Assembly: GCF_009765995.1 (NCBI RefSeq) | Contig: NZ_LMUI01000013.1 | Location: forward strand, 125,117-189,116 | Length of the DNA stretch: 64,000 nucleotides | Source of the DNA: Methylocapsa sp. S129 | GTDB taxonomy: Bacteria > Pseudomonadota > Alphaproteobacteria > Rhizobiales > Beijerinckiaceae | Direction of reading: 5' to 3' | Part shown: positions 1 through 64,000 of the stretch, one piece after another | Numbering within the stretch: position 1 is the stretch's first letter | How the letters are laid out: every line of letters starts with the position of its first letter | Translations under genes and position numbers: made by a program | Notes under the pieces: generated by a model | What the model was told of the DNA's origin: nothing | The model's input: the letters and a program-made list of their open reading frames with translations, nothing else | Databases searched by the model: none

Positions 1-363
1 GCCAATCCCTTCACCAAGGACGCCCAGATCATGGGCATTCATAATGCGCGGAGGTTTCTCGGCGACAAACTGATCCGCACCGCGCCGCCGCACGCCATTC
101 TCGATCCCGCTCATGGGCCGCTGATCGCGGTGCGCCTCAACATCCTGACCCGCAAGACGCTCGGCGGCCTGGAGACCGATCTTGACGCGCGCGTTTTCGG
201 CGCGGGAGGCGCGATCATCCCCGGCCTCTATGCTGTCGGGGAAGCCGCCGGCTTTGGCGGCGGCGGCATGCACGGCTACCGCTCGCTGGAAGGGACGTTC
301 CTGGGCGGCTGCCTGTTCTCCGGCCGGACGGCGGGACGCGCGGCGGCGAAGACGGTGGCGTAG
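1..363 (+). CDS. FAD-binding dehydrogenase, C-terminal part (cut by window edge)
   Basis: The reading frame is open from base 1 and ends at TAG 361-363, so only the last 120 residues are present. They carry the C-terminal flavin-binding signature of fumarate reductase/3-ketosteroid dehydrogenase-type flavoproteins: a GLYAVGEAAGFGGGGMHGYR stretch followed by LEGTFLGGCLFSGRTAGRAAA. The closest class I recognise is the FAD-binding dehydrogenase group related to KstD. The substrate cannot be told from this fragment. An internal ATG at 31 is not the real start. Confidence 0.8.
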   Translation, partial: ANPFTKDAQIMGIHNARRFLGDKLIRTAPPHAILDPAHGPLIAVRLNILTRKTLGGLETDLDARVFGAGGAIIPGLYAVGEAAGFGGGGMHGYRSLEGTFLGGCLFSGRTAGRAAAKTVA

Positions 364-468
364 CGCCCCCAATGCTTGACAAAACAAATCGACGCCGCGT
401 CAATCCGCGTTCATGAATCTGTCGCACAGATAGACGCAATAGAGGCCAAACGACTCGGGGACATTAAA

Positions 469-990
469 ATGAACGCCATCGCCGACATCACGCACCGCCT
501 GCACGAACAGGAGATCAAGCTCCTCGCCCAGTTGCGCTCTGCCCGCCGCAGCAAGACCGACAAGGTCACCCCCGAGTTCTCGATGGGCGACAAGGTTGCC
601 GATAAAGTGGCGGCGACGATGGGGTCGTGGCCGTTCATCATCATCCAGACCGCGATTCTGATGGTCTGGATCGTCCTCAACGTCACCGCTTATGTCGAGC
701 AATGGGATCCCTATCCCTTCATCCTGCTCAATCTCGCACTGTCGTTTCAAGCGGCCTATGCCGCGCCTTTCATCATGATGAGCCAGAACCGCCAGGCGGC
801 GATCGATCGCGCCGCCGCCCAGACCGACTACGGCATCAACGCCAAGGCCGAACTCGAAATCGAGCTGCTGCATCAAAAGCTCGATCTCCTGCGCGAAACC
901 GAAGTCTCCGAACTGATCCAGGTCATTCGCCGTCTCGAAGCGCGGCTGCCGCAAGCGGTGGCGGCCGAGGCGGAGGCCAAACCGGCCTGA
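469..990 (+). CDS. DUF1003 family membrane protein
   Basis: This 173-residue protein starts at ATG 469, which follows a GGGGAC purine stretch; the frame is open further upstream but without a convincing ribosome site. Two hydrophobic segments, roughly residues 50-68 and 78-96, are joined by a short polar loop. The second leads into the DUF1003 signature, in which FILLNLALSFQAAYAAP is followed by IMMSQNRQ. The C-terminus is a charged, probably coiled-coil tail (residues 105-165). DUF1003 proteins are predicted inner-membrane proteins of unknown function. Nothing in the neighbourhood suggests a role. Confidence 0.85.
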   Translation: MNAIADITHRLHEQEIKLLAQLRSARRSKTDKVTPEFSMGDKVADKVAATMGSWPFIIIQTAILMVWIVLNVTAYVEQWDPYPFILLNLALSFQAAYAAPFIMMSQNRQAAIDRAAAQTDYGINAKAELEIELLHQKLDLLRETEVSELIQVIRRLEARLPQAVAAEAEAKPA

Positions 991-1070
991 CGAATGCGGC
1001 GCCGCTCCCAAGACTTGAGCGGCGAACGAACGTAGGAACAAGATAGAAGCTCGGAATCGCCTCGGCCGGA

Positions 1071-2519
1071 TCAAGCCGTGGTCGAGAGATGTTGCGCCGC
1101 ATAGGCCCGCCATGGGCGCCAGAGTTCGGCGCGCGCGAGGAGTTCGCCAGCAAGCGGCCGTCGACCTTCGGCATCGATCAGCGCAGGCGCAAGACTGACC
1201 TCGGCTGCGGAAAACGCGTCGGGCTCGCGCAGCAGACGCGCGGCAATATATTGCGCCGTGGATTCATCCATGCCGCGGACGGACCGCAGCCGCTGCGCGG
1301 TCTCGTCCAACCCGCGATGCGCGCCAAACAGATGGGGATCGGCCGCAATGGCGGCGGCGATGGCGGCGATCGTCGCCGCCGCGTCTTTGGAAATATCGAG
1401 GACCGCCAAATCCGCGGCCGCCAGGACGTCCGGCCGCGGGAACAGCGTCGTGAGCGTGCGATCCGGCGCCGCCAGAGGTTCGCCATGCGCGGCGGCGAGC
1501 CGCCCCGCGAGAGGGGTCGCCGCGAGAATCGTGTTCCGCTGCTCCAGAACCACGCGCACGGCGAGTTCGAACCCGTCCCACGCGCCCGGCGCGCGCAGCC
1601 CCGGCCGCGCTGCGACCAAAGGCGCCAGCGCCGGATCTTGCACAAGATGAGCGCCGATGGCGACAGGGTCGGCGGCCAGATCGAACACGCGCCGCAGCCG
1701 GGCGATGATCGCCGGCAGCGCCGACAATTTGGGAAAGCGGATCGTCGCGCGCAGCGCATGGCCCTCGCCGGGCCTCACCGAGACGCTCCCTTGCACGCCG
1801 TCGAGTTCGATGGTTCGCGAATAGCTGTCGTCGGCGACGGTTTCGACGCCCGGAATGGCGCGCAGCCGCAGAAAGTCCAGCATGGCCGGCCAATCATAGG
1901 GCGGCTGATAGCGCAGCAACAGGCTGACGTCGCCCCGCGCTCCCGCCGAAATCTCCGGCTGGTTCGCGCGCCGCAAGGCGCCTGGCGGCCGGCTGAACAA
2001 CGTCTGGAAAGTCTCATTGAACCTGCGGACGCTGCCAAAGCCCGAAGCAAAAGCGACTTCAGTCATCGGCAGACGTGTTTCGTGGATCAATTGTTTGGCC
2101 AGGAGAACGCGGCGGGTCTGCGCGACGGCGACGGGCGAAGCGCCGAGATGCTGGCGGAACAGGCGGCGCAACTGCCGCTCCCCGACCCCGAGCCGATTGG
2201 CCAAGGCATCGACATCCGCCGCATCCAGCGCCCCCAGTTCAATCAGGGCGAGAGCGCGGGACACGGTATTGGATGTTCCTCGCCAGGCGCCAAGATCCGG
2301 CGCCGTCTCCGGCCGGCACCGCAGGCACGGGCGGAACCCGGCCTCCTGCGCCGCCGCCGCGGTGGGATAGAAGTTCACATTCTGCGCGCGCGGCGTGCGC
2401 GCCGGGCAGACGGGCCGACAGTAAATGCCCGTCGTCTTCACGCCGATGAACAAGCGCCCGTCGAAACGGGCGTCGCGCTGGCTGATCGCGCGGTAGCAGG
2501 CGTCGTGATCGAGATCCAT
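1071..2519 (-). CDS. Ada-AlkA hybrid: methylphosphotriester sensor/regulator fused to 3-methyladenine DNA glycosylase
   Basis: This is a 482-residue three-part protein. The N-terminal Ada zinc domain has four cysteines at C34, C38, C65 and C68, each four residues before the E. coli Ada set, so C34 should be the methyl-phosphotriester acceptor. An AraC-type DNA-binding domain follows (about 85-185), then AlkA N-terminal and HhH-GPD domains (about 195-475). The Ada methylguanine methyltransferase domain is absent; the divergent ogt gene supplies that activity. The family catalyses release of alkylated bases from DNA. One oddity: by hand alignment with E. coli AlkA, the catalytic Asp (Asp238) position is Glu440 here (codon 1200-1202), inside a PDAFSAAEVSL stretch. 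Confidence 0.92.
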   Translation of the reverse strand: MDLDHDACYRAISQRDARFDGRLFIGVKTTGIYCRPVCPARTPRAQNVNFYPTAAAAQEAGFRPCLRCRPETAPDLGAWRGTSNTVSRALALIELGALDAADVDALANRLGVGERQLRRLFRQHLGASPVAVAQTRRVLLAKQLIHETRLPMTEVAFASGFGSVRRFNETFQTLFSRPPGALRRANQPEISAGARGDVSLLLRYQPPYDWPAMLDFLRLRAIPGVETVADDSYSRTIELDGVQGSVSVRPGEGHALRATIRFPKLSALPAIIARLRRVFDLAADPVAIGAHLVQDPALAPLVAARPGLRAPGAWDGFELAVRVVLEQRNTILAATPLAGRLAAAHGEPLAAPDRTLTTLFPRPDVLAAADLAVLDISKDAAATIAAIAAAIAADPHLFGAHRGLDETAQRLRSVRGMDESTAQYIAARLLREPDAFSAAEVSLAPALIDAEGRRPLAGELLARAELWRPWRAYAAQHLSTTA

Positions 2520-2554
2520 GCGTTAGATATGTTGTGAAAGGCCGCCCCCGTCTA

Positions 2555-2613
2555 GCGGTTTTCGGACATGGTCATTTCCGCGACGTGGCGGGATGACGGT
2601 GTCCGAAAACCGC
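2555..2613. promoter_or_regulatory. Perfect 14-bp inverted repeat between the divergent alkylation-repair genes
   Basis: GCGGTTTTCGGACA at 2555-2568 is exactly mirrored by its reverse complement at 2600-2613, with a second GTCAT/ATGAC pair inside. It sits between the starts of ada-alkA (2519, minus) and ogt (2669, plus). It could be a shared operator for Ada-type control, or a dispersed palindromic repeat of the type common in Rhizobiales. The sequence alone does not decide. Confidence 0.5.
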
Positions 2614-2668
2614 CAGACGCCGACAGCCGCCCGGGCGATGGTCACGGCGTCGTTTGCCGGAGATCGCC

Positions 2669-3220
2669 ATGTCTGTCCAAACCTTCCATCTCGAACGCGC
2701 GAGCACGCCGACCGGCGTCATGCTGATCGTCACCGATGACCAGCATCGCCTGCGCGCCGTGGACTGGGAGGATCACGAAGATCGGATGTGGCGGTTGTTC
2801 CGGCGCCGCTATGGCGAGAACGCGATCGCGCTCGATAAGGCGCAAAACGTCTCGACGGCCAGACGCGCGCTCGACGCCTATTTCGAGGGCGATTGGGGCG
2901 CCGTCGCCCAGACGCCGGTCGCAACAAACGGAACGGAATTCCAGAGCGCGGTCTGGGCCGCGCTGCGGCAGATCCCGGCGGGAGCCACCCTCAGCTATGG
3001 CGCTCTGGCGGCGCGGCTTGACCGGCCCAAGGCGATGCGCGCCGTCGGCCTCGCCAATGGCGCCAATCCGATCGCGATCTTCGTTCCCTGTCACCGGGTG
3101 ATTGGCGCCGACGCGTCACTGACCGGCTTTGGCGGCGGCATCCACCGCAAACGCTGGCTGCTGGCGCACGAGAGCGGCGCCGCGCCGGTTTTGCAGTCGG
3201 TTCAACAGGAGACCGCATGA
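2669..3220 (+). CDS. ogt: Methylated-DNA--[protein]-cysteine S-methyltransferase
   Basis: This 183-residue protein has the full MGMT signature IFVPCHRVIG, with acceptor Cys141, and the upstream winged-helix segment (about residues 88-130) that flips the damaged base. It transfers a methyl group from O6-methylguanine in DNA irreversibly to itself. I chose ATG 2669 because a GGAG motif precedes it; a TTG at 2654 in the same frame is less likely. It is divergent from the Ada-AlkA hybrid, which lacks this domain. Its stop overlaps the next start by 4 bp (ATGA). Confidence 0.93.
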   Translation: MSVQTFHLERASTPTGVMLIVTDDQHRLRAVDWEDHEDRMWRLFRRRYGENAIALDKAQNVSTARRALDAYFEGDWGAVAQTPVATNGTEFQSAVWAALRQIPAGATLSYGALAARLDRPKAMRAVGLANGANPIAIFVPCHRVIGADASLTGFGGGIHRKRWLLAHESGAAPVLQSVQQETA

Positions 3221-3642
3221 TGAACGCCGAAGACAACAAACGCGCGGTGATGGCGACATGGAAGGCGTTCGCCAGCCGCGATCCCGCTGAGATCGCAGCC
3301 ATGTTCACCGAAGACGCCCAATGGTTCGCCCCGCCAGGGAACGCGACGGCGATCGCGCTCAATGCAACCCATCACATGATGGGCAAGGCGAAGATCGTTC
3401 ACTTCATCGCAGTCGATTTTGGCAAATTGTTCAGTCGCGACGTCAAGGTCGATTTCGCGGGCTTTTACGGCGACGGCAATGTCGTCGTGGTCGAGCAGCG
3501 TTTGCAGGCGACATTGTCGAACGGCGCGCCTTACGACAACGATTATTGCTTTGTCCTTGAACTGGAGGACGGCCGGATTCGGCGCGTGCGCGAGTATATG
3601 GACACGGCCAAGGGCCACCGGATGATCTTCGCGGCGGCGTAG
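3217..3642 (+). CDS. NTF2/SnoaL-like domain protein
   Basis: The protein has 141 residues, the usual size of a single cone-shaped NTF2-like domain. It follows the SnoaL/ketosteroid-isomerase-like pattern: an N-terminal helix (NKRAVMATWKAFASRD), then AAMFTEDAQWFAPPG, and a C-terminal strand set ending in RIRRVREYMDTAKG. It is translationally coupled to ogt by an ATGA overlap, so it is probably co-expressed with that repair gene. Members include isomerases, hydrolases and binding proteins, and no substrate can be assigned. Confidence 0.8.
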   Translation: MMNAEDNKRAVMATWKAFASRDPAEIAAMFTEDAQWFAPPGNATAIALNATHHMMGKAKIVHFIAVDFGKLFSRDVKVDFAGFYGDGNVVVVEQRLQATLSNGAPYDNDYCFVLELEDGRIRRVREYMDTAKGHRMIFAAA

Positions 3643-3659
3643 AGCCTGATCCGACGATC

Positions 3660-4667
3660 TTACTTCCAGCACCGGCCGGAATAATCGATCGCATAAAGCT
3701 CCGGCTTGGCGGCGATGGCGGCCATGCCGACCAGCACAGCGTCGGCATGGGTCACCAGCCGCGTCGGAATGCGGCGCGCCATCGCGTCGACCGGGGCCTT
3801 GGCCTCGAAGGCGGCGCGAAACGCCTTCTCGTCGAGAAGATCGAGAATGCGCGGCAACACGCCGCCGGACAGCGTGACGCCGCCCGTCGCGACGAAGGTC
3901 ACGCCCATGTCGCCGGCAAACCGGGCGATGAGCCGCCAGTAGAGAGCGACCGTCGCCGCCTCGTCGCCCGCGCGATTCTGATGCGCGCGATCGACGATCG
4001 CCGCCCCATCCAGCCCTTCGGCCGGCTTGCACAGAGACGCCAGCCGCGCCGCATGCAGCCGCACGAGCCCGGGACCGGCCATCACGCTTTCGGTGGTGAC
4101 GCGGCCATACACGCGCTCCAGATGCGGCCAGATCGCCGCCTCCTCGTCGTCGATTGGCCCGAAATCAGTATGGCAGGCCTCAGAAGCCAGCGGCGTATGG
4201 CGCCCCGCCGCTTCGACAAGGGCGCCGACGCCAAGGCCAGTGCCGGGCCCCAGAATGACCTGTGGACCGCTGCCGGGAGAAAAGCGCGCCGGCCCGATCA
4301 GCCGCGCCCATTGATCGGGAATGGTCGGCAGCGACAAAGCCTGCGCCTCGAAATCATTGAGCAGCAGCCCCTGGTCGAGGCCGACCGCCTTGGCGACCTT
4401 CGGCCCGTCCATCAGCCATGGCGCGTTGGTGAGCTTGAGCGTGCGCCCATCGACCGGCCCGGCCCCGCAGGCGATGACCGAACGCGGCCGGGCGCCGAGC
4501 TTGGCCGCCGCCGCCTCGATCGCTTCGCCAAGCCCTGGATATTCGTGAGTCTTCAAATGGACCGCCTCGCCCGGAGGCGAATCGGGCGCGCTCTTCAGGG
4601 CGAAGCGCACATTGGTGCCGCCGGTATCGCAGACGAAGATGGGAAAGGGAAAGGATATCGCGCTCAT
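3660..4667 (-). CDS. glk: Glucokinase
   Basis: This 335-residue protein phosphorylates glucose with ATP to glucose 6-phosphate. It shows the phosphate-binding motif DTGGTN at residues 14-19 near the N-terminus, the catalytic LLNDFEAQ segment, the GPGTGLGVGAL adenosine/phosphate loop, and EACHTDFGP. All are typical of bacterial Glk of the E. coli type. I placed the start at ATG 4667, which leaves the expected short N-terminus before DTGGTN; the frame extends upstream to 4733 but that part has no family similarity. It converges on the SnoaL-like gene and stands apart from the glycogen operon at 48-60 kb, whose products would generate free glucose. Confidence 0.93.
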   Translation of the reverse strand: MSAISFPFPIFVCDTGGTNVRFALKSAPDSPPGEAVHLKTHEYPGLGEAIEAAAAKLGARPRSVIACGAGPVDGRTLKLTNAPWLMDGPKVAKAVGLDQGLLLNDFEAQALSLPTIPDQWARLIGPARFSPGSGPQVILGPGTGLGVGALVEAAGRHTPLASEACHTDFGPIDDEEAAIWPHLERVYGRVTTESVMAGPGLVRLHAARLASLCKPAEGLDGAAIVDRAHQNRAGDEAATVALYWRLIARFAGDMGVTFVATGGVTLSGGVLPRILDLLDEKAFRAAFEAKAPVDAMARRIPTRLVTHADAVLVGMAAIAAKPELYAIDYSGRCWK

Positions 4668-4771
4668 GGCGCCATTCACAGGAAAGGAGGGGCCGGCGTC
4701 AAGATGCCGGCTGGCGCGCGCTGTCGGACGCAAAATGATTTACGCTCGCGCCAGGAGGCGAATCGCGCGCG

Positions 4772-4921
4772 ATGGACAAGCTAGGTTTCTACGAATTCTT
4801 CTGCGGCGGCGGCATGGCGCGCCGAGCGAACCATTCAACTCGCGCATCGGTGCAACTCGAATGGAATATCGGCGAAGACGATTGCTTATCCAATTTACCG
4901 CCTGTAAAGAACGAAGAGTGA
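4772..4921 (+). pseudogene. 5' stump of an older C5-cytosine methyltransferase gene (dcm)
   Basis: ATG 4772 opens a frame whose first 17 residues, MDKLGFYEFFCGGGMAR, match the N-terminus of the intact methyltransferase at 5079 (MAQFTFCEFFAGGGMAR), including motif I (F-x-GGGMAR). Identity is 11 of 17 by eye. An AGGAGG lies at 4753-4758. After about base 4825 the frame reads unrelated residues and stops at 4919-4921, so similarity ends abruptly. Together with the 3' stump at 6886-7071 it looks like the remains of a resident dcm whose middle was replaced by the R-M pair. An alternative reading is a duplicated start region of the incoming gene, but the codons differ too much for a recent duplication. 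Confidence 0.65.
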
Positions 4922-5078
4922 ACCTGTTCGGCGCTCACTGAGTCGATTTGCCGATCGACTGTTTGTTGCCGTCGTACGCCATCCACAGAAGAGTCACACC
5001 AATCCTACGAACTCGGAGAAGGGCAGTTTCGAAAGTTAGCCGCTCACTCTAGTCTCGGATCGGGAGACGGTCGTCGAC

Positions 5079-6254
5079 ATGGCCCAATTTACATTTTGCG
5101 AATTTTTTGCTGGCGGCGGTATGGCGCGCGCCGGGCTCGGTGTTTCATGGCGCTGCCTGTTCGCCAACGACTTCGACGAGATGAAAGTATCGACCTACGA
5201 GGCCAATTGGGGTTGCGGGGACATTAAGCACGGCGATGTCGCCAAGCTTACGCTAGCCGACCTGCCAGCCAAGACCGTCGACCTTTCATGGGCGTCATTT
5301 CCCTGCCAAGATCTTTCGCTCGCTGGCGACTATCGAGGCCTCGGTCGCGAGCGCGACGACGCCAAGACGCGGTCCGGAACGTTTTGGCCGTTCTGGAAGC
5401 TGATGCGTGGCCTCGTTCAAGACGGCCGCGCCCCACGCGCCATCGTTCTTGAGAATGTCTACGGTTGCTTGACCTCCCACGGCGGCAAGGACTTTGCCGC
5501 AATCGCTTCGGCCCTTTCGGGATCGGATTACCGTTTCGGAGCTGTGGTGATCAACGCGGCTCATTTCGTCCCGCAGTCGCGCCCGCGCGTATTCTTCATC
5601 GCTATCCGCAAGGGTGAGACGATCCCGGAAGGGCTCACAACCGAGGGTCCGCAGCGGAGCTGGCATCCGGCGTCGCTCCTCGGAGCGCATGCCGCAATGA
5701 CCGACGAAGCGAAGAGAAAATGGGTTTGGTGGAACGTCCCGATGCCCGCCGTCCGAAATATGGTCTTCGCGGACCTTATTGAAGAGAATCCGACAAGCGT
5801 GAAATGGCATAATGCCGCCGAAACTAAGTACCTGCTCGGGCTGATGTCGCCATTGAACCGCGATAAGGTTGCGAACGCCAGAAAATCCGGGCGCCGTATA
5901 GTGGGCGCAATCTACAGACGCACACGTCCCGATGAAAAAGGCATCAAGCGCCAGCGCGCGGAAGTCCGCTTCGACGATATCTCCGGATGCCTGCGCACGC
6001 CAGCAGGCGGCTCTTCTCGCCAAACCATTCTCGTGGTCGAAGGCAAGACGATACGTTCGCGACTCTTATCATCTCGCGAAGCAGCGCGGCTTATGGGGTT
6101 GAATGACGACTACTTGCTTCCTGCACGTTACAACGAAGCTTATCATGTGTGTGGCGACGGGGTTTGCGTGCCCGTGGTGCGGCACCTCGCGGAGCGCGTT
6201 CTAGAACCGATGTTGGCGACAAATCGAGCAGAAGAATTAATCGCGGCGGAGTAG
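5079..6254 (+). CDS. DNA (cytosine-5-)-methyltransferase of the R-M pair
   Basis: This 391-residue enzyme transfers methyl from S-adenosylmethionine to cytosine C5 in a specific DNA site. Motifs appear in canonical order: motif I FFAGGGMARAGLG (9-21), motif IV SFPCQDLS with catalytic Cys76, motif VI ENV (125-127), motif VIII QSRPR (166-170), a target-recognition region (about 190-320), and motif X GDGVCVPVVRHLAERVLEP at the C-terminus. GC is visibly lower than in the flanking genes. The next gene, a GIY-YIG nuclease, begins 3 bp after the stop, so the two form an operon. The likely role is protecting host DNA from that nuclease. If the nuclease is truly Eco29kI-like the site could be CCGCGG, but this is inference. 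Confidence 0.95.
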   Translation: MAQFTFCEFFAGGGMARAGLGVSWRCLFANDFDEMKVSTYEANWGCGDIKHGDVAKLTLADLPAKTVDLSWASFPCQDLSLAGDYRGLGRERDDAKTRSGTFWPFWKLMRGLVQDGRAPRAIVLENVYGCLTSHGGKDFAAIASALSGSDYRFGAVVINAAHFVPQSRPRVFFIAIRKGETIPEGLTTEGPQRSWHPASLLGAHAAMTDEAKRKWVWWNVPMPAVRNMVFADLIEENPTSVKWHNAAETKYLLGLMSPLNRDKVANARKSGRRIVGAIYRRTRPDEKGIKRQRAEVRFDDISGCLRTPAGGSSRQTILVVEGKTIRSRLLSSREAARLMGLNDDYLLPARYNEAYHVCGDGVCVPVVRHLAERVLEPMLATNRAEELIAAE

Positions 6255-6257
6255 GGA

Positions 6258-6839
6258 ATGGCGATAGACCTAGCCTTCCGAAGCAAGGCAGTTCGTACGC
6301 TCACAAACGAAATCGGCTGTTATGTTCTTTGCGATCTCGATCAGGTGCCTATCTATGTCGGGCAGTCTGTCGATGGTATCCGCGCCCGAGTAAATCGACA
6401 TCTCACATCAGCTAGGAGCGACATCATCGCGAACCGGCAAGTCGACGTGTGGGAGATCGCCTGGGTCTGGGCTTACCCTGTCGGAAACAGGGCGGATATA
6501 GGCGCCGTCGAGGACGCGCTTTTTCATGAGTTCCACGCTCGGTCTGCTCTTATGAATGGCAAAGTGCCGAAGCTACCGCCACGGAGGACAAGAGTACCGG
6601 AGCCGACTCAGAAAATTCAAGTGATGGCGAACGCTGAAATTAAGGAAAAGAAAGACCCGGCGCTACGCCTCCCACGCCAAGCTGAGCACTATCGCCAGAT
6701 CGTGGGCCACTTTCTGGCAGTGAAGAACTCCAAGGAAATCGCGGTCGCTATCCAAGCACACTTTCAACGGCTCCAGAAGTACCACCGAGAGCTACTTGGC
6801 CTTGCCAGGGAGGTAGAAGGCGATAGCGGCGACGACTAA
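6258..6839 (+). CDS. Eco29kI-like GIY-YIG type II restriction endonuclease
   Basis: The protein has 193 residues, close to R.Eco29kI (214). It shows a GIY-YIG nuclease core: the GCYVL strand (20-24), IYVGQS (32-37, Tyr33), R44 and H48 spaced as Arg/His in Eco29kI, E85 in an AVEDALFHEF helix (metal ligand), and N100 in ALMNGK. These would cut duplex DNA at the site protected by the adjacent methyltransferase. The C-terminal 60 residues are charged and helical. It is downstream of the methylase by 3 bp, so the methylase is translated first. A stand-alone GIY-YIG repair or homing protein is possible, but the tight pairing with a C5 methylase makes restriction much more likely. Confidence 0.85.
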   Translation: MAIDLAFRSKAVRTLTNEIGCYVLCDLDQVPIYVGQSVDGIRARVNRHLTSARSDIIANRQVDVWEIAWVWAYPVGNRADIGAVEDALFHEFHARSALMNGKVPKLPPRRTRVPEPTQKIQVMANAEIKEKKDPALRLPRQAEHYRQIVGHFLAVKNSKEIAVAIQAHFQRLQKYHRELLGLAREVEGDSGDD

Positions 6840-6885
6840 AGCGTGGAACTACTCGGAGGTGAGCCTGATAACGTTACAATCCTGA

Positions 6886-7071
6886 GTGGCGCTCTTGTTT
6901 ATGACATCTGACGTTTATGAGCCCGCGCTGCGGGCTAAGGTTTTCGAAACCATCCTCATCGGCGACGGAGTCGCGGCACCGTTCGGGCGTTTCTTGAGCG
7001 ACTTGCTTCTTCCGCTAACTAGGGCGCGAAGCGAAGCCAAAAGGGAACCGACGCGCGGCCCGCCCGCATGA
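6886..7071 (+). pseudogene. 3' stump of the older dcm gene, still coupled to vsr
   Basis: The frame reads ILIGDGVAAPFGRFLSDLLLPL near its end, which matches motif X of C5 methyltransferases (compare GDGVCVPVVRHLAERVLEP in the intact gene), then a short basic tail to TGA 7069-7071. No catalytic motif precedes it; similarity fades upstream of about 6945. The TGA overlaps the ATG of vsr (ATGA at 7068-7071), as expected for an intact dcm-vsr operon. The 5' counterpart is at 4772. A small independent protein from GTG 6886 cannot be excluded, but motif X alone has no known function. Confidence 0.65.
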
Positions 7072-7499
7072 GGGCCGCGGGCAAACCCACTGCGGAGCGC
7101 TCCGCGATCATGCGCGCCGTCAAGTCGCGCGACACGGCGCCCGAGCTTATGCTGCGCACAATGCTGCGCAGCATAAAGCCGGGCTATCGGCTGCATCGAG
7201 CCGATCTGCCGGGCAAGCCCGATATCGTCTATGGCCCGCGCCGCCTCGCCATTTTCATGCATGGCTGCTTCTGGCACGGCCATGATTGCAAGCGCGGCGC
7301 CCGTGCGCCAAAAGACAACGCCGCCTATTGGAGCGCCAAGATCGCCAGAAATCGCGCGCGCGACGCGACCCATCTCAAAGCACTGGCGGCGCTCGGCTGG
7401 CGCACGCTCGTCGTGTTCGAATGCGCGCTGAAGGACAAGCCGGCGCTCGAACGCCGTTTGCGGGATGCCCTGGAGGCCGGCGAAGGAGGTCAGCGATGA
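7068..7499 (+). CDS. vsr: Very short patch repair endonuclease
   Basis: This 143-residue protein nicks DNA 5' of T in T:G mismatches that arise when 5-methylcytosine deaminates. The family pattern is complete: RSAIMRAVKSRDTAPEL (11-27), GYRLHRADLPGKPDIV with catalytic Asp52, FMHGCFWHGHDCKRGARAPK with the zinc and active-site His/Cys cluster (65-74), YWSAKIARNRARD, and a GWRTLVVFEC core strand. Its start overlaps the stop of the dcm 3' stump, and its own stop overlaps the next gene (ATGA). It probably belonged to the resident dcm and now lies 3' of the incoming R-M pair, where 5-methylcytosine repair is still useful. Confidence 0.95.
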   Translation: MRAAGKPTAERSAIMRAVKSRDTAPELMLRTMLRSIKPGYRLHRADLPGKPDIVYGPRRLAIFMHGCFWHGHDCKRGARAPKDNAAYWSAKIARNRARDATHLKALAALGWRTLVVFECALKDKPALERRLRDALEAGEGGQR

Positions 7500-8662
7500 A
7501 GGAACAGGCCGACGCCGAAACGGCGCCACGCAGCCCGTTTTATGGCCCCGAGCACGAGGCGTTCCGTCATTCCATCCGCCGCTTCGTCGCCCGCGAGATC
7601 GAGCCCTATGCGACGCAATGGGACGAGGCCGGAGAATTTCCGCGCGATCTTTATTTGAAGGCCGGCGAGATCGGTTATCTCGGCCTTGGCTATCCCTCGG
7701 AATATGGCGGGTCCGAAGGCGATCGCTTCATGACGATCCTTGCGATGCAAGAACTCGCGCGCGCCGGCTCGGGAGGCGTTTGCGCCGGTCTGTTCAGCCA
7801 TGCCATCGCGGCGCCGCCCATTCTGCGGCGCGGCTCGCCGGAAATGAAGGCGCGCGTGCTGCCGCAAATCCTGTCGGGCCAAAAGATCGCCGCGCTCGCC
7901 ATCACCGAGCCGAGCGGCGGCTCGGATGTCGCCAATTTGCGCACGACAGCCCGGCGCGAGGGCGATCATTATATCGTCAACGGCTCCAAGACTTTCATCA
8001 CCTCGGGCATGCGCGCCGATTTCCTCACCGTCGCAGCGCGCACGGGGGGAACCGGCGCCGGCGGCATCAGCCTGCTGCTGATCGAGGGGAATACGCCCGG
8101 CCTGCAGCGCACGCCGCTCGCCAAAATGGGCTGGTGGGCGTCCGACACCGCGACCCTCTATTTCGACAACTGCCGCGTGCCCGCCGCCAACCTCATCGGC
8201 GAAGAAAGCAGCGGCTTCAAGACGATCATGCTCAATTTCAACGATGAGCGCCTGAACGGCTCGGCGTTCTGCAACGCTTTCTCGCGCGTCTGCCTGGATG
8301 AGGCGATCGCCTATTCCAAACAGCGCGTGACCTTCGGCAAGCCGCTGTCGCATCATCAGGTCATCCGGCATAAACTGGTCGATATGGCGCAGCGCGTCGC
8401 GGCGACGCAGGCCATGCTCGAACTGCTCACCTGGCGCGTCGAGCAGGGCGAAAATCCAGTCGCCGAAATCTGCATGCTCAAGAACCAGGCGACGCAGACC
8501 ATGGCCTTTTGCGCATCGGAGGGCGTGCAGATATTCGGCGGCGCCGGCTTTTTGCGCGGCGCCAAGGTCGAGCGCATCTATCGCGAAGTGAAGGTCAATG
8601 CGATCGGCGCAGGAACCGAGGAGATCATGAAGGAGCTCGCCAGCCGACAAATGGGGATTTGA
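7496..8662 (+). CDS. Acyl-CoA dehydrogenase
   Basis: This 388-residue flavoprotein oxidises an acyl-CoA to the 2-enoyl-CoA, passing electrons to ETF. It has all three ACAD segments: the N-terminal helical domain, the mid beta-domain with [16 protein letters not shown] and the FAD-binding [10 protein letters not shown] strand, and the C-terminal [15 protein letters not shown] helix with IFGGAGFL and a GAGTEEI end. The catalytic base is not in the usual C-terminal IYEGT place. Glu251, in NDERL, sits where isovaleryl- and long-chain-type enzymes place it, which is inference. The gene overlaps vsr by 4 bp, so it may be expressed from the dcm-vsr promoter. The substrate is not determinable. Confidence 0.9.
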
Positions 8663-8768
8663 GCGGGATTTGCGGCGGCGAAAGGGCTGGCCTTATCCGA
8701 TGTTTTGTTGTAGGAGGCGCGCTTCCCGGTGGCGGGCTTGCCTCCCCGGTCCCCCTTTGGAGAGCATT

Positions 8769-8960
8769 ATGGCCGTTCCGAAACGTAAAACCTCGCCCTC
8801 GCGCCGCAATATGCGCCGCTCGGCCGATGCGCTGAAAGCCCCGACCTATGTCGAAGACAAGGATTCGGGCGAATTGCGCCGTCCCCATCATATCGACCTG
8901 AAAAGCGGCATGTATCGCGGCCGCCAGGTTCTCAAGCCCAAGACCGCCGTCGAAGCCTGA
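8769..8960 (+). CDS. rpmF: 50S ribosomal protein L32
   Basis: The protein is 63 residues and starts [20 protein letters not shown], the diagnostic N-terminus of L32. The C-terminal part, [19 protein letters not shown], is the alphaproteobacterial form without the zinc cysteines. The start at ATG 8769 has a GGAGAG ribosome site just upstream. A strong hairpin terminator follows at 8988, so the gene appears to be a single-gene unit. Confidence 0.97.
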
Positions 8961-8987
8961 GGGCTTTCGCTCAAGGTCTCATCCATC

Positions 8988-9013
8988 AAGGCCGGCCTCG
9001 CGCCGGCCTTTTT
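8988..9013 (+). terminator. Rho-independent terminator after rpmF
   Basis: AAGGCCGGC (8988-8996) pairs perfectly with GCCGGCCTT (9002-9010) around a 5-base loop, followed by a run of T. It lies 27 bp after the rpmF stop and touches the stop of the convergent transporter gene, so it may stop transcription from both sides. Confidence 0.85.
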
Positions 9014-9917
9014 ATTGGGCCGCCTTCGGCTTGAATGAGGCGATCGCCGCTCCGGCGACGATCAGCGCGCAGGCCAGCGCCAGCGAAGGCGTCGCCGGCG
9101 CAAAGCCTGCGGCGACCAGGATCAGCGTCGACAGCACCGGCGCCGCATAGGCCGCAACGCCGAGCAGGCGGATGTCGCCGTTCTTGACGCCGTAATCCCA
9201 GACATAAAAGGCGAGGCCGACCGGCCCCAGCCCGAGCCCGACGATCGCCAGCCACTGGCCCGCATTGGCGGGAATAATCGTCGTCTCGAAGGCGAAATGA
9301 CACAGAGCGGCGAGCGCCGCCGTCGCGAGGCAAAAGCCCGCGACCGCCTCGGTCGGCGCCGCCTTGAGGCGGCGCGACAGCAGCGAATAGGCGGACCAGA
9401 CGAAAGCGCAGCAAAGCGCCAGGCCATAGCCAGCCAGCGTCGCGCCGCCGGCGTTGACGAACAATCCTCCGCCCGCCTTGCCTGCAAACAGAACGGCGGC
9501 GCCGGCCAATCCGAGCACGGCGCCCAGGATATGGCGCAGGCTCAAGCGCTCGCCCGGCAGCAGCGCCGAGAACAGGACGATCAGCAGCGGCCAGAGATAG
9601 GCGATCAGGCTCGCCTCGGCCGGCGGCGCGCGGCGCAACGCCGCAAAGTAAAGCGCGTGATAGCCAAACAGCCCGCCGATGCCGACCAGCCAAACGGGCC
9701 AGGGCTGGAGGAAGGCGCCGAGGCGTCCGCGCGCGGCGGCATAGACGAGGCCAAAGCCGCCGCCGATCGCGAAAGTCAGCGCCGCCAGTTCAAACGGCGG
9801 CGCCTCGCCCGACGCGGCTGTCAGCAGGGCAAGCGCCGACCAAAGCAGGATCGCGAGGCAACCGATGAGGGTGGCGGCGGGCGAGGTTTGTGGAGAGGCG
9901 AGCGATGCGTCAGTCAT
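9012..9917 (-). CDS. EamA/DMT family transporter
   Basis: This 301-residue protein is almost entirely hydrophobic and consists of two EamA repeats of about five membrane helices each; the second repeat starts near residue 150. Typical signatures are FALAALFWS-like openings and the LLIVLFSALLPGERLSLRHILGAVLGLAG stretch, in which a conserved Glu-Arg joins two helices. The family exports or imports small metabolites, often amino acids or their analogues, and no substrate can be named. I chose ATG 9917 because it leaves a short polar N-terminus before the first helix; the frame extends upstream to 10055 without similarity. Confidence 0.88.
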   Translation of the reverse strand: MTDASLASPQTSPAATLIGCLAILLWSALALLTAASGEAPPFELAALTFAIGGGFGLVYAAARGRLGAFLQPWPVWLVGIGGLFGYHALYFAALRRAPPAEASLIAYLWPLLIVLFSALLPGERLSLRHILGAVLGLAGAAVLFAGKAGGGLFVNAGGATLAGYGLALCCAFVWSAYSLLSRRLKAAPTEAVAGFCLATAALAALCHFAFETTIIPANAGQWLAIVGLGLGPVGLAFYVWDYGVKNGDIRLLGVAAYAAPVLSTLILVAAGFAPATPSLALACALIVAGAAIASFKPKAAQ

Positions 9918-9964
9918 GGACGCGGCTGCTAGCAGGGGCGCGGGCGAAAAGAAAGCGGCCGTGG

Positions 9965-10117
9965 TCCTTCTCCCGAGAATCGGGAGAAGGTGGCCTCGCG
10001 AAGCGAGGTCGGATGAGGGGTTCGAAGCTGGGCGCCGCAGAAAAAGGGCCTTCACGCCGTGAGGCCCTCATCCGGCCGGCTCCGCCGGCCACCTTCTCCC
10101 GATTCTCGGGAGAAGGG
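9965..10117. repeat. Palindromic intergenic repeat, family A
   Basis: Two arms of the same element face each other: a CCTTCTCCCGAGAATCGGGA-type arm at 9965-10020 and its inverted partner at 10061-10117, each with an internal hairpin and a GGATGAGG/CCTCATCC end. A related copy lies at 63836-63924. It resembles REP-like elements scattered in Rhizobiales genomes. Confidence 0.8.
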
Positions 10118-10134
10118 GGTCCTCCACGCCGCGT

Positions 10135-12306
10135 CTACGCCCCGAGCGCCGCGTTCTTCAGGGGCAGCGACCGGATGCGTTTGCCAGTGATCGTGAAAAT
10201 CGCATTGGCGATGGCGGGGGCGATCGGCGGCGTGCCGGGCTCGCCAATGCCGCCCCATTTGCCGCCGCCCGACAGCGCGAAATGCGTTTCGATGGTCGGC
10301 GCGTCGGCCATGCGGGCGATCTGATAATCGTCGAAATTGCCTTGCTCGACCGCGCCCTTCTTGATCGTGATCTCGCCAAACAGGGCCGCAGTCAGGCCGT
10401 AGAGCACGGCGCTCTCGATCTGCATCTCGACATTGAGCGGATTAACGACATGGCCGCAATCGACGCAGGCGACGACGCGCTCGACCCTCACTTCGCCGCT
10501 CTTGCTCACCGCGACCTCAGCGATCTCGCCGACGATCGTGCCAAAGCTCTCATGGATGGCGAGCCCGCGTGCGGAGCCCACCGGGAGCGCCTTGCCCCAT
10601 TCGCCCTTGTCGGCGAGCTTGTCGAGCACGGCGAGAAAATCCGGCTTGCCGGCGAGCAAAGCGCGGCGATAGTCGAGCGGGTCCTTGCCGGCGGCATGGG
10701 CGAGTTCGTCGATAAAACTCTCGACCGCAAAGGCGTTCTGCGACGAGCCGACCGAGCGCCAGAACATCACAGGCACATGCGTGTTCTTGAGCAGGCAATC
10801 GACATTCAGCGCGCTGGCGAGATAGGGAACATTGGACAGGCCCTCCACCGCGCTCGGCTCGACGCCGCTGCTCGCCGCGCCCCAGCCTAGCGAGCGCGTG
10901 ATCGAGCCGACCGCCGTGCGAAAATCGAAAGCCGTCGGCATGCCGTCGGCGCCGAGGCCGGCCTTCAGCCGCAGGGCGGCCTGCGGGCGATAACGGTCAT
11001 GCTGGATGTCCTGTTCGCGCGTCCACACCAGCTTGACCGGTTTGGCGATCGCCTTTGAGACCTGGACCGCCTGGCGCAATTCGTCATTGACCGCGCGCCG
11101 GCCGAAACCGCCGCCAAGATAGCAATTGTGAATGAATACATTGCGCGGATCGACGCCGCCGACTTCCGCCGCCAGTTTCAAAGCGGCGTCCGCCGATTGC
11201 GTGCCGATCCAGGCGTCGATCCGGTCGGGACGCCAATGAACCGTCGCATTCAGCGGCTCCATCGGCGCATGGGCGAGATGGGGGACTTCGTACAGCGCCT
11301 CGACGATTTTGGGCGAAGCGGCGAGCGCGCTCTTCGCGTCGCCGCGTTTGGCGGCGTTGGTCAAAGGGCCGTCGAGCGCGGCGCGATAGTCGGCGCGAAA
11401 CTTTTCGCTGTCGGTCGCGGCGGCTGCGCCTTCGTCCCAGACGATCGGCAAAGCGGCGACCATTTCCTTGGCGCGCCAGAACCGATCGGCGACGACCGCG
11501 ACCCCATTTTCAACGGGCACGACGGCGATGAAGCCGCGCTTGTTCTTGATCGCCGCCTCGTCGTAGCTCTTCGCCTTGCCGCCGAACACCGGGCAATTGG
11601 CGACGGCGGCATAGACCATGCCGGGCAGGCGCGTATCGATGCCGAATTTGGCGGCGCCGGTGACTTTGACCGGCGTGTCGAGCCGCGCCTGGCGCTGACC
11701 GATCAGCCTGAACTGCTCGGGCGTCTTGATCGCCGGCTCCTCGCGCAAGGAGACATTGGCCGCGTCGCCGACAAGCTGCCCATAGACCGCTGAGCGGCCT
11801 GACGCCTCATGAAAGACGCTCCCGCCGCGCGCGACGCAGGCAATGGGCGCGACGCCCCAGCGCGTCGCGGCGGCGCTGATGAGCCGCGCCCGCGCCGAAG
11901 CGCCGGCCTGTTGCAGAGACACGCGCGAGCGGCGCACCGAAGAGGAGCCGCCCGTCTGCATGTCTCCGTAGACGCCGCCATCCATAAAATTGCGGGTGGC
12001 GGAAGCATATTCGACTTTGACCTTCGCAAAATCGCATTCAAGTTCTTCCGCAACAATCATCGCCAGCGAAGTCATGACCCCCTGGCCCATCTCCGATTTG
12101 GCGATCCGCAGCAGGATCGTCCCGTCGGGCTCGACAACAACAAAGGCGTTGACCTCGTTCGCGGTCGTGAGTTCTTCGGGCCCCCAGGGTTCGGGGCCGA
12201 GCGGTACCGCCGAGGCGAAGCGCGGGATGGCGACCATCACGACAAGGCCGCCGGCGGCCGAGAGGCTGGCGGCGATGAACGAACGGCGCGAGACAATGGC
12301 GTTCAT
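10135..12306 (-). CDS. Molybdenum hydroxylase large subunit, IorB-like (xanthine dehydrogenase family)
   Basis: This 723-residue protein begins with a twin-arginine signal (SRRSFIAASLSAAGG, Arg7-Arg8), so it should be folded with its molybdopterin cofactor and exported to the periplasm. It has the aldehyde oxidase/xanthine dehydrogenase molybdopterin domain in the IorB arrangement: SEMGQGVMTSLAMIVAEEL, a GGGFGRR loop, and GGIGEPGTPPIAPAIANAI near the C-terminus with the expected catalytic Glu. It pairs with the 2Fe-2S subunit encoded 11 bp upstream. IorAB enzymes hydroxylate N-heterocycles or oxidise aldehydes; the real substrate is unknown. No cytochrome c gene accompanies the pair here. Confidence 0.88.
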   Translation of the reverse strand: MNAIVSRRSFIAASLSAAGGLVVMVAIPRFASAVPLGPEPWGPEELTTANEVNAFVVVEPDGTILLRIAKSEMGQGVMTSLAMIVAEELECDFAKVKVEYASATRNFMDGGVYGDMQTGGSSSVRRSRVSLQQAGASARARLISAAATRWGVAPIACVARGGSVFHEASGRSAVYGQLVGDAANVSLREEPAIKTPEQFRLIGQRQARLDTPVKVTGAAKFGIDTRLPGMVYAAVANCPVFGGKAKSYDEAAIKNKRGFIAVVPVENGVAVVADRFWRAKEMVAALPIVWDEGAAAATDSEKFRADYRAALDGPLTNAAKRGDAKSALAASPKIVEALYEVPHLAHAPMEPLNATVHWRPDRIDAWIGTQSADAALKLAAEVGGVDPRNVFIHNCYLGGGFGRRAVNDELRQAVQVSKAIAKPVKLVWTREQDIQHDRYRPQAALRLKAGLGADGMPTAFDFRTAVGSITRSLGWGAASSGVEPSAVEGLSNVPYLASALNVDCLLKNTHVPVMFWRSVGSSQNAFAVESFIDELAHAAGKDPLDYRRALLAGKPDFLAVLDKLADKGEWGKALPVGSARGLAIHESFGTIVGEIAEVAVSKSGEVRVERVVACVDCGHVVNPLNVEMQIESAVLYGLTAALFGEITIKKGAVEQGNFDDYQIARMADAPTIETHFALSGGGKWGGIGEPGTPPIAPAIANAIFTITGKRIRSLPLKNAALGA

Positions 12307-12317
12307 GGCGGCGCCCT

Positions 12318-12773
12318 CTAAAGCTTGGCCAGCGCGGCGGCGCGATGGATCGCAGCGCGGATGCGCGGATAGGTTCCACAGCGGCAGATATTGGTGATCT
12401 CGGCGTCGATATCGGCGTCCGACGGCGATGGATTTTGCGCCAGCAGGCTCGCCGCGGCCATGATCTGGCCGGACTGGCAATAGCCGCATTGCGGCACGTC
12501 GTTCTCGATCCAGGCCGTCTGCACGGCGTGCAAATGCGCAGCGCCGAGGCCTTCGATCGTGAGGATCCTCTTGCCGACCGCGTCGCCGGCGGAAAACTGG
12601 CAGGAGCGCGTCGCGACGCCATCGACATGGATCGTGCAGGCGCCGCATTGGGCGATGCCGCAACCAAATTTCGTGCCGGTCAGGCCGATCTCATCGCGAA
12701 GCACCCAAAGCACCGGCGTCTCCGGCTCGATATCGAGCTCATGAGCCTGGCCATTGATGGAAAGAGAGAGCAT
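12318..12773 (-). CDS. (2Fe-2S)-binding subunit, IorA-like
   Basis: The protein is 151 residues and carries two iron-sulfur clusters. The N-terminal plant-ferredoxin cluster uses C38, C43, C46 and C58 ([16 protein letters not shown]); the C-terminal helical cluster uses C96, C99, C130 and C132 ([11 protein letters not shown] and [12 protein letters not shown]). It passes electrons from the molybdopterin subunit encoded just downstream. I chose ATG 12773, which begins MLSLSINGQ as in the family; the upstream in-frame part is basic and non-homologous. Confidence 0.92.
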
Positions 12774-13006
12774 GCGATCGCGCTCCAGGGTTTTGCGCCG
12801 CTCGCGCCGGCGGCGCGGGCAAACCGCTGAGGTTGCAACGCTGGCGAAACGCCAGAGTTTCAAGGCTGGAGGGAGATTAAGGCGGAACTAACGATCGGCC
12901 GGCGGCGAGGCGTTCACGAAATGGAGAGCGCGAGGCGACGCGGACCGCCGGCAAGAGCGATATTGACACCCTTTTTCCCGCCGCACTCCTCGTGCTAGAA
13001 CGCGCC

Positions 13007-14218
13007 ATGAACGCCGCCCTGCCTCTCGCCGCGCCCTCTGCGCTGGCCCCGATCAAGCCCTCTCTCGCTGGCGCAACGCGCACGGAGCTTGGCGACGCTT
13101 TGCGCACGCTCGGCCTGCCCGCGCGCGAGGTGAAGATGCGCGCCGCGCAGCTTTGGCACTGGATTTATTTCCGCGGCGTTCGCGATTTCAACGACATGCT
13201 CAATGTCGCCAAGCCGATGCGCATTCTGCTGGCGGAGCGTTTCACGCTGGAGCGCCCGGCGATCGCCGCCGAGCAGGTCTCCAGCGACGGCACGCGCAAA
13301 TGGCTCATCAAGATGAAGCCGACCGGGCCGTTCGACAAAGGCGCGGAGATCGAATGCGTCTATATCCCGGAGGCCGATCGCGGCACGCTTTGCGTCTCCT
13401 CGCAAGTCGGCTGCACGCTGAACTGCACTTTCTGCCACACCGGCACGCAAAAACTCGTGCGCAATCTGACGACGGCCGAGATCGTCGCGCAGGTGATGGT
13501 GGCGCGCGATCGCCTCGGCGATTTCCCGGGCGGCGTCGCGCCGACCGACGGCATCGTGCCGTCCGGCGAGGGCGTGCGGGCGGTGTCCAATGTCGTGTTC
13601 ATGGGGATGGGCGAGCCGCTCTATAATTTCGATTGCGTGCGCGACGCGATCGGCGTCCTGACCGATGGCGAGGGGCTTTCGCTGTCCAAGCGCCGCATCA
13701 CGGTCTCGACCTCCGGCGTGGTTCCGCAGCTTGAGGCTTTGGGCCGGGAATGCGGCACGATGCTCGCCATTTCATTGCATGCGACGAATGACGATCTGCG
13801 CGACACTTTGGTGCCGCTCAACAAGAAATATCCGATCCACGATTTGCTCGCGGCCTGCCGCGCCTATCCCGGCGCCTCGAACGCGCGGCGCATCACCTTC
13901 GAATACGTGATGCTGAAAGGCGTGAATGACACGCCCGCCGAGGCGCGCGCGCTGGTGCGCCTGCTCAAAGGCCTGCCGGCCAAGATCAATCTCATCCCGT
14001 TCAATCCCTGGCCGGGCACGGTCTATGAATGTTCGGACTGGGAGACGATCGAGCGCTTCTCCGACATCGTCTTCAACGCCGGCTACGCCAGCCCGGTGCG
14101 CACGCCGCGCGGGCGCGATATTCTGGCGGCCTGCGGTCAACTCAAGAGCGAGACCGAGAAGCTGCGCGCCAGGGCGCGGATGATGCTGGAGGAGAGTCTG
14201 GCGGTCGGGCTGGAGTGA
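13007..14218 (+). CDS. rlmN: 23S rRNA (adenine2503-C2)-methyltransferase, radical SAM
   Basis: This 403-residue radical SAM enzyme methylates C2 of A2503 in 23S rRNA and A37 in some tRNAs. The cluster motif CxxxCxxC is at C136, C140 and C143 ([12 protein letters not shown]). Other family blocks are [29 protein letters not shown] and [11 protein letters not shown], and the second catalytic cysteine Cys376 is in [11 protein letters not shown] 13007 is preferred over an in-frame GTG five codons earlier because the family usually starts near here. No operon partner is evident. Confidence 0.96.
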
Positions 14219-14232
14219 GGGAATCGCTCAAT

Positions 14233-14390
14233 CGTCATTGCGAGCGGAGCGAAGCAATCCAGAGGTCGTGACGTCAACGGATTTGGCCGCATTGTTTGCT
14301 TCGCGAGCCATGAATAGCACCACGTAACGTTGCGACGCTCGCGAGCAACGGTCACGACACCTGGGTTGCTTCGCTCCGCTCGCAATGACG
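14233..14390. repeat. Inverted intergenic repeat, family C
   Basis: A 25-bp arm reading CGTCATTGCGAGCGGAGCGA onwards (14233-14257) is exactly mirrored at 14366-14390, enclosing about 108 bp. The right arm abuts the stop codon of the hydroxylase gene. A degraded single arm of the same family appears near 33674-33715. Confidence 0.8.
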
Positions 14391-14391
14391 G

Positions 14392-14982
14392 TTAGGAATA
14401 AAGCTTGCGCACCGTCGCGCTTTTCTCGACGCCCTTGGGCTCGCGCCAGGTCCGATAAACCAGGTCGAGCGAGGGATTGCTGACGCCGAACCATAGCTTC
14501 TCGCTGATGAAATGATGGCGCAGATGATATTGCTTCATCCAGCGGCCAAAGCGGGTGCGCGGCTGGTACGGGATGTGGGCGACGTAGTGCACCCATTCGT
14601 AATGGAAGATCGCCAGCATCACGCCAAGCATGACCGGCGCGACGGCTGCGACGCCCAGGATCGCGTAAACCAGCGCGGCGGTGATGACGAGGTTGGGGCC
14701 AAGAAACCAGAACGGCAGGAACAGCAGATCGAGCCGGTTCGGTTCGGCATGATGATCGTAATGCAGACGATGCTGCAGGCGCCGCATCCAGCCCCACGGC
14801 GCAGGCGGCGCATGAAAGGCGAAACGGTGCCAGGAATACTCGCTGAGATAAAACAGCAGCGCGCCGACGACGATCCATAGGGGCGACAGATGCGGGCCGC
14901 CCAACAAAGCCCAGAGCGGGATCGCCAAGATACCCAGAGCCAGTAAGGCGTTGCTGCCGTGTTTGAAGAAATTGAGCAGCAT
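14392..14982 (-). CDS. Fatty acid hydroxylase / sterol desaturase superfamily membrane protein
   Basis: This 196-residue protein has four hydrophobic segments and the histidine clusters of diiron membrane hydroxylases: HRFAFH, HRLHYDHH, HYVAH and HLRHHF. These clusters would bind two irons for O2-dependent hydroxylation of a lipid. I chose ATG 14982 (MLLNFFKHGSN); the longer frame adds a charged, non-homologous N-terminus. Members act on fatty acids, sterols, carotenoids or sphingolipid-like substrates, and the sequence does not separate these. Confidence 0.85.
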   Translation of the reverse strand: MLLNFFKHGSNALLALGILAIPLWALLGGPHLSPLWIVVGALLFYLSEYSWHRFAFHAPPAPWGWMRRLQHRLHYDHHAEPNRLDLLFLPFWFLGPNLVITAALVYAILGVAAVAPVMLGVMLAIFHYEWVHYVAHIPYQPRTRFGRWMKQYHLRHHFISEKLWFGVSNPSLDLVYRTWREPKGVEKSATVRKLYS

Positions 14983-15166
14983 GACCGCGTTTCCCCGAGA
15001 CGGCGGGAAGCGCTTTGCATGGGCCGCCTCGCCGCGATCATCATTGGGCGATGCGACGGTCAAGTCAAACAATCGAGGCGGCGCCTTGCGCCGGGATAGT
15101 TGTGCGACTTGCGATTCCACGGCGCCGGGCAATTGGCGATTGCAAAAAGCAGCGGCGCGCATTATT

Positions 15167-15183
15167 CTAGTCAGAATGACTAG
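15167..15183. promoter_or_regulatory. 17-bp perfect palindrome before a toxin-antitoxin operon
   Basis: CTAGTCAGAATGACTAG is a perfect inverted repeat (7-bp arms, GAA centre) that ends 14 bp before the antitoxin ATG at 15198. Phd/YefM antitoxins typically repress their own operon by binding such palindromes, so this is a strong operator candidate. Confidence 0.65.
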
Positions 15184-15197
15184 TATTGGGGAACTTC

Positions 15198-15497
15198 ATG
15201 ACCAAGCCGACGGGCTCTCGCAGGAAATCAGCCGACGTCCCGAAGGCCCATTGGGCCTTGCAGGATGCGAAAGCGCGCTTCAGCGAGCTTGTACGCCTCG
15301 TCCATAGCGATGGCCCCCAATATGTGACGGTGCATGGACGCGACGAAGTCGTCGTCCTCTCCGCCGAGGAGTTCCGCCGTCTGCGCGGCGAACGAAGCGG
15401 CGGCGAACTGGTCAAAGCTATGCAGGCGTCGCCCCATCGCGATATCGAGATTGAGCCTGCGCGCGGAAAAATGTCTGTCCGAGACATCAATTTGTGA
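15198..15497 (+). CDS. Phd/YefM family antitoxin
   Basis: The protein has 99 residues. The N-terminal half matches Phd/YefM: WALQDAKARFSELVRLVHSDGPQYVTVHGRDEVVVLSAEEFRRL, the fold that binds DNA. The C-terminal 35 residues are the likely toxin-neutralising tail. ATG 15198 follows a GGGG stretch. The stop overlaps the GTG of the next gene (GTGA), the usual antitoxin-first coupling. The palindrome immediately upstream suggests self-repression. Confidence 0.9.
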   Translation: MTKPTGSRRKSADVPKAHWALQDAKARFSELVRLVHSDGPQYVTVHGRDEVVVLSAEEFRRLRGERSGGELVKAMQASPHRDIEIEPARGKMSVRDINL

Positions 15498-15934
15498 CCG
15501 GCTGGCTGCTCGACACCAATATCCTGTCGGAACTGCGCAGGGCGAGGCCTGAGCCCAGGGTCGTGGCGTTTGTCGCGGCGCAGAAGCTCGATCTTCTGTT
15601 TGTCAGTTCGGTGACTTTGGCCGAGATACGCTTCGGCATCGAACGCGTCGCCGATCCCGCGCGCCGCGCCGAATTGGCGGATTGGCTGACGCATCGCGTC
15701 CGGCCGATGTTCGAGGACCGCGTCTTGCCGGTGAGCGAAGACGTCATGTTCAAATGGCGCCTGCTGGTCGAGGACGGGCGCAAGGCGCGCCACACATTCT
15801 CGCAGCCCGACCTCATCATCGCGGCGACCGGACTGGTCCACGGCCTGACGATTGTGAGCCGCGATACGGCCGACCATATGCGGGCGCGGGCCCCCGTGTT
15901 CAATCCATGGGTTGAGGACGCCCCTGCGTCCTGA
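15494..15934 (+). CDS. PIN domain ribonuclease toxin (VapC/FitB-like)
   Basis: This 146-residue protein begins with the PIN motif WLLDTNILSEL (Asp7), followed by a conserved Glu in LAEIRFGIE, and acidic residues in SQPDLIIAATGLVHGLTIVSRDTADH that complete the metal site. PIN toxins cleave tRNA or other RNA when the antitoxin is lost. It is coupled by GTGA overlap to the Phd-type antitoxin, so it forms a complete module of FitAB type. Confidence 0.9.
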   Translation: MTGWLLDTNILSELRRARPEPRVVAFVAAQKLDLLFVSSVTLAEIRFGIERVADPARRAELADWLTHRVRPMFEDRVLPVSEDVMFKWRLLVEDGRKARHTFSQPDLIIAATGLVHGLTIVSRDTADHMRARAPVFNPWVEDAPAS

Positions 15935-15976
15935 GTGCAACTGAGACAATCGACGCCACCCCGGAGCCTATCTTCC

Positions 15977-16459
15977 ATGAACCCCATCTACGACATCGAT
16001 CTGCAGACCATCGACGGAGAGGCGGAAAAGGTCGGCGCGTTCGCCGGCAAAGTGATGCTTGTCGTCAATGTCGCCAGCCAATGCGGCTTCACGCCGCAAT
16101 ATGAAGGGCTCGAGGCGCTCTATCGGCGGTATCGAGAGCGTGGCCTGGTAGTGCTCGGCTTTCCCTGCGACCAATTCGGCCATCAGGAGCCGGGCGATGA
16201 GGCCGCAATCAAGAATTTCTGCAACCTCGAATATGACGTGACTTTCCCTCTTTTCGCCAAGACCAAGGTCAACGGCGACGAGACGCATCCGCTCTACCAG
16301 GTGCTCAAAAGCGAGGCCAAGGGCCTGCTCGGCACGCAGGCGATCAAATGGAATTTTACGAAGTTCCTGGTCGACAAAACGGGGAATGTGGTCAAGCGCT
16401 TTGCGCCAACCGAGAAGCCGGCGGATATGGCTGGGGATATCGAGCTGCTGCTGGGGTGA
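15977..16459 (+). CDS. Glutathione peroxidase
   Basis: This 160-residue thiol peroxidase reduces hydroperoxides. The active-site cysteine is Cys36 in NVASQCGFTPQY, with the catalytic Gln/Asn/Trp context in LGFPCDQFGHQEPG and IKWNFTKFLVD. It is a cysteine (not selenocysteine) form, as usual in bacteria, and may use thioredoxin rather than glutathione in practice. ATG 15977 is used because the family starts at MNPIYDID. No partner genes are nearby. Confidence 0.94.
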   Translation: MNPIYDIDLQTIDGEAEKVGAFAGKVMLVVNVASQCGFTPQYEGLEALYRRYRERGLVVLGFPCDQFGHQEPGDEAAIKNFCNLEYDVTFPLFAKTKVNGDETHPLYQVLKSEAKGLLGTQAIKWNFTKFLVDKTGNVVKRFAPTEKPADMAGDIELLLG

Positions 16460-16478
16460 TTTGTCATGGCGCGACGCC

Positions 16479-17810
16479 TCAGGCGAAGGCGCGCGCCGCT
16501 TCCTTGTGCTCCGCCACGACGGCCGCCACGTCGACGCCAACCGGCGCGCCGGCGATGACGCGCCATTGGCCCGCGATCATCACGCGGTCGGCGCGGTGGG
16601 CGCCGCACAGAACCAGCGCGGCGAGCGGGTCATGGGCGCCGCTGAAGCGCGGCTCATCGAGCGTGAACATCGCGAGATCCGCCTCCAGCCCGACGGCGAT
16701 GCGGCCGATGTCGTCGCGCCCGAGACAGCGCGCCGAACCCTCGGTGGCCCAGCGCAAGACATCGAGATGGGTGACCGCCGAAGCGCCATAGCGCAGCCGC
16801 CCGATCATCAGCGCGTGGCGGACCGCCTCCATGATATTCGAGGAATCATTCGAGGCTGAGCCGTCGACGCCGATGCCCACCGGCGCGCCGGCGGCGTCGA
16901 GATCCTTGGTCGGGCAGATGCCCGAGGCGAGCACCATATTGGACGCCGCGCAATGGCAGACGCCGACGCCCGCGCGGCCCAGGCGCCCGACCTCTTCGGC
17001 GCTGAAATGAATGCCATGGGCCAACCAAGTGCGGGGGCTCATCCAGCCGGTCTCCTCCAGGAGATCGACCGGCCGTATGCCATACACATCGAGGCAGAAA
17101 CGCTCCTCGTCCTTGCTTTCGCACAGATGCGTATGGAGCTGGCAATCATGCTGCTCGGCAAGCCGCGCCGTATCCATCATCAACCGTTTGGTCACCGAGA
17201 AAGGCGAGCACGGCGCGAGCGCGATGCGGATATCGGCGCCGGGCCTCGGATCATGGAACAAGTTCAGCACGCGTTCGCTGTCGCGTAAAATCGTATCTTC
17301 ATCTTGCACGACTTCGTCGGGCGGCAGGCCGCCGTCTTTTTTCGACAGGTTCATCGAGCCGCGCGTCACCGTCATGCGCAGGCCCAGTTTGCGCGCCTCC
17401 TCGACTTCGATATCGACCGCGTTCTCCAGCCCGGCCGGGAAGAGATAATGATGATCGGCGGCCGTCGTGCAGCCTGAGAGCAGAAGCTCGGTCAAGGCGA
17501 GCCGCACGGCGGCGCGCAGGTGCGCGGGCTTCAGACGCGCCCAGATCGGATAGAGCGCGACAAGCCAGGGAAATAAATCCCGGTTGATCGCGTCCGGATG
17601 CGCGCGCGTCAGCGTCTGATAGAAATGATGATGCGTATTGACGAGGCCCGGCAGCACGACATGGCGCGAAGCGTTGAAGGTCGTGCCGACAGGCGCAGCC
17701 GGCGTCGCGCCGCGCGCGACCAGCTCGACGATGCGCGTCCCCTCGACAACGATTCCGCGCTCCGCGCCTTCGGCGAGAATCGCGATTGGGTCCTTGATCC
17801 ACACACGCAT
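16479..17810 (-). CDS. 8-oxoguanine deaminase (amidohydrolase superfamily)
   Basis: This 443-residue cytosolic metalloenzyme belongs to the TrzA/AtzB-like amidohydrolases. Metal ligands are visible: H60 and H62 in NTHHHFYQTLTRAHP, a His in QLHTHLCES, a His in WLAHGIHF, and the Asp of GVDGSASNDSSN. The whole pattern, starting MRVWIKDPIAILAEGAERGIV, matches characterised 8-oxoguanine deaminases, which convert 8-oxoguanine to urate in salvage of damaged purines. A related hydroxydechloroatrazine-type substrate is a less likely alternative. The start at ATG 17810 matches family N-termini. Confidence 0.85.
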   Translation of the reverse strand: MRVWIKDPIAILAEGAERGIVVEGTRIVELVARGATPAAPVGTTFNASRHVVLPGLVNTHHHFYQTLTRAHPDAINRDLFPWLVALYPIWARLKPAHLRAAVRLALTELLLSGCTTAADHHYLFPAGLENAVDIEVEEARKLGLRMTVTRGSMNLSKKDGGLPPDEVVQDEDTILRDSERVLNLFHDPRPGADIRIALAPCSPFSVTKRLMMDTARLAEQHDCQLHTHLCESKDEERFCLDVYGIRPVDLLEETGWMSPRTWLAHGIHFSAEEVGRLGRAGVGVCHCAASNMVLASGICPTKDLDAAGAPVGIGVDGSASNDSSNIMEAVRHALMIGRLRYGASAVTHLDVLRWATEGSARCLGRDDIGRIAVGLEADLAMFTLDEPRFSGAHDPLAALVLCGAHRADRVMIAGQWRVIAGAPVGVDVAAVVAEHKEAARAFA

Positions 17811-17997
17811 CGCGCGTCGCCTTTTCTTTTGGAGTCGCCTATGCGAGCGACGATTCGACAGCCCGCGCATTCACGGGAGCGCGAATTTGCCTCATCGCGC
17901 CGCTTCGGTCCACCTCGGCGCCCCGCAATCGCGATCAAGCGCCCCCGATTCCTTCTGATAGAGTTTCGCTACAATTCGAAACAATAGGAGGCGCGCG

Positions 17998-18837
17998 GTG
18001 ACGCTGACGGGCAAGGCGCTCCGGATGATCGAACGCCATCTCGACCGCGACCTCACGCTCGGCGAGATCGCCAGGTCTTGCGGCGTGTCAAGCTATCACC
18101 TCGCCCATGCGTTTGGCGAAAGCGCCGGCGTTTCGGTGATGCAATATGTGCGCGCGCGGCGCCTGACGGCCGCCGCGCAGGCCCTGGCGATGGGCGCCCC
18201 TGACATTCTCCATCTCGCGCTCGACGCCGGCTACGGCTCGCACGAGGCCTTTACGCGCGCCTTCCGCGCGCAATTCGGCTGCACGCCCGAAATGGTTCGG
18301 CGCAAGGCCAAAACGGAGGATCTGGCTATGATTGAAGCGATGAAAATCCCGGACGACGGCCGCGCCGAATTGGAAGCGCCTCGGATCGTGGCGGGCAAGC
18401 CGATGCTTGTCGTCGGATTGGCGGAACGCCATGCCTTCTCGGACCCGAAAGACATTCCCGGCCAATGGCAGAAATTCATGGCGCTCTATGGCGAGATTCC
18501 GGACAAGGCGAATCCGATCCCGATCGGCGTCAGCGCGAATATGGATGAAGACGGGAATTTCGAATATTTCTGCGCGGTGGAAGTCGCCAGATTCTCGTCC
18601 GCGCCGCGCGGCCTGAAACAATTGCGCATTCCTGCGCAGACCTATGCTTTGTTCCATCATCGCGACCATGTCGCGAAGATCGGCGCGACCTATGCGGCGA
18701 TCTGGAATCGATGGCTGCCGGATAACAATCGCGCCGTCGCCGACGGCCCTAGCATCGAGCGCCACCTCGAAACCTTCGATCCGCGCACGGGCCTTGGCGG
18801 CGTCGAGATTTGGATACCGATTAAGGATGCGGCGTGA
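17998..18837 (+). CDS. AraC family regulator with GyrI-like effector domain
   Basis: The protein has 279 residues. Residues 1-105 form the AraC DNA-binding domain with two helix-turn-helix units (LTLGEIARSCGVSSYHLAHAFGE and ILHLALDAGYGSHEAFTRAFRAQFG). Residues about 120-279 form a GyrI-like/SOUL-related ligand-binding domain. This is the Rob/TetD-like order, with DNA binding first. A GTG start at 17998 follows an AGGAGG ribosome site. Such regulators usually respond to small hydrophobic or cationic compounds; the target is unknown. Confidence 0.88.
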   Translation: MTLTGKALRMIERHLDRDLTLGEIARSCGVSSYHLAHAFGESAGVSVMQYVRARRLTAAAQALAMGAPDILHLALDAGYGSHEAFTRAFRAQFGCTPEMVRRKAKTEDLAMIEAMKIPDDGRAELEAPRIVAGKPMLVVGLAERHAFSDPKDIPGQWQKFMALYGEIPDKANPIPIGVSANMDEDGNFEYFCAVEVARFSSAPRGLKQLRIPAQTYALFHHRDHVAKIGATYAAIWNRWLPDNNRAVADGPSIERHLETFDPRTGLGGVEIWIPIKDAA

Positions 18838-18844
18838 GGGGTCT

Positions 18845-19228
18845 TCAGAGAACACTCGCGATATCGGTTCTGGAAAAATCATCGCCGACGTAAAGCAGGC
18901 GACAAGCATGTTCCTTCGCCGCCTCATAAGCAAAGCAATCGCCGAAGTTGAGGGCGGCCGGGTTCACGCCTTTACCCCATCGTCCATAAGCTTCGGCGAC
19001 ACGGCGCGCCGCCGCTGAGGTGACGCTTACGACCTCGAAGCCGAGCCCATCGATGACGCTGGCCATTTCCGTCCCGACGCCCCGACGCGCTGACACGATC
19101 AAGGCCTCGGCCATCGTGCCGGCGGAAATCAGGATTTGGTCCTCGGCTTCAAGCGCGGCGATGCAAGCCTCGGCTTCCGGTTCGTCGAGGACGATCGCCA
19201 TGAGCGCCGATGTATCGACGGCGATCAC
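18845..19228 (-). CDS. PIN domain ribonuclease toxin (VapC-type)
   Basis: This 127-residue PIN protein opens with MIAVDTSALMAIVLDEPEAE (Asp5) and carries AEALIVSARRG, LNFGDCFAYEAAKEHACRLLYVGDDFSRTDI with the expected acidic residues at its end. This is the VapC subgroup with a GDCFAY motif. It starts with GTG at 19228, overlapping the stop of the upstream antitoxin (GTGA). It is convergent with the AraC-type gene, 7 bp from its stop. Confidence 0.88.
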   Translation of the reverse strand: MIAVDTSALMAIVLDEPEAEACIAALEAEDQILISAGTMAEALIVSARRGVGTEMASVIDGLGFEVVSVTSAAARRVAEAYGRWGKGVNPAALNFGDCFAYEAAKEHACRLLYVGDDFSRTDIASVL

Positions 19229-19503
19229 CCGGGCAGTCCGTCGTCGCCGTACAGGAAATCCTGACTTCGTGCAGCGCCTGGCCCAGCCTTCGCCTTGGCG
19301 CTGCCGGAACGTCGCGCCGCTTCGAGCAGCGCCCGACGGGATTTCCTATCCATCGCAGCCTTGACAGCGACCAGCCGCGCCGCCGGCTGGCCATGCCGGG
19401 TCAGCACGACCTCGTCGCCTGCCTCGGCGCGACGCACCAGGTCCGTCAATTGCCCCTTGGCCTCAGTGACGGATATGCGCACTTCATCTCCTCCGCCGGC
19501 CAT
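19225..19503 (-). CDS. Phd/YefM-type antitoxin (prevent-host-death)
   Basis: The protein has 92 residues. The segment VRISVTEAKGQLTDLVRRAEAGDEVVLTRHGQPAARLV is the Phd/YefM N-terminal fold. The following Arg/Lys/Ala-rich tail (about residues 50-92) would bind the PIN toxin encoded immediately downstream. The start at ATG 19503 is preferred over an upstream in-frame extension without similarity. Just upstream, TTGGAC occurs twice (within 19530-19552) flanked by GACT/AGTC, a possible but weak operator. Confidence 0.85.
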   Translation of the reverse strand: MAGGGDEVRISVTEAKGQLTDLVRRAEAGDEVVLTRHGQPAARLVAVKAAMDRKSRRALLEAARRSGSAKAKAGPGAARSQDFLYGDDGLPG

Positions 19504-19656
19504 GATGGCCTCAGCGAAGGTAATATTAGACTGTCCAATAGTCCAAATCAACGGATGCTGTTGCAGAAGCCCCGCCGGCGCGCTCGCGCGCTTTCTTTGA
19601 GGGGTGCATTGAGCCACCGCCAGACAGTCCTTATCGAGGGAAAGCGAGGCGGCCGT

Positions 19657-20010
19657 TCAATTCATTATCGTCACCAGCGTCTTGATGACTTGGCCCTCGC
19701 GGACGAGCGCTATTCCCGCGCGCCCGGCCAGAGCGCGCCAAGACCCGGCCGAACTGGAGAACGTCCACAATTCGTCTCCCGGCTGCATCAGCGCCTTGAG
19801 CGCTTCCCATTTGGCGTTCTGAAAGCCGAAAGGCTTCACAAGCTCTTGACCACGGATGCCGACGCGATCGGATTCGTAAAGATCTTCGGGAAGCGTTGTA
19901 TGTTCGGCTTCGATTTCCGAAATCGTTTTGCGCTCAATCAGATCGTCCGCCATATCGCACCCGCTTTTCTCCATCGCCCGCAACATCGGGACGGCCGTCG
20001 CCGCCAACAA
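19657..20010 (-). CDS. Hypothetical protein
   Basis: The 117-residue frame has codon use like its neighbours and a conserved-looking C-terminus, ELWTFSSSAGSWRALAGRAG. The N-terminal 20 residues are mildly hydrophobic; an internal ATG at 19953 (MADDLIERKTISEIE) is an equally plausible start, giving 98 residues. It lies 9 bp before the sdaA stop in tandem, so it may be read through from sdaA. I recognise no family and assign no function. Confidence 0.6.
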   Translation of the reverse strand: MLAATAVPMLRAMEKSGCDMADDLIERKTISEIEAEHTTLPEDLYESDRVGIRGQELVKPFGFQNAKWEALKALMQPGDELWTFSSSAGSWRALAGRAGIALVREGQVIKTLVTIMN

Positions 20011-20019
20011 CAGTCCGCC

Positions 20020-21390
20020 TCAGCATTCTATGAAATTCACCGCGAGCCCGCCGAGCGACGTCTCCTTATATTTCGACTGCATGTCGGCCCCAGTCTGGCG
20101 CATCGTGGCGATCACCTGGTCGAGTGAGACTTTATGGCTGCCGTCGCCATGCAAGGCGAGCGAGGCGGCGGTGATCGCCTTGACCGCGCCAAAAGCGTTG
20201 CGCTCGATGCAAGGGATCTGGACGAGGCCGCCGACAGGATCGCAGGTCATGCCCAGGTGATGCTCCATGCCGATCTCGGCGGCGTTTTCGATCTGTTCGT
20301 TGGTCCCGCCCAACGCCGCGCAAAGGCCGGCGGCGGCCATCGAACAGGCGACGCCGACTTCGCCCTGGCAGCCGACTTCCGCGCCGGAAATCGAAGCGTT
20401 CATCTTGAACAGAGCGCCGATCGCCGTGGCGGTAAGAATGAAGACGTTCATGCCCTCGCGCGTCGCCTCCAGGCAATGGTCGCGGTAATAGCGCAGCACG
20501 GAAGGGATCACCCCAGCCGCGCCATTGGTGGGCGCCGTCACGACGCGGCCGCCGGCGGCGTTTTCTTCATTGACCGCCATCGCATAGACGCTGACAAAAT
20601 CCATGATCTCATGGGCGGCGCGCGCGTTCTGTGTCGCATTGGCGCGCAGGCGGTCGTAGATCGCCTTGGCGCGGCGCTTGACCTTGAGCCCGCCGGGCAA
20701 TTGCCCGTCTACCGACAGGCCGCGATCGACGCAGGCGAGCATGGTCGCAATGACGAGATCGATATGCGCGGCGACTTCGGCCGGCGGGCGCAAAGCCGCC
20801 TCATTGGTGCGCATCAGATGGGCGATCGACAGGCCGCCCTCGCGCCCGCGCGCCAGAAGGTCGACAGAGGAGCGGAACGGATAGGGCCAGACGACGGCGC
20901 CCTCGCCCGTCGGCTCCGCCTCGTCCTCGCGAATGATGAAGCCGCCGCCGACCGAGCACCAGGCTTCGTCGAGCAGGACATCGCCCCGCGCATCCCTGGC
21001 GCAAAAGCGCAGGGTGTTGGGATGGCGCTTGGGGAGGCTGACAAAATCGAAAACAATGTCGGCTTCCGGATCGAAAGCGATCTCCCTGGCGCCGGCGAGC
21101 GCCAATGTCTTTTGCGTTTTCACGCGCGCCACGATCGCCTCGACATTGTCGGGGTCGATCGTGGCGGGCGCTTCGCCCGACAGGCCGAGGATCACCGCCT
21201 TGTCGACCGCATGGCCTTTGCCGGTGAAGGCGAGCGAGCCATAGAGCGTGACCGTTACCGAGGCGACGCGCGCGATCGCGCCGCGCTCGGCGAGGCCCTC
21301 AGCGAAAGCCGACGCCGCTTTCATCGGCCCGACGGTATGGGAGGATGAGGGGCCGATGCCGATCTTGAACAATTCGAAGACGCTGATCAT
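20020..21390 (-). CDS. sdaA: L-serine ammonia-lyase (4Fe-4S serine dehydratase)
   Basis: This 456-residue single-chain enzyme converts L-serine to pyruvate and ammonia. The N-terminal beta domain begins [22 protein letters not shown]. The alpha domain has the cluster cysteines in [19 protein letters not shown] and [18 protein letters not shown], the fingerprints of oxygen-sensitive iron-sulfur serine dehydratases. It lies about 170 bp downstream of soxG on the same strand. This fits a glycine/serine catabolic block, although a repeat element separates the two genes. Confidence 0.96.
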
Positions 21391-21431
21391 CGTCGGCTCC
21401 TGGATCGGCTGAACATGGGGCCGGCGCTTAG

Positions 21432-21544
21432 CCCGTCATGGCCGGACTTGTTCCGGCCATCCACGCCGTGACGCAGAGAATAACATCAGAGGCTTGCCGC
21501 AGTGGCGCCGCGTGGATGGCCGGAACAAGTCCGGCCATGACGGG
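21432..21544. repeat. 34-bp perfect inverted repeat, family B
   Basis: The arm 21432-21465, starting CCCGTCATGGCCGGACTTGT, is exactly mirrored at 21511-21544. It fills the gap between sdaA and soxG. A second member of the same family is at 30312-30422. This sequence type is widely dispersed in Bradyrhizobium and related genomes. Confidence 0.85.
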
Positions 21545-21559
21545 AGGAGTCGCCCACCC

Positions 21560-22120
21560 TCAGCACAAATCCTGATCGCTGGCCGCTTGCGCGAGGATGG
21601 CCACGACATAGGGGCCGAACGAGCGCGAAAATTCGACGCGGAAAAGATCAGGCGCACGGCGCCACAACACGATCTCCGCCTTGGTCAGCAAGGTGCGCGC
21701 GACCATGCCGACTGGAAAGGCTGATATATCGAGATCAAGCATCACGCCCGCGTTGAGGAGGCGCGCCGCGCCCGGCCCGCTGACCTCCAACGCGCCCTGG
21801 CGATGCGAGACATCGATAAGACCGTGAGGAACCGACGCCAACGCCGCCTCCAGAGCCGCGCCAAGCGCGAGCTCTGAATCCTCGGCGATCAGCAGCCATT
21901 CGTCCGGGCCCATCCAAAGCGCCGACCGTGCGCCCACGGTCTGGCTGCGCAGCGGCTCCAAGGGCGGCGCCGCGCCGAAGGCCGGGCCAACGCTTGCGGC
22001 GACTTCGCGCCCGCCGCGCAAGATGAAGCGCGTCGCCGGCGGACAGGGGGCGACCATCGCCGCGCTATTGCGCGGCATGGCGAGGCCATCGAGGATGGAT
22101 CGGCGAACAGCTTCAGGCAT
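21560..22120 (-). CDS. soxG: Sarcosine oxidase gamma subunit
   Basis: This 186-residue subunit has the SoxG pattern: a central WMGPDEWLLIAEDSE strand, then GLIDVSHRQGALEVSGPGAARLLNAGVMLDLDISAFPVG, and VEFSRSFGPYV at the end. It is structurally related to the T-protein/GcvT C-terminal fold and stabilises the tetrameric oxidase. The ATG at 22120 overlaps the soxA stop by 8 bp, so soxA-soxG are coupled. The usual partners soxB and soxD are 18.5 kb away, at 40634-42172. Confidence 0.92.
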   Translation of the reverse strand: MPEAVRRSILDGLAMPRNSAAMVAPCPPATRFILRGGREVAASVGPAFGAAPPLEPLRSQTVGARSALWMGPDEWLLIAEDSELALGAALEAALASVPHGLIDVSHRQGALEVSGPGAARLLNAGVMLDLDISAFPVGMVARTLLTKAEIVLWRRAPDLFRVEFSRSFGPYVVAILAQAASDQDLC

Positions 22121-25103
22121 CGAGGCGCTTGCCTTCCTTATCGTAGAAAATCGGCTCGACGATGCGCACCAGCGCCGTTCCCTGCATCGTCGTGACGTAA
22201 GCCGTCCCGCCGATCCGGCTACGGCCTCCGGCGACCAACGCCATTGCGAAAGTGCGCCCCAGCGTCGGGCTGAAATAGGAGGAGGTGACATGGCCGAGCG
22301 CCGATGTGCCGATCGCCGGAGCGATTGCGTCGACGACCTGCGCGCCTTCGTCGAGCTTGAACTGGGAATCGTCGGGAAGCAGGCCGACCAATTGCTTGCG
22401 TCCTTCGCGCGCGAGGTCGGGCATGGCGAGCGAACGCTTGCCGACAAAGTCGGGTTTGCTTTGCGCGATCATCTTGCCGAGTCCGAGATCGTCGGGCGTC
22501 ACAGTGCCGTCGGTCTCCTGGCCGACGACGATGAAGCCTTTCTCGGCGCGCAGGATCAGCAGCACATCGAGGCCATAAACAACGCAATCGACTTTGCGCC
22601 CTTCGGCCCAGATCGCCTCCCAGATCGCGCGTCCATAATCGGCGGGCACATTGACCTCGAAGCCAAGTTCGCCGGTGAAACTGACGCGCGCCAGGCGCGT
22701 TGGAACGCCGCAAATATGGCCCTCGCGCATGCTCAAATGCGGCATTGCGGCGGCGGATATGTCGATGCCCTCGACCAAAGGCTCCAGCATCTGGCGCGCG
22801 CGCGGCCCATTGATGGCGATCGTCGCCCATTGTTCTGTGGTCGAGGTGAACCAGACTTTCAGATCCGGCCATTCCGTCTGAGCGAAATCCTCCATCAGTG
22901 TGATCACGTGGGCGGCGCCGACGCTGGTCGTAGTGACGTGAAAGCGATCTTGCGCGAGGCGCGCGATGACGCCGTCGTCCATCACATAGCCCGCCTCGTT
23001 CAGCATCAATCCATAGCGGCAACGCCCGACGCCGAGCTTGGCGAACGCATTGATGTAAAGCCGGTTGAGGAATTCGGCGGCGTCCGGGCCGACGACCTCG
23101 ATCTTGCCGAGCGTCGAGGCGTCCATCATGCCGGCGCGCTCGCGGGTGCCGAGGCACTCGCGCGCGACCGCGGCCTTCACATCCTCGCCGGGCCGTTTGA
23201 AATAGGAGGCGCGCTTCCACAGGCCCGCTTCCTCGAAAGTCGCGCCATTTTCCGCGGCCCAGGCATGCAGCGGCGTCTGCCGCACGGGATCGAAGAGTTC
23301 GCGACGCGACATGCCGGCGATCGAGGCGAAAGTCACCGGCGTATAAGGCAGGCGAAACGTCGTCAGTCCGACCTGCGGGATGGTCTTGCCGAGCGCCTGC
23401 GAAGCAATGGCGAGCGCGTTCATATTCGACGTCTTGCCCTGATCGGTCGCCATGCCGGTCGTCGTATAGCGCTTGATATGTTCGATCGAACGCATGCCCT
23501 CGCGCGTCGCCAGCGTCACATCGCGCGCGGTGACGTCGTTCTGGAAATCGACGAAGGCCTTCGACTTCTGTGGATCGCCATGCGGGGGCGAAAGCCCGAG
23601 GAAGCCGCCATGCGCAGCAGGCGCGCCTTCGACGCTGACGGGCGCCGGCGCGGCAGCGCTGACTGCCGCGGCCCCGGCGGCCGCGCCGTCGGCGAGCGCC
23701 TCGGACAGCGCGAAGGCGCCCCGGCAGGCGCCGGCCGAACGCTCGGCCTGAGCGGAAACATCGGGAACGAAGGCTTGCAGCGTCTCGTCGAAGGCGAGCT
23801 TGCCGCGCGATTGCGAGAATAAATGGACGCTCGGCGTCCAGCCGCCGCTCATTGCGATGAGGTCGCAGGCGATCGCTTCGCCGCGCCCCGCCGACCCATC
23901 CGCCCAGCGTTTGGCGACCAGGGCGTGCGAAACGCGTAAATGCCCGCGCGTCCCGACGATCGCCGCGCCTGTCTCGACGCGCAGACCAGCTTTGCGCGCG
24001 GCCTCCGGCCATTCGCCTTCCGCGTTGGGGCGCAGGTCGGCGATGAGAGCGATGGCGACGCCCGCTTGCGCCAGCTCCAGCGCCGCGCGATAGGCCGAAT
24101 CATGCGCGGTCGCGATGACCGCGCGCGCGCCCGGCGTGACGCCGTAGCGCGCAAGGAACCCGCGCGCCGCATCGGCCAGCATGATGCCCGGCCTGTCATT
24201 GTCAGGAAAGACGAGCGGGCGCTCATGCGCGCCGGCCGCCAGCACCACGCGCTTGGCGCGTACACGCCAAAGCCGTTCGCGCGGCAGTTTTGGATCGGGC
24301 GACGCGAGATGATCGCTGACGCGCTCCAGGCCGGCGAGGAAATTCTGCGCGTAATAACCGAAGATCTGCGTGCGCGGCAGCAGCGTGACATGGGGCGCCG
24401 CCGCAAGTTCGGCGAGCGTCGCCGCAAGCCAATCGGCGGCGGGCTTGCCGTCGATGCGGGCGGCGCTTTCGGCGAGCAAGGATCCGCCAAGTTCAGCCTG
24501 CTCGTCGAACAGCATCACCCGGGCGCCGCCGCGCGCGGCGGCAAGGGCGGCGGCCAGACCCGCGGGGCCCGCGCCGACGATCGCGACGTCGCAATGGGCG
24601 TAGAGATTGGCGTAATGGTCGGCGTCGCGCGCTTTCGGCGCACGCCCCAGACCGGCGGCGCGGCGGATCAGCGGCTCATAGAGGCTTTCCCAGGCGCCCT
24701 TCGGATGCATGAAGGTCTTGTAATAAAAGCCGGCGGGAATGAACGACGAGAACAGGCCATTGACCGCCTGGAAATCGAGGCTCAGCGAAGGCCAATTGTT
24801 CTGGCTGACCGCCGTGAGCCCTTCATAGAGCTCGACCTGCGTGGCGCGCAGATTGGGCGTGAAGCGGCTCTCCTGCGATCCGACGCCAACCAGCGCGTTG
24901 GGCTCTTCCGAGCCCATGGTGAGAAGCCCGCGCGGCCGGTGATATTTGAACGACCGCCCCATCAGATGGACGCCATTGGCGAGCAAGGCGGAAGCCAGCG
25001 TGTCGCCGGCGAAACCGGTGAATTTCTTGCCGTCGAAGGTGAAGCCGATCGGCTTGGCGCGGTCGATGCGGCCGCCGGACTGAACGCGATTGTCGCCCGT
25101 CAT
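22113..25103 (-). CDS. soxA: Sarcosine oxidase alpha subunit
   Basis: This 996-residue subunit is full length. Residues 1-110 form a 2Fe-2S-like fold without cluster cysteines (GFTFDGKKFTGFAGDTLASALLANGVHLMGRSFKYHRPRG in several parts). A NAD-binding flavoprotein domain follows (DVAIVGAGPAGLAAALAAARGG, about 172-193). The C-terminal 400 residues are a GcvT-like folate domain. The enzyme oxidatively demethylates sarcosine to glycine, giving 5,10-methylene-THF or formaldehyde plus H2O2. It is coupled to soxG but separated from soxB and soxD. Confidence 0.96.
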   Translation of the reverse strand: MTGDNRVQSGGRIDRAKPIGFTFDGKKFTGFAGDTLASALLANGVHLMGRSFKYHRPRGLLTMGSEEPNALVGVGSQESRFTPNLRATQVELYEGLTAVSQNNWPSLSLDFQAVNGLFSSFIPAGFYYKTFMHPKGAWESLYEPLIRRAAGLGRAPKARDADHYANLYAHCDVAIVGAGPAGLAAALAAARGGARVMLFDEQAELGGSLLAESAARIDGKPAADWLAATLAELAAAPHVTLLPRTQIFGYYAQNFLAGLERVSDHLASPDPKLPRERLWRVRAKRVVLAAGAHERPLVFPDNDRPGIMLADAARGFLARYGVTPGARAVIATAHDSAYRAALELAQAGVAIALIADLRPNAEGEWPEAARKAGLRVETGAAIVGTRGHLRVSHALVAKRWADGSAGRGEAIACDLIAMSGGWTPSVHLFSQSRGKLAFDETLQAFVPDVSAQAERSAGACRGAFALSEALADGAAAGAAAVSAAAPAPVSVEGAPAAHGGFLGLSPPHGDPQKSKAFVDFQNDVTARDVTLATREGMRSIEHIKRYTTTGMATDQGKTSNMNALAIASQALGKTIPQVGLTTFRLPYTPVTFASIAGMSRRELFDPVRQTPLHAWAAENGATFEEAGLWKRASYFKRPGEDVKAAVARECLGTRERAGMMDASTLGKIEVVGPDAAEFLNRLYINAFAKLGVGRCRYGLMLNEAGYVMDDGVIARLAQDRFHVTTTSVGAAHVITLMEDFAQTEWPDLKVWFTSTTEQWATIAINGPRARQMLEPLVEGIDISAAAMPHLSMREGHICGVPTRLARVSFTGELGFEVNVPADYGRAIWEAIWAEGRKVDCVVYGLDVLLILRAEKGFIVVGQETDGTVTPDDLGLGKMIAQSKPDFVGKRSLAMPDLAREGRKQLVGLLPDDSQFKLDEGAQVVDAIAPAIGTSALGHVTSSYFSPTLGRTFAMALVAGGRSRIGGTAYVTTMQGTALVRIVEPIFYDKEGKRLDA

Positions 25104-25379
25104 CGGGTCGCCCCGGCCTGAAGCACGCTGTTGGTCGCGCCATAAGTCGCCTCAGCCAATCTCATCGCCTCCGTCATCCCCGGCTTGCCATCCCGAGACA
25201 ACCTAAAGGGAAGTCGGGCAAAGAGGAAACCGGTTTTCCGCCGCGCCGCGCGACAAAATAAGATGACGGCGCGCCAAAACGCGCCGAATGGCGGCGCTCG
25301 CCCCTGGCGCAAGCTTGCAAATGGGCGCCCTGGCCCATAGTTAGAGGTGATGTGAGGCTTTCCGCCACGGAGCTGGCCC

Positions 25380-25937
25380 TTGTTCATTCAAACCGAAGTG
25401 ACGCCGAACCCCGCCACGCTCAAGTTTCTTCCCGGCCGTCCGGTGATGGACGAGGGCACTTTCGAGGCGCGCGATCTGGGCGAGGCCGAGCATTCGCCGC
25501 TCGCCAAGGCGCTGATGCAATTGCCGGGGGTCAGCGGCGTGTTTTTCGCGCCCGATTTCATCTCGGTCACCAAGAATACCGGCGAATGGCAGCATTTGCG
25601 TCCGGCCATTCTGGGCGTCGTCACCGAATTCTATCTGTCGGGCGCGCCGCTGATCGAGGGCGAGGCGGCGCCCACGGCAGATTCGGGCGAGTTCTTCGCG
25701 GCCGGCGATTCCGAAATTGTCGAGACGATCAAGGAATTGATCGAAACGCGCGTCCGCCCCGCAGTGGCGGGCGACGGCGGCGACATCACTTTCAAGGGTT
25801 TTCGCGACGGCATCGTCTATCTCGCGATGAAGGGGGCCTGCTCGGGCTGCCCGTCCTCGACCGCCACGCTGAAACACGGCATCGAGAACCTGTTCAAACA
25901 TTTCCTGCCCGAAGTGCAGGGCGTCGAGCAGATCTGA
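25380..25937 (+). CDS. Nfu-type iron-sulfur cluster scaffold/carrier
   Basis: This 185-residue protein has the alphaproteobacterial/mitochondrial Nfu layout. The N-terminal Nfu_N domain is FIQTEVTPNPATLKFLPGRPV with a following SPLAKALMQLPGVSGVFF. The C-terminal NifU-like domain has the cluster ligands C154 and C157 in GACSGCPSSTATL. It delivers 4Fe-4S clusters to target enzymes such as aconitase or lipoyl synthase. The start is TTG 25380 after a GGAGC-type ribosome site; this matches the family N-terminus exactly. Confidence 0.94.
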   Translation: MFIQTEVTPNPATLKFLPGRPVMDEGTFEARDLGEAEHSPLAKALMQLPGVSGVFFAPDFISVTKNTGEWQHLRPAILGVVTEFYLSGAPLIEGEAAPTADSGEFFAAGDSEIVETIKELIETRVRPAVAGDGGDITFKGFRDGIVYLAMKGACSGCPSSTATLKHGIENLFKHFLPEVQGVEQI

Positions 25938-25964
25938 CGCCGCGCGCGTCTTGATCAATGAGGC

Positions 25965-26783
25965 TTAGTCGGCGCCAAGCGGCGATCGTAGAAACGATCG
26001 CACCAGCGGGTTGACGATATCGGGCCGGGTGAGCGGCGCCATATGGCCGCCTTCGGCGATCTCCCGATAGGTCCACATCGGGCAATTCTGACGCAGCAAG
26101 GCCGTGATTTCGCGGATGGGCGTCACCGTATTGGGATCGCTGACGACGAGCGTGGCGCGCGGCAGCAGGCGCGCCCATTGCGCCAACGGCGTAACTTCGT
26201 CCATCACGGCGTCCCATTCGAAATAATTTGGCTTGAGCGCGTCGGCGAAGGCGCTGCGCCGTTCGGGCGGCATATTGCGCCATGAGCCAGCGCCGCCCCA
26301 ATAATCGGCGAATTGCTCGGCCGCGACCGACCATTCGCCAAGCGCTCCGAATTTCTTGATGCAATCGCGCAAGTCCATCGCCTCGGCGAAGGCGTCCGCT
26401 TGGCCCGCTTGCCTGAGGAGATAAAACGGATTGGCCTCCAGGAGCACGAGCTTGGCGACCCGGCCAGCCAGCCGCGCGGCCAGTTTCATCGCGACCGACC
26501 CGCCGAAGGAATGGCCGACGAGGCAGATATTGTCCGCATTCGCTGGCAATGCGGCTTCTGCGAGACGCGCCTGATCGTCGAGGGATTGCCGCGTCTCATT
26601 CGGCCAGGGCGGAGTCTTGCCGTAGCCAAACAGGTTCACCGCGCGGACATGATGGTCGGCTTTCAGATCGTCCATCAGATGGCGCCATTGGCGCGCGCCC
26701 GACACGCTCGAATGCAAAAGCATGACGAGCGGACCGGCTCCGGCTTCGAGAAAGTCAACCGCGATCGACGACGATCCGCTCAT
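25965..26783 (-). CDS. Alpha/beta hydrolase
   Basis: The protein has 272 residues with a classical alpha/beta hydrolase core. It shows an oxyanion region at VMLLHSSVSGARQWRHLMDDL, the nucleophile elbow GHSFGGS, a late acid in VVSDPNTVTP, and the His in IAEGGHMAPLTRPDIV. The family includes esterases, dehalogenases and C-C hydrolases, so the substrate cannot be assigned. The start at ATG 26783 is preferred; the in-frame upstream part is Arg-rich and overlaps the HicB-like gene region. Confidence 0.88.
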   Translation of the reverse strand: MSGSSSIAVDFLEAGAGPLVMLLHSSVSGARQWRHLMDDLKADHHVRAVNLFGYGKTPPWPNETRQSLDDQARLAEAALPANADNICLVGHSFGGSVAMKLAARLAGRVAKLVLLEANPFYLLRQAGQADAFAEAMDLRDCIKKFGALGEWSVAAEQFADYWGGAGSWRNMPPERRSAFADALKPNYFEWDAVMDEVTPLAQWARLLPRATLVVSDPNTVTPIREITALLRQNCPMWTYREIAEGGHMAPLTRPDIVNPLVRSFLRSPLGAD

Positions 26784-26820
26784 CGGCCGGCGCGCCGAAG
26801 GCCTGTCGAGAGGCGCGCGA

Positions 26821-27162
26821 TCATGCCTCCGCCTCCGGCCATTCATCATTCGACTGGGCGTGAAGCGGTTCAGCCGGACGGACTTCGCCCGCGACGTTCT
26901 GCTTTGCGCGCTGGGCTGAGACAAGCAGCGCCGCGCGATCCGCATTGCCGGGATCGGCCATCAGTTTTTCGAAGGATGACGGCTCGGGCAAGGCCTGGCC
27001 GGCCCGCTCCATCTCCTCAATGGCGGAGGCGAGATGGTCGCCCAGCGCATGGCGGAGTTTGTCGAAGCTCCTCGCGGCTGAGAACAGCCCAGGAAAGTCG
27101 GGCAATTGCGCCGAGAGGCCGCGGTCCGGGCTCACCTGAACAAGAGCGATATATCGGCGCAT
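26821..27162 (-). CDS. HicB-like antitoxin family protein without adjacent HicA
   Basis: This 113-residue protein has the HicB fold opening: MRRYIALVQVSPDRGLSAQLPDFPGLFSAARSFDKL, then IEEMERAGQALPEPSSFEKLMADPGN. HicB partners normally neutralise the HicA mRNA interferase. No HicA-sized frame is visible within 150 bp on either side. It may therefore be an orphan antitoxin or a solo HicB regulator. The C-terminal 35 residues show no recognisable DNA-binding domain. Confidence 0.7.
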   Translation of the reverse strand: MRRYIALVQVSPDRGLSAQLPDFPGLFSAARSFDKLRHALGDHLASAIEEMERAGQALPEPSSFEKLMADPGNADRAALLVSAQRAKQNVAGEVRPAEPLHAQSNDEWPEAEA

Positions 27163-27234
27163 AACGATCGTCTCCGCGGCGCTGAGGCTTCAGTTTGGCG
27201 CCCGGCGGAGAATGCTCGAATCGGACGCGGCGGT

Positions 27235-27615
27235 CTAGGCGTCCCTCTCTCCTCGCCGACCGGCAATCCGGATAGCGAGCAACCGCCCGGCGATCGCGCC
27301 GCCAAGCTCATCGGTGATCTTCACCGGCAGGCATTTGGCCAAAGCGCCGATAGCGCCCGCCACAAAGGCTTTTTGCGCGTCCGCGCCGCCGATCAGATGG
27401 GAATGGGTTATTCTCGGCGTTCCGAGCAGAGAGCCATCGCGCCTGAGAGAAAAGACGATCGTCAGTTCGGAACCCGCATGGCCGCCTGGCGCTCTGACGC
27501 ATGCGCCGAGCTCGCGCCACAGATCGGGCAATGTGTTGGCGGGAACGGTTTGCGCCTCGACCGAGGTCGCGGCCAGGAGCGCCTGCGCCATCACGATGAA
27601 AAGCATCCGCCGCAT
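27235..27615 (-). CDS. Secreted protein resembling a TonB C-terminal domain
   Basis: The protein is 126 residues from ATG 27615. It begins with a signal peptide (RRMLFIVMAQALLAATSVEAQ, cleavage after VEA). The mature part has a TonB-C-like order: LTIVFSLRRDGSLLGTPRITHS followed by AFVAGAIGALAKCLPVKI and a short strand end. Two cysteines could form a disulfide. It has no proline-rich linker or anchor, so it is not a full TonB. Similar small secreted proteins are common in alphaproteobacteria, but I know no function for them. Confidence 0.65.
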   Translation of the reverse strand: MRRMLFIVMAQALLAATSVEAQTVPANTLPDLWRELGACVRAPGGHAGSELTIVFSLRRDGSLLGTPRITHSHLIGGADAQKAFVAGAIGALAKCLPVKITDELGGAIAGRLLAIRIAGRRGERDA

Positions 27616-27707
27616 AGCCGGAGGATAACCCAAATCGGAGGACGCCGCATGATCTTAGATCGAAACGGTCGAGGATGATCCATCGTTTCGCATGGCGGAG
27701 CGTGTGT

Positions 27708-27795
27708 CACCTCAGAAGGTTCGTCAAGTGCGCGCCAAGGCGCGCCGCCTCCGGCGGTCGCCTGAAAGGCGACACTTGACCAACCTTCTGAGGTG
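27708..27795. repeat. Cruciform-type inverted repeat with nested hairpins
   Basis: CACCTCAGAAGGTT at 27708-27721 is perfectly mirrored at 27782-27795, and the pairing continues to 22 of 23 bases through CAAGTG/CACTTG. Inside are two smaller hairpins, GCGCGCC/GGCGCGC and GTCGCC/GGCGAC. It lies between two genes and is not a simple terminator. I see no second copy in the window. Confidence 0.8.
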
Positions 27796-27878
27796 AAAAA
27801 AATGCCTCCATGCGAACAATGGCTCAATAACGAAACTGTCGCCGATAGCCGTTCGATTCAATCAATTCTCGTCTTGCT

Positions 27879-28745
27879 CTAGCGCCCACCTTCTCCGGCC
27901 GCCGCCAGCGCCCGCAGGCCCTCGCGATAGGTCGGGTATTTCGGCGCGAAGCCCAATTCGCTTTTCAGTTTGGCGATCGAGACGCGTTTGTTGTCGGCGT
28001 AGAAGCTGCGCGCCATCGGCGTCATGTCCGCCGTATCGAACGGCTCTTCGGGCGGCGGCTCCATCCCCAGAAGCGCGGCGGCGAAAGCGATGACGTCCTG
28101 CGGCGGCGCCGGCTCCTCGTCGGCGACGTTCCACAATCCGCCCTGCCCTCCTGCGGCGAGCGTCAGCCCGATCGCCTGCGCGATGTCCTCGACATGGGTG
28201 CGGTTGAAGGTCTGGCCGGGCTTGACGATGCGCCGCGCTTGCCCTGCGCGCAATTTCGTCAGCAGGTTGCGCTCGGGCCCGTAAATGCCGGCCAGACGCA
28301 GGATATGGACGGGGACGTCCATCGAATCCCCCAGCGCGCGCCATTGCTGTTCGGCGCCAAGCCGGGCGCGGCCTCGTTCGGAACGGGGCGAGGTCGGGCT
28401 CGTCTCGTCAACCCAGGCTCCATTATGGTCGCCATAGACGCCGATGGTCGAGAGATAGACGATCGCGCGCAGACGCCGCATCGCGCCGATCGCGCTGGCG
28501 AAGCGCGCCAGCACTGGATCGGCAGCGCCCGGCGCGATCGAGACGAGCAAAGCCTCCGCCTCGGCCAGACGCGGCGCAATCGCCGCTTCGGCGCGCTGGC
28601 CGTCGAAAACCAAGGCGTCAACGCCATCGCGCCTCAGCGCTTCCGCTTTATCCGAATCGCGCACCGTGCCGCTCGCCTGGACGCTCTCCTGGGCGGAGAG
28701 AAAATGCAGCGCGGAATAGCCAAGGCCGAAGCAGAAGATTTTCAC
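27879..28745 (-). CDS. NAD(P)-dependent epimerase/dehydratase family protein (extended SDR)
   Basis: This 288-residue protein has an atypical N-terminal Rossmann motif, FCFGLGYSALHFL, as in YeeZ-like SDRs, followed by VYLSTIGVYGDHNGAWVDE, which supplies the Ser/Tyr context. A structural segment LRLAGIYGPERNLLTKLRAG follows. YeeZ-like proteins are SDR relatives of unclear substrate. It starts with GTG 28745 overlapping the cysG stop (GTGA), so it is co-translated with siroheme synthase. Confidence 0.82.
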   Translation of the reverse strand: MKIFCFGLGYSALHFLSAQESVQASGTVRDSDKAEALRRDGVDALVFDGQRAEAAIAPRLAEAEALLVSIAPGAADPVLARFASAIGAMRRLRAIVYLSTIGVYGDHNGAWVDETSPTSPRSERGRARLGAEQQWRALGDSMDVPVHILRLAGIYGPERNLLTKLRAGQARRIVKPGQTFNRTHVEDIAQAIGLTLAAGGQGGLWNVADEEPAPPQDVIAFAAALLGMEPPPEEPFDTADMTPMARSFYADNKRVSIAKLKSELGFAPKYPTYREGLRALAAAGEGGR

Positions 28746-30208
28746 GGCGCGGCGCTCCCCTCGGCGTTGTTCGCGCGGTCCAGCGTTTGCCCATAGAGCA
28801 GCATGCATGGCCCGGTCGGCGCGGCCGCCGCGATCAGCGCCGGCATGTCGGCGAGCGTCGCGACGAAACGGCGCTCTTCGGGCAGGCTCGCATTTTCGAT
28901 CATCACGGCGGGCGTCAGCGGGTCGAGCCCTTCGTCAAGCAGGCGCCGCGCCAAAGCCGGCAAGGTCTTGACCCCCATATAGACCGCCGTCGTCGCGCCG
29001 GGATCGACGAGCGCCGGCCAATCGAGCCGCACCGGCAACGAGCCGTCCGCCGCATGCGCGGTGATGAACTGGATGCGGCGCGCCCGGTCGCGCTCGCTCA
29101 GCGAGATTCCGAGCGAGGCGGCGGCGGCGAGCGCGGCGGTGACGCCAGGAACAATCGTGCATTCGATGCCGGCGGCGCGCGCGGCGGCGATTTCCTCGTT
29201 GGTGCGCCCGAATACAGCGGGATCGCCGCCCTTGAGGCGCACGACCTTCTTGCCGGCAAGGCCCAGCGACACCAGCAAGGCGGAAATATCGGCCTGGCCG
29301 ACCGACGGCCCGTGCCCGCGCTTGCCGACATTGATGCGCTGCGCTTCCCGGCGCGCCAGTTCGAGCACGGCGGGCGAGATCAGATCATCGAACAGGATGA
29401 CATCGGCCGATTGCAACGCGCGCACCGCCTTCAGCGTCAGCAATTCGGCGTCGCCCGGCCCACCGCCGACGAGAACCACTTGACCGAGGGTCGCTGCGCC
29501 CTTTTCCGCGGCTGCGGCGGCCAGAAGGCCGTCAAGATCATGGGAGGCAGGCTTGCGGCCGCCGCTGGCGAGGGCGAGCGTCGCGAACCGCTCCCAGAAA
29601 TTGCGCCTTTGCCGGAACGCCGCGCCCAATTCCGAAAATTGCGGCCGCCATTCCTTGGCCGCCCGCGCCCAGGCGGAAAAATTCGCCGGGATCAACGCTT
29701 CGATCCGCGCCCGCAAAGCCTGGCCGAACACCGGCGCCGCGCCATCGGTCGAAATGCCGATGACAAGGGGCGAGCGGTTGACGATGGCGCCGAACGAAAA
29801 ATCGCAAAACTCCGGCTGGTCGATCACATTGACCGGCGTTTTGGCCTGACGCGCCGCCTGGGCGAAAGCTTCGGCCTCCGCCGCATTGGCGGCGTCGGCG
29901 ACGGCCAGCGCCGCGCCGGCGAGATCTTCGGCGGCCCAGGCCCGCAGAAAAATGGCGATCTGCGGATGACGCCCCGCCGTCTCCAGCATCTTCGGCGCAG
30001 GCGAAGGCGCATATACCGCGACATCCGCTCCGCTGGCGGCGAGCAATTCGGCCTTCCACGCCGCCGCCTCCGACCCGCCGGCGACCACGACCCGCCGCCC
30101 CGTCAGCTTGAAGAAGACCGGCAGGTTGGCGAGCGGGCGAATGGCGTCGAGCGCCAGTTCGCTGGGGTTGCGGCGCGGCGTCGCATCGGCGCCGGTTGCA
30201 TCGGGCAT
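28742..30208 (-). CDS. cysG: Siroheme synthase, trifunctional CysG
   Basis: This 488-residue enzyme makes siroheme from uroporphyrinogen III. The N-terminal half (about 25-235) is the dehydrogenase/ferrochelatase with the Rossmann stretch RRVVVAGGSEAAAWKAELLAASGADV. The C-terminal half (about 240-480) is the SAM-dependent uroporphyrinogen methyltransferase: VVLVGGGPGDAELLTLKAV, FDDLIS, and VVRLKGGDPAVFGRTNEE. Siroheme is needed for sulfite and nitrite reductases. ATG 30208 is preferred because of a GGTGAAG before it; a TTG 21 bp upstream is also in frame. It is coupled by GTGA overlap to the downstream SDR gene. Confidence 0.95.
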   Translation of the reverse strand: MPDATGADATPRRNPSELALDAIRPLANLPVFFKLTGRRVVVAGGSEAAAWKAELLAASGADVAVYAPSPAPKMLETAGRHPQIAIFLRAWAAEDLAGAALAVADAANAAEAEAFAQAARQAKTPVNVIDQPEFCDFSFGAIVNRSPLVIGISTDGAAPVFGQALRARIEALIPANFSAWARAAKEWRPQFSELGAAFRQRRNFWERFATLALASGGRKPASHDLDGLLAAAAAEKGAATLGQVVLVGGGPGDAELLTLKAVRALQSADVILFDDLISPAVLELARREAQRINVGKRGHGPSVGQADISALLVSLGLAGKKVVRLKGGDPAVFGRTNEEIAAARAAGIECTIVPGVTAALAAAASLGISLSERDRARRIQFITAHAADGSLPVRLDWPALVDPGATTAVYMGVKTLPALARRLLDEGLDPLTPAVMIENASLPEERRFVATLADMPALIAAAAPTGPCMLLYGQTLDRANNAEGSAAP

Positions 30209-30311
30209 ATCTTCACCACCATTGGACAAGGCGCGTGATTGTCCTTCAAACGCCCCGGCAAGAGGCCTATATCAAATGCCGAGCGATCCAAAGCCTCGAT
30301 AGAGGCTCCGA

Positions 30312-30422
30312 CCGTCATGGCCGGGCTTGTCCCGGCCATCCACGCGGCGCCGTTGCGCGAAACCTTCGAGGTTCGCGCAGTTGGCCGGGCGCGGATGGCC
30401 GGGACAAGCCCGGCCATGACGG
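30312..30422. repeat. 30-bp perfect inverted repeat, family B
   Basis: CCGTCATGGCCGGGCTTGTC begins the arm 30312-30341, mirrored exactly at 30393-30422. It is closely related to the element at 21432-21544. It lies between the divergent cysG and mrp starts, so it may sit within their promoter region. Confidence 0.85.
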
Positions 30423-30473
30423 AAACGCTTGCGAGCCGGATCGCGAGAAGACGTCAATCCACGGAGACCTATT

Positions 30474-31580
30474 TTGCTCGACGAGAACGCGATCACGCAG
30501 GCGCTTGGCGCGGTTCATGGGCCGGACGGCAGGACGCCGCTGACCCAATCGGGGGCGATCGGCGGGCTCACCCATCGCGACGGCAAGGTCTATCTGTCGA
30601 TCGTCGTCGATCCCGCCCAGGCGGATAGAGCCGAGCCGATGCGCAAGGCGGCGGAGAATGCGCTTCGCGCGGTTGCCGGCGTCACGGCGGCGATCGTCAC
30701 GTTGACCTCGGAGCGGGCGCCCGGCGCGCCGGCGCCGCATAGCCATTCCCATGCGCCCGCTAAAGCCGCGACCCGGCGCGTGCCCGAAAGCGTCGCCGGC
30801 GTCCGGCACATTATCGCCGTCGCATCGGGCAAGGGCGGCGTCGGCAAATCGACGACCGCCGCCAATCTCGCCATCGCCATGGCCAAAGAGGGCTGGCGCA
30901 TCGGCCTGCTCGACGCCGATGTGTTCGGTCCCTCGGCGCCGCGCCTGTTCGGCCTGACGGAGAAGCCGAAGGTCGAACAGAGCTTTCTGGTGCCGCTCGT
31001 CGCGCATGGCATCAAGGTGATCTCGATCGGCCTGATGATCGACGAAGAAGCGCCTGTCGTCTGGCGCGGGCCGATGGTGATGTCGGCGGTGACGCAATTG
31101 CTGCGCGAAGTCGCCTGGGGAGAACTCGATTGCCTTGTCGTCGACATGCCGCCCGGCACTGGCGACGTGCAACTGACCATGGCGCAAAGCGCGCCGCTGG
31201 CCGGCGCCATCATCGTCTCGACGCCACAGGATCTGGCGCTGATCGACGCCAGGCGCGGCATCGCCATGTTCGAGAAGGTCAGCATTCCGGTGCTCGGGAT
31301 CATCGAGAACATGAGCTATTTCATCTGCCCGCATTGCCAGGGGCGCAGCGATATTTTTGCGCATGGCGGCGCACGGCACGAGGCGGAAAAGCGCGGCGTC
31401 GCCTTCCTTGGCGAAGTGCCGCTCGATATTGAAATTCGCGAGACCTCGGATTCCGGGCGCCCGATCGTCGCCGCCTCGCCCGACAGCCCGCACGCGCTGG
31501 TTTATCGCACCATTGCGCGCGCGGTGATCGGCAAGCTCGATGCGCCGCAACGCGCCGCGCCAAAGATCGTGATCGGTTAA
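30474..31580 (+). CDS. mrp: Mrp/ApbC family iron-sulfur cluster carrier ATPase
   Basis: This 368-residue P-loop ATPase has an N-terminal MIP18-like (DUF59) domain of about 90 residues, a His-rich linker (PHSHSHAP), then the deviant Walker A GKGGVGKS at 119-126, DADVFGPSAPRLFGL, DMPPGTGDVQLT, and the cluster-binding CxxC at C285 and C288 (FICPHCQG). It carries 4Fe-4S clusters to apo-enzymes. The start is TTG 30474 after ACGGAGA, matching the family N-terminus. The DUF971 gene begins 5 bp after its stop. Confidence 0.95.
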   Translation: MLDENAITQALGAVHGPDGRTPLTQSGAIGGLTHRDGKVYLSIVVDPAQADRAEPMRKAAENALRAVAGVTAAIVTLTSERAPGAPAPHSHSHAPAKAATRRVPESVAGVRHIIAVASGKGGVGKSTTAANLAIAMAKEGWRIGLLDADVFGPSAPRLFGLTEKPKVEQSFLVPLVAHGIKVISIGLMIDEEAPVVWRGPMVMSAVTQLLREVAWGELDCLVVDMPPGTGDVQLTMAQSAPLAGAIIVSTPQDLALIDARRGIAMFEKVSIPVLGIIENMSYFICPHCQGRSDIFAHGGARHEAEKRGVAFLGEVPLDIEIRETSDSGRPIVAASPDSPHALVYRTIARAVIGKLDAPQRAAPKIVIG

Positions 31581-31585
31581 GGCGC

Positions 31586-31912
31586 ATGGCTGAGCAAAAG
31601 TCGGAAAAGAAAGCCGAGCCCTGGCCAACCGAATTGCGGCTGACGGAGGAGGGCCGGCTGTTGACGATCGCCTATGATTCCGGCGAGGCCTTCGCGCTTT
31701 CGGCTCGAAGCCTTCGCCTCGCCACGCCGAGCGCCGAGGCCAAGCGCCTGTCGCCGGCCGAGCGCGAGGCGCAGATCGGCGACAGGCCCGTTCGCATCAA
31801 GGAGATCGAGCAGGTCGGCAATTATGCGATCCGCCCGACCTTCGACGACGGGCATTCGACGGGGATTTTCACCTGGGCCTATCTGGCCGAGCTCGGGCGG
31901 AAGGCGAAGTGA
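31586..31912 (+). CDS. DUF971 (GBBH-like N-terminal domain) protein
   Basis: This 108-residue protein has the DUF971 fold signature WPTELRLTEEGRLLTIAYDSGEAFALS, a central RPVRIKEIEQVGNYAIRPTFDDGHSTG, and FTWAYLAELG. In other proteins this domain precedes gamma-butyrobetaine hydroxylase, but here it stands alone. The sequence follows mrp by 5 bp, an association seen in many alphaproteobacteria, so a link to iron-sulfur cluster handling is plausible but unproven. Confidence 0.88.
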   Translation: MAEQKSEKKAEPWPTELRLTEEGRLLTIAYDSGEAFALSARSLRLATPSAEAKRLSPAEREAQIGDRPVRIKEIEQVGNYAIRPTFDDGHSTGIFTWAYLAELGRKAK

Positions 31913-32000
31913 GGCCATGGCGGACGCGCCCTTTCCGTGCTCTATAATATCCGGCGACGGCCTGATGGCCGAATGAACGAAATTGACGAGATGCCCAGAT

Positions 32001-32132
32001 GTCCCCTCCCCCCTTGTGGGGGAGGGTTAGGGAGGGGGGTCGCGCCGACCTATCGAAGATTGAGGCGCAATTATTTTTTCGGATAAGCCTGTGCGACCCC
32101 CCTCCCCCAACCCTCCCCCACAAGGGGGGAGG
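32001..32132. repeat. Inverted repeat of CCCTCCCCC-rich arms, family D
   Basis: A left arm with CCCCTTGTGGGGGAGGGTTA (starting 32011) is mirrored by CAACCCTCCCCCACAAGGGG (ending about 32128). About 50 bp of unrelated, AT-richer sequence lies between. It occupies most of the gap after the DUF971 gene and is another dispersed-type palindrome. Confidence 0.8.
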
Positions 32133-32211
32133 GAGAAACAGCGGCGCCTTTCTATCAAGCTGACGCAGACTGCGACGCATATTACGGCGCGCCAGAATGG
32201 GATGAATTTAA

Positions 32212-32484
32212 GTGACTCCTGAACAATGCAGAATGGCGCGGGCCGGTCTTGCGATCGGCGTTCGCGAACTCGCGGAATCGGCGCGCGTATCGATCGGCAC
32301 GGTGTCGCGCTTCGAATCCGGCCAGAGCGTCCCGGACATGACCGTCGGGCTATTCCAGAAAGCGCTCGAACGTTTCGGCGTGGAATTCATCTCCGACGGC
32401 GGCGATGTCGGCGTCTGGTTGCGCAAAGGCGGCGCGGGCGCCGCGATCCCGGTCGAGGAGCTGAACGCTCAAAACGACGAGTGA
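32212..32484 (+). CDS. Small XRE-type helix-turn-helix regulator
   Basis: This 90-residue protein has a Cro/CI-type HTH across residues 2-57: RMARAGLAIGVRELAESARVSIGTVSRFESGQSVPDMTVGLFQKALE. The tail is short and lacks a ligand domain. It starts with GTG 32212. It stands alone and could regulate itself or the neighbouring genes. Similar solitary regulators are common in Rhizobiales. Confidence 0.85.
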   Translation: MTPEQCRMARAGLAIGVRELAESARVSIGTVSRFESGQSVPDMTVGLFQKALERFGVEFISDGGDVGVWLRKGGAGAAIPVEELNAQNDE

Positions 32485-32563
32485 ACGAGGGTCGGCGAGA
32501 ATCGCGATCCGGCGGCGTCGGCCTTTCGCGCCGACGCATCTAGCCATTGGATTTGCGGAGGCG

Positions 32564-33103
32564 TCAGGCGGCCTGAGTTGCGGCTGGAATCGCGCCGCGG
32601 TCCACGATGGCTGAAGAGAGCGCGACCGGCACGGGATTGCGTAAAATGTCGAGGACCGGACAATGGCGATCGACCGTCTCTTTCAATCTGCGCAGGTCGT
32701 CTTCCGACGCCGGGCTTTCGAGAGTGACGACCGCCTCTATGCGCTGGAAACCGGGTCGGACGCTGTCGTCGACGGCGAAGAACCCGCGCAGATCGACCAG
32801 GCCTCGCAGTTTGACCGACACGCTCGTCAATGGGATTTTGAGCGCATCCGCGTAGAGCCGATAAGTAATTTCCTGGCATGAGCCGAGCGCCACCAGAATA
32901 TATTCGACGGGGTTGGGCGCCGAGTCTTTCCCGCCGAGCCCTGTGGGCTCATCGACATGCGTCGTGAACTGGCGAACGGCGGCCGTGCTGTTGAATCCCT
33001 CCCCCAGCCGCGTCTGCGCCTCGAACCACGCATTAGCCTGATCGGGAGCGTCTTTGAGCGCAGATTGAGTACCATCGAAAATGTCTTTGAAATTAATCGA
33101 CAT
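32564..33103 (-). CDS. OsmC family peroxiredoxin-like protein
   Basis: This 179-residue protein has the OsmC/Ohr/YhfA fold. It shows GGKDSAPNPVEYILVALGSCQEI with the first active cysteine and TVDRHCPVLDILRNPVPV with the second. These thiols reduce organic hydroperoxides in characterised relatives. The HCPV form with NPV after it is of the YhfA-like group rather than classical Ohr. ATG 33103 gives the family-like N-terminus; the upstream extension is dissimilar. Confidence 0.88.
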   Translation of the reverse strand: MSINFKDIFDGTQSALKDAPDQANAWFEAQTRLGEGFNSTAAVRQFTTHVDEPTGLGGKDSAPNPVEYILVALGSCQEITYRLYADALKIPLTSVSVKLRGLVDLRGFFAVDDSVRPGFQRIEAVVTLESPASEDDLRRLKETVDRHCPVLDILRNPVPVALSSAIVDRGAIPAATQAA

Positions 33104-33276
33104 GGCAGGGCTCCGGTGATGAGAGCAGAGAGTAGAATTTAGTCTATAGAAAATGTCAATTAATAAAATGAGCAATGGACCGCCCGTTGCTCCACGGGCG
33201 ATTGCGTATCGATCCACATTGGGTCTTTAGCCTCGGCTCAAATAAATCGACGGCCAGGAACAGCCCCGGCGCTCGC

Positions 33277-33585
33277 TCACGTCGGCGACAGGATGTGGAT
33301 GGCGCGGCTGGCGATCAGGTCTTTTGTTTTCTCGCCATAGGCCGCCATATGCGGGGCGACGGCATGCGCTTTCAAAGCGTCGGCGTCGGTCCAGGTCTCG
33401 ATGACGACGAATGTGTCGGGACCCATTTTGGCCTGGAATGAACCGAACCCCTCGGCGTCGATCGTCGGCCCGTATTCGATGCAGCCCTTTTCGGCGCGCA
33501 CGGCCGGAACATTGGCGCGAAAAGCGGTGAGGATTTCCTCCCGGCGTCCAGGTTTGGCGGTGACGATCGCAATGACCCGGATCAT
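33277..33585 (-). CDS. Antibiotic biosynthesis monooxygenase (ABM) domain protein
   Basis: This 102-residue ferredoxin-like protein matches YgiN-type ABM proteins: MIRVIAIVTAKPGRREEILTAFRANVP, GCIEYGPTIDAEG, FVVIETWTDADALKAHAVAPHM. Relatives are cofactor-free quinol monooxygenases. It is on the same strand as the OsmC-like gene but starts 170 bp away, so co-regulation is not certain. Confidence 0.88.
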   Translation of the reverse strand: MIRVIAIVTAKPGRREEILTAFRANVPAVRAEKGCIEYGPTIDAEGFGSFQAKMGPDTFVVIETWTDADALKAHAVAPHMAAYGEKTKDLIASRAIHILSPT

Positions 33586-33729
33586 GTTTCTCTCCCTGTG
33601 AAATTTTGACGCCGACGGCTCGGCGCTATGCTCGCATGGGCGAGGAAAAATCGCCAGCGCGGCTGTAATCGGACCATTGCCGTCGCGAGAAGGCGTAGCG
33701 ACGAAACAATCCAGACTTTGGCTCCTAAT

Positions 33730-33981
33730 TTACTGGCCGCCGAGCGTTAGCGACGCCAAGGCCGCCAGGACGGCCGACGAGCTTTGAGCCGTGGCTGTCG
33801 TGCTAGAGGCAGGAGGCGCAGTCGCTGTGCCATAATTCCCATCCTTCTCTTTAACCAAGCCTAGTTTGGTCGCAGCGGCAGGATCGGCGGCAACGGACGA
33901 AGCCGTGTATTCGCCATTCGCCAACTGGACCAGCGCAGCGGCGGAGGTGGTTGCGGATGCGGAAAGTGCAGAAATTGTCAT
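33730..33981 (-). CDS. Small Ala/Ser/Thr-rich hypothetical protein
   Basis: The 83-residue frame begins MTISALSASATTSAAALVQL and contains ANGEYTASSVAADPAAATKLGLVKEKDGNYG, then an Ala/Ser/Thr-rich low-complexity segment. It has no signal peptide of standard form and no known domain. The middle (NGEYTASSV...KLGLVKEKDGNYG) looks like a constrained motif rather than random sequence, so I think it is a real gene. The function is unknown. Confidence 0.55.
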   Translation of the reverse strand: MTISALSASATTSAAALVQLANGEYTASSVAADPAAATKLGLVKEKDGNYGTATAPPASSTTATAQSSSAVLAALASLTLGGQ

Positions 33982-34137
33982 GACGAAAGTCTCGGAGGCG
34001 AGCCTCCTCGATAGCGCATGGCGATTAACAGTTTGCTATCTATCCTGCGTCCGCCATGCCGACATAATTATAAACATCATAATGTCACTGCCGAAATGAC
34101 AGCGCGGCATTATCTATGTGTTTCGAGAGGACTCTTA

Positions 34138-34365
34138 ATGCTCACCCTCAAGCTCACCGCGATCGGCGCCTCCACGGGCGTCATCATCCCGAAGGAGATG
34201 CTGGCCCGCATGAATCTGAGCAAGGGCGATTCTCTTTACGCCGTCGAGGCCCCGGACGGCAGCTATCGTCTGACGCCTTATGATCCGGGCTTCGCCAGGA
34301 AGATGGAAAAGGCCGACGACATCATGCGCCGCTACCGGAACGCGCTGCACGTTCTCGCTCAATGA
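34138..34365 (+). CDS. AbrB/MazE-type antitoxin
   Basis: This 75-residue protein has the swapped-hairpin AbrB fold: LKLTAIGASTGVIIPKEMLARMNLSKGDSLYAVEAPDGSYRLTPYD, followed by a short helix that would bind the toxin. ATG 34138 follows AGAGGA. Its stop overlaps the next start by 4 bp (ATGA). AT-rich DNA upstream with two CATAAT repeats (34061-34082) may be the operator region. Confidence 0.88.
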   Translation: MLTLKLTAIGASTGVIIPKEMLARMNLSKGDSLYAVEAPDGSYRLTPYDPGFARKMEKADDIMRRYRNALHVLAQ

Positions 34366-34757
34366 CGGGCGCGGAGCCGATCTGGATTGAGGAGCTTGAT
34401 GTCCTCACGCTGCATGATCGGCTTCTGGCGTTTCATGGCGGCCCGGCCGGCGTGCGCGATGAGGGATTGCTGAAATCGGCGCTCGCGCGCGCCAGGCCAT
34501 TGGCGGCCTATGGCGACAGCGCCGATTGGGTCGACATGGCGGCCGTCTATACCGCCGAGATCTTCAAGAACCATCCCTTTGTCGACGGCAACAAGCGAAC
34601 GGGCTTCGTCGCCGGAATCCTGTTTCTCGAATTGAACGGCTATCGCTTCACAGCAACCGAGGCCGCCGCGGCGGACTCCGTGCTCGCCTTGGCGGCGGGG
34701 ACGTTGAGCGAGGCGGGGTACATGGCGTTTCTCCGGGAGAACGTTACGAGTGAATAA
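34362..34757 (+). CDS. Doc-like Fic-domain toxin
   Basis: This 131-residue protein carries the death-on-curing (Doc) pattern, with the active motif HPFVDGNKRTG at residues 71-81 in helix context AAVYTAEIFKNHPF, and the N-terminal LTLHDRLLAFHGGPAGVRDEGLLKSALARARPL. Doc phosphorylates EF-Tu and arrests translation; the Lys-Arg-Thr rather than Gly-Asn-Gly after the motif fits Doc. It is coupled to an AbrB-type rather than a Phd-type antitoxin. Confidence 0.9.
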   Translation: MTGAEPIWIEELDVLTLHDRLLAFHGGPAGVRDEGLLKSALARARPLAAYGDSADWVDMAAVYTAEIFKNHPFVDGNKRTGFVAGILFLELNGYRFTATEAAAADSVLALAAGTLSEAGYMAFLRENVTSE

Positions 34758-35142
34758 TGGACGGCGAGAGGGTGGGAAAAGCCTGCGCGGAACCGAACCC
34801 ACGAACCATTCGGGTTTCATCATCAGCATTCCGGCGAGGCGCCCGCATTTGTCAAATGACACGAGGCGGCTGAACGAGGGCGCGCTCATCGGGAAATGCC
34901 GAATCACTCATGTCGAGCACTGGAATAAGGGCGGCGAGAAGACGGCCGCCAGCAAGCCGCACTGCGCTTGCCAGGATTGGCAGGCGAACGCATCGGCGAA
35001 GCCTGCATGCACCTCGTCAGTGGCGCGTGCGAGGAGCGGATAGAGCCCGAATAGACGCGGCGTGAACCTGCCGCTCCTCCCGTGTGAAGGGAGCGCTCTA
35101 ACTTGAGGGAGTCATCGTCCGCTTCGTCGTGGGCGCGACGAC
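34758..35142. other. Gene-poor stretch after the toxin gene
   Basis: I see no credible gene here. Short frames exist (for example from 34912) but match nothing I recognise and lack good ribosome sites. Together with the hairpin beyond it, this stretch leads into the AT-rich crystallin-like gene, so it may be eroded accessory DNA. Confidence 0.4.
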
Positions 35143-35185
35143 GGCGTCCTATTGGCGTACCAACAACTGCCGACGATAGGACGCC
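35143..35185. repeat. 10-bp perfect inverted repeat downstream of the crystallin-like gene
   Basis: GGCGTCCTAT at 35143-35152 is mirrored by ATAGGACGCC at 35176-35185 with a 23-base loop. It begins 8 bp beyond the stop of the minus-strand crystallin-like gene and could form an RNA hairpin at the transcript end. There is no T-tract, so it is not a typical intrinsic terminator. Confidence 0.5.
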
Positions 35186-35193
35186 GCAGAAAT

Positions 35194-35475
35194 TTATCCG
35201 CTAATAAGCTGCACCGATGAAATAGTATTGTCGACAATGCCGACCGAGGTTGTAGAGCGATATTCCCCTGGACCCAAATCTTTCGAAGCGCCTTGATAAT
35301 TTATATCTGCAAAAAACCTCCAAGTACCAGAAGCTACTTTAATTGAAGATGTTTCATCATTCCAATTCTGCCCTGGGAACTCTCCGCTCATATTCCGAAA
35401 ATCTGGAATGCTATTGTTGATAACATATGCATTGCCAGAAAAATTTTCATCCCAAAATATTGTGCACTGTGCCAT
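35194..35475 (-). CDS. Single-domain beta/gamma-crystallin-like protein
   Basis: This 93-residue protein looks like one complete beta/gamma-crystallin domain with two Greek-key motifs. Each has an aromatic-x4-aromatic-x-Gly hairpin (FWDENFSG at 7-14 and FADINYQG at 55-62), and each is followed by a calcium motif of the (N/D)(N/D)xx(S/T)S type: NDETSS at 39-44 and DNTISS at 82-87. No signal peptide is evident. The gene is far more AT-rich (about 40-45% GC by eye) than all its neighbours, suggesting recent acquisition. Microbial relatives bind calcium; some are secreted or spore-coat proteins or inhibitors. The role here is unknown. Confidence 0.82.
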   Translation of the reverse strand: MAQCTIFWDENFSGNAYVINNSIPDFRNMSGEFPGQNWNDETSSIKVASGTWRFFADINYQGASKDLGPGEYRSTTSVGIVDNTISSVQLISG

Positions 35476-35682
35476 CGGTTCCCCCCTTGAAATTGGCCGA
35501 CCTCAAGTGACCGCGGCCGCGCCGTAAAAGTTAAGAAAGTATTAACGCACGAAGAACATGGGTCTTGGTAGCGTGAACTTGAACAACTGCTGCTCAGATT
35601 TGAGCATCGGCGGTTCGCCGTCTTTGGAACGGAGTTTGTCGCTCCTCAATCGCATGGTAATGTCCTTTATCGTGCTCTTTTG

Positions 35683-36213
35683 ATGGAGCAGGATCGCGCC
35701 ATGCTCGATCCGCCACGCCCCACGATCGCGACGAGTCCAGCCCTTCAGCCGATTCCGGTGTTTGCCGGGCGCGGGGCGATCTGTCGCGAGGTGCTGGAAT
35801 CTTTGCCGGCGTGGTTCGGCATTGCGTCGGCGATCGAGAGCTACGTCTCGGCGGCCGACGGGATGCCGATGCTGGCGTGTTTCGACCCCGCCGGCCCGGT
35901 GGCGGGCTTCGTGTCAGTGAAAGTTCAGACGGCCGTCGCAGCGGAAGTGTATGTCATGGGCGTCAAGCGTCAGTGGCATCGCCAGGGGATCGGTCGCAGC
36001 TTGATTGAAGCCGCCGTGCAACTCGCCGCCGCGCAAAGATCGCGGTTTTTGACGGTGAAGACGCTTTCCTCGTCGAAGGCCGATCCGAATTACGCGGCTA
36101 CGCGGCGGTTCTATGAGGCGATCGGTTTCCTGCCAATCGAGGAATTTCCGACCCTCTGGGGCGCGGACAATCCCTGCCTGTTGATGCTTCGACCCTTGTC
36201 ACCTCTCACCTGA
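35683..36213 (+). CDS. GNAT family N-acetyltransferase
   Basis: This 176-residue protein shows the GNAT acetyl-CoA site: a beta-4 strand VYVMGVKRQWHRQGIGRSLIEAA with the RQGIGR pyrophosphate loop, then FLTVKTLSSSKADPNYAATRRFYEAIGFLPIEEFPTLWG, the motif-B pattern. It could acetylate an amino group on a small molecule or protein. ATG 35683 is preferred over the TTG one codon earlier. Confidence 0.9.
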   Translation: MEQDRAMLDPPRPTIATSPALQPIPVFAGRGAICREVLESLPAWFGIASAIESYVSAADGMPMLACFDPAGPVAGFVSVKVQTAVAAEVYVMGVKRQWHRQGIGRSLIEAAVQLAAAQRSRFLTVKTLSSSKADPNYAATRRFYEAIGFLPIEEFPTLWGADNPCLLMLRPLSPLT

Positions 36214-36290
36214 GCCGGCTCGCAAATCTTCGATCCGCGGCTTCCAATCGCCCCGACGGCATCTTCGCGAAGGCGTCCATAAACCTGCGC

Positions 36291-36674
36291 TCAGATCCGC
36301 CCGAGCGCAAACGCTGTTTTGCCGAGCGAATCCCAAATGATCCCGCGCAAGAGTTCGCTGTCGAGATGCGCCTCGACGCGTCCGCCGACGAAAGTCAATT
36401 CGACGCGGCGGCCGTCGCGCGAGAACCTGACGCTCTTGATCCGGCGCGGCGCCTTGACGTCCTCGGGATCGGCGGCGCCCGCAACGGCAAATTGCAGAAT
36501 TTTGCTGTGGGCGACCGTCAGCCGCACGGTTCGGCCCTTGTCGTCCTCCCCGACCCAGTCGCCCTCGATCGCCGTTGCGGCGCGCGCGGCGCCTGGTAAA
36601 ACGGCGAGCGAAAGCGCGAACGCCAAAGCCATCCTTCGGCTAGCGAATATCGACGGCATTTTGGCTCCGCTCAT
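36291..36674 (-). CDS. Secreted hypothetical protein
   Basis: The protein has 127 residues from ATG 36674; an ATG at 36659 is also possible. A signal peptide is clear (SRRMALAFALSLAVLPGAARA). The mature part looks like a small beta-sandwich: IEGDWVGEDDKGRTVRLTVAHSKI and VKSVRFSRDGRRVELTF-type strands. I recognise no family. Confidence 0.65.
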   Translation of the reverse strand: MSGAKMPSIFASRRMALAFALSLAVLPGAARAATAIEGDWVGEDDKGRTVRLTVAHSKILQFAVAGAADPEDVKAPRRIKSVRFSRDGRRVELTFVGGRVEAHLDSELLRGIIWDSLGKTAFALGRI

Positions 36675-36808
36675 CTCGCATCGGCGACGCATCTCAGTTT
36701 GCGCCGCCACACTTCGCGCGGCAAGGCGAGGCAAGGCGAGCTCTTGTATCCCTCGGAAATGACGGCGCCTGCGCCCTTTATTCACTGATCGACGCTTTGG
36801 ACTGCGCC

Positions 36809-37444
36809 CTACCGCCGGCGTTTCGCCGGCTCATCTCCAAGCCTGTCCGCCAGATACAGCCGCGTCATCTCGCGCAGTTCGGTCATGGCGCCGGAATCCG
36901 CGCCGTCCGCGGCCTCACGCTTCAAATGCGCCATCGTCTTCATCATATGCATCAGGACGATCGCGATATCGCGAACGCGTTCGTCGTCAAGTTTCGAGCG
37001 AGACAGCTTGAGCGTCTGCGCGATGCGTCGCCCGAGCCTGCTCTTGAATTCCGCGCGCCGGGCCGACCAATCCGAATGCGCATCGAGAAGGGCGACGATG
37101 GTCCGCTTTTCGCGGTGCATCTTGCCGATCAAGCCAAACAACGCATCCGTCAGCGCCCCCACCGACAATGTCGCGGCCTCCGCGTCGATCGCGGCAAACG
37201 ATTCGTCGATGAGATCGGCGAAGCGCTGGATCAAAGCGTCGGCGAGGACCTCTTTATTCGGGAAGAAGCGGTAGAGCGAGCCAATCGGCGCGCCGGCGCG
37301 CGCGGCGACCTCGGCCATGGTCGCGGCCTCATAGCCGCGCTCCGCGATCACGTCGGCCCCCGCCTCCAGCAGCGCCGCGACCCGCAGCCTGCCCGGGCGC
37401 CGTTGCGGCTCAAGCGCGCCGCGCTCGATCAAAACAGTTGACAT
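36809..37444 (-). CDS. TetR family transcriptional regulator
   Basis: This 211-residue protein has the TetR HTH at residues about 18-65: RVAALLEAGADVIAERGYEAATMAEVAARAGAPIGSLYRFFPNKEVL. The remainder is helical and would bind an inducer. It is divergent from the DHA2 efflux gene at 37548, the classical repressor-pump arrangement, so it likely represses that gene and itself. Confidence 0.92.
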   Translation of the reverse strand: MSTVLIERGALEPQRRPGRLRVAALLEAGADVIAERGYEAATMAEVAARAGAPIGSLYRFFPNKEVLADALIQRFADLIDESFAAIDAEAATLSVGALTDALFGLIGKMHREKRTIVALLDAHSDWSARRAEFKSRLGRRIAQTLKLSRSKLDDERVRDIAIVLMHMMKTMAHLKREAADGADSGAMTELREMTRLYLADRLGDEPAKRRR

Positions 37445-37457
37445 TATGCGAGCCTAC

Positions 37458-37495
37458 CCTCAAATATCAATACATGAGCCAAACCTCAACTATCA
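37458..37495. promoter_or_regulatory. Candidate TetR operator: direct 12-mers
   Basis: CCTCAAATATCA (37458-37469) and CCTCAACTATCA (37484-37495) match at 11 of 12 bases, 26 bp apart start to start, in the 103-bp gap between tetR and the efflux gene. Within it CTCA and TGAG also form a small inverted pair. The region is AT-rich compared with its flanks, so it probably also contains the promoters. Confidence 0.5.
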
Positions 37496-37547
37496 TAGAA
37501 CCGATCGCCGAGACGTCAAAGCTCTCATTGCGCAGGAAGGTGTGAAG

Positions 37548-39188
37548 ATGGCCGCCGCCCAGCCCGACACCTATCAAGACCTGTCGCCGCGCGCGGTGCT
37601 GGCGACGGTGATCGGCGTCATGATTGCGATGCTGATGGCCGCCCTCGATCAGACGATCGTGGGAACCGCCATGCCGCGGATCATCTCCGAACTGCACGGC
37701 TTCGAGCATTATTCGGCGGTCGTCACCGCTTATATGATCGCCTCGACCGCCATTCTGCCGATCGCGGGCAAGCTGAGCGACGTCTATGGCCGCAAGCCGT
37801 TCCTTCTCGTCGGCGTGCTGTGGTTCATGGCGACAAGCGCGCTCTGCGGCTTTGCCGGCGACATGCTGCAACTGGTGATCTTTCGCGCGCTCCAGGGCCT
37901 TGGCGCCGGCGTCATGCAGACGATGGCGTTCACCACCATCGCCGACCTCTATCCCCCCGCCAAACGCGGCCGCGTGATCGGGATCGCCGCGTCCGTCTTT
38001 GGATTGTCGAGCGTAATCGGACCGTTGATCGGCGGCTTTCTGACGGACGGCCCGGGCTGGCGCTATGCGTTCTACGTCAACCTCCCCGTCGGATTTGTCG
38101 CTCTGGCGATCCTCTATTTCTTCTTCCCGCACATCCGGGCGCAAAAGGCGGCGGACTTCCGGATCGACTATGCCGGCTCGCTGTCGCTCGTCGCGTCGAT
38201 CGTGCCCGTCCTGCTCGCCCTGAGCTGGGGCGGCCGCGACTATGCCTGGGCCTCGCCGACCATCCTTGGCCTGTTGCTGACTGGCGTTGTTTTTGGCGCG
38301 CTGTTCTTCGTCGTCGAGCTCCGCGCCGCGCACCCAATCGTCAATCTCGCGCTGTTCCGCAACGCGATCGTCAGCGTTGCGCTATCGACAGCCTTCCTGA
38401 CTTCGGCCGCGATGTTCGGCGCGGTCCTGTTCATCCCGTTGTTCGTCCAGTCGGTGCTCGGAAGCAGCGCCACCGACAGCGGCAAAATCCTGATGCCGCT
38501 CACTTTGGCGCTGTTGCTGACGGCGGTCGTCGCCGGCCAGGGCATCTCGCGGACGGGACGCTATCGCCCGTTCGCGATCGGCGGCGCCGCCATGGGCGCG
38601 ATCGGCATGTTCCTGCTCTCCAGGATGGACCCGTCCACGAGCTATTTCATGGTGGTGCGCAATGTCGCGATCCTCGGCGTCGGGCTCGGGGCGGCGATGC
38701 CGGTCTTCAACCTTGCCGTTCAGAACGCGGTCGAGGCGCGCGTGGTCGGCAGCGCGACCTCGATGGTGCAGTTCGTGCGCTCGATCGGCGGCACGCTGGG
38801 CGTCGCCGCATTCGGAAGCGTGCTCGCCAGCGGCTTTGCTCCGGCGTTCCGCCGGGCCCTGCCCGCCGACATCGTCGCAGACGTCTCTCCGCAGCCGATC
38901 GCCGCCCTCACCGACGCCCAGCTTTACATGACGTCGGCCGGCGCCAAACAGCTTGAGGCGATCCTCAACGGCTTCGGTCTCAACACCGACGCGATGATCG
39001 ACGCCGTTCGCCAGGCCGCGCGCATAGCGCTCGCCGGTTCGCTTCGCGACGTCTTCGAGATCGCGGCGGCGCTGCTCCTGGCGGCGACGGCGCTCGCCCT
39101 CTTCTTGCGCGAAATTCCGCTTCGCAAGACCAATCAACGCGCGGCGGAGCCGATCGCCGACAATGGCGCGGAATTGCACGGCGCGTGA
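37548..39188 (+). CDS. DHA2-family multidrug efflux MFS transporter (EmrB-like)
   Basis: This 546-residue protein has about 14 hydrophobic helices, as in the DHA2 drug:H+ antiporters. Motif A is GKLSDVYGRKPFLL, motif D1 ALDQTIVGTAMPRIISEL is in helix 1, and motif C is VIGPLIGGFLTDGPGWRYAFYVNLPVG. It exports hydrophobic or cationic compounds using the proton gradient. AGGAAGG precedes ATG 37548. It is divergent from a TetR gene. There is no adjacent EmrA-like membrane fusion protein. Confidence 0.93.
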   Translation: MAAAQPDTYQDLSPRAVLATVIGVMIAMLMAALDQTIVGTAMPRIISELHGFEHYSAVVTAYMIASTAILPIAGKLSDVYGRKPFLLVGVLWFMATSALCGFAGDMLQLVIFRALQGLGAGVMQTMAFTTIADLYPPAKRGRVIGIAASVFGLSSVIGPLIGGFLTDGPGWRYAFYVNLPVGFVALAILYFFFPHIRAQKAADFRIDYAGSLSLVASIVPVLLALSWGGRDYAWASPTILGLLLTGVVFGALFFVVELRAAHPIVNLALFRNAIVSVALSTAFLTSAAMFGAVLFIPLFVQSVLGSSATDSGKILMPLTLALLLTAVVAGQGISRTGRYRPFAIGGAAMGAIGMFLLSRMDPSTSYFMVVRNVAILGVGLGAAMPVFNLAVQNAVEARVVGSATSMVQFVRSIGGTLGVAAFGSVLASGFAPAFRRALPADIVADVSPQPIAALTDAQLYMTSAGAKQLEAILNGFGLNTDAMIDAVRQAARIALAGSLRDVFEIAAALLLAATALALFLREIPLRKTNQRAAEPIADNGAELHGA

Positions 39189-39312
39189 GGTGTCGATTGT
39201 AATCCGGGGGCGGCGATTTGCGGGCGGCTGCGGTCGGCGGTTACGGTGATGGCGTGGACGGCGTCCGCACGGCATCCGGATGATCCCGGAACAGAATTGG
39301 GAAGGCCCCACC

Positions 39313-39837
39313 ATGCGTCTTCTTTGCGCGGCGATGCTGCTCAGCGCGCTCGGCATGGGCGAGGCTTTGGCCGAAGACAATGGCGAGAGGCTTTTCCAGA
39401 TTTTTGAGAGGACGTGCGCCATGAAGCCGGTCTCCGGCGAGGCGCTGGATGCGCAGGCGCGCAGCCTCGGCTACATCCATCAAGATGGTCCCGTCGCGCC
39501 CGACGACCTCAAGCGGGACCCTGATGACATCAATTTCTGGAAGCTCTCCGATCAAGGCTCGAACTTCGCCATCGACGCCTATTTCGGAGGGCCGCGCGCG
39601 CATTATCAGGTCAGTTGCTCGGTCCACGCCGACAACGTCGACCCCGCCGCCTTCATCGAGCGCCTCAAGCGCGAGACGACATTGCCCGATCCGCAAACGA
39701 AGTCCGATCCGGAGACGGGCAAGCTGACCTATGCCTGGACGGCGGAGGCGGACGGCGGCAAGGACAGGCTGGAAGTCGCCGCCTTCAGGAATGGCAGGGT
39801 CCTTGTCGCGTTCTCCTACGACGTGATCGCCCGTTAG
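39313..39837 (+). CDS. Secreted hypothetical protein
   Basis: This 174-residue protein begins with a signal peptide (MRLLCAAMLLSALGMGEALA, cleavage before ED). The mature part has two widely spaced cysteines (in ERTCAMKP and YQVSCSVHAD) and a repeated alpha/beta pattern, but no domain I can name. The upstream in-frame extension from 39280 lacks a hydrophobic start, so ATG 39313 is chosen. The function is unknown. Confidence 0.7.
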   Translation: MRLLCAAMLLSALGMGEALAEDNGERLFQIFERTCAMKPVSGEALDAQARSLGYIHQDGPVAPDDLKRDPDDINFWKLSDQGSNFAIDAYFGGPRAHYQVSCSVHADNVDPAAFIERLKRETTLPDPQTKSDPETGKLTYAWTAEADGGKDRLEVAAFRNGRVLVAFSYDVIAR

Positions 39838-40507
39838 AGCGCGCGGCGATGGCGCCTTTAATTGACTTGCCGAACCTCTCCCCGCCGCCCTGCGCTGGCC
39901 GCGCTCAGCGAGCGCGGCTACAAAGCCGCTCGGCGCGCGTCATTTCAGGGCGATTTGGCGGGGCGTCGGGCAGGCGGCTAAGGGCGCAAGTCTCGGCCGG
40001 CCTTGTTCGCGCCATGCGAAACAAGTTATTTCTGAAAATCGAAACCTATGCTAAAGTGCGCCTGATGTCCCACAATCGGGAGGCGCAGTTTGAACCCGTC
40101 CGATTCCCCTGCCTTGCCTCAATGTGCGCGCCCAGCCGGGATTGCGAGCCGCGCCGCGACGCGCGGCGGCGTTGGAAAATCAGAAAACATAATTTTACGG
40201 TTTTTCACTTGCAAAGCTTTGATTTCCTTGAATCGAACCAGAAAAAGATTTGCAGGCGAGGCTTTCCTGTCTTGCGATATCAAGGGCTTGGCGAAGCGCG
40301 CGTTGTGCGATTGGGTGCGGCAAATGCGTTTTCCAGATATTTTATTTGGAGCCGCATCCCCGGCGCCGATCTTCCGCGCCGGCCCAAGCGAAACGGCGCT
40401 GGGCTCAGCGACAGCTATCCATTGATTGCATGGAGGCGATTATGCAAACAATGGATAATCCTGCCTCCGATGATCGTCCGTTACGTTGCGAAATCGGGCA
40501 TGGGCCT
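39838..40507. other. Long gene-poor region at the soxD side of the split sox locus
   Basis: No convincing gene lies here. One frame of 166 residues (40014-40514) is open but Arg/Cys-rich, has no recognisable domain, and includes AT-rich runs uncharacteristic of neighbouring genes. Around 40015-40260 GC falls visibly. It may be degraded accessory DNA or an unrecognised regulatory stretch. Confidence 0.45.
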
Positions 40508-40641
40508 GTTGTAGACGCGGTCGCTGACCGCGTTCAGCGCGAAAGCGCTTTTTCGATCACTTGCGGATGAAACGGCGGCGAAGAAGCGCGGCGGACGAAT
40601 GCTTCGCATTCGCCTAGGGATCAGCGATCGCGCCTACAACG
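40508..40641. repeat. Inverted repeat element reaching into the soxD stop codon
   Basis: TGTTGTAGACGCGGTCGCTG begins the left arm (40508-40530); its near-mirror GGATCAGCGATCGCGCCTAC begins the right arm (40619-40641), about 20 of 23 bases matching. Inside the left part are a perfect CGCGGTC/GACCGCG hairpin (40516-40532) and AGCGC-GAAA-GCGCT followed by T's (40536-40553). The right arm overlaps the soxD stop. Confidence 0.65.
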
Positions 40642-40912
40642 ATGGCGGCGCCTCGCCCGACTTATAGGTGACGCTGATCTTGTCGGTGATCGTGTCGCGC
40701 AGGCAGTTGAAATAGCGCCCGCAGCCTGACGCATGGCGCCAGCGTTCGGCGTGGAGGCCCTTGTCGTTGACGCGCAGATAGAGGAAGGCGCTCCATTCCT
40801 CGTCGCTGGCGGCGGCCGGATGGAGCGGGCGCACGAGATGCGCCTCGCCGCCGTAGCGGAACTCGGTTTCCGGGCGTTCCATCTCGCAATAGGGACAGCG
40901 GATCAGCAGCAT
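40634..40912 (-). CDS. soxD: Sarcosine oxidase delta subunit
   Basis: The 92-residue subunit has the SoxD pattern: a zinc-binding RCPYCEMERPETEFRYGGEA, then FLYLRVNDKGLHAERWRHASGCGRYFNCLRDTITD. Cys in CPYC and the later Cys/His positions bind zinc in the tetramer. It follows soxB by 9 bp on the same strand. In most alphaproteobacteria soxA follows directly; here soxA starts 15.5 kb farther on. Confidence 0.95.
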   Translation of the reverse strand: MLLIRCPYCEMERPETEFRYGGEAHLVRPLHPAAASDEEWSAFLYLRVNDKGLHAERWRHASGCGRYFNCLRDTITDKISVTYKSGEAPPSL

Positions 40913-40921
40913 GGTCTGGCT

Positions 40922-42172
40922 CTAATGCGCGACCGCCGCCGCCGCCGCCTCATTGATGAGGGCGCCGGTGCGGAAGCGATCGAGGGTGAAGGGAGCATTG
41001 ATCGGATGGGGCTCGCCGGTGGCGACCTGATGGGCGAACACATGGCCCGAGCCCGGCGTCGCCTTGAAGCCGCCGGTGCCCCAGCCGCAATTGACGAACA
41101 GGCCGGGCACCGGCGTCTTCGAAATGATCGGCGAGCGGTCCGGCGTCACGTCGACGATGCCGCCCCAATTGCGCAGCATGCGCAGGCGCGACACGGTCGG
41201 GAACATTTCGCAGATCGCCTCCAGCGTCTGCGTCGCGATATGCAGGCCGCCGGTCTGGCTATAGGAGGTATAGGCGTCGGTGCCCGCGCCGATGACCAGT
41301 TCGCCCTTGTCCGATTGCGACATATAGGCGTGGATCGTGTTCGACATGACGACGCAGGGCATGATCGGCTTCAGCGGTTCGGACACCAGGGCCTGCAAGG
41401 GGAAGGATTCGAGCGGCATCCTGACGCCCGCCATCGCCATGACGACGCTGGTGTTGCCGGCGGCGACGACGCCGATTCTTTTTGTCGCGATCGGGCCCCG
41501 CGTCGTCTCAAGGCCGCTGACCGCGCCCGAGGCGTCGCGCGCAATCCCCTTGACCTCGCAATTCTCGATAATGTCGACGCCCAGCGTCGAGGCGCCGCGC
41601 GCATAGCCCCAGGCGACCGCGTCATGGCGCGCCGTGCCGCCAGTGCGCTGCAGAGCGGCGCCGACGATGGGATAGCGCATCGAGGGATCGATATTGAGCA
41701 GCGGGCAGAACGCCTTGGCCTGTTCGGGCGTTAGCCATTCGTTCTGCGTGCCGGCGAGGCGATTGGCGTAGATATGCCGCTTGAAGGATTGCTCGTCGTG
41801 ATGGCTATGGGCGATCAGCATGACGCCGCGCGGCGAGAACATGACGTTGTAGTTCAATTCCTGGGACAGCCCATGCCAGAGCTTGTGGGCGTGGCCGTAG
41901 ATCGCCTCGGAGGGCTCCCACAGATAATTGGAGCGGATGATGGTGGTGTTGCGGCCGGTATTGCCGCCGCCGAGCCAGCCCTTTTCGAGAACGGCGATGT
42001 TGCGCATGCCATGTTCTTTGGCCATGTAATAGGCGGTGGCGAGACCGTGTCCGCCCGCCCCGACAATGATGGCGTCGTAAGCGCTTTTGGGCGCGGGCGA
42101 GCGCCATTGCTCGGGCCAGCCTTGATGGCCGCCGAGCGCCTGGCGGGCGAGACTGAGATAAGAAAACTTCAA
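40922..42172 (-). CDS. soxB: Sarcosine oxidase beta subunit
   Basis: This 416-residue flavoprotein subunit holds the substrate-binding FAD and covalent FMN. The Rossmann motif AIIVGAGGHGLATAYYMAKEHG is followed by VLEKGWLGGGNTGRNTTIIRSNYL and late FVNCGWGTGGFKATPGSG. The frame is open up to 42271, but TTG 42172 fits the family start (LKFSYLSLARQALGGHQGW) and has an AGGGAG ribosome site. Length then equals typical SoxB. Its partners soxA and soxG are at 21560-25103. Confidence 0.95.
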   Translation of the reverse strand: MKFSYLSLARQALGGHQGWPEQWRSPAPKSAYDAIIVGAGGHGLATAYYMAKEHGMRNIAVLEKGWLGGGNTGRNTTIIRSNYLWEPSEAIYGHAHKLWHGLSQELNYNVMFSPRGVMLIAHSHHDEQSFKRHIYANRLAGTQNEWLTPEQAKAFCPLLNIDPSMRYPIVGAALQRTGGTARHDAVAWGYARGASTLGVDIIENCEVKGIARDASGAVSGLETTRGPIATKRIGVVAAGNTSVVMAMAGVRMPLESFPLQALVSEPLKPIMPCVVMSNTIHAYMSQSDKGELVIGAGTDAYTSYSQTGGLHIATQTLEAICEMFPTVSRLRMLRNWGGIVDVTPDRSPIISKTPVPGLFVNCGWGTGGFKATPGSGHVFAHQVATGEPHPINAPFTLDRFRTGALINEAAAAAVAH

Positions 42173-42424
42173 GGCTGGAACGCTCCCTGTGGCCGCAGCG
42201 TCGCCAATGGCGCCATGCGCGGGCGCCTTTGTCCAGCCTCTATATGACGCGAGGGGCGATGCGCGCCCCATAATTGTTCAATATGCGCCCCCACTCTTGT
42301 CATGCGGCGCCAGGAATAGCCGCGCAGGGCGAAGTTTGCGCTTGGCGTGACGAAATAATGGCTTCAAGATGCAACCGGCAGCCCTGTTCACTGTTTGTTT
42401 GGCGATTCCCGGGAGAAGGCTCGC

Positions 42425-43033
42425 ATGGCCTATAATATCAGCGACGATTTTCGCCGTCCCGTGCCATTGGCCCTCGCCGCCGTCGCGATTCTCGGTTGGC
42501 TGCTTGTCGCTTATTTCTCCTCGCAGGTCTCCGCCGTTCAGAGCGACATGCGCGACGCGCTCAATCGCGCCGAACATGCGCGGGAGGGCATGGCCGCCGA
42601 TCTGCAGAATCTGCAAAAAGCGTCCGGCAGCCTCGCCGAAGTGCAAAAACAGGCCGAGGACGCCAAAATCGCGCTATCGGAAGCGACCGCGGCGCGGGCG
42701 GCCTCCCAGAACGAGCTGATCGACCTCAACAAGCAGATCACCGACGCCCGCCTCACCGTGTCGGGCGCGCAGGAAGAGGCCAGCGCCAAGACTAAGGATT
42801 TGCAGGCCGCCGACGCCAAGGCGAAAGAAGCAAGCGACCAGCTCGCCGCCGTGCAAAGCCAGTTGCAAAGCGCATCGAACGATCGCGACCAGCTTCTCGC
42901 CGCCGTCGCCAGCGCCAGAAGTCAATTGACCGATCTGCAGCAGCAGGCGGACGCGGCGGCCAAAAATCTCGCCGACCTGCAAGCCAAGAATCAGGCCGCG
43001 CAGCCGACGCCGGACGCGTCAAAACCGCAATGA
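42425..43033 (+). CDS. Membrane-anchored coiled-coil protein
   Basis: This 202-residue protein has one N-terminal membrane helix (residues about 17-36, VPLALAAVAILGWLLVAYF) and then a long Ala/Gln/Lys/Glu-rich coiled coil (about 45-190) with regular hydrophobic spacing. It ends in a Gln/Pro-rich tail. The topology puts the coiled coil on the periplasmic side if the N-terminus stays inside. The stop overlaps the ATG of the metacaspase gene (ATGA), so the two are co-translated. A scaffold or activator for the caspase is inference. Confidence 0.75.
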   Translation: MAYNISDDFRRPVPLALAAVAILGWLLVAYFSSQVSAVQSDMRDALNRAEHAREGMAADLQNLQKASGSLAEVQKQAEDAKIALSEATAARAASQNELIDLNKQITDARLTVSGAQEEASAKTKDLQAADAKAKEASDQLAAVQSQLQSASNDRDQLLAAVASARSQLTDLQQQADAAAKNLADLQAKNQAAQPTPDASKPQ

Positions 43034-44601
43034 GACGGGATCGAAACCCGATCGGCTCGACCAGGCTCGGCGCGCCCCGCCGGTCGGCATGGCGTTGGAC
43101 GCGATGTCTGGCGCGGGCGGGGCTCGCTGGAATTGCGCTTTTCGCCTGGGCCGCGATCGCGCAGGCGCGCAGTCTCGCGCTCGTCATCGGCAACGATTCC
43201 TACGCCAACGTCACCGCCCTCAAAACCGCCGTCGGTGACGCGCGCGCGGTCGGCGACCAGCTTGAGAAAATGGGTTTCATCGTCCGGCGCTCCCTGAATG
43301 TCGATCAGCGCGCAATGAGCCGCGCGCTGGCCGCATTCGACGCCGAGCTGCAGCCGGGCGATCGCGCCTTGTTCTTTTTCTCCGGGCACGGCTTTGAGAT
43401 TTCCGGCGCAAACTATTTGCTGCCGATCGACGTGCCGTCCGCCCAGGTCAATCAGGTCGGCATCGTGCGCGACGCCGCTTTTTCCGTCGAAGGCGTGCTC
43501 GATGGCGTTCGCAAGAGCGGCGCGCGCCTGACGGTGTTGGTCCTTGACGCCTGCCGCGACAATCCCTTCGCTTCGCCCGGAAGAGCGGCCGCTGGCAGCG
43601 GGGGACTGGCGCGCATCGACGCCCCCGAAGGCGTCTTCGTGCTGATGTCGGCGGGCGCCAAGCAGGAAGCGCTGGACCGCTTGTCGGACAGCGACGACGA
43701 AAAGAATTCCGTGTTTACGCGCACATTCCTCCGCGAACTCGCCAAGCCGGGGCAAACGCTGGTGCAGATCGCCAAGGCGACCCAGGTGGAGGTGCGCGAT
43801 CTCGCCGCCACCATCGGCTATGAGCAGACGCCGGCTTATTATGATCAGGTCGTCGGCGATGTCGTCCTCTCGGACGCCTCCTCGGATTCGCCCGTCGCCA
43901 GCCCGGCGCTGGTCGCTCAGGCCGCCCCGCCGCCCGTGCGGCAACAGACCGCCGCCCTGACGCCCGACCCGAAGATCGCGGAGGCGCTAAAAGTCGGCGG
44001 CCAGGCCCCGATCGCCAATTTCATGCGCTCGAACGCGGGATGGACGGTGACGCTCTCGCTGCCCGAACCTGCGACGGCGATCTCCTACCGCATCGGCGAC
44101 GCCGGCGAGTTCAAGCCGACAGGGGTCGCGGATTATATCGATCAGCGCACGGGCCAACGCGCGCCCAATCCGTCCTTTCCGCTCTCGAGCAAGGCGGCGG
44201 CGACGATCATCCAGGTGCGCTACGAAACGCCCGATGGCGCCTCGGTCGGGCCATTCCCGATCTGGTTCGATCCCGAAGCCGCGCTGTTCCGCGAGCAAAA
44301 GCAAATCCTCGAGCAAATGCCGGGCAATTGGGTTGAGTTTCGCGACTTCAACGGAACGTTGATCTATTTCACGACGCTGGTGACCTATCGATGCGCGATC
44401 GCTGAACTGCGCTACGGTCTGGACGACGGCAAGCCGCTGCAACGCTACGACTTGCCGGGCTGCAACGCCAAGGACCCGTTCTCCGTGCCTGAAAACGCCA
44501 AGCTCTATTTGAAAGCGCCGCCCAAGACCAAATCGGTCAGCCTGCAAATCACCTGGCGCGACGGAACGCAGTCGGAAGTCAGCACAATCGAGCGCAATTG
44601 A
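43030..44601 (+). CDS. Exported metacaspase-like peptidase (family C14)
   Basis: This 523-residue protein has a signal peptide or anchor (AGLAGIALFAWAAIAQA), then the caspase core: SLALVIGNDSYANVTALKTAVGDA, catalytic His120 in FFFSGHGFEISGANYLLP, and catalytic Cys175 in VLVLDACRDNPFASPG. The p10-like part continues to about residue 275. The C-terminal 240 residues (after a Pro/Ala linker near 290-310) form a separate beta-rich domain with no match I know. Metacaspases cleave after Arg or Lys. It is coupled to a membrane coiled-coil gene. Confidence 0.85.
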   Translation: MRRDRNPIGSTRLGAPRRSAWRWTRCLARAGLAGIALFAWAAIAQARSLALVIGNDSYANVTALKTAVGDARAVGDQLEKMGFIVRRSLNVDQRAMSRALAAFDAELQPGDRALFFFSGHGFEISGANYLLPIDVPSAQVNQVGIVRDAAFSVEGVLDGVRKSGARLTVLVLDACRDNPFASPGRAAAGSGGLARIDAPEGVFVLMSAGAKQEALDRLSDSDDEKNSVFTRTFLRELAKPGQTLVQIAKATQVEVRDLAATIGYEQTPAYYDQVVGDVVLSDASSDSPVASPALVAQAAPPPVRQQTAALTPDPKIAEALKVGGQAPIANFMRSNAGWTVTLSLPEPATAISYRIGDAGEFKPTGVADYIDQRTGQRAPNPSFPLSSKAAATIIQVRYETPDGASVGPFPIWFDPEAALFREQKQILEQMPGNWVEFRDFNGTLIYFTTLVTYRCAIAELRYGLDDGKPLQRYDLPGCNAKDPFSVPENAKLYLKAPPKTKSVSLQITWRDGTQSEVSTIERN

Positions 44602-44659
44602 GCCGGCGGTTGGCGCCCGAATGCGTTCCTTCGCGCCGAAGAAAGATGAAGGGGAGGCC

Positions 44660-45400
44660 ATGAGCGGAGCGATCAGAATCGGCATTGGCGGGTGGACGTT
44701 CGAGCCATGGCGCGGCGTTTTCTATCCCGAAGGCCTCAGCCAGAAGCGCGAGCTCGAATTCGCCTCGCGCGCCCTGACCTCGATCGAGATCAACGGCACT
44801 TATTATTCGAGTTTCAAGCCGGACACCTGGCGCAAATGGCGCGACGAAACGCCCGATGGCTTCGTCTTCGCGGTGAAGGCTTCGCGCTTTTGCACCAACA
44901 GGAAGATTCTCGCGGAAGCCGGCGAATCCGTCGGCCGATTCATCGATCAGGGCTTGACGGAACTCGGCGACAAGCTCGGGCCGATCAACTGGCAGTTCAT
45001 GGCGACCAAAAAATTCGACGCCGCGGATTTCGGCGCCTTCCTGGCGTTGCTTCCCAAGGAGAAGGACGGCGTCGCCCTGCGTCATGCAGTGGAGGTCCGC
45101 AGCCCGACCTTCGCGACGCAAGCCTTCTACGATCTCGCCCGGAAACACGGCGTCGCGATCGTCTACGCCAAGGACGAGGATTTCCCGGAGATCGACCAGC
45201 CTACCGCCGATTTCACCTATGCGCGCCTGATGGCGAGCCGCGAGGATATGGAGACGGGCGTCACGGACGGAGAGCTAGACGGCTTTGCGAAACAGGCGCG
45301 CGCCTGGGCGAAGCAAGGCGATGTTTTCGCTTATTTCATTTCGGGAGCGAAGGTGCGCAATCCGGCAGCGGCGCAGGCGCTGATGAAGAAGGTCGGGTGA
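44660..45400 (+). CDS. DUF72 domain protein
   Basis: This 246-residue protein is a TIM-barrel of the DUF72 family: IRIGIGGWTFEPWRGVFYPEGL, SIEINGTYYSSFKPDTWRKWRDETPDGFVFAVKASRF, then HAVEVRSPTF and DFTYARLMASRE. Related proteins occur widely but have no established reaction; nuclease-like activities have been proposed. ATG 44660 follows GGGGAGG. Confidence 0.9.
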   Translation: MSGAIRIGIGGWTFEPWRGVFYPEGLSQKRELEFASRALTSIEINGTYYSSFKPDTWRKWRDETPDGFVFAVKASRFCTNRKILAEAGESVGRFIDQGLTELGDKLGPINWQFMATKKFDAADFGAFLALLPKEKDGVALRHAVEVRSPTFATQAFYDLARKHGVAIVYAKDEDFPEIDQPTADFTYARLMASREDMETGVTDGELDGFAKQARAWAKQGDVFAYFISGAKVRNPAAAQALMKKVG

Positions 45401-45484
45401 AAAATCACTCCCCTCCTGTGCTGAAAACCTCGATCAGGGGAATTGAGCAAATCGGATTAGCTCAGGATCGAAATTTGCGAGAAT

Positions 45485-46888
45485 GTGAATGTGACCCGGC
45501 CAGACTCCGCTTCTCCGCTCGCCCCTCAGAGCCATATATCGTGCGTCCCATCCGGCTCATATCCTGCTCGGTCGGGCAATTTGGTGCGACCGCTTGTAGA
45601 TGGCATTCCGACCTTTCAGCGCATCGGAGAGGCAATCGACGCCGCGCGCCACAGCATCTGGCTGACGGTGACTTTCTTTGCTCCCGACTTTTGTTTCCCG
45701 GACGGCCGCGGCTCTCTGTTCGACGCACTGGACCATGCCGTTGAGCGAGGACTCGATGTTCGGGCTCTTTTCTGGCGCCCTAATCCGGAAAGCAGTGGCT
45801 ATGGTCGTACCTTTCCGGGGTCACGAGACGATCGAGACATGCTCCGCGCCCGTGGATCGCGATTCCGCATCCGCTGGGATCGCGCGCACAGCGTCTACTG
45901 CCAGCATCAGAAGTGTTGGCTGATCGACGCGGGCCAGACCTCTGAAACGGCGTTCGTCGGCGGGATCAACCTGACCGCCGCGAATATGGGATCGCCGGGC
46001 CACCTCGGCGAAGGAAAGCGACATGATCTCTATGTCGAGGTGACCGGGCCATCGGCGACCGATGTGCATCACAACTTCGTTCAGCGCTGGAACGAGGCCA
46101 GCGAGCGAGAGAGCGAAGGGGGGTGCTGGGGCCATGCCCCCTCGGACGTCCTGTCCTTTCCGAAGCGGATTTCCAAGCCGAGAGGCGCAAGCATCGTTCA
46201 AATTCAGCGCATGGTGCATGAGGGCCGCTACGCAGACGGCCACGCCACGCCCGGAGGAAGCCCATACGACATCGCGACCGGAGAACGCTCCATTCTCGAG
46301 CAGTACGAGCGAGCGATCGAGGCAGCCCGACGGTCGATCTACATCGAAAATCAGGCAATACCGATTCCGCGGATCGCGATCAAACTTGAAGAGGCTCTAA
46401 GGCGTGGCGTGGACGTCGTCATGCTCGTCCCCGCTGAGCCCGAGGATCATGTCCGCGCCGCCCGCCAGAACCCGGCTCGCAGGGATTTCTTCAACCGGAT
46501 AGACGCGCTCGGCCGGTATGAGAATTTCACGCTTGTGGGAATTGCCGCGCCGGATGAACGAGGCGGGCGCAACAACATCTACGTGCATGCCAAGATAATG
46601 CTGGTTGACGATGAATGGGCGACAATTGGCTCATGCAATCTTCATGTCTATTCGCTTTCCGGCCACTCGGAGATGAACGCTGCATTCTGGGATCCAATCG
46701 TCGTGCGGGCATTGCGCTGCCAACTTCTATCCGAGCATCTGGACGAGGACACCGCGCATTTGGACGACCACGCCGCTCTTGGACTGTATCGAGAGGCGGC
46801 TCATGCCAATCGCATCAGAGGAGAAAGTCGAGATTACAATTGGCGAGGCCTCGCATTCAGCATGGCTCCTGAGGCCTACGGCAAATAA
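45485..46888 (+). CDS. Phospholipase D-like (HKD) superfamily protein
   Basis: This 467-residue protein carries two HKD-type motifs: HQKCWLID with FVGGINLT, and HAKIMLVDDEWATIGSCNLHVYSL. The two halves form one active site in phospholipases D and cardiolipin synthases. It has no signal peptide or membrane helix, so it may act on DNA or phospholipid in the cytosol. The start is GTG 45485, with later in-frame starts possible. Codon use is slightly less GC-rich than neighbours. It has no obvious partners. Confidence 0.85.
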   Translation: MNVTRPDSASPLAPQSHISCVPSGSYPARSGNLVRPLVDGIPTFQRIGEAIDAARHSIWLTVTFFAPDFCFPDGRGSLFDALDHAVERGLDVRALFWRPNPESSGYGRTFPGSRDDRDMLRARGSRFRIRWDRAHSVYCQHQKCWLIDAGQTSETAFVGGINLTAANMGSPGHLGEGKRHDLYVEVTGPSATDVHHNFVQRWNEASERESEGGCWGHAPSDVLSFPKRISKPRGASIVQIQRMVHEGRYADGHATPGGSPYDIATGERSILEQYERAIEAARRSIYIENQAIPIPRIAIKLEEALRRGVDVVMLVPAEPEDHVRAARQNPARRDFFNRIDALGRYENFTLVGIAAPDERGGRNNIYVHAKIMLVDDEWATIGSCNLHVYSLSGHSEMNAAFWDPIVVRALRCQLLSEHLDEDTAHLDDHAALGLYREAAHANRIRGESRDYNWRGLAFSMAPEAYGK

Positions 46889-47044
46889 TCCTCAAGCTTC
46901 AACGTTGGGCAACCGAAACACCGGGAATGGAGACGCTGATTGCTCAGTTTTGGATTAGATATAACCCGTTTGATGCTGCAAAATCTTCGAATTAAATCAA
47001 TGATTTAATGGCTAACATCTGCGACCCCGTCTTGGCGGGCGCCA

Positions 47045-48139
47045 CTACCCCGCTCGACGCTCCGGAAACAGCGCCGCTAGCCCCTCGCTCGTCGCCGCGC
47101 AAACGCCGCGGTCCGTGATCAGCCCCGTCACCAATTCCGCCGGCGTCACATCGAAAGCCGGATTGGCGGCCGGGCTGCCGGGCGCGCTTATCATCACGCG
47201 CGCGACCTCGCCGTTGTCGAGCCGTCCCGTCATATGCGTGACCTCGCCGGCATCTCGCTCTTCGATTTCGATTTCACGCAGGCCATCGCTGATCGTCCAG
47301 TCGATCGTGGTATGCGGCAGCGCGACATAGAAGGGCACGTGATTGGCGCGCGCGGCGAGCGCCTTAAGATAAGTGCCAATCTTGTTGGCCACGTCGCCGC
47401 GCGCGGTGACGCGGTCCGTGCCGACGATGCACAAGTCGACGCGCCCGTGCTGCATCAGATGGCCGCCGGCATTATCCGCAACGATCGTATGCGGCACGCC
47501 ATGCTGGCCAAGTTCAAAGGCGGTCAGCGCGGCCCCCTGGTTGCGCGGCCTCGTCTCATCGACAAAGACGTGAACGGGCACGCCGCGATCATGGGCCATA
47601 TAGATCGGCGCCGTCGCCGTGCCCCAATCGACGGTGGCGAGCCAGCCTGCGTTGCAATGGGTCAGGATATTCACCGGCCGGCCGAGGCGCCGGTGCGCAT
47701 CCTCGATGAGCGGCAGCCCGGCTTGCCCGATGCGTTGGCAAAGCTCGACATCCTCATCGCAGATTTCGCCTGCGCGACGCCAGGCGGCGTCCGCCCGCGC
47801 CTTCGGCGCCAGTCCTCCTACAACGCTCCTCACATCGTCGAGCGCGTAGCGCAAATTGACGGCGGTCGGCCGCGAGCGCAGCAACAGGCCATAGGCGCAC
47901 TCCAGACCGGCGTCGCTCGGATCATGACGCAGCGCCAGAGCAAGGCCATAGGCGGCGGCGGCGCCGATCAGCGGCGCGCCGCGCACGACCATCGAAGCGA
48001 TGGCATGGACCGCGGCGTCAAGGTCGTCGATGCGCCGTGTCGCGAATCGATGCGGCAGCAGGGTCTGGTCGATGACTTCGACGCCCGCGCCGTCGGCCGA
48101 GGGCCAGATGGTGCGATAAGAACGGCCGTCCACTTTCAT
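47045..48139 (-). CDS. mtnA: S-methyl-5-thioribose-1-phosphate isomerase
   Basis: This 364-residue eIF2B-like enzyme converts 5-methylthioribose 1-phosphate to 5-methylthioribulose 1-phosphate in methionine salvage. Signatures: [42 protein letters not shown] with the catalytic cysteine, and [21 protein letters not shown] with the catalytic Asp. The C-terminal [24 protein letters not shown] is typical. No other mtn genes lie next to it. Confidence 0.95.
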
Positions 48140-48424
48140 GCCTTGCGCCTCTGATCGGATTTCTCATGCGCGCCGATCCCGGCGGCGCGCGGACGGGTCG
48201 CCATTGCTCAATTATTCAGCAAGCCCTTGGCCAAAGCCACAACATTGTTCAAAAAAACCATCTTTGCGCCCGGCGGCGGGGCTGGCCAATTCTATCGTCA
48301 CATTGATACTTTCATAGTCCCAGCCGCCCTCGGCTCATCGAGGATTTCGCGTCCGCGCTGGACAGAGCGAAAGAAACCGGCTTTTGTCGGCACAGGCAGC
48401 GGCGCGCCCAAAGAAAGCAACAAG

Positions 48425-50917
<2,493 letters not shown>

Positions 50918-50925
50918 GGAATGAG

Positions 50926-53121
50926 ATGGCGCAGGACTGGCAAGCTGACGAAGCCGATGTCGACGCGGTGCTGGCGGCGCGCCAGAGCGACCCTTTCGCG
51001 GTGCTGGGGCCTCACGAGACTCCAAAGGGCTGGGCGATTCGCGCCTTTGTTCCTTTCGCCGACAAGGTCAGCGCGGTAGCGCGCGACGGCGCGACAATCG
51101 TCGCGCTCGAACGCCGCAAGGGCGATTTCTTCGAGGGCCTCGCCAAGGGCCTCAAAGAGCGCCCGGTCTACCGGCTTGAGGCGGCCAATGCGAAAGGACG
51201 CTGGTCTTACGACGACGGTTATTCTTTCGGCCCCGCCCTCGGCCCACTCGACGACCATCTGCTGCTGGAGGGCACGCACCGGCAACTCTATCGCCGTCTC
51301 GGGGCCCAGATCACGACGCATGAAGGCGTCGACGGCGTTCTCTTCGCGCTCTGGGCGCCGAACGCGGCGCGGGTTTCGGTCGTCGGCGATTTCAATCAAT
51401 GGGACGGCCGGCGCTGCCAGATGCGCAAGCGTTTCGATAGCGGCCTCTGGGAGTTTTTCGCGCCGGGCCTCGGCGCTGGCGTCGTCTATAAATACGAAGT
51501 CATCGCGCGCGACGGCGCTCTGCAGCCTCTCAAAGCCGACCCGTTCGGCTTCGAGGCGGAGATGCGGCCCTCCACCGCTTCCGTCGTCGCCGATACCGAC
51601 GACTTTCAATGGAGCGACGCGGCCTATATGAACCGGCGCAAAGAGGGCGAGTTTCGGCGCAAGCCGATGTCGGTCTTCGAAGTTCATCTGGGATCATGGC
51701 GGCGCGGCGAGGACGGTTCCTTTCTCACCTATGACCAGCTCGCCGATGCGCTGATCCCTTACGCGACCGATCTCGGCTTCACCCATCTGGAATTGCTGCC
51801 CGTCACCGAGCATCCGCTCGACGCCTCCTGGGGCTATCAACCCATCGGCCTGTTCGCGCCAACGCGCCGTTTTGGCGATCCTGCCGGGTTTGCACGCTTC
51901 GTCGATCGCGCGCATGCGGCGGGTCTGGGGGTGATCCTCGACTGGGTGCCCGCGCATTTTCCCGTCGATGCGCATGGCCTCGCCCACTTCGACGGCGCGC
52001 CGCTCTACGAACATGCCGACCCACGCCGCGGCTTCCACCCGGACTGGAACACGGCGATCTACGATTTCGGCCGAAAGGAAGTCGCCAATTTCCTGCACGC
52101 CAGCGCGCTCTACTGGATCGACCGCTTTCACATCGACGGCCTGCGTGTCGACGCCGTCGCCTCGATGCTCTATCTCGATTATTCGAGAAAGGCCGGCGAA
52201 TGGTCGCCCAATTCCGACGGCGGCAATGACAATCGCGACGCCATCGCCTTTATCAAACGCACCAACGAACTGGTGGGAGGCGGCTTTCCCGGCGCGCTGA
52301 TGATCGCCGAGGAATCGACGGCCTGGGCCGGCGTTTCAATGCCCGTCAGCGCCGGCGGCCTCGGCTTCCACTACAAATGGAACATGGGCTGGATGCACGA
52401 CACGCTTGAATATGTGGCGCGCGACCCCATCCATCGGCGCTGGAGCCATGACAAGCTGACCTTCGGCCTGCTTTATGCGTTCACCGAGAATTTTGTCCTG
52501 CCGATTTCGCATGACGAAGTGGTGCATGGAAAAGGCTCGGTGATCGGCAAAATCCCCGGCGACGAATGGCAGAAATTCGCCACCGCTCGCGCCTATTACG
52601 GCTTCATGTGGGCCCATCCCGGCAAGAAGCTGCTGTTCATGGGTCAGGAGTTTGGCCAGACCACCGAATGGAATTTCGACGACGCCCTGCCGTGGTGGCT
52701 GCTCGATCACAAGCCGCATCAGGGGCTGCAGGCCTTCATCCGCGACCTCAACAGGCTCTATCGCGATCTGCCGGCCCTTCACGCGCGCGATTGCGAGCCC
52801 GAAGGCTTCCGCTGGATCGTCGTCAACGACGACGAGCAATCCGTCCTCGCCTTTCTGCGCAGCGGCGCCGAAGATGACAAGCCGATTGCGATCGTCTGCA
52901 ATTTCACGCCCGTGCCACGCCTCGGCTATCGCATCGGCCTGCCTGGCGCTGGACGCTGGAAGGAGATTTTGAACTCCGATTCCGCGATCTATGGCGGTTC
53001 AAACATGGGCAATCTTGGCGGCATATTCGCCGAGGCGAGGCCAGCGCACGGGTTTCCCGCCTCCGCCGCCTTGACCCTGCCGCCGCTGTCGACTTTGTTT
53101 CTCGAATTCGATCCGCAATAA
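50926..53121 (+). CDS. glgB: 1,4-alpha-glucan branching enzyme
   Basis: This 731-residue GH13 enzyme makes alpha-1,6 branches. It has the N1 and CBM48 domains ([21 protein letters not shown]), then the catalytic barrel with nucleophile D409 ([13 protein letters not shown]) and acid/base E462 (MIAEEST), each four residues beyond the E. coli numbers, and [13 protein letters not shown]. It is between glgP (8 bp) and glgC (46 bp). Confidence 0.97.
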
Positions 53122-53167
53122 GGTCGGTCAATCGCTACTCAAAAAAAGAAAATCGGAGGGAAAGGCC

Positions 53168-54451
53168 ATGAGTCCCAGCAAAGCGCCCAAGCAAATATCG
53201 CCCGCCCCGCCGTTGTCCCGTCATGCGATGGCCTATGTGCTCGCGGGCGGACGCGGCAGCCGTCTCATGGAATTGACCGACAAGCGCGCCAAGCCCGCCG
53301 TCTATTTTGGCGGCAAGTCGCGCATCATCGATTTTGCTTTGTCCAACGCGCTCAATTCAGGCATCCGGCGCATCGCGGTCGCCACGCAATATAAGGCGCA
53401 TAGTATGATCCGGCACTTGCAGCGCGGCTGGAACTTTCTGCGCCCGGAACGCAACGAGACCTTCGACATATTGCCCGCGAGTCAGCGCGTGTCCGAGACC
53501 ATGTGGTATCTGGGGACGGCGGACGCGGTCTATCAAAACATCGATATTATCGAGAGCTACGCCCCGCAATTCATCGTCCTGCTCGCCGGCGATCACATCT
53601 ACAAGATGGATTACGAAAAGATGCTGGTGCAGCATGTCGAATCGGGCGCCGATGTCACGGTGGGCTGCCTCGAAGCGTCGTTGAAAGAGGCGACGGGTTT
53701 CGGGGTCATGCATGTCGATGCGAAAGACCGCATTCTTTCCTTCCTCGAAAAGCCGAAGAATCCGCCACCGATGCCCGGCAAGCCCGATGTCGCTTTGTGC
53801 AGCATGGGCATCTACGTCTTCGACACGAAACTGCTGATCGAGGAACTCAAACGCGACGCGGCCGATCCCAATTCAAGTCACGATTTCGGTAAGGACATCG
53901 TTCCGCATATCGTCGCCAAGGGGAAAGCGGTCGCCCATCATTTTTCACGCTCTTGCGTCTTGTCGACCGCGGAAGCGCAAATCTATTGGCGCGACGTCGG
54001 CACGGTCGACGCCTATTGGGCCGCCAATATCGATCTGACCGATATCGTGCCCGATCTCGATCTCTACGACAACAACTGGCCGATCTGGACCTATGGCGAA
54101 ATCACGCCGCCGGCCAAATTCGTTCACGATGAAGAAGGTCGCCGCGGTTCGGCTGTTTCCTCGCTTGTTTCGGGGGGCTGCATCGTTTCGGGCGCGGCTT
54201 TGTCGCGCTCTCTGCTGTTCACCGGCGTGCGCATCAATTCCTATTCGCGCGTCCATGAGGCGGTCATCATGCCCTATGTGGAAATCGGCCGGAACGTCCA
54301 ACTCTCCAAAGTGGTCGTCGATCGCGGCGTCATCATCCCGGAGGGCCTTATCGTGGGCGAAGATCCGGTGGAGGACGCCCGGCGATTTCGGCGCACCGAG
54401 GAAGGCGTCTGCCTCATCACCCAACCGATGCTGGATAAGCTCGACCTATGA
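53168..54451 (+). CDS. glgC: Glucose-1-phosphate adenylyltransferase
   Basis: This 427-residue enzyme makes ADP-glucose, the committed step of glycogen synthesis. N-terminal [43 protein letters not shown] is the nucleotide and regulatory-effector region. [17 protein letters not shown] and FLEKPKNPP mark the catalytic core, and the beta-helix C-terminus carries allosteric contacts. GGAGGGAAAGGCC precedes ATG 53168. The stop overlaps the glgA start (ATGA). Confidence 0.97.
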
Positions 54452-55923
54452 CCAGATTGAAGGTTCTTTCCGTCGCATCGGAAGTCTTTCCGCTTGTCAA
54501 AACCGGGGGGCTTGCCGATGTCGCCGGCGCCCTGCCCGGCGCGCTGTCGCGTGAAAATATCCAGGCGACGACTTTGGCGCCGGGCTATCCCGCGTTGCTC
54601 GCCAAACTCGACAGCGCCGAGCCGGTCCATCGCTACGATTCGCTGTTCGGCGGCCCGGCGAGGCTACTGGCCGCAAAAGCTGGCGAACTCAATCTGTTCA
54701 TCCTCGACGCGCCGCATCTTTTCACGCGAGACGGCAATATTTACGCCGGCCCCGATGGTCTCGACTGGCCCGATAACGCCCAGCGCTTCGCGGCGCTGGC
54801 GCGCGTAGCGGCCGATATCGGCAAAGGCGCGGCGACCAGCTTCGCCCCCGACATTGTCCATGCGCATGATTGGCAGGCGGCGCTCGCGCCGGCTTATCTG
54901 CATTACGATGGCGGCCGGCGGCCGGGAACGGTCATCACGGTCCATAACCTCGCCTTCCAGGGACATTTTCCCGCCAGCCTGCTCGCCGCGCTCGAACTGC
55001 CGCCCGATTCGCTCGTCATCGACGGCGTCGAATATTTCGGCGGGATCGGCTTTCTGAAGGCCGGTCTGCAATTCGCCGATCGCATCACCACGGTTTCGCC
55101 GACCTATGCGCGCGAAATCATGACTCCGGAATCGGGCATGGCGCTCGACGGCTTGTTGCGCCGGCGCGCTTCCGCGGTCGAGGGCATTGTCAACGGCATC
55201 GATGTCGACGTGTGGAACCCGGAAGACGATGCGCACCTGCCGCAACCTTACAGCGCCGCCCGGATCGATATGCGCGCGACCAACAAGACCGCGCTGCAAC
55301 GGCGCATGGATCTCGAGCCAAAGGCCAACGCGCCGCTTTTTGGCGTCGTCACCCGCATTTCCAGCCAGAAGGGACTCGATCTCTTGCTCGACGCGTTGCC
55401 TGCGCTGGTTGAACAAGGTGGGCAACTGGCTCTTCTTGGCTCGGGCGACAGGGTTCTCCAGGAGGCGTTTGCGCAAGCGGCGCGCGATCATGCCGGCGCG
55501 GTCGGCTGCATATTCGAATATGATGAAGGGATCGCGCATCTCGTGCAGGCGGGCTCCGATTTCATTCTCGTCCCCTCGCGGTTCGAGCCTTGCGGCCTCA
55601 CGCAATTATGCGCCTTGCGCTATGGCGCGGCGCCGATCGTCGCGCGGGTCGGCGGCCTCGCCGATACCGTGATCGACGCCAACGAGGCGGCTTTGGCGGC
55701 GGGCGTCGCCACGGGCCTGCAATTCGCGCCGCCGGCCGCCGATCAACTGGCCTACGCGCTAAAGCGGGCCGGGACGCTTTATCAAGACGCCGGCGCGATG
55801 CGCCGCCTGCGCCTCAACGGCATGCGCGCCGATGTTTCCTGGCGCGGCCCGGCCAAACGCTACGCCGCGCTTTATCAGGAGATCGCAGCGGCGAACGCCG
55901 GCAGCGCCACGGATGCGGCGTGA
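54448..55923 (+). CDS. glgA: Glycogen synthase (ADP-glucose)
   Basis: This 491-residue GT5 enzyme elongates alpha-1,4-glucan using ADP-glucose. [26 protein letters not shown] is the nucleotide-binding N-terminus. [26 protein letters not shown], and [20 protein letters not shown] follow, ending with [20 protein letters not shown] in the C-terminal domain. It overlaps glgC at the start and the glgX-malQ fusion at the end (GTGA). Confidence 0.97.
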
Positions 55924-58900
55924 AGAGCGGACCCGGCGCGCCAGAGCCGCTCGGCGTCACCCTCACCGAAGACGGGATCAATGTCGCGGTCTTTTCCGCG
56001 CATGCGAGCGCGATTCATTTCTGCCTGTTCGATGCGGCCGGCGAGCATGAGATCGCACGTATCGCGCTGGCGGGGCGAACCGGCGATGTCTTCCACGGCT
56101 CGCTCGAAGGCGTTTTGGCGGGCGCGCGCTACGGTTTTCGCGCCGACGGGCCGTTCGAGCCCGAACACGGCCATCGCTTCGATCTCTCCAAACTTCTGGC
56201 CGATCCCCATGCCGCGCTGCTCGATCGTCCTTACAAACTCCATCCCTCCATGTTCGAACGCGGCGCCGACAGCGGCGCCTTTGCGCCTAAAGCAATCGTC
56301 GCCGACCTGAAGCCCGTCGAGCCGGGCCGCGCGCGCGTTCCCTGGGCGAGCACGATCCTCTATGAGTTGAACCTGCGCGGCTTCACCCGCCTCGATCCGC
56401 AAGTGCCCGAGACGCTACGCGGGACTTTCGCCGGCCTCGCGCATCCCAAGGCGATCGCCCATCTGGCGGGCCTCGGAATCACCAGCGTCGAGATCATGCC
56501 CGCCGACGCCTTTGTCGATGAGCGCCATCTGCCGCCTCTGGGGTTGACCAACGCCTGGGGCTATAATCCCGTGATCGTCGGCGCCCCAGACCCGCGGCTT
56601 GCGCCGGGCGGCTGGGCGGAGGTGCGGCAGGCGACCGACGCGCTTCATGAAGCCGGACTCGAGGTCATTCTCGACATCGTGCTCAATCATAGCGGCGAGA
56701 GCGACGAATTGGGGCCGACGCTGTCGTTGCGCGGGCTCGACAACGCTTCCTACTATCGCCTCATGCCCGGCGATCCCGCGCATTACATCAACGATATGGG
56801 CTGCGGCAATTGCCTCGCCCTCGATCGTCCGGCCGTGATGGCGATGGCGATCGACGCGCTGCGGCGCTGGATGGTGCAAGGGGGCGTCGACGGCTTCCGC
56901 TTCGATCTCGCGCCCGCCATGGGGCGGCGCGATTGGGGATTCGATCCGCATGCGCCATTGATCGAGGCGCTCGGTCAGGATCCCGTGCTGCGCGGCGCCA
57001 AGCTGATCGCAGAGCCCTGGGACATCGGACCGGGCGGCTACCAGCTCGGCAATTTTCCCGAAGGCTGGGGCGAATGGAACGATCGCTATCGTGACGCCGC
57101 GCGGCGCTATTGGCGCGGCGATCCCGGCATGCGCGGCGAAATCGCCACCCGCATCGCCGGCTCGCGCGATATTTTCGCGCATGCCGCCGCGCCATCGCAA
57201 AGCGTCAATTTCATCACCGCCCATGATGGCTTCACGCTGAGCGATCTTGTCTCCTACGTACACAAGCACAATGAGGCCAATGGCGAGGGCAATCGCGACG
57301 GCTCCGACGACAATTGCTCCTGGAACCATGGCGTCGAGGGGGCAAGCGACGACCCGAAAATCGTCGCGGCGCGCACGCGCGACGCGCGCAATCTCCTCGC
57401 GCTGCTGTTTGTCTCGCGCGGCGCGCCCATGCTGTCGATGGGCTCGGAAATCGGCCACAGCCAGAATGGCAACAACAACGCCTATGCGCAGGATAATGCG
57501 ATTTCCTGGCTGGACTGGAGCAAGGCCGATCTGTCGCTCTACGCTTTCACGCAAAAGCTGATCGCGACGCGGCAGGCGCATGCCGCTTTGTCCAACGATG
57601 CCTTTCTGACCGGCGGCCCATTTGACGCCACCGCTTTGCGCGATGTCGAATGGCGGGAGGCCGAAGGCGAACTGACGTCGCCCGCGCAATGGCAGGACGG
57701 GGAGGCGCGCATCCTCGTCGTCGTGTTCGCCAGCCCGATGGAGGAAGGAACCGACCGCGTCGCCGTCGTGCTCAATCGGGGCGACGCCGAGGCGATCGTG
57801 CAACTGCCTTTGGCCCGCGAGCGCATGAGCTGGCGCGTCCTGATCGACACGAGCGACGCGGAAGATCAGGCCGAATGGGATGTTTCGCACGACGATCGCC
57901 TGATCGCGCCGCCGCGCGCGACCCTGATCGTCGCGGAGATCGCGGCGCCGCACCGCCAGCCTCCTGTTCGCAAAGCAGACGCGCAGCTTATCGGCACATT
58001 GGCGCGCACAGCGGGAATCGCGCCCGATTGGTGGGATGTCGCGGGATCGCATACGATCGTCGCCGACGACACCAAGATCGCTCTGCTTGGCGCTCTGCGC
58101 CTGCCCGCTTCCTCCCACGCGCAGGCGTTGGAAAGCCTGCACAGAATCGTCGACGAACGCGAGGCGCGCGCCATCCCGGCTTCGATGGTCGGCCGCCTCG
58201 ATGTCCCGCTCTTTTTGCCTCTGCGCAGCGATGCGGCGGCGCCTGTGCGCCAGGTCGATCTGCGGATCGAGGCCGAAGACGGGCGCAGGATCGAACTACG
58301 TTCGGGCGAAGAACATATCCGCCGGCGCATCTTGTCGGATGGGCGAGAGGTCAACGAACGCAGCGTCGCGCTGCCCGCGCTGCCGATGGGTCGCCATCGC
58401 CTGTTCGCCGACGACGAAATGGCCTGCGAACTGACGATCGCCCCGCACACTGCCTATCTGCCGGAAAGCGCGCGGCGCCGGCGCTTTGGCTTCAGCGCGC
58501 AACTCTATGCGCAGCGCCGCGACAGCGCGCCAGGCGCGAGCGACCAGGGTATCGGGGATTTCACGACGCTTGGGCTGCTCGGCGAAGCGGCGGGGCGAGT
58601 CGGCGCCGCGGCGCTCGGCGTCAATCCGCTGCATGTCCTGTTCGCCGGAGATCGCGAACGGGCGAGCCCCTATCATCCCTCCGACCGGCGCTTTCTGGAT
58701 CCCATCCATATCGATGCGCTGGACGGCGCCGACCTGCCCAGCGATGAGGTTTTAGCGGCGGCGATCGGCGATCGCGCCGATGCGATCGACAAGGCGTCGA
58801 GCGCCGCTTCAGTCCAATATGAATCCGTCTGGCGCCTCAAGGAAGGTTTGCTGAAAGCACGCTGGGCCACCTTCGAGCGGGCGCGCATCGCGCAGCCGCA

Positions 58901-60113
58901 TGATCCGCTGTTTGCCGATTATGCGGCGTTCGTCACAGCCGGCGGCGAGACTTTGCGCCGCTTCGCGATCTTCCAGGCGATCGCGCAGGAACGGCCCGGG
59001 GACTGGCGCAACTGGCCGCAGGATTTACGAAGCGGCGATGCGGAGGCCCTCAACGAAACGGCGAGCCAAAGCAGCGACAGCGTCGCCTTCGCTCTGTTCG
59101 CCCAATGGCTGGCCGACCGGCAGTTTGCCGCCGCCGCCGCGCGCGCCAAAGCGGGCGGCCTTGAATTTGGCTTTTATCGCGATCTGGCCGTCGGGGCCGC
59201 GCCCGACGGCGCGGAGGCCTGGGCGCGCGCCGATGAACTGGCCGAAGGCGTATCGGTCGGCGCGCCGCCCGATCCTTTTTCGGCGAACGGCCAGAACTGG
59301 CATTTGCCCCCGCCCGATCCGTTGGCGGGCGCGCGCGAGGGTTGGCGCGGCCTCTCTTCGCTCTATGCCGCAAACATGCGTCATGCCGGACTGCTGCGCA
59401 TCGATCATGCGATGGGTCTGGCGCGGCTGTTCGTGATTCCGCATGGCGCGAAAGCCGCCGCGGGCGCCTACGTCGCCTATCCCCTCGACGATTTGATCGG
59501 CCATATCGCGCTGGAGAGCCAGCGCAACAATTGTATGGTCGTCGGCGAGGATCTCGGCACGGTCCCCGAGGGCTTTCGCGAGACCATCGCAAAGGCCGAT
59601 ATTCTGAGCACCCGCGTTTTATGGTTCGAGCGCCGCGGCCGCGAGTTCATCGCGCCGCAATCCTATCCCGCCCTCGCCGTCGCCTGCGCCAGCACCCATG
59701 ACCTGCCGACGCTCGCGGGCTGGTGGGGCGGCGCCGACATCGCAGAAAAAGCGACGCTCGGACTTCTGAGCGCCTTCGACGAACAGCAAGCGCAGACCGC
59801 CCGCGCTCAGGAAAAGCGCGAACTCGCCGATGCGCTGATACAGGCCCAACTGATCGCCGAGGCGCCGGACTTCGAACTGCCGCTGCCCGATTCGCTGGCC
59901 GGCGCGGTCCACGCCTTTGTCGCGCGGGCCGCCTCGATGCTGGCGACCGCTCAGATCGACGATCTCGCCGGCGAAACGGTCGCGACAAACCTGCCTGGCA
60001 CGGATCGCGAAAGGCCGAATTGGCGCCATCGATTGAGTCTCGGCGTCGAGGCCTTGTTTTCAAGCCGGCGCGCCAAGGCGATCATCGATGCGCTCGCCGC
60101 CGACCGGCGATAG
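55920..60113 (+). CDS. Fused glycogen debranching enzyme (GlgX) and 4-alpha-glucanotransferase (MalQ)
   Basis: This 1397-residue bifunctional protein is read from GTG 55920 in one frame. Residues about 1-680 are GlgX (isoamylase-type GH13): nucleophile D329 in DGFRFDLAPAMG and acid/base Glu in LIAEPWDIGPGGYQLGNFP. Residues about 690-1397 are MalQ (GH77): D1162 in LRIDHAMGLARLF, E1210 in VVGEDLGTVPEGF and D1261 in STHDLPTLAGWWGG. The first part removes alpha-1,6 branches from phosphorylase limit dextrin; the second transfers maltooligosaccharides so that GlgP can continue. It is coupled to glgA by GTGA overlap. Confidence 0.95.
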   Translation: MKSGPGAPEPLGVTLTEDGINVAVFSAHASAIHFCLFDAAGEHEIARIALAGRTGDVFHGSLEGVLAGARYGFRADGPFEPEHGHRFDLSKLLADPHAALLDRPYKLHPSMFERGADSGAFAPKAIVADLKPVEPGRARVPWASTILYELNLRGFTRLDPQVPETLRGTFAGLAHPKAIAHLAGLGITSVEIMPADAFVDERHLPPLGLTNAWGYNPVIVGAPDPRLAPGGWAEVRQATDALHEAGLEVILDIVLNHSGESDELGPTLSLRGLDNASYYRLMPGDPAHYINDMGCGNCLALDRPAVMAMAIDALRRWMVQGGVDGFRFDLAPAMGRRDWGFDPHAPLIEALGQDPVLRGAKLIAEPWDIGPGGYQLGNFPEGWGEWNDRYRDAARRYWRGDPGMRGEIATRIAGSRDIFAHAAAPSQSVNFITAHDGFTLSDLVSYVHKHNEANGEGNRDGSDDNCSWNHGVEGASDDPKIVAARTRDARNLLALLFVSRGAPMLSMGSEIGHSQNGNNNAYAQDNAISWLDWSKADLSLYAFTQKLIATRQAHAALSNDAFLTGGPFDATALRDVEWREAEGELTSPAQWQDGEARILVVVFASPMEEGTDRVAVVLNRGDAEAIVQLPLARERMSWRVLIDTSDAEDQAEWDVSHDDRLIAPPRATLIVAEIAAPHRQPPVRKADAQLIGTLARTAGIAPDWWDVAGSHTIVADDTKIALLGALRLPASSHAQALESLHRIVDEREARAIPASMVGRLDVPLFLPLRSDAAAPVRQVDLRIEAEDGRRIELRSGEEHIRRRILSDGREVNERSVALPALPMGRHRLFADDEMACELTIAPHTAYLPESARRRRFGFSAQLYAQRRDSAPGASDQGIGDFTTLGLLGEAAGRVGAAALGVNPLHVLFAGDRERASPYHPSDRRFLDPIHIDALDGADLPSDEVLAAAIGDRADAIDKASSAASVQYESVWRLKEGLLKARWATFERARIAQPHDPLFADYAAFVTAGGETLRRFAIFQAIAQERPGDWRNWPQDLRSGDAEALNETASQSSDSVAFALFAQWLADRQFAAAAARAKAGGLEFGFYRDLAVGAAPDGAEAWARADELAEGVSVGAPPDPFSANGQNWHLPPPDPLAGAREGWRGLSSLYAANMRHAGLLRIDHAMGLARLFVIPHGAKAAAGAYVAYPLDDLIGHIALESQRNNCMVVGEDLGTVPEGFRETIAKADILSTRVLWFERRGREFIAPQSYPALAVACASTHDLPTLAGWWGGADIAEKATLGLLSAFDEQQAQTARAQEKRELADALIQAQLIAEAPDFELPLPDSLAGAVHAFVARAASMLATAQIDDLAGETVATNLPGTDRERPNWRHRLSLGVEALFSSRRAKAIIDALAADRR

Positions 60114-60161
60114 AGATTCCATCCCCCTTGTTGGGGTGGGAGAAAAACATTTCGGCCGACA

Positions 60162-60806
60162 ATGAACCGCGTCACGCTCAGCTTCGACAATGGCCCAACG
60201 CCCGGCGTGACCGAGCGGGTCTTGAGCATTCTGGAGCGAGCCAGAATCAAGGCCACGTTCTTCGTCATTGGCAAGAAGCTGGATGACCCGGCCGCCGTCG
60301 CGCTGATGCGGCAGGCCCATGCCGCCGGCCACTGGATCGGCAACCATACTTTGACGCATTCGATCGCGCTCGGCGACCGACCCGACGCCGCTTACGCCGC
60401 GACGGAGATCGGCGAGACGCAAAAGCGCATCGGGGCTCTCTCGCATCCCGACAAGCTTTTCCGCCCCTACGGCAAAAGCGGCCTGATCGGCCCGCATCTG
60501 TTCAGCAGGGCGGCCAGGTCGTATCTGCTGGAACAGCGCTTCTGCGCGGTTCTATGGAACAATGTGCCGGGCGATTGGAAGGACCCCGCCGGCTGGGTGG
60601 ATCGTTGCGTCGCCGACGTGCAGGCGCAGGATTGGTCCGCCATCGTGCTGCACGACGTCGCCAACGCCTGCCTTCCGCGTCTGCCGGAGCTGCTCGACCG
60701 GCTCGCCAATTCTGGCGTCGAATGGCGGCAGGAATTCCCGGAAAATATCGTCATGACGCGCGGCGGCGCATGCATCAATCTGCCCGCCGCCTATATCGCG
60801 GATTAA
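60162..60806 (+). CDS. Polysaccharide deacetylase (NodB-type) family protein
   Basis: This 214-residue NodB-homology protein begins RVTLSFDNGPTPG; HTLTH (His62 and His66) supplies the metal ligands. The usual DD pair is D9-N10 here, so the base is kept but the metal-binding Asp is Asn. The chemistry would be de-N-acetylation, but it may be altered. It lacks a signal peptide. It lies 48 bp after glgX-malQ in the same direction, suggesting co-transcription with the glycogen operon. Confidence 0.8.
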   Translation: MNRVTLSFDNGPTPGVTERVLSILERARIKATFFVIGKKLDDPAAVALMRQAHAAGHWIGNHTLTHSIALGDRPDAAYAATEIGETQKRIGALSHPDKLFRPYGKSGLIGPHLFSRAARSYLLEQRFCAVLWNNVPGDWKDPAGWVDRCVADVQAQDWSAIVLHDVANACLPRLPELLDRLANSGVEWRQEFPENIVMTRGGACINLPAAYIAD

Positions 60807-61975
60807 AAGTCTTCCGCCTCGTATTCGCGATGAACGTCGTGAGCCAGGATTCCCGTGCCTGGCGGCGGCATGGCGAGCCAGTCTTTTCGCGTCAGCGTCC
60901 GCTTGGTGTCGAGATAGCCGCTCTGCCAATGCTCCCGCATCGAGGTGCCCGAAAACTCGTAGTCCTTGGCGTCGCCCTCATAGGCTTTCTGCTGGTAGAT
61001 CAATTGCAGGATCGTCATTTCCGGAAGCGTCGCGAGCCTGTCGCGCATCACGCGCTCCTCCTCGGTCAGCTTGTCTTCTGGAACCTTGATCAGCGCCTGA
61101 TAGGCGCGTTTCTTCCAACGCTGGAGACGCTTGAACATGTCGGTGGTGTTGCGGGTGCGGGAGGAATACATGATGTCCTTCTGCCGTCCCGCCACATCCT
61201 GGATGGTGCGCGGCAACGCGCCGCGCGCGCTGAACAGATCGACCTGGAAGATGAGCGAGTTGAGGCTGTCGTCCTGGGCCAGCAGATGCTGCAGCGGCGT
61301 GTTGGAGACGAGGCCGCCATCCCAGAAATAATCCGTGCCGATGCGCACGGTCGGGAAGGCCGGCGGCAGAGCGCCGCTCGCCATCACATGCTCGGGCTCG
61401 ATGCGGGTCGTCGCATTGTCGAAATAGACGAAATTGCCCGTCAAAGCGTTGACCGCGCCCACCGAGAAGCGGCGCGACGCATCGTTCAAGAGATCGAAAT
61501 CGACAAGCTCGAGCAGCGTCTCACGCAGCGGCGCCGTATCGTAATAGCTCGTCGCGTCCGCCGCGCCCGCCGGGCTGAGCCACGGACTGATGCGGCGGGG
61601 CTCGAAGAAACCGGGCTGGCCATACATCATCGTGAACCACGAACTCATCGCGTTGCGGGCCTGCCGGTAGACGTCGCCGTCAGGCGTATAGTGCCAGACC
61701 TTGCGGGCGGTGATCCGGTCCCAGAAGGCGTGCAGGCGCTCCAGCCGCCGCTCCGGCGGATTGCCGGCGATCAGCGCCGAATTGATCGCGCCGATCGATA
61801 CGCCCGACACCCAATCGGGCTCGAGGCCCGCCTCGTGCAGCGCCTGGTAGACGCCCGCCTGATAGGCGCCGAGCGCGCCCCCGCCCTGGAGAACGAGCGC
61901 AATCCGGTTGCATCGTTCGGGGCGCCAGCTTGGCGCCGGCGCGCTGGAAAAATCCAGGGATTGCGCAACATTCAT
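60803..61975 (-). CDS. Patatin-like phospholipase with DUF3734 domain
   Basis: This 390-residue protein has a patatin catalytic dyad: Ser60 in GVSIG and Asp219 in FWDGGLVSNTPL, with the oxyanion loop GGGALGAYQAGVYQAL at 31-46. A DUF3734 C-terminus follows, with MYSSRTRNTTDMFKRLQRW. Relatives act on phospholipids and are often found next to 3-hydroxybutyrate dehydrogenase in Rhizobiales, suggesting a role at polyhydroxybutyrate granules. ATG 61975 is chosen; the upstream extension lacks similarity. It is divergent from bdhA. Confidence 0.88.
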   Translation of the reverse strand: MNVAQSLDFSSAPAPSWRPERCNRIALVLQGGGALGAYQAGVYQALHEAGLEPDWVSGVSIGAINSALIAGNPPERRLERLHAFWDRITARKVWHYTPDGDVYRQARNAMSSWFTMMYGQPGFFEPRRISPWLSPAGAADATSYYDTAPLRETLLELVDFDLLNDASRRFSVGAVNALTGNFVYFDNATTRIEPEHVMASGALPPAFPTVRIGTDYFWDGGLVSNTPLQHLLAQDDSLNSLIFQVDLFSARGALPRTIQDVAGRQKDIMYSSRTRNTTDMFKRLQRWKKRAYQALIKVPEDKLTEEERVMRDRLATLPEMTILQLIYQQKAYEGDAKDYEFSGTSMREHWQSGYLDTKRTLTRKDWLAMPPPGTGILAHDVHREYEAEDF

Positions 61976-62245
61976 CGTGAGGACTCCGGACGTATGGCGT
62001 TCGCCGCGACGTGAAGCGCGCGGGCTGCCAGTGTTGTGCTTCAAGATTCGATTTATCAGCAACGACGGCGCTGATTAAGGGCGCGACCGTAAGCTGGCGA
62101 TCAATACGAATTGATGACGGCGCTGAAATGTTCGCCGTCATCGCTCTGTCAGCAAATGTTCGTCATCCCGTCAAATCCGTCAGCAAGGTAGCGGCGTGTT
62201 TTGCGCCGGTCGCGTCCCCGCGCATCGGCTGACGGGAGAACCATC

Positions 62246-63031
62246 ATGATGCTGCAAGGCAAGTCCGCCATCGTCACGGGATCGACCAGCGGCATTGGTC
62301 TGGCGATCGCGCGCGCCTACGCCAAGGACGGCGCTAATGTGATGATCAACGGCTTTGGCCCCGCCGATGCGATCGAACGCGAGCGCGCCGGGATCGAAAA
62401 GGAATTCGGCGTCAAGGCGCTGTATTCGGGCGCCGACATGTCGAACGGCGCCGCCATCGCCGGCATGGTCGCCGAGGCGCAAGGCGCGTTCGGCGCGGTC
62501 GACATCCTCGTCAATAACGCGGGCATCCAATTCGTCGCGCCGATCGAGGAATTTCCGCTTGAGAAATGGGATCAGATCATCGCGATCAACATGTCCGCCG
62601 CCTTCCACGCGATCCGCGCGGCGCTGCCGGGCATGAAGGCGCGCAAATGGGGCCGCATCATCAATACGGCTTCGGCGCATGCGCTCGTCGCCTCCCCGTT
62701 CAAATCGGCCTATGTCACCGCCAAGCACGGCATCGCGGGGCTGACCAAGACGGTCGCGCTCGAAGCGGCGACTTTCGGCGTCACCGCCAATGCGATCTGC
62801 CCCGGCTATGTCTGGACGCCGCTCGTCGAAAAGCAGATCCCCGATACGATGCAGGCGCGCAACATGACCCGCGAGCAGGTCATCAACGACGTGCTGCTGC
62901 ATGCCCAGCCGACCAAGCAATTCGTCACCGTCGAAGAGGTCGCCGGCCTCGCCCTCTTCCTCTGTTCGGACGCCGCCAAATCGATCACCGGAGCCATCCT
63001 GCCGATCGACGGCGGCTGGACCGCGGAATAA
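62246..63031 (+). CDS. bdhA: 3-hydroxybutyrate dehydrogenase
   Basis: This 261-residue classical SDR oxidises (R)-3-hydroxybutyrate to acetoacetate with NAD. TGSTSGIGLAIARAYAKDG (11-29) is the cofactor loop, VNNAGIQFVAPIEEFP follows, and SAYVTAKHGIAGLTK has the Tyr/Lys pair. The family C-terminus VEEVAGLALFLCSDAAKSITGAILPIDGGWTA is intact. Start ATG 62246 (or 62249) follows GGGAGA. Acetoacetate decarboxylase follows by 14 bp. Confidence 0.94.
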   Translation: MMLQGKSAIVTGSTSGIGLAIARAYAKDGANVMINGFGPADAIERERAGIEKEFGVKALYSGADMSNGAAIAGMVAEAQGAFGAVDILVNNAGIQFVAPIEEFPLEKWDQIIAINMSAAFHAIRAALPGMKARKWGRIINTASAHALVASPFKSAYVTAKHGIAGLTKTVALEAATFGVTANAICPGYVWTPLVEKQIPDTMQARNMTREQVINDVLLHAQPTKQFVTVEEVAGLALFLCSDAAKSITGAILPIDGGWTAE

Positions 63032-63045
63032 GCGAGGGACATCCG

Positions 63046-63795
63046 ATGAAAGCCGAAGACATTCTCCAGCTTCGCTCGACGCCGCTGGCCAGCCCGAGCT
63101 ACCCCGCCGGTCCCTATCGGTTCGTCGATCGCGAATATATGACGATCACCTACGAGACCGACCCGGCTTTGATCCGCGAGCATCTGCCCGAGCCGCTCGA
63201 ACCCAATGGCGAAAACATCGTCGTTTATGAATGGATCAAAATGCCGGATTCCTCCGGCTTCGGCGACTATACCGAATCCGGCCTCGTCATTCCCTGCAAG
63301 CTCAACGGCGAGGACGTCAGCTACGTCTCGCAAATGTATCTCGACGACGAGGCGCCGATCGCCGCGGGCCGGGAAATCTGGGGCTTTCCCAAGAAATACG
63401 CCCATCCGAAGCTGCAGCTCGTCAAGGACACGCTGACGGGCACGCTCGAATATGCCGGCCAGCAGGTCGCAATGGGCACGATGGCCTATAAGCACGATTC
63501 GATGGCGGGCAGCAGCGAACGCACGAAGGCCGCGCTCGCCAAGACGCAGATCAACCTCAAGATCATTCCCGGCGCGCGCGGCGACGCGGAAATCTGCCAG
63601 CTTGTCGCACTCAACATCGAAAACATTACCATCAAGGGCTCATGGAGCGGCCCGGCGCGCCTCCATCTCGTCCCGCACGTCCACGCCCCCGTCGCCGACC
63701 TGCCGGTCAAGCGCATCATCGGCGCCACCCATTTCATCGCCGACCTGACGCTGCCCTACGGCCGCGTCGCGCATGATTATCTCGCGAGAAGGTGA
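63046..63795 (+). CDS. adc: Acetoacetate decarboxylase
   Basis: This 249-residue enzyme converts acetoacetate to acetone and CO2 via a Schiff base. The catalytic lysine is predicted as Lys116, next to Lys117, in REIWGFPKKYAHPKL; C. acetobutylicum uses Lys115/116 in the same context. MYLDDEAPIAAGREIWG and TLPYGRVAHDYL are further matches. It forms an operon with bdhA. It may serve as an outlet for ketone-body carbon. Confidence 0.94.
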   Translation: MKAEDILQLRSTPLASPSYPAGPYRFVDREYMTITYETDPALIREHLPEPLEPNGENIVVYEWIKMPDSSGFGDYTESGLVIPCKLNGEDVSYVSQMYLDDEAPIAAGREIWGFPKKYAHPKLQLVKDTLTGTLEYAGQQVAMGTMAYKHDSMAGSSERTKAALAKTQINLKIIPGARGDAEICQLVALNIENITIKGSWSGPARLHLVPHVHAPVADLPVKRIIGATHFIADLTLPYGRVAHDYLARR

Positions 63796-63835
63796 GGCGG
63801 GGCGTATCTGGTTGCTCCGCCGCCAGCGTCGCGCC

Positions 63836-63924
63836 GCCCCTCATCCGGCGCTGCGCGCCACCTTCTCCCCGCTACGCGGGGCGAAGAGAAACGCGCGCCC
63901 CTTCGCCCCGCGTAGCGGCTACGG
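63836..63924. repeat. Palindromic intergenic repeat, family A
   Basis: CCCTCATCCGG, then CACCTTCTCCCCGCTACGCG and its mirrored CGCCCCGCGTAGCGG form a double hairpin related to the element at 9965-10117. It follows the adc stop. Confidence 0.7.
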
Positions 63925-63927
63925 GAT

Positions 63928-64000
63928 TCACACGAGTGATTTGCGTTGAGCGATTGCATATCCTTCGATCAAGTCGGCCAATCGTCGCCATCCCTCAGCC
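63928..64000 (-). CDS. Possible C-terminal end of a gene entering from the right edge
   Basis: On the minus strand the last 23 codons read AEGWRRLADLIEGYAIAQRK followed by SLV and TGA at 63928-63930. The helical, charged composition looks like a real protein terminus, and the repeat element begins right after the stop. Too little is present to name a family. Confidence 0.35.
   Translation of the reverse strand, partial: AEGWRRLADLIEGYAIAQRKSLV

Follow-up and report, generated by a model that had tools for sequence, protein, structure and literature searches.

A restriction-modification cassette with a predicted LexA operator between the remains of a dcm-like gene beside vsr in Methylocapsa sp. 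S129

The 64 000-nucleotide stretch of the Methylocapsa sp. S129 genome analysed here (the window) contains a complete C5 cytosine methylase gene (M) and a nuclease gene (R) lying between the two ends of a dcm-like methylase gene, next to a vsr mismatch endonuclease gene (Table 1). The preferred reading, with a probability of roughly 0.7, is that this M-R pair was acquired horizontally together with its own leader, replaced the core of the resident dcm gene and brought a predicted LexA operator to a position in front of M, where it would work in an SOS feedback of the kind proposed below. The replacement of the dcm core by a restriction-modification (R-M) cassette is very probable when considered separately; events of this kind are known, and by itself it illustrates them well. 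What searches of open-licence literature did not show in any description is the LexA link across vsr-linked methylases. The host genome assembly comprises 6.87 Mb in 62 contigs.

Table 1. Features of the locus in window coordinates.
Feature	Position	Strand	Evidence or remark
Glucokinase gene (glk), divergent	3660..4733	-	PF02685, E 2.6e-77
5' stump of resident dcm-like gene (start and motif I)	4772..4822	+	z 12.6-18.3 against six dcm genes
Cassette leader (assigned), GC 52.7%, containing the 5' junction within 4823-4908	4823..5078	+	
Predicted LexA operator, GAACGAAGAGTGAAC	4909..4923	+	155 nt ahead of the M start codon
M, complete C5 cytosine methylase, M-R type	5079..6254	+	PF00145; clade 99/99
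R, predicted GIY-YIG restriction nuclease	6258..6839	+	PF01541
Tail downstream of R, containing the 3' junction	6840..6948	+	Matches above shuffles begin at about 6949
3' stump of dcm-like gene (motif X)	6949..7071	+	z 5.3-15.9 against four glk-linked dcm genes
vsr, complete mismatch endonuclease gene from the resident locus	7068..7499	+	TIGR00632, PF03852

The frames, the motifs and the lower GC content of the pair are as first described, with values of 59.0% for M and 55.4% for R against 68.6% for glk and 66.4% for vsr. M encodes 391 residues that match PF00145 across residues 4-374 (E = 4.9e-44) and include motif I, PCQ, ENV and motif X, as expected of a C5 cytosine methyltransferase, in agreement with its earlier description as a complete methylase. 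It is 70-75% identical to the M proteins of the M-R alleles in sister species and of locus L036, and R is 79-83% identical to the R proteins of the sister alleles. M and R are separated by 3 nt, and 30 R loci were examined, three of them at contig ends, of which 27 contain M as well; this adjacency is that of Type II systems, and M and R are a predicted Type II R-M pair. R matches PF01541 (GIY-YIG; E = 3.5e-5), as do all five of the five R family members searched, and its model is nearest to the UvrC GIY-YIG domain, such that profile and fold both point to a GIY-YIG nuclease. The profile RE_Eco29kI (PF09517) gave no match in any of the five at E values up to 10, although it does match other nucleases in this analysis (5.4e-27 for L045 and 2.6e-60 for L172), so by Pfam R is a member of PF01541 rather than of the Eco29kI family suggested by the initial label 'Eco29kI-like'. 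A search of the PDB with the single R sequence gave no match, and a search with an R profile gave two weak matches (E = 0.89 and 1.3). The R family is also present on plasmids and on one phage. Vsr scores above the curated cut-off of TIGR00632 (134.1 versus 97.85 bits) and matches Escherichia coli Vsr (1cw0; E = 1.4e-27). As a possible pointer to the recognition site, avoidance of 6-mer palindromes was calculated over 464 kb; the observed-to-expected ratios are 0.18 for CAGCTG, 0.35 for AGATCT, 0.78 for CCGCGG, 0.94 for GCCGGC and 1.01 for GGCGCC.

The stumps were compared with 12 alleles by local DNA alignment, with 200 shuffles for each. The 3' stump resembles the glk-linked dcm genes of four sister species (z = 15.9 for L041, 12.3 for L033, 8.3 for L038 and 5.3 for L032), with z values of 0.2 each for the dcm genes L031 and L039 (the latter from another genus), 0.6-1.5 for four M-R alleles, 0.9 for L036 and 1.2 for L042. 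The 5' stump gave values of 5.7-12.0 for the four M-R alleles, L036 and L042, compared with the higher range for the six dcm genes in Table 1; these scores are less decisive because motif I is conserved. Both stumps thus align best with one type of dcm gene, which sister species retain intact at this locus, as the preliminary description had required. Its boundaries need correction. The frame starting at 4772 was described as a methylase N-terminus including motif I, and the firm likeness to dcm covers only 37 nt (4786-4822, encoding ...YEFFCGGGMAR); beyond 4822 there is a weak gapped match to L041 for some codons more, and dcm is not recognisable in the remainder of the 4772-4921 frame. The frame at 6886-7071 does end in methylase motif X, with the dcm match beginning at about 6949. 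In L041 the points equivalent to 4822 and to about 6949 lie about 1000 nt apart, which corresponds to the lost core; the central motifs of the older gene are indeed missing, and about 1 kb of dcm is gone. The 3' stump has one extra base relative to L032 and L033 and a 3-base gap relative to L038 and L041.

No DNA match above shuffles was found among the 12 alleles for either junction zone (4823-4908 and 6840-6948), and the leader as a whole (4823-5078) scored no better than shuffles against any of them. The leader is nevertheless assigned to the cassette because it shares with the M-R leaders L046-L048 a GAACN7GAAC box and an ATCCACA block located 34-72 nt past the start of the box. A junction at the motif I string was considered and rejected, since the leader with its box and block lies between the stump and M; the string common to the stump and M, formerly put forward as a possible crossover point, reflects coding conservation and falls outside the junction zone 4823-4908. 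Since stump and cassette are not alike in either junction zone, entry of the cassette was probably by illegitimate recombination. The tail after R contains a hairpin at about 6920-6936 (z = -2.1 for a 51-nt fold) with no proper T tract, and a terminator at this position was rejected: the region 4600-7600 contains six terminator-like sites, no clear excess over shuffles (mean 3.5, s.d. 1.9).

Vsr was matched in 23 of 41 genomes (the window genome and 40 relatives), including all 10 other members of the genus, and the vsr loci of these 10 were used for the comparison of alleles. By tblastn, the glk flank is common to eight of them, of which four have the order glk, solitary dcm, vsr (L032, L033, L038 and L041) and four the order glk, M, R, vsr (L034, L035, L037 and L040), the latter with M proteins 70-73% identical to that of the window. 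In L031 dcm and vsr are adjacent and glk is absent from the contig; in L036 an M 75% identical to that of the window is found with no R on the contig and with vsr 9.8 kb away. Stumps like those of the window were found in none of the 10 sister genomes. The window genome has one copy of this M family at E <= 1e-60, all 11 genomes of the genus have at least one, and no second close dcm copy was found elsewhere in the window genome. The comparison with related loci accordingly bears out the earlier proposal in so far as four of the 10 sisters keep an intact dcm there, and qualifies it in that four others carry M-R without stumps, which is part of what the preliminary description had held would speak against it. 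Because stumpless M-R alleles occupy the same locus in these four, the window locus is one state within a series of alleles. A single genus thus offers dcm-vsr, M-R-vsr, the chimera and an M whose contig has no R, which allows a direct comparison of the steps.

In phylogenetic trees M belongs to the clade of the M-R alleles (support 99/99), separate from the dcm clade (98/96). Among the four species that bear dcm, three have glucokinases with which that of the window groups (93/94, below the threshold for the tool's star), the nearest being L032 at 77% identity; the glucokinase of L041 is a long, frame-broken row that falls apart from these in the tree although that species bears dcm. The methylase and glucokinase trees are therefore in conflict, the glucokinase side being the less firm. 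The R tree agrees with that of M but is poorly resolved, and the branching of the vsr tree is unresolved. Thus, of the idea that a mobile R-M pair took over the dcm locus, the presence of a foreign M-R pair in place of the dcm core stands, on the evidence of stumps and trees, while the suggested crossover point does not hold and four sisters carry M-R without stumps as well.

Such a takeover would be tolerable if the resident dcm and the new M methylated the same site: the genome would be pre-protected from R, with dcm serving as the shield of the host up to the point at which M replaced it, and the retained Vsr would meet its usual methylation. The resident type of dcm and M align throughout the recognition region, where their mean identity is 42%, compared with 61% over the catalytic part (50 and 69% within dcm genes; 61 and 78% within M-R alleles), and AExRxD...GCLRT..GGSSR is invariant in 25 of 25 sequences, which suggests from the alignment that the two enzymes share one target site.

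The box in the leader has the form of the alphaproteobacterial LexA operator, GTTC(N7)GTTC being the exact LexA consensus in Caulobacter (PMC12907096). Its placement upstream of a gene is the mark of a LexA regulon member, and for M it represents a predicted operator. The genome's own lexA and recA have the same form ahead of their matched parts, at distances of about 100 nt for lexA (GAACACAGAGTGAAC) and about 140 nt for recA, and the window box differs from the lexA box at two of 15 positions. Genome-wide, GAACN7GAAC occurs at 182 places, compared with 204 for the reversed pattern, and is not over-represented, so it is the position of the box that matters. The leaders L046-L048 have TTGACA 5 nt before the box, whereas no TTGACA stands near the window box, and a scan of 4600-7600 gave no promoter-like site. 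For boxed loci in general, control of the methylase by LexA is regarded as rather probable, and the control predicted for M in this window as somewhat less so because there is no recognisable -35 element. The preliminary description made no mention of a LexA-type box in the leader.

The distribution of the box was examined at 30 R-linked loci, from which four were dropped (three with no M in the stretch examined and one with no M start). Of the remaining 26, one of which (L097) has only 95 nt of leader, 14 have the box no more than 350 nt upstream of M, as do none of 10 M loci without R in the stretch examined. Control patterns in the 26 loci (reversed letters and spacers of 5, 6, 8 and 9) gave counts of 1, 0, 1, 0 and 0, and 500 Markov resamples gave a mean of 0.33 and at most 3. 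Four loci (L057, L058, L059 and L095) are more than 90% identical in DNA, as is no other pair of R-linked loci; collapsing them gives 11 of 23. The 12 boxless loci include L052 from the same genus, two betaproteobacterial loci, a phage and one acidobacterial locus, and none of the 12 (betaproteobacterial L053 and L055 and phage L094 among them) has CTGTN8ACAG before M. Where R comes first in a boxed locus (L056-L059, L093 and L095, and L068 with the order R-vsr-M), the box is situated between R or R-vsr and M, so that M is the gene downstream of it.

A second set was drawn from vsr-linked methylases of the order, in which Vsr was matched in 92 of 297 genomes. It consisted of 60 places chosen by E-value, leaving out one of the window genome and three already used (L068, L069 and L014). 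A C5 methylase was found at 50 of the 60; 52 methylase genes with a start in the stretch, in 49 loci, were counted and one gene without a start was dropped. The box lies within 400 nt before 17 of the 52 (L158 and L159 being two places in one genome with the same box), against control counts of 1, 0, 0, 0 and 0 and a mean of 0.73 (at most 5) in 300 Markov resamples, and of the 267 other genes in the same loci that encode 200 residues or more, 11 have a box (Fisher p = 1.9e-8). Four of the 17 boxes (L124, L135, L139 and L157) have a divergent gene within 400 nt as well, which they may serve. Neighbours identified at 10 of the 17 boxed methylases were EcoRII (three), MvaI/BcnI (three), NaeI, HNH, GHKL ATPase and no hit (one each); those at 10 of the 35 unboxed ones were EcoRII (three), Eco29kI (one), and GHKL ATPase, diguanylate cyclase and no hit (two each). 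A nuclease is thus commoner beside boxed methylases in this sample, yet also occurs beside unboxed ones. A second operon of the window genome (L045, encoding M, an Eco29kI-family R, Vsr and a GHKL ATPase) has the box 306 nt before M, a short frame lying in the interval. In the Roseiarcus fermentans M-Vsr operon (L027) it stands just before M, and a third gene there looks EcoRII-like on visual inspection.

C proteins, self-repressing methylases or antisense RNA are the usual explanations of how a new or stressed host survives a Type II R-M system; no C protein gene was seen between the stump, M, R and vsr in the window. The simplest circuit would be a feedback: breaks arising where methylation is deficient would raise M, until the sites concerned are methylated. 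LexA would hold the M promoter at a basal level; breaks, including cuts by R or Vsr at sites short of methylation, would lead to LexA cleavage, upon which M (and R as well in M-R operons) would rise, methylation would recover and the breaks would stop. The cassette would in this way borrow the SOS circuit of the host for a job done elsewhere by a C protein. Unbalanced Type II R-M is reported to induce SOS (PMC3874152), as does, in Caulobacter, the loss of a solitary methylase when Vsr is present (PMC12907096).

The order of events could have differed, dcm having first been broken by an ordinary deletion and M-R having landed later in the remnant, where it methylated for an unpartnered Vsr. The worn state of the stumps, with their extra base and 3-base gap, would fit, and Vsr without its methylase harms the Caulobacter cell (PMC12907096), which would favour a rescuer; the wear could equally have come after replacement, however, and a methylase-free stage is seen nowhere, 11 of 11 genomes of the genus keeping an M of this family. 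This sequence of events is considered improbable. Clean allelic exchange, in which the M-R allele of a sister species entered by crossing over in glk and vsr, is highly improbable for the window: M-R is present at the same address in four sister genomes and would bring matching flanks, but the exchange would leave no dcm stumps and the glucokinase follows the dcm-bearing species. It may apply to the four stumpless alleles themselves.

As to the box, it could be a chance or relic match, with the cassette expressed from another promoter outside SOS control. The expectation for the window genome is about 0.8 such boxes per 100 leaders 350 nt long, and the missing TTGACA and promoter-like site are consistent with this explanation; the close agreement with the genome's own lexA box, the spacing-specific pattern across the 26 and 52 loci and the presence of the box with other spacers upstream of M in three sister M-R alleles all argue against it, and it is regarded as rather unlikely. 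A different purpose, also held to be doubtful, is that SOS control serves defence or repair, damage raising the whole R-M-Vsr operon against phages or Vsr for mismatches. All three genes are downstream of the box in M-R-vsr operons, and Caulobacter vsrA rises on DNA damage (PMC12907096), but only M is downstream of it in the R-first loci listed above.

Replacement of the dcm core by a cassette carrying its own predicted LexA-type control thus remains the preferred reading. A broader proposal, for which the odds are considered about even, is that alphaproteobacterial vsr-linked cytosine R-M systems of several unrelated nuclease families have in common a LexA operator at the promoter of the methylase, with the damage alarm acting as a methylation thermostat that replaces C proteins and eases entry into new hosts, and that in the window this allowed an R-M system to displace the solitary methylase shielding the host from it. 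A LexA operator before the methylase, occurring beside different nuclease families but at none of the 10 R-less loci of the same methylase family, would if true solve the problem of host safety simply and with the host's own machinery. In addition, two ideas would become testable at one locus, namely that a solitary methylase guards against an R-M system of the same site and that Vsr keeps methylases fixed in genomes. Searches of open-licence literature showed no account of a Type II methylase under LexA control, and the available part of a 2025 review of R-M biology (PMC12707154) has no occurrence of 'LexA'.

Mobile R-M units standing in place of resident sequence have reportedly been described by the Kobayashi group; in the present case, by contrast, incoming and replaced genes are related methylases, and the two ends of the latter survive next to vsr. 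Burkholderia phage AH2 (JN564907) encodes M, a hypothetical protein, R and Vsr, with R 69% and M 58% identical to those of the window (tblastn), Vsr directly after R and an integrase nearby; it differs in being phage-borne, in the extra gene between M and R, and in having neither GAACN7GAAC nor CTGTN8ACAG before M. In C-protein-controlled Type II systems (PMC3874152) transcriptional control likewise balances methylase and nuclease, as it would here, but the predicted regulator in the window is the LexA of the host. In the E. coli Dcm-Vsr/EcoRII case the solitary methylase can attenuate killing by a same-site R-M system (same source), whereas in the window the R-M pair appears to have replaced the solitary methylase, with a single target site for the two suggested by alignment. 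A further comparable system is ScmA/VsrA of Caulobacter crescentus (PMC12907096), where a solitary C5 methylase and Vsr are likewise tied together and vsrA has the LexA consensus GTTC(N7)GTTC inside its frame; there scmA and vsrA are unlinked and R is absent, while in the window the box precedes the M of an R-M pair that has apparently displaced the solitary methylase.

A predicted second R-M-Vsr operon is present in the genome from which the window derives (L045, contig C27) and consists of genes for a C5 methylase, an Eco29kI-family nuclease, Vsr and a GHKL ATPase, with the nuclease matching PF09517 in a profile search (E = 5.4e-27). A LexA-type box (GAACN7GAAC, a predicted LexA operator) lies 306 nt upstream of the methylase, with a short frame in between. 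In the M-Vsr operon of R. fermentans (L027), such a box is located immediately upstream of the methylase frame, and the third gene appears by eye to be EcoRII-like.

The module of Burkholderia phage AH2 is flanked by integrase and excisionase genes, and its R is annotated as an excinuclease. The methylase of one sister genome (L036), whose contig carries no R, shares 75% identity with the window methylase and lies 9.8 kb from vsr; it may have become solitary.

Coordinates of the putative repair genes and of the R-M and methylase loci
Locus	Position	Feature	Source
Window	1071-3220	Ada/AlkA-like and methylated-DNA methyltransferase-like genes (by eye)	Methylocapsa sp. S129
L036	10800-13700	M without R on its contig	Sister genome
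L027	354-3161	M-Vsr operon	R. fermentans
L094	1995-4962	M, hypothetical gene, R, Vsr	Burkholderia phage AH2
L045	5786-11104	Predicted second R-M-Vsr operon	Own genome, contig C27

In the R-first loci L056-L059, L093 and L095, palindromes with the pattern GTGGCGCCAC / TGGCGCCA recur 3' of the box, between R and M; they may represent the site of the methylase itself or a further operator. Among palindromic hexamers in 464 kb of the window genome (the window and L100-L119), CAGCTG is strongly depleted (13 observed versus 74 expected), as is AGATCT (33 versus 95), a scarcity perhaps due to other restriction systems.

The Ada/AlkA-like and methylated-DNA methyltransferase-like genes, recognised by eye, are located shortly to the left of the M-R locus in the window, so that several DNA repair genes are clustered here.
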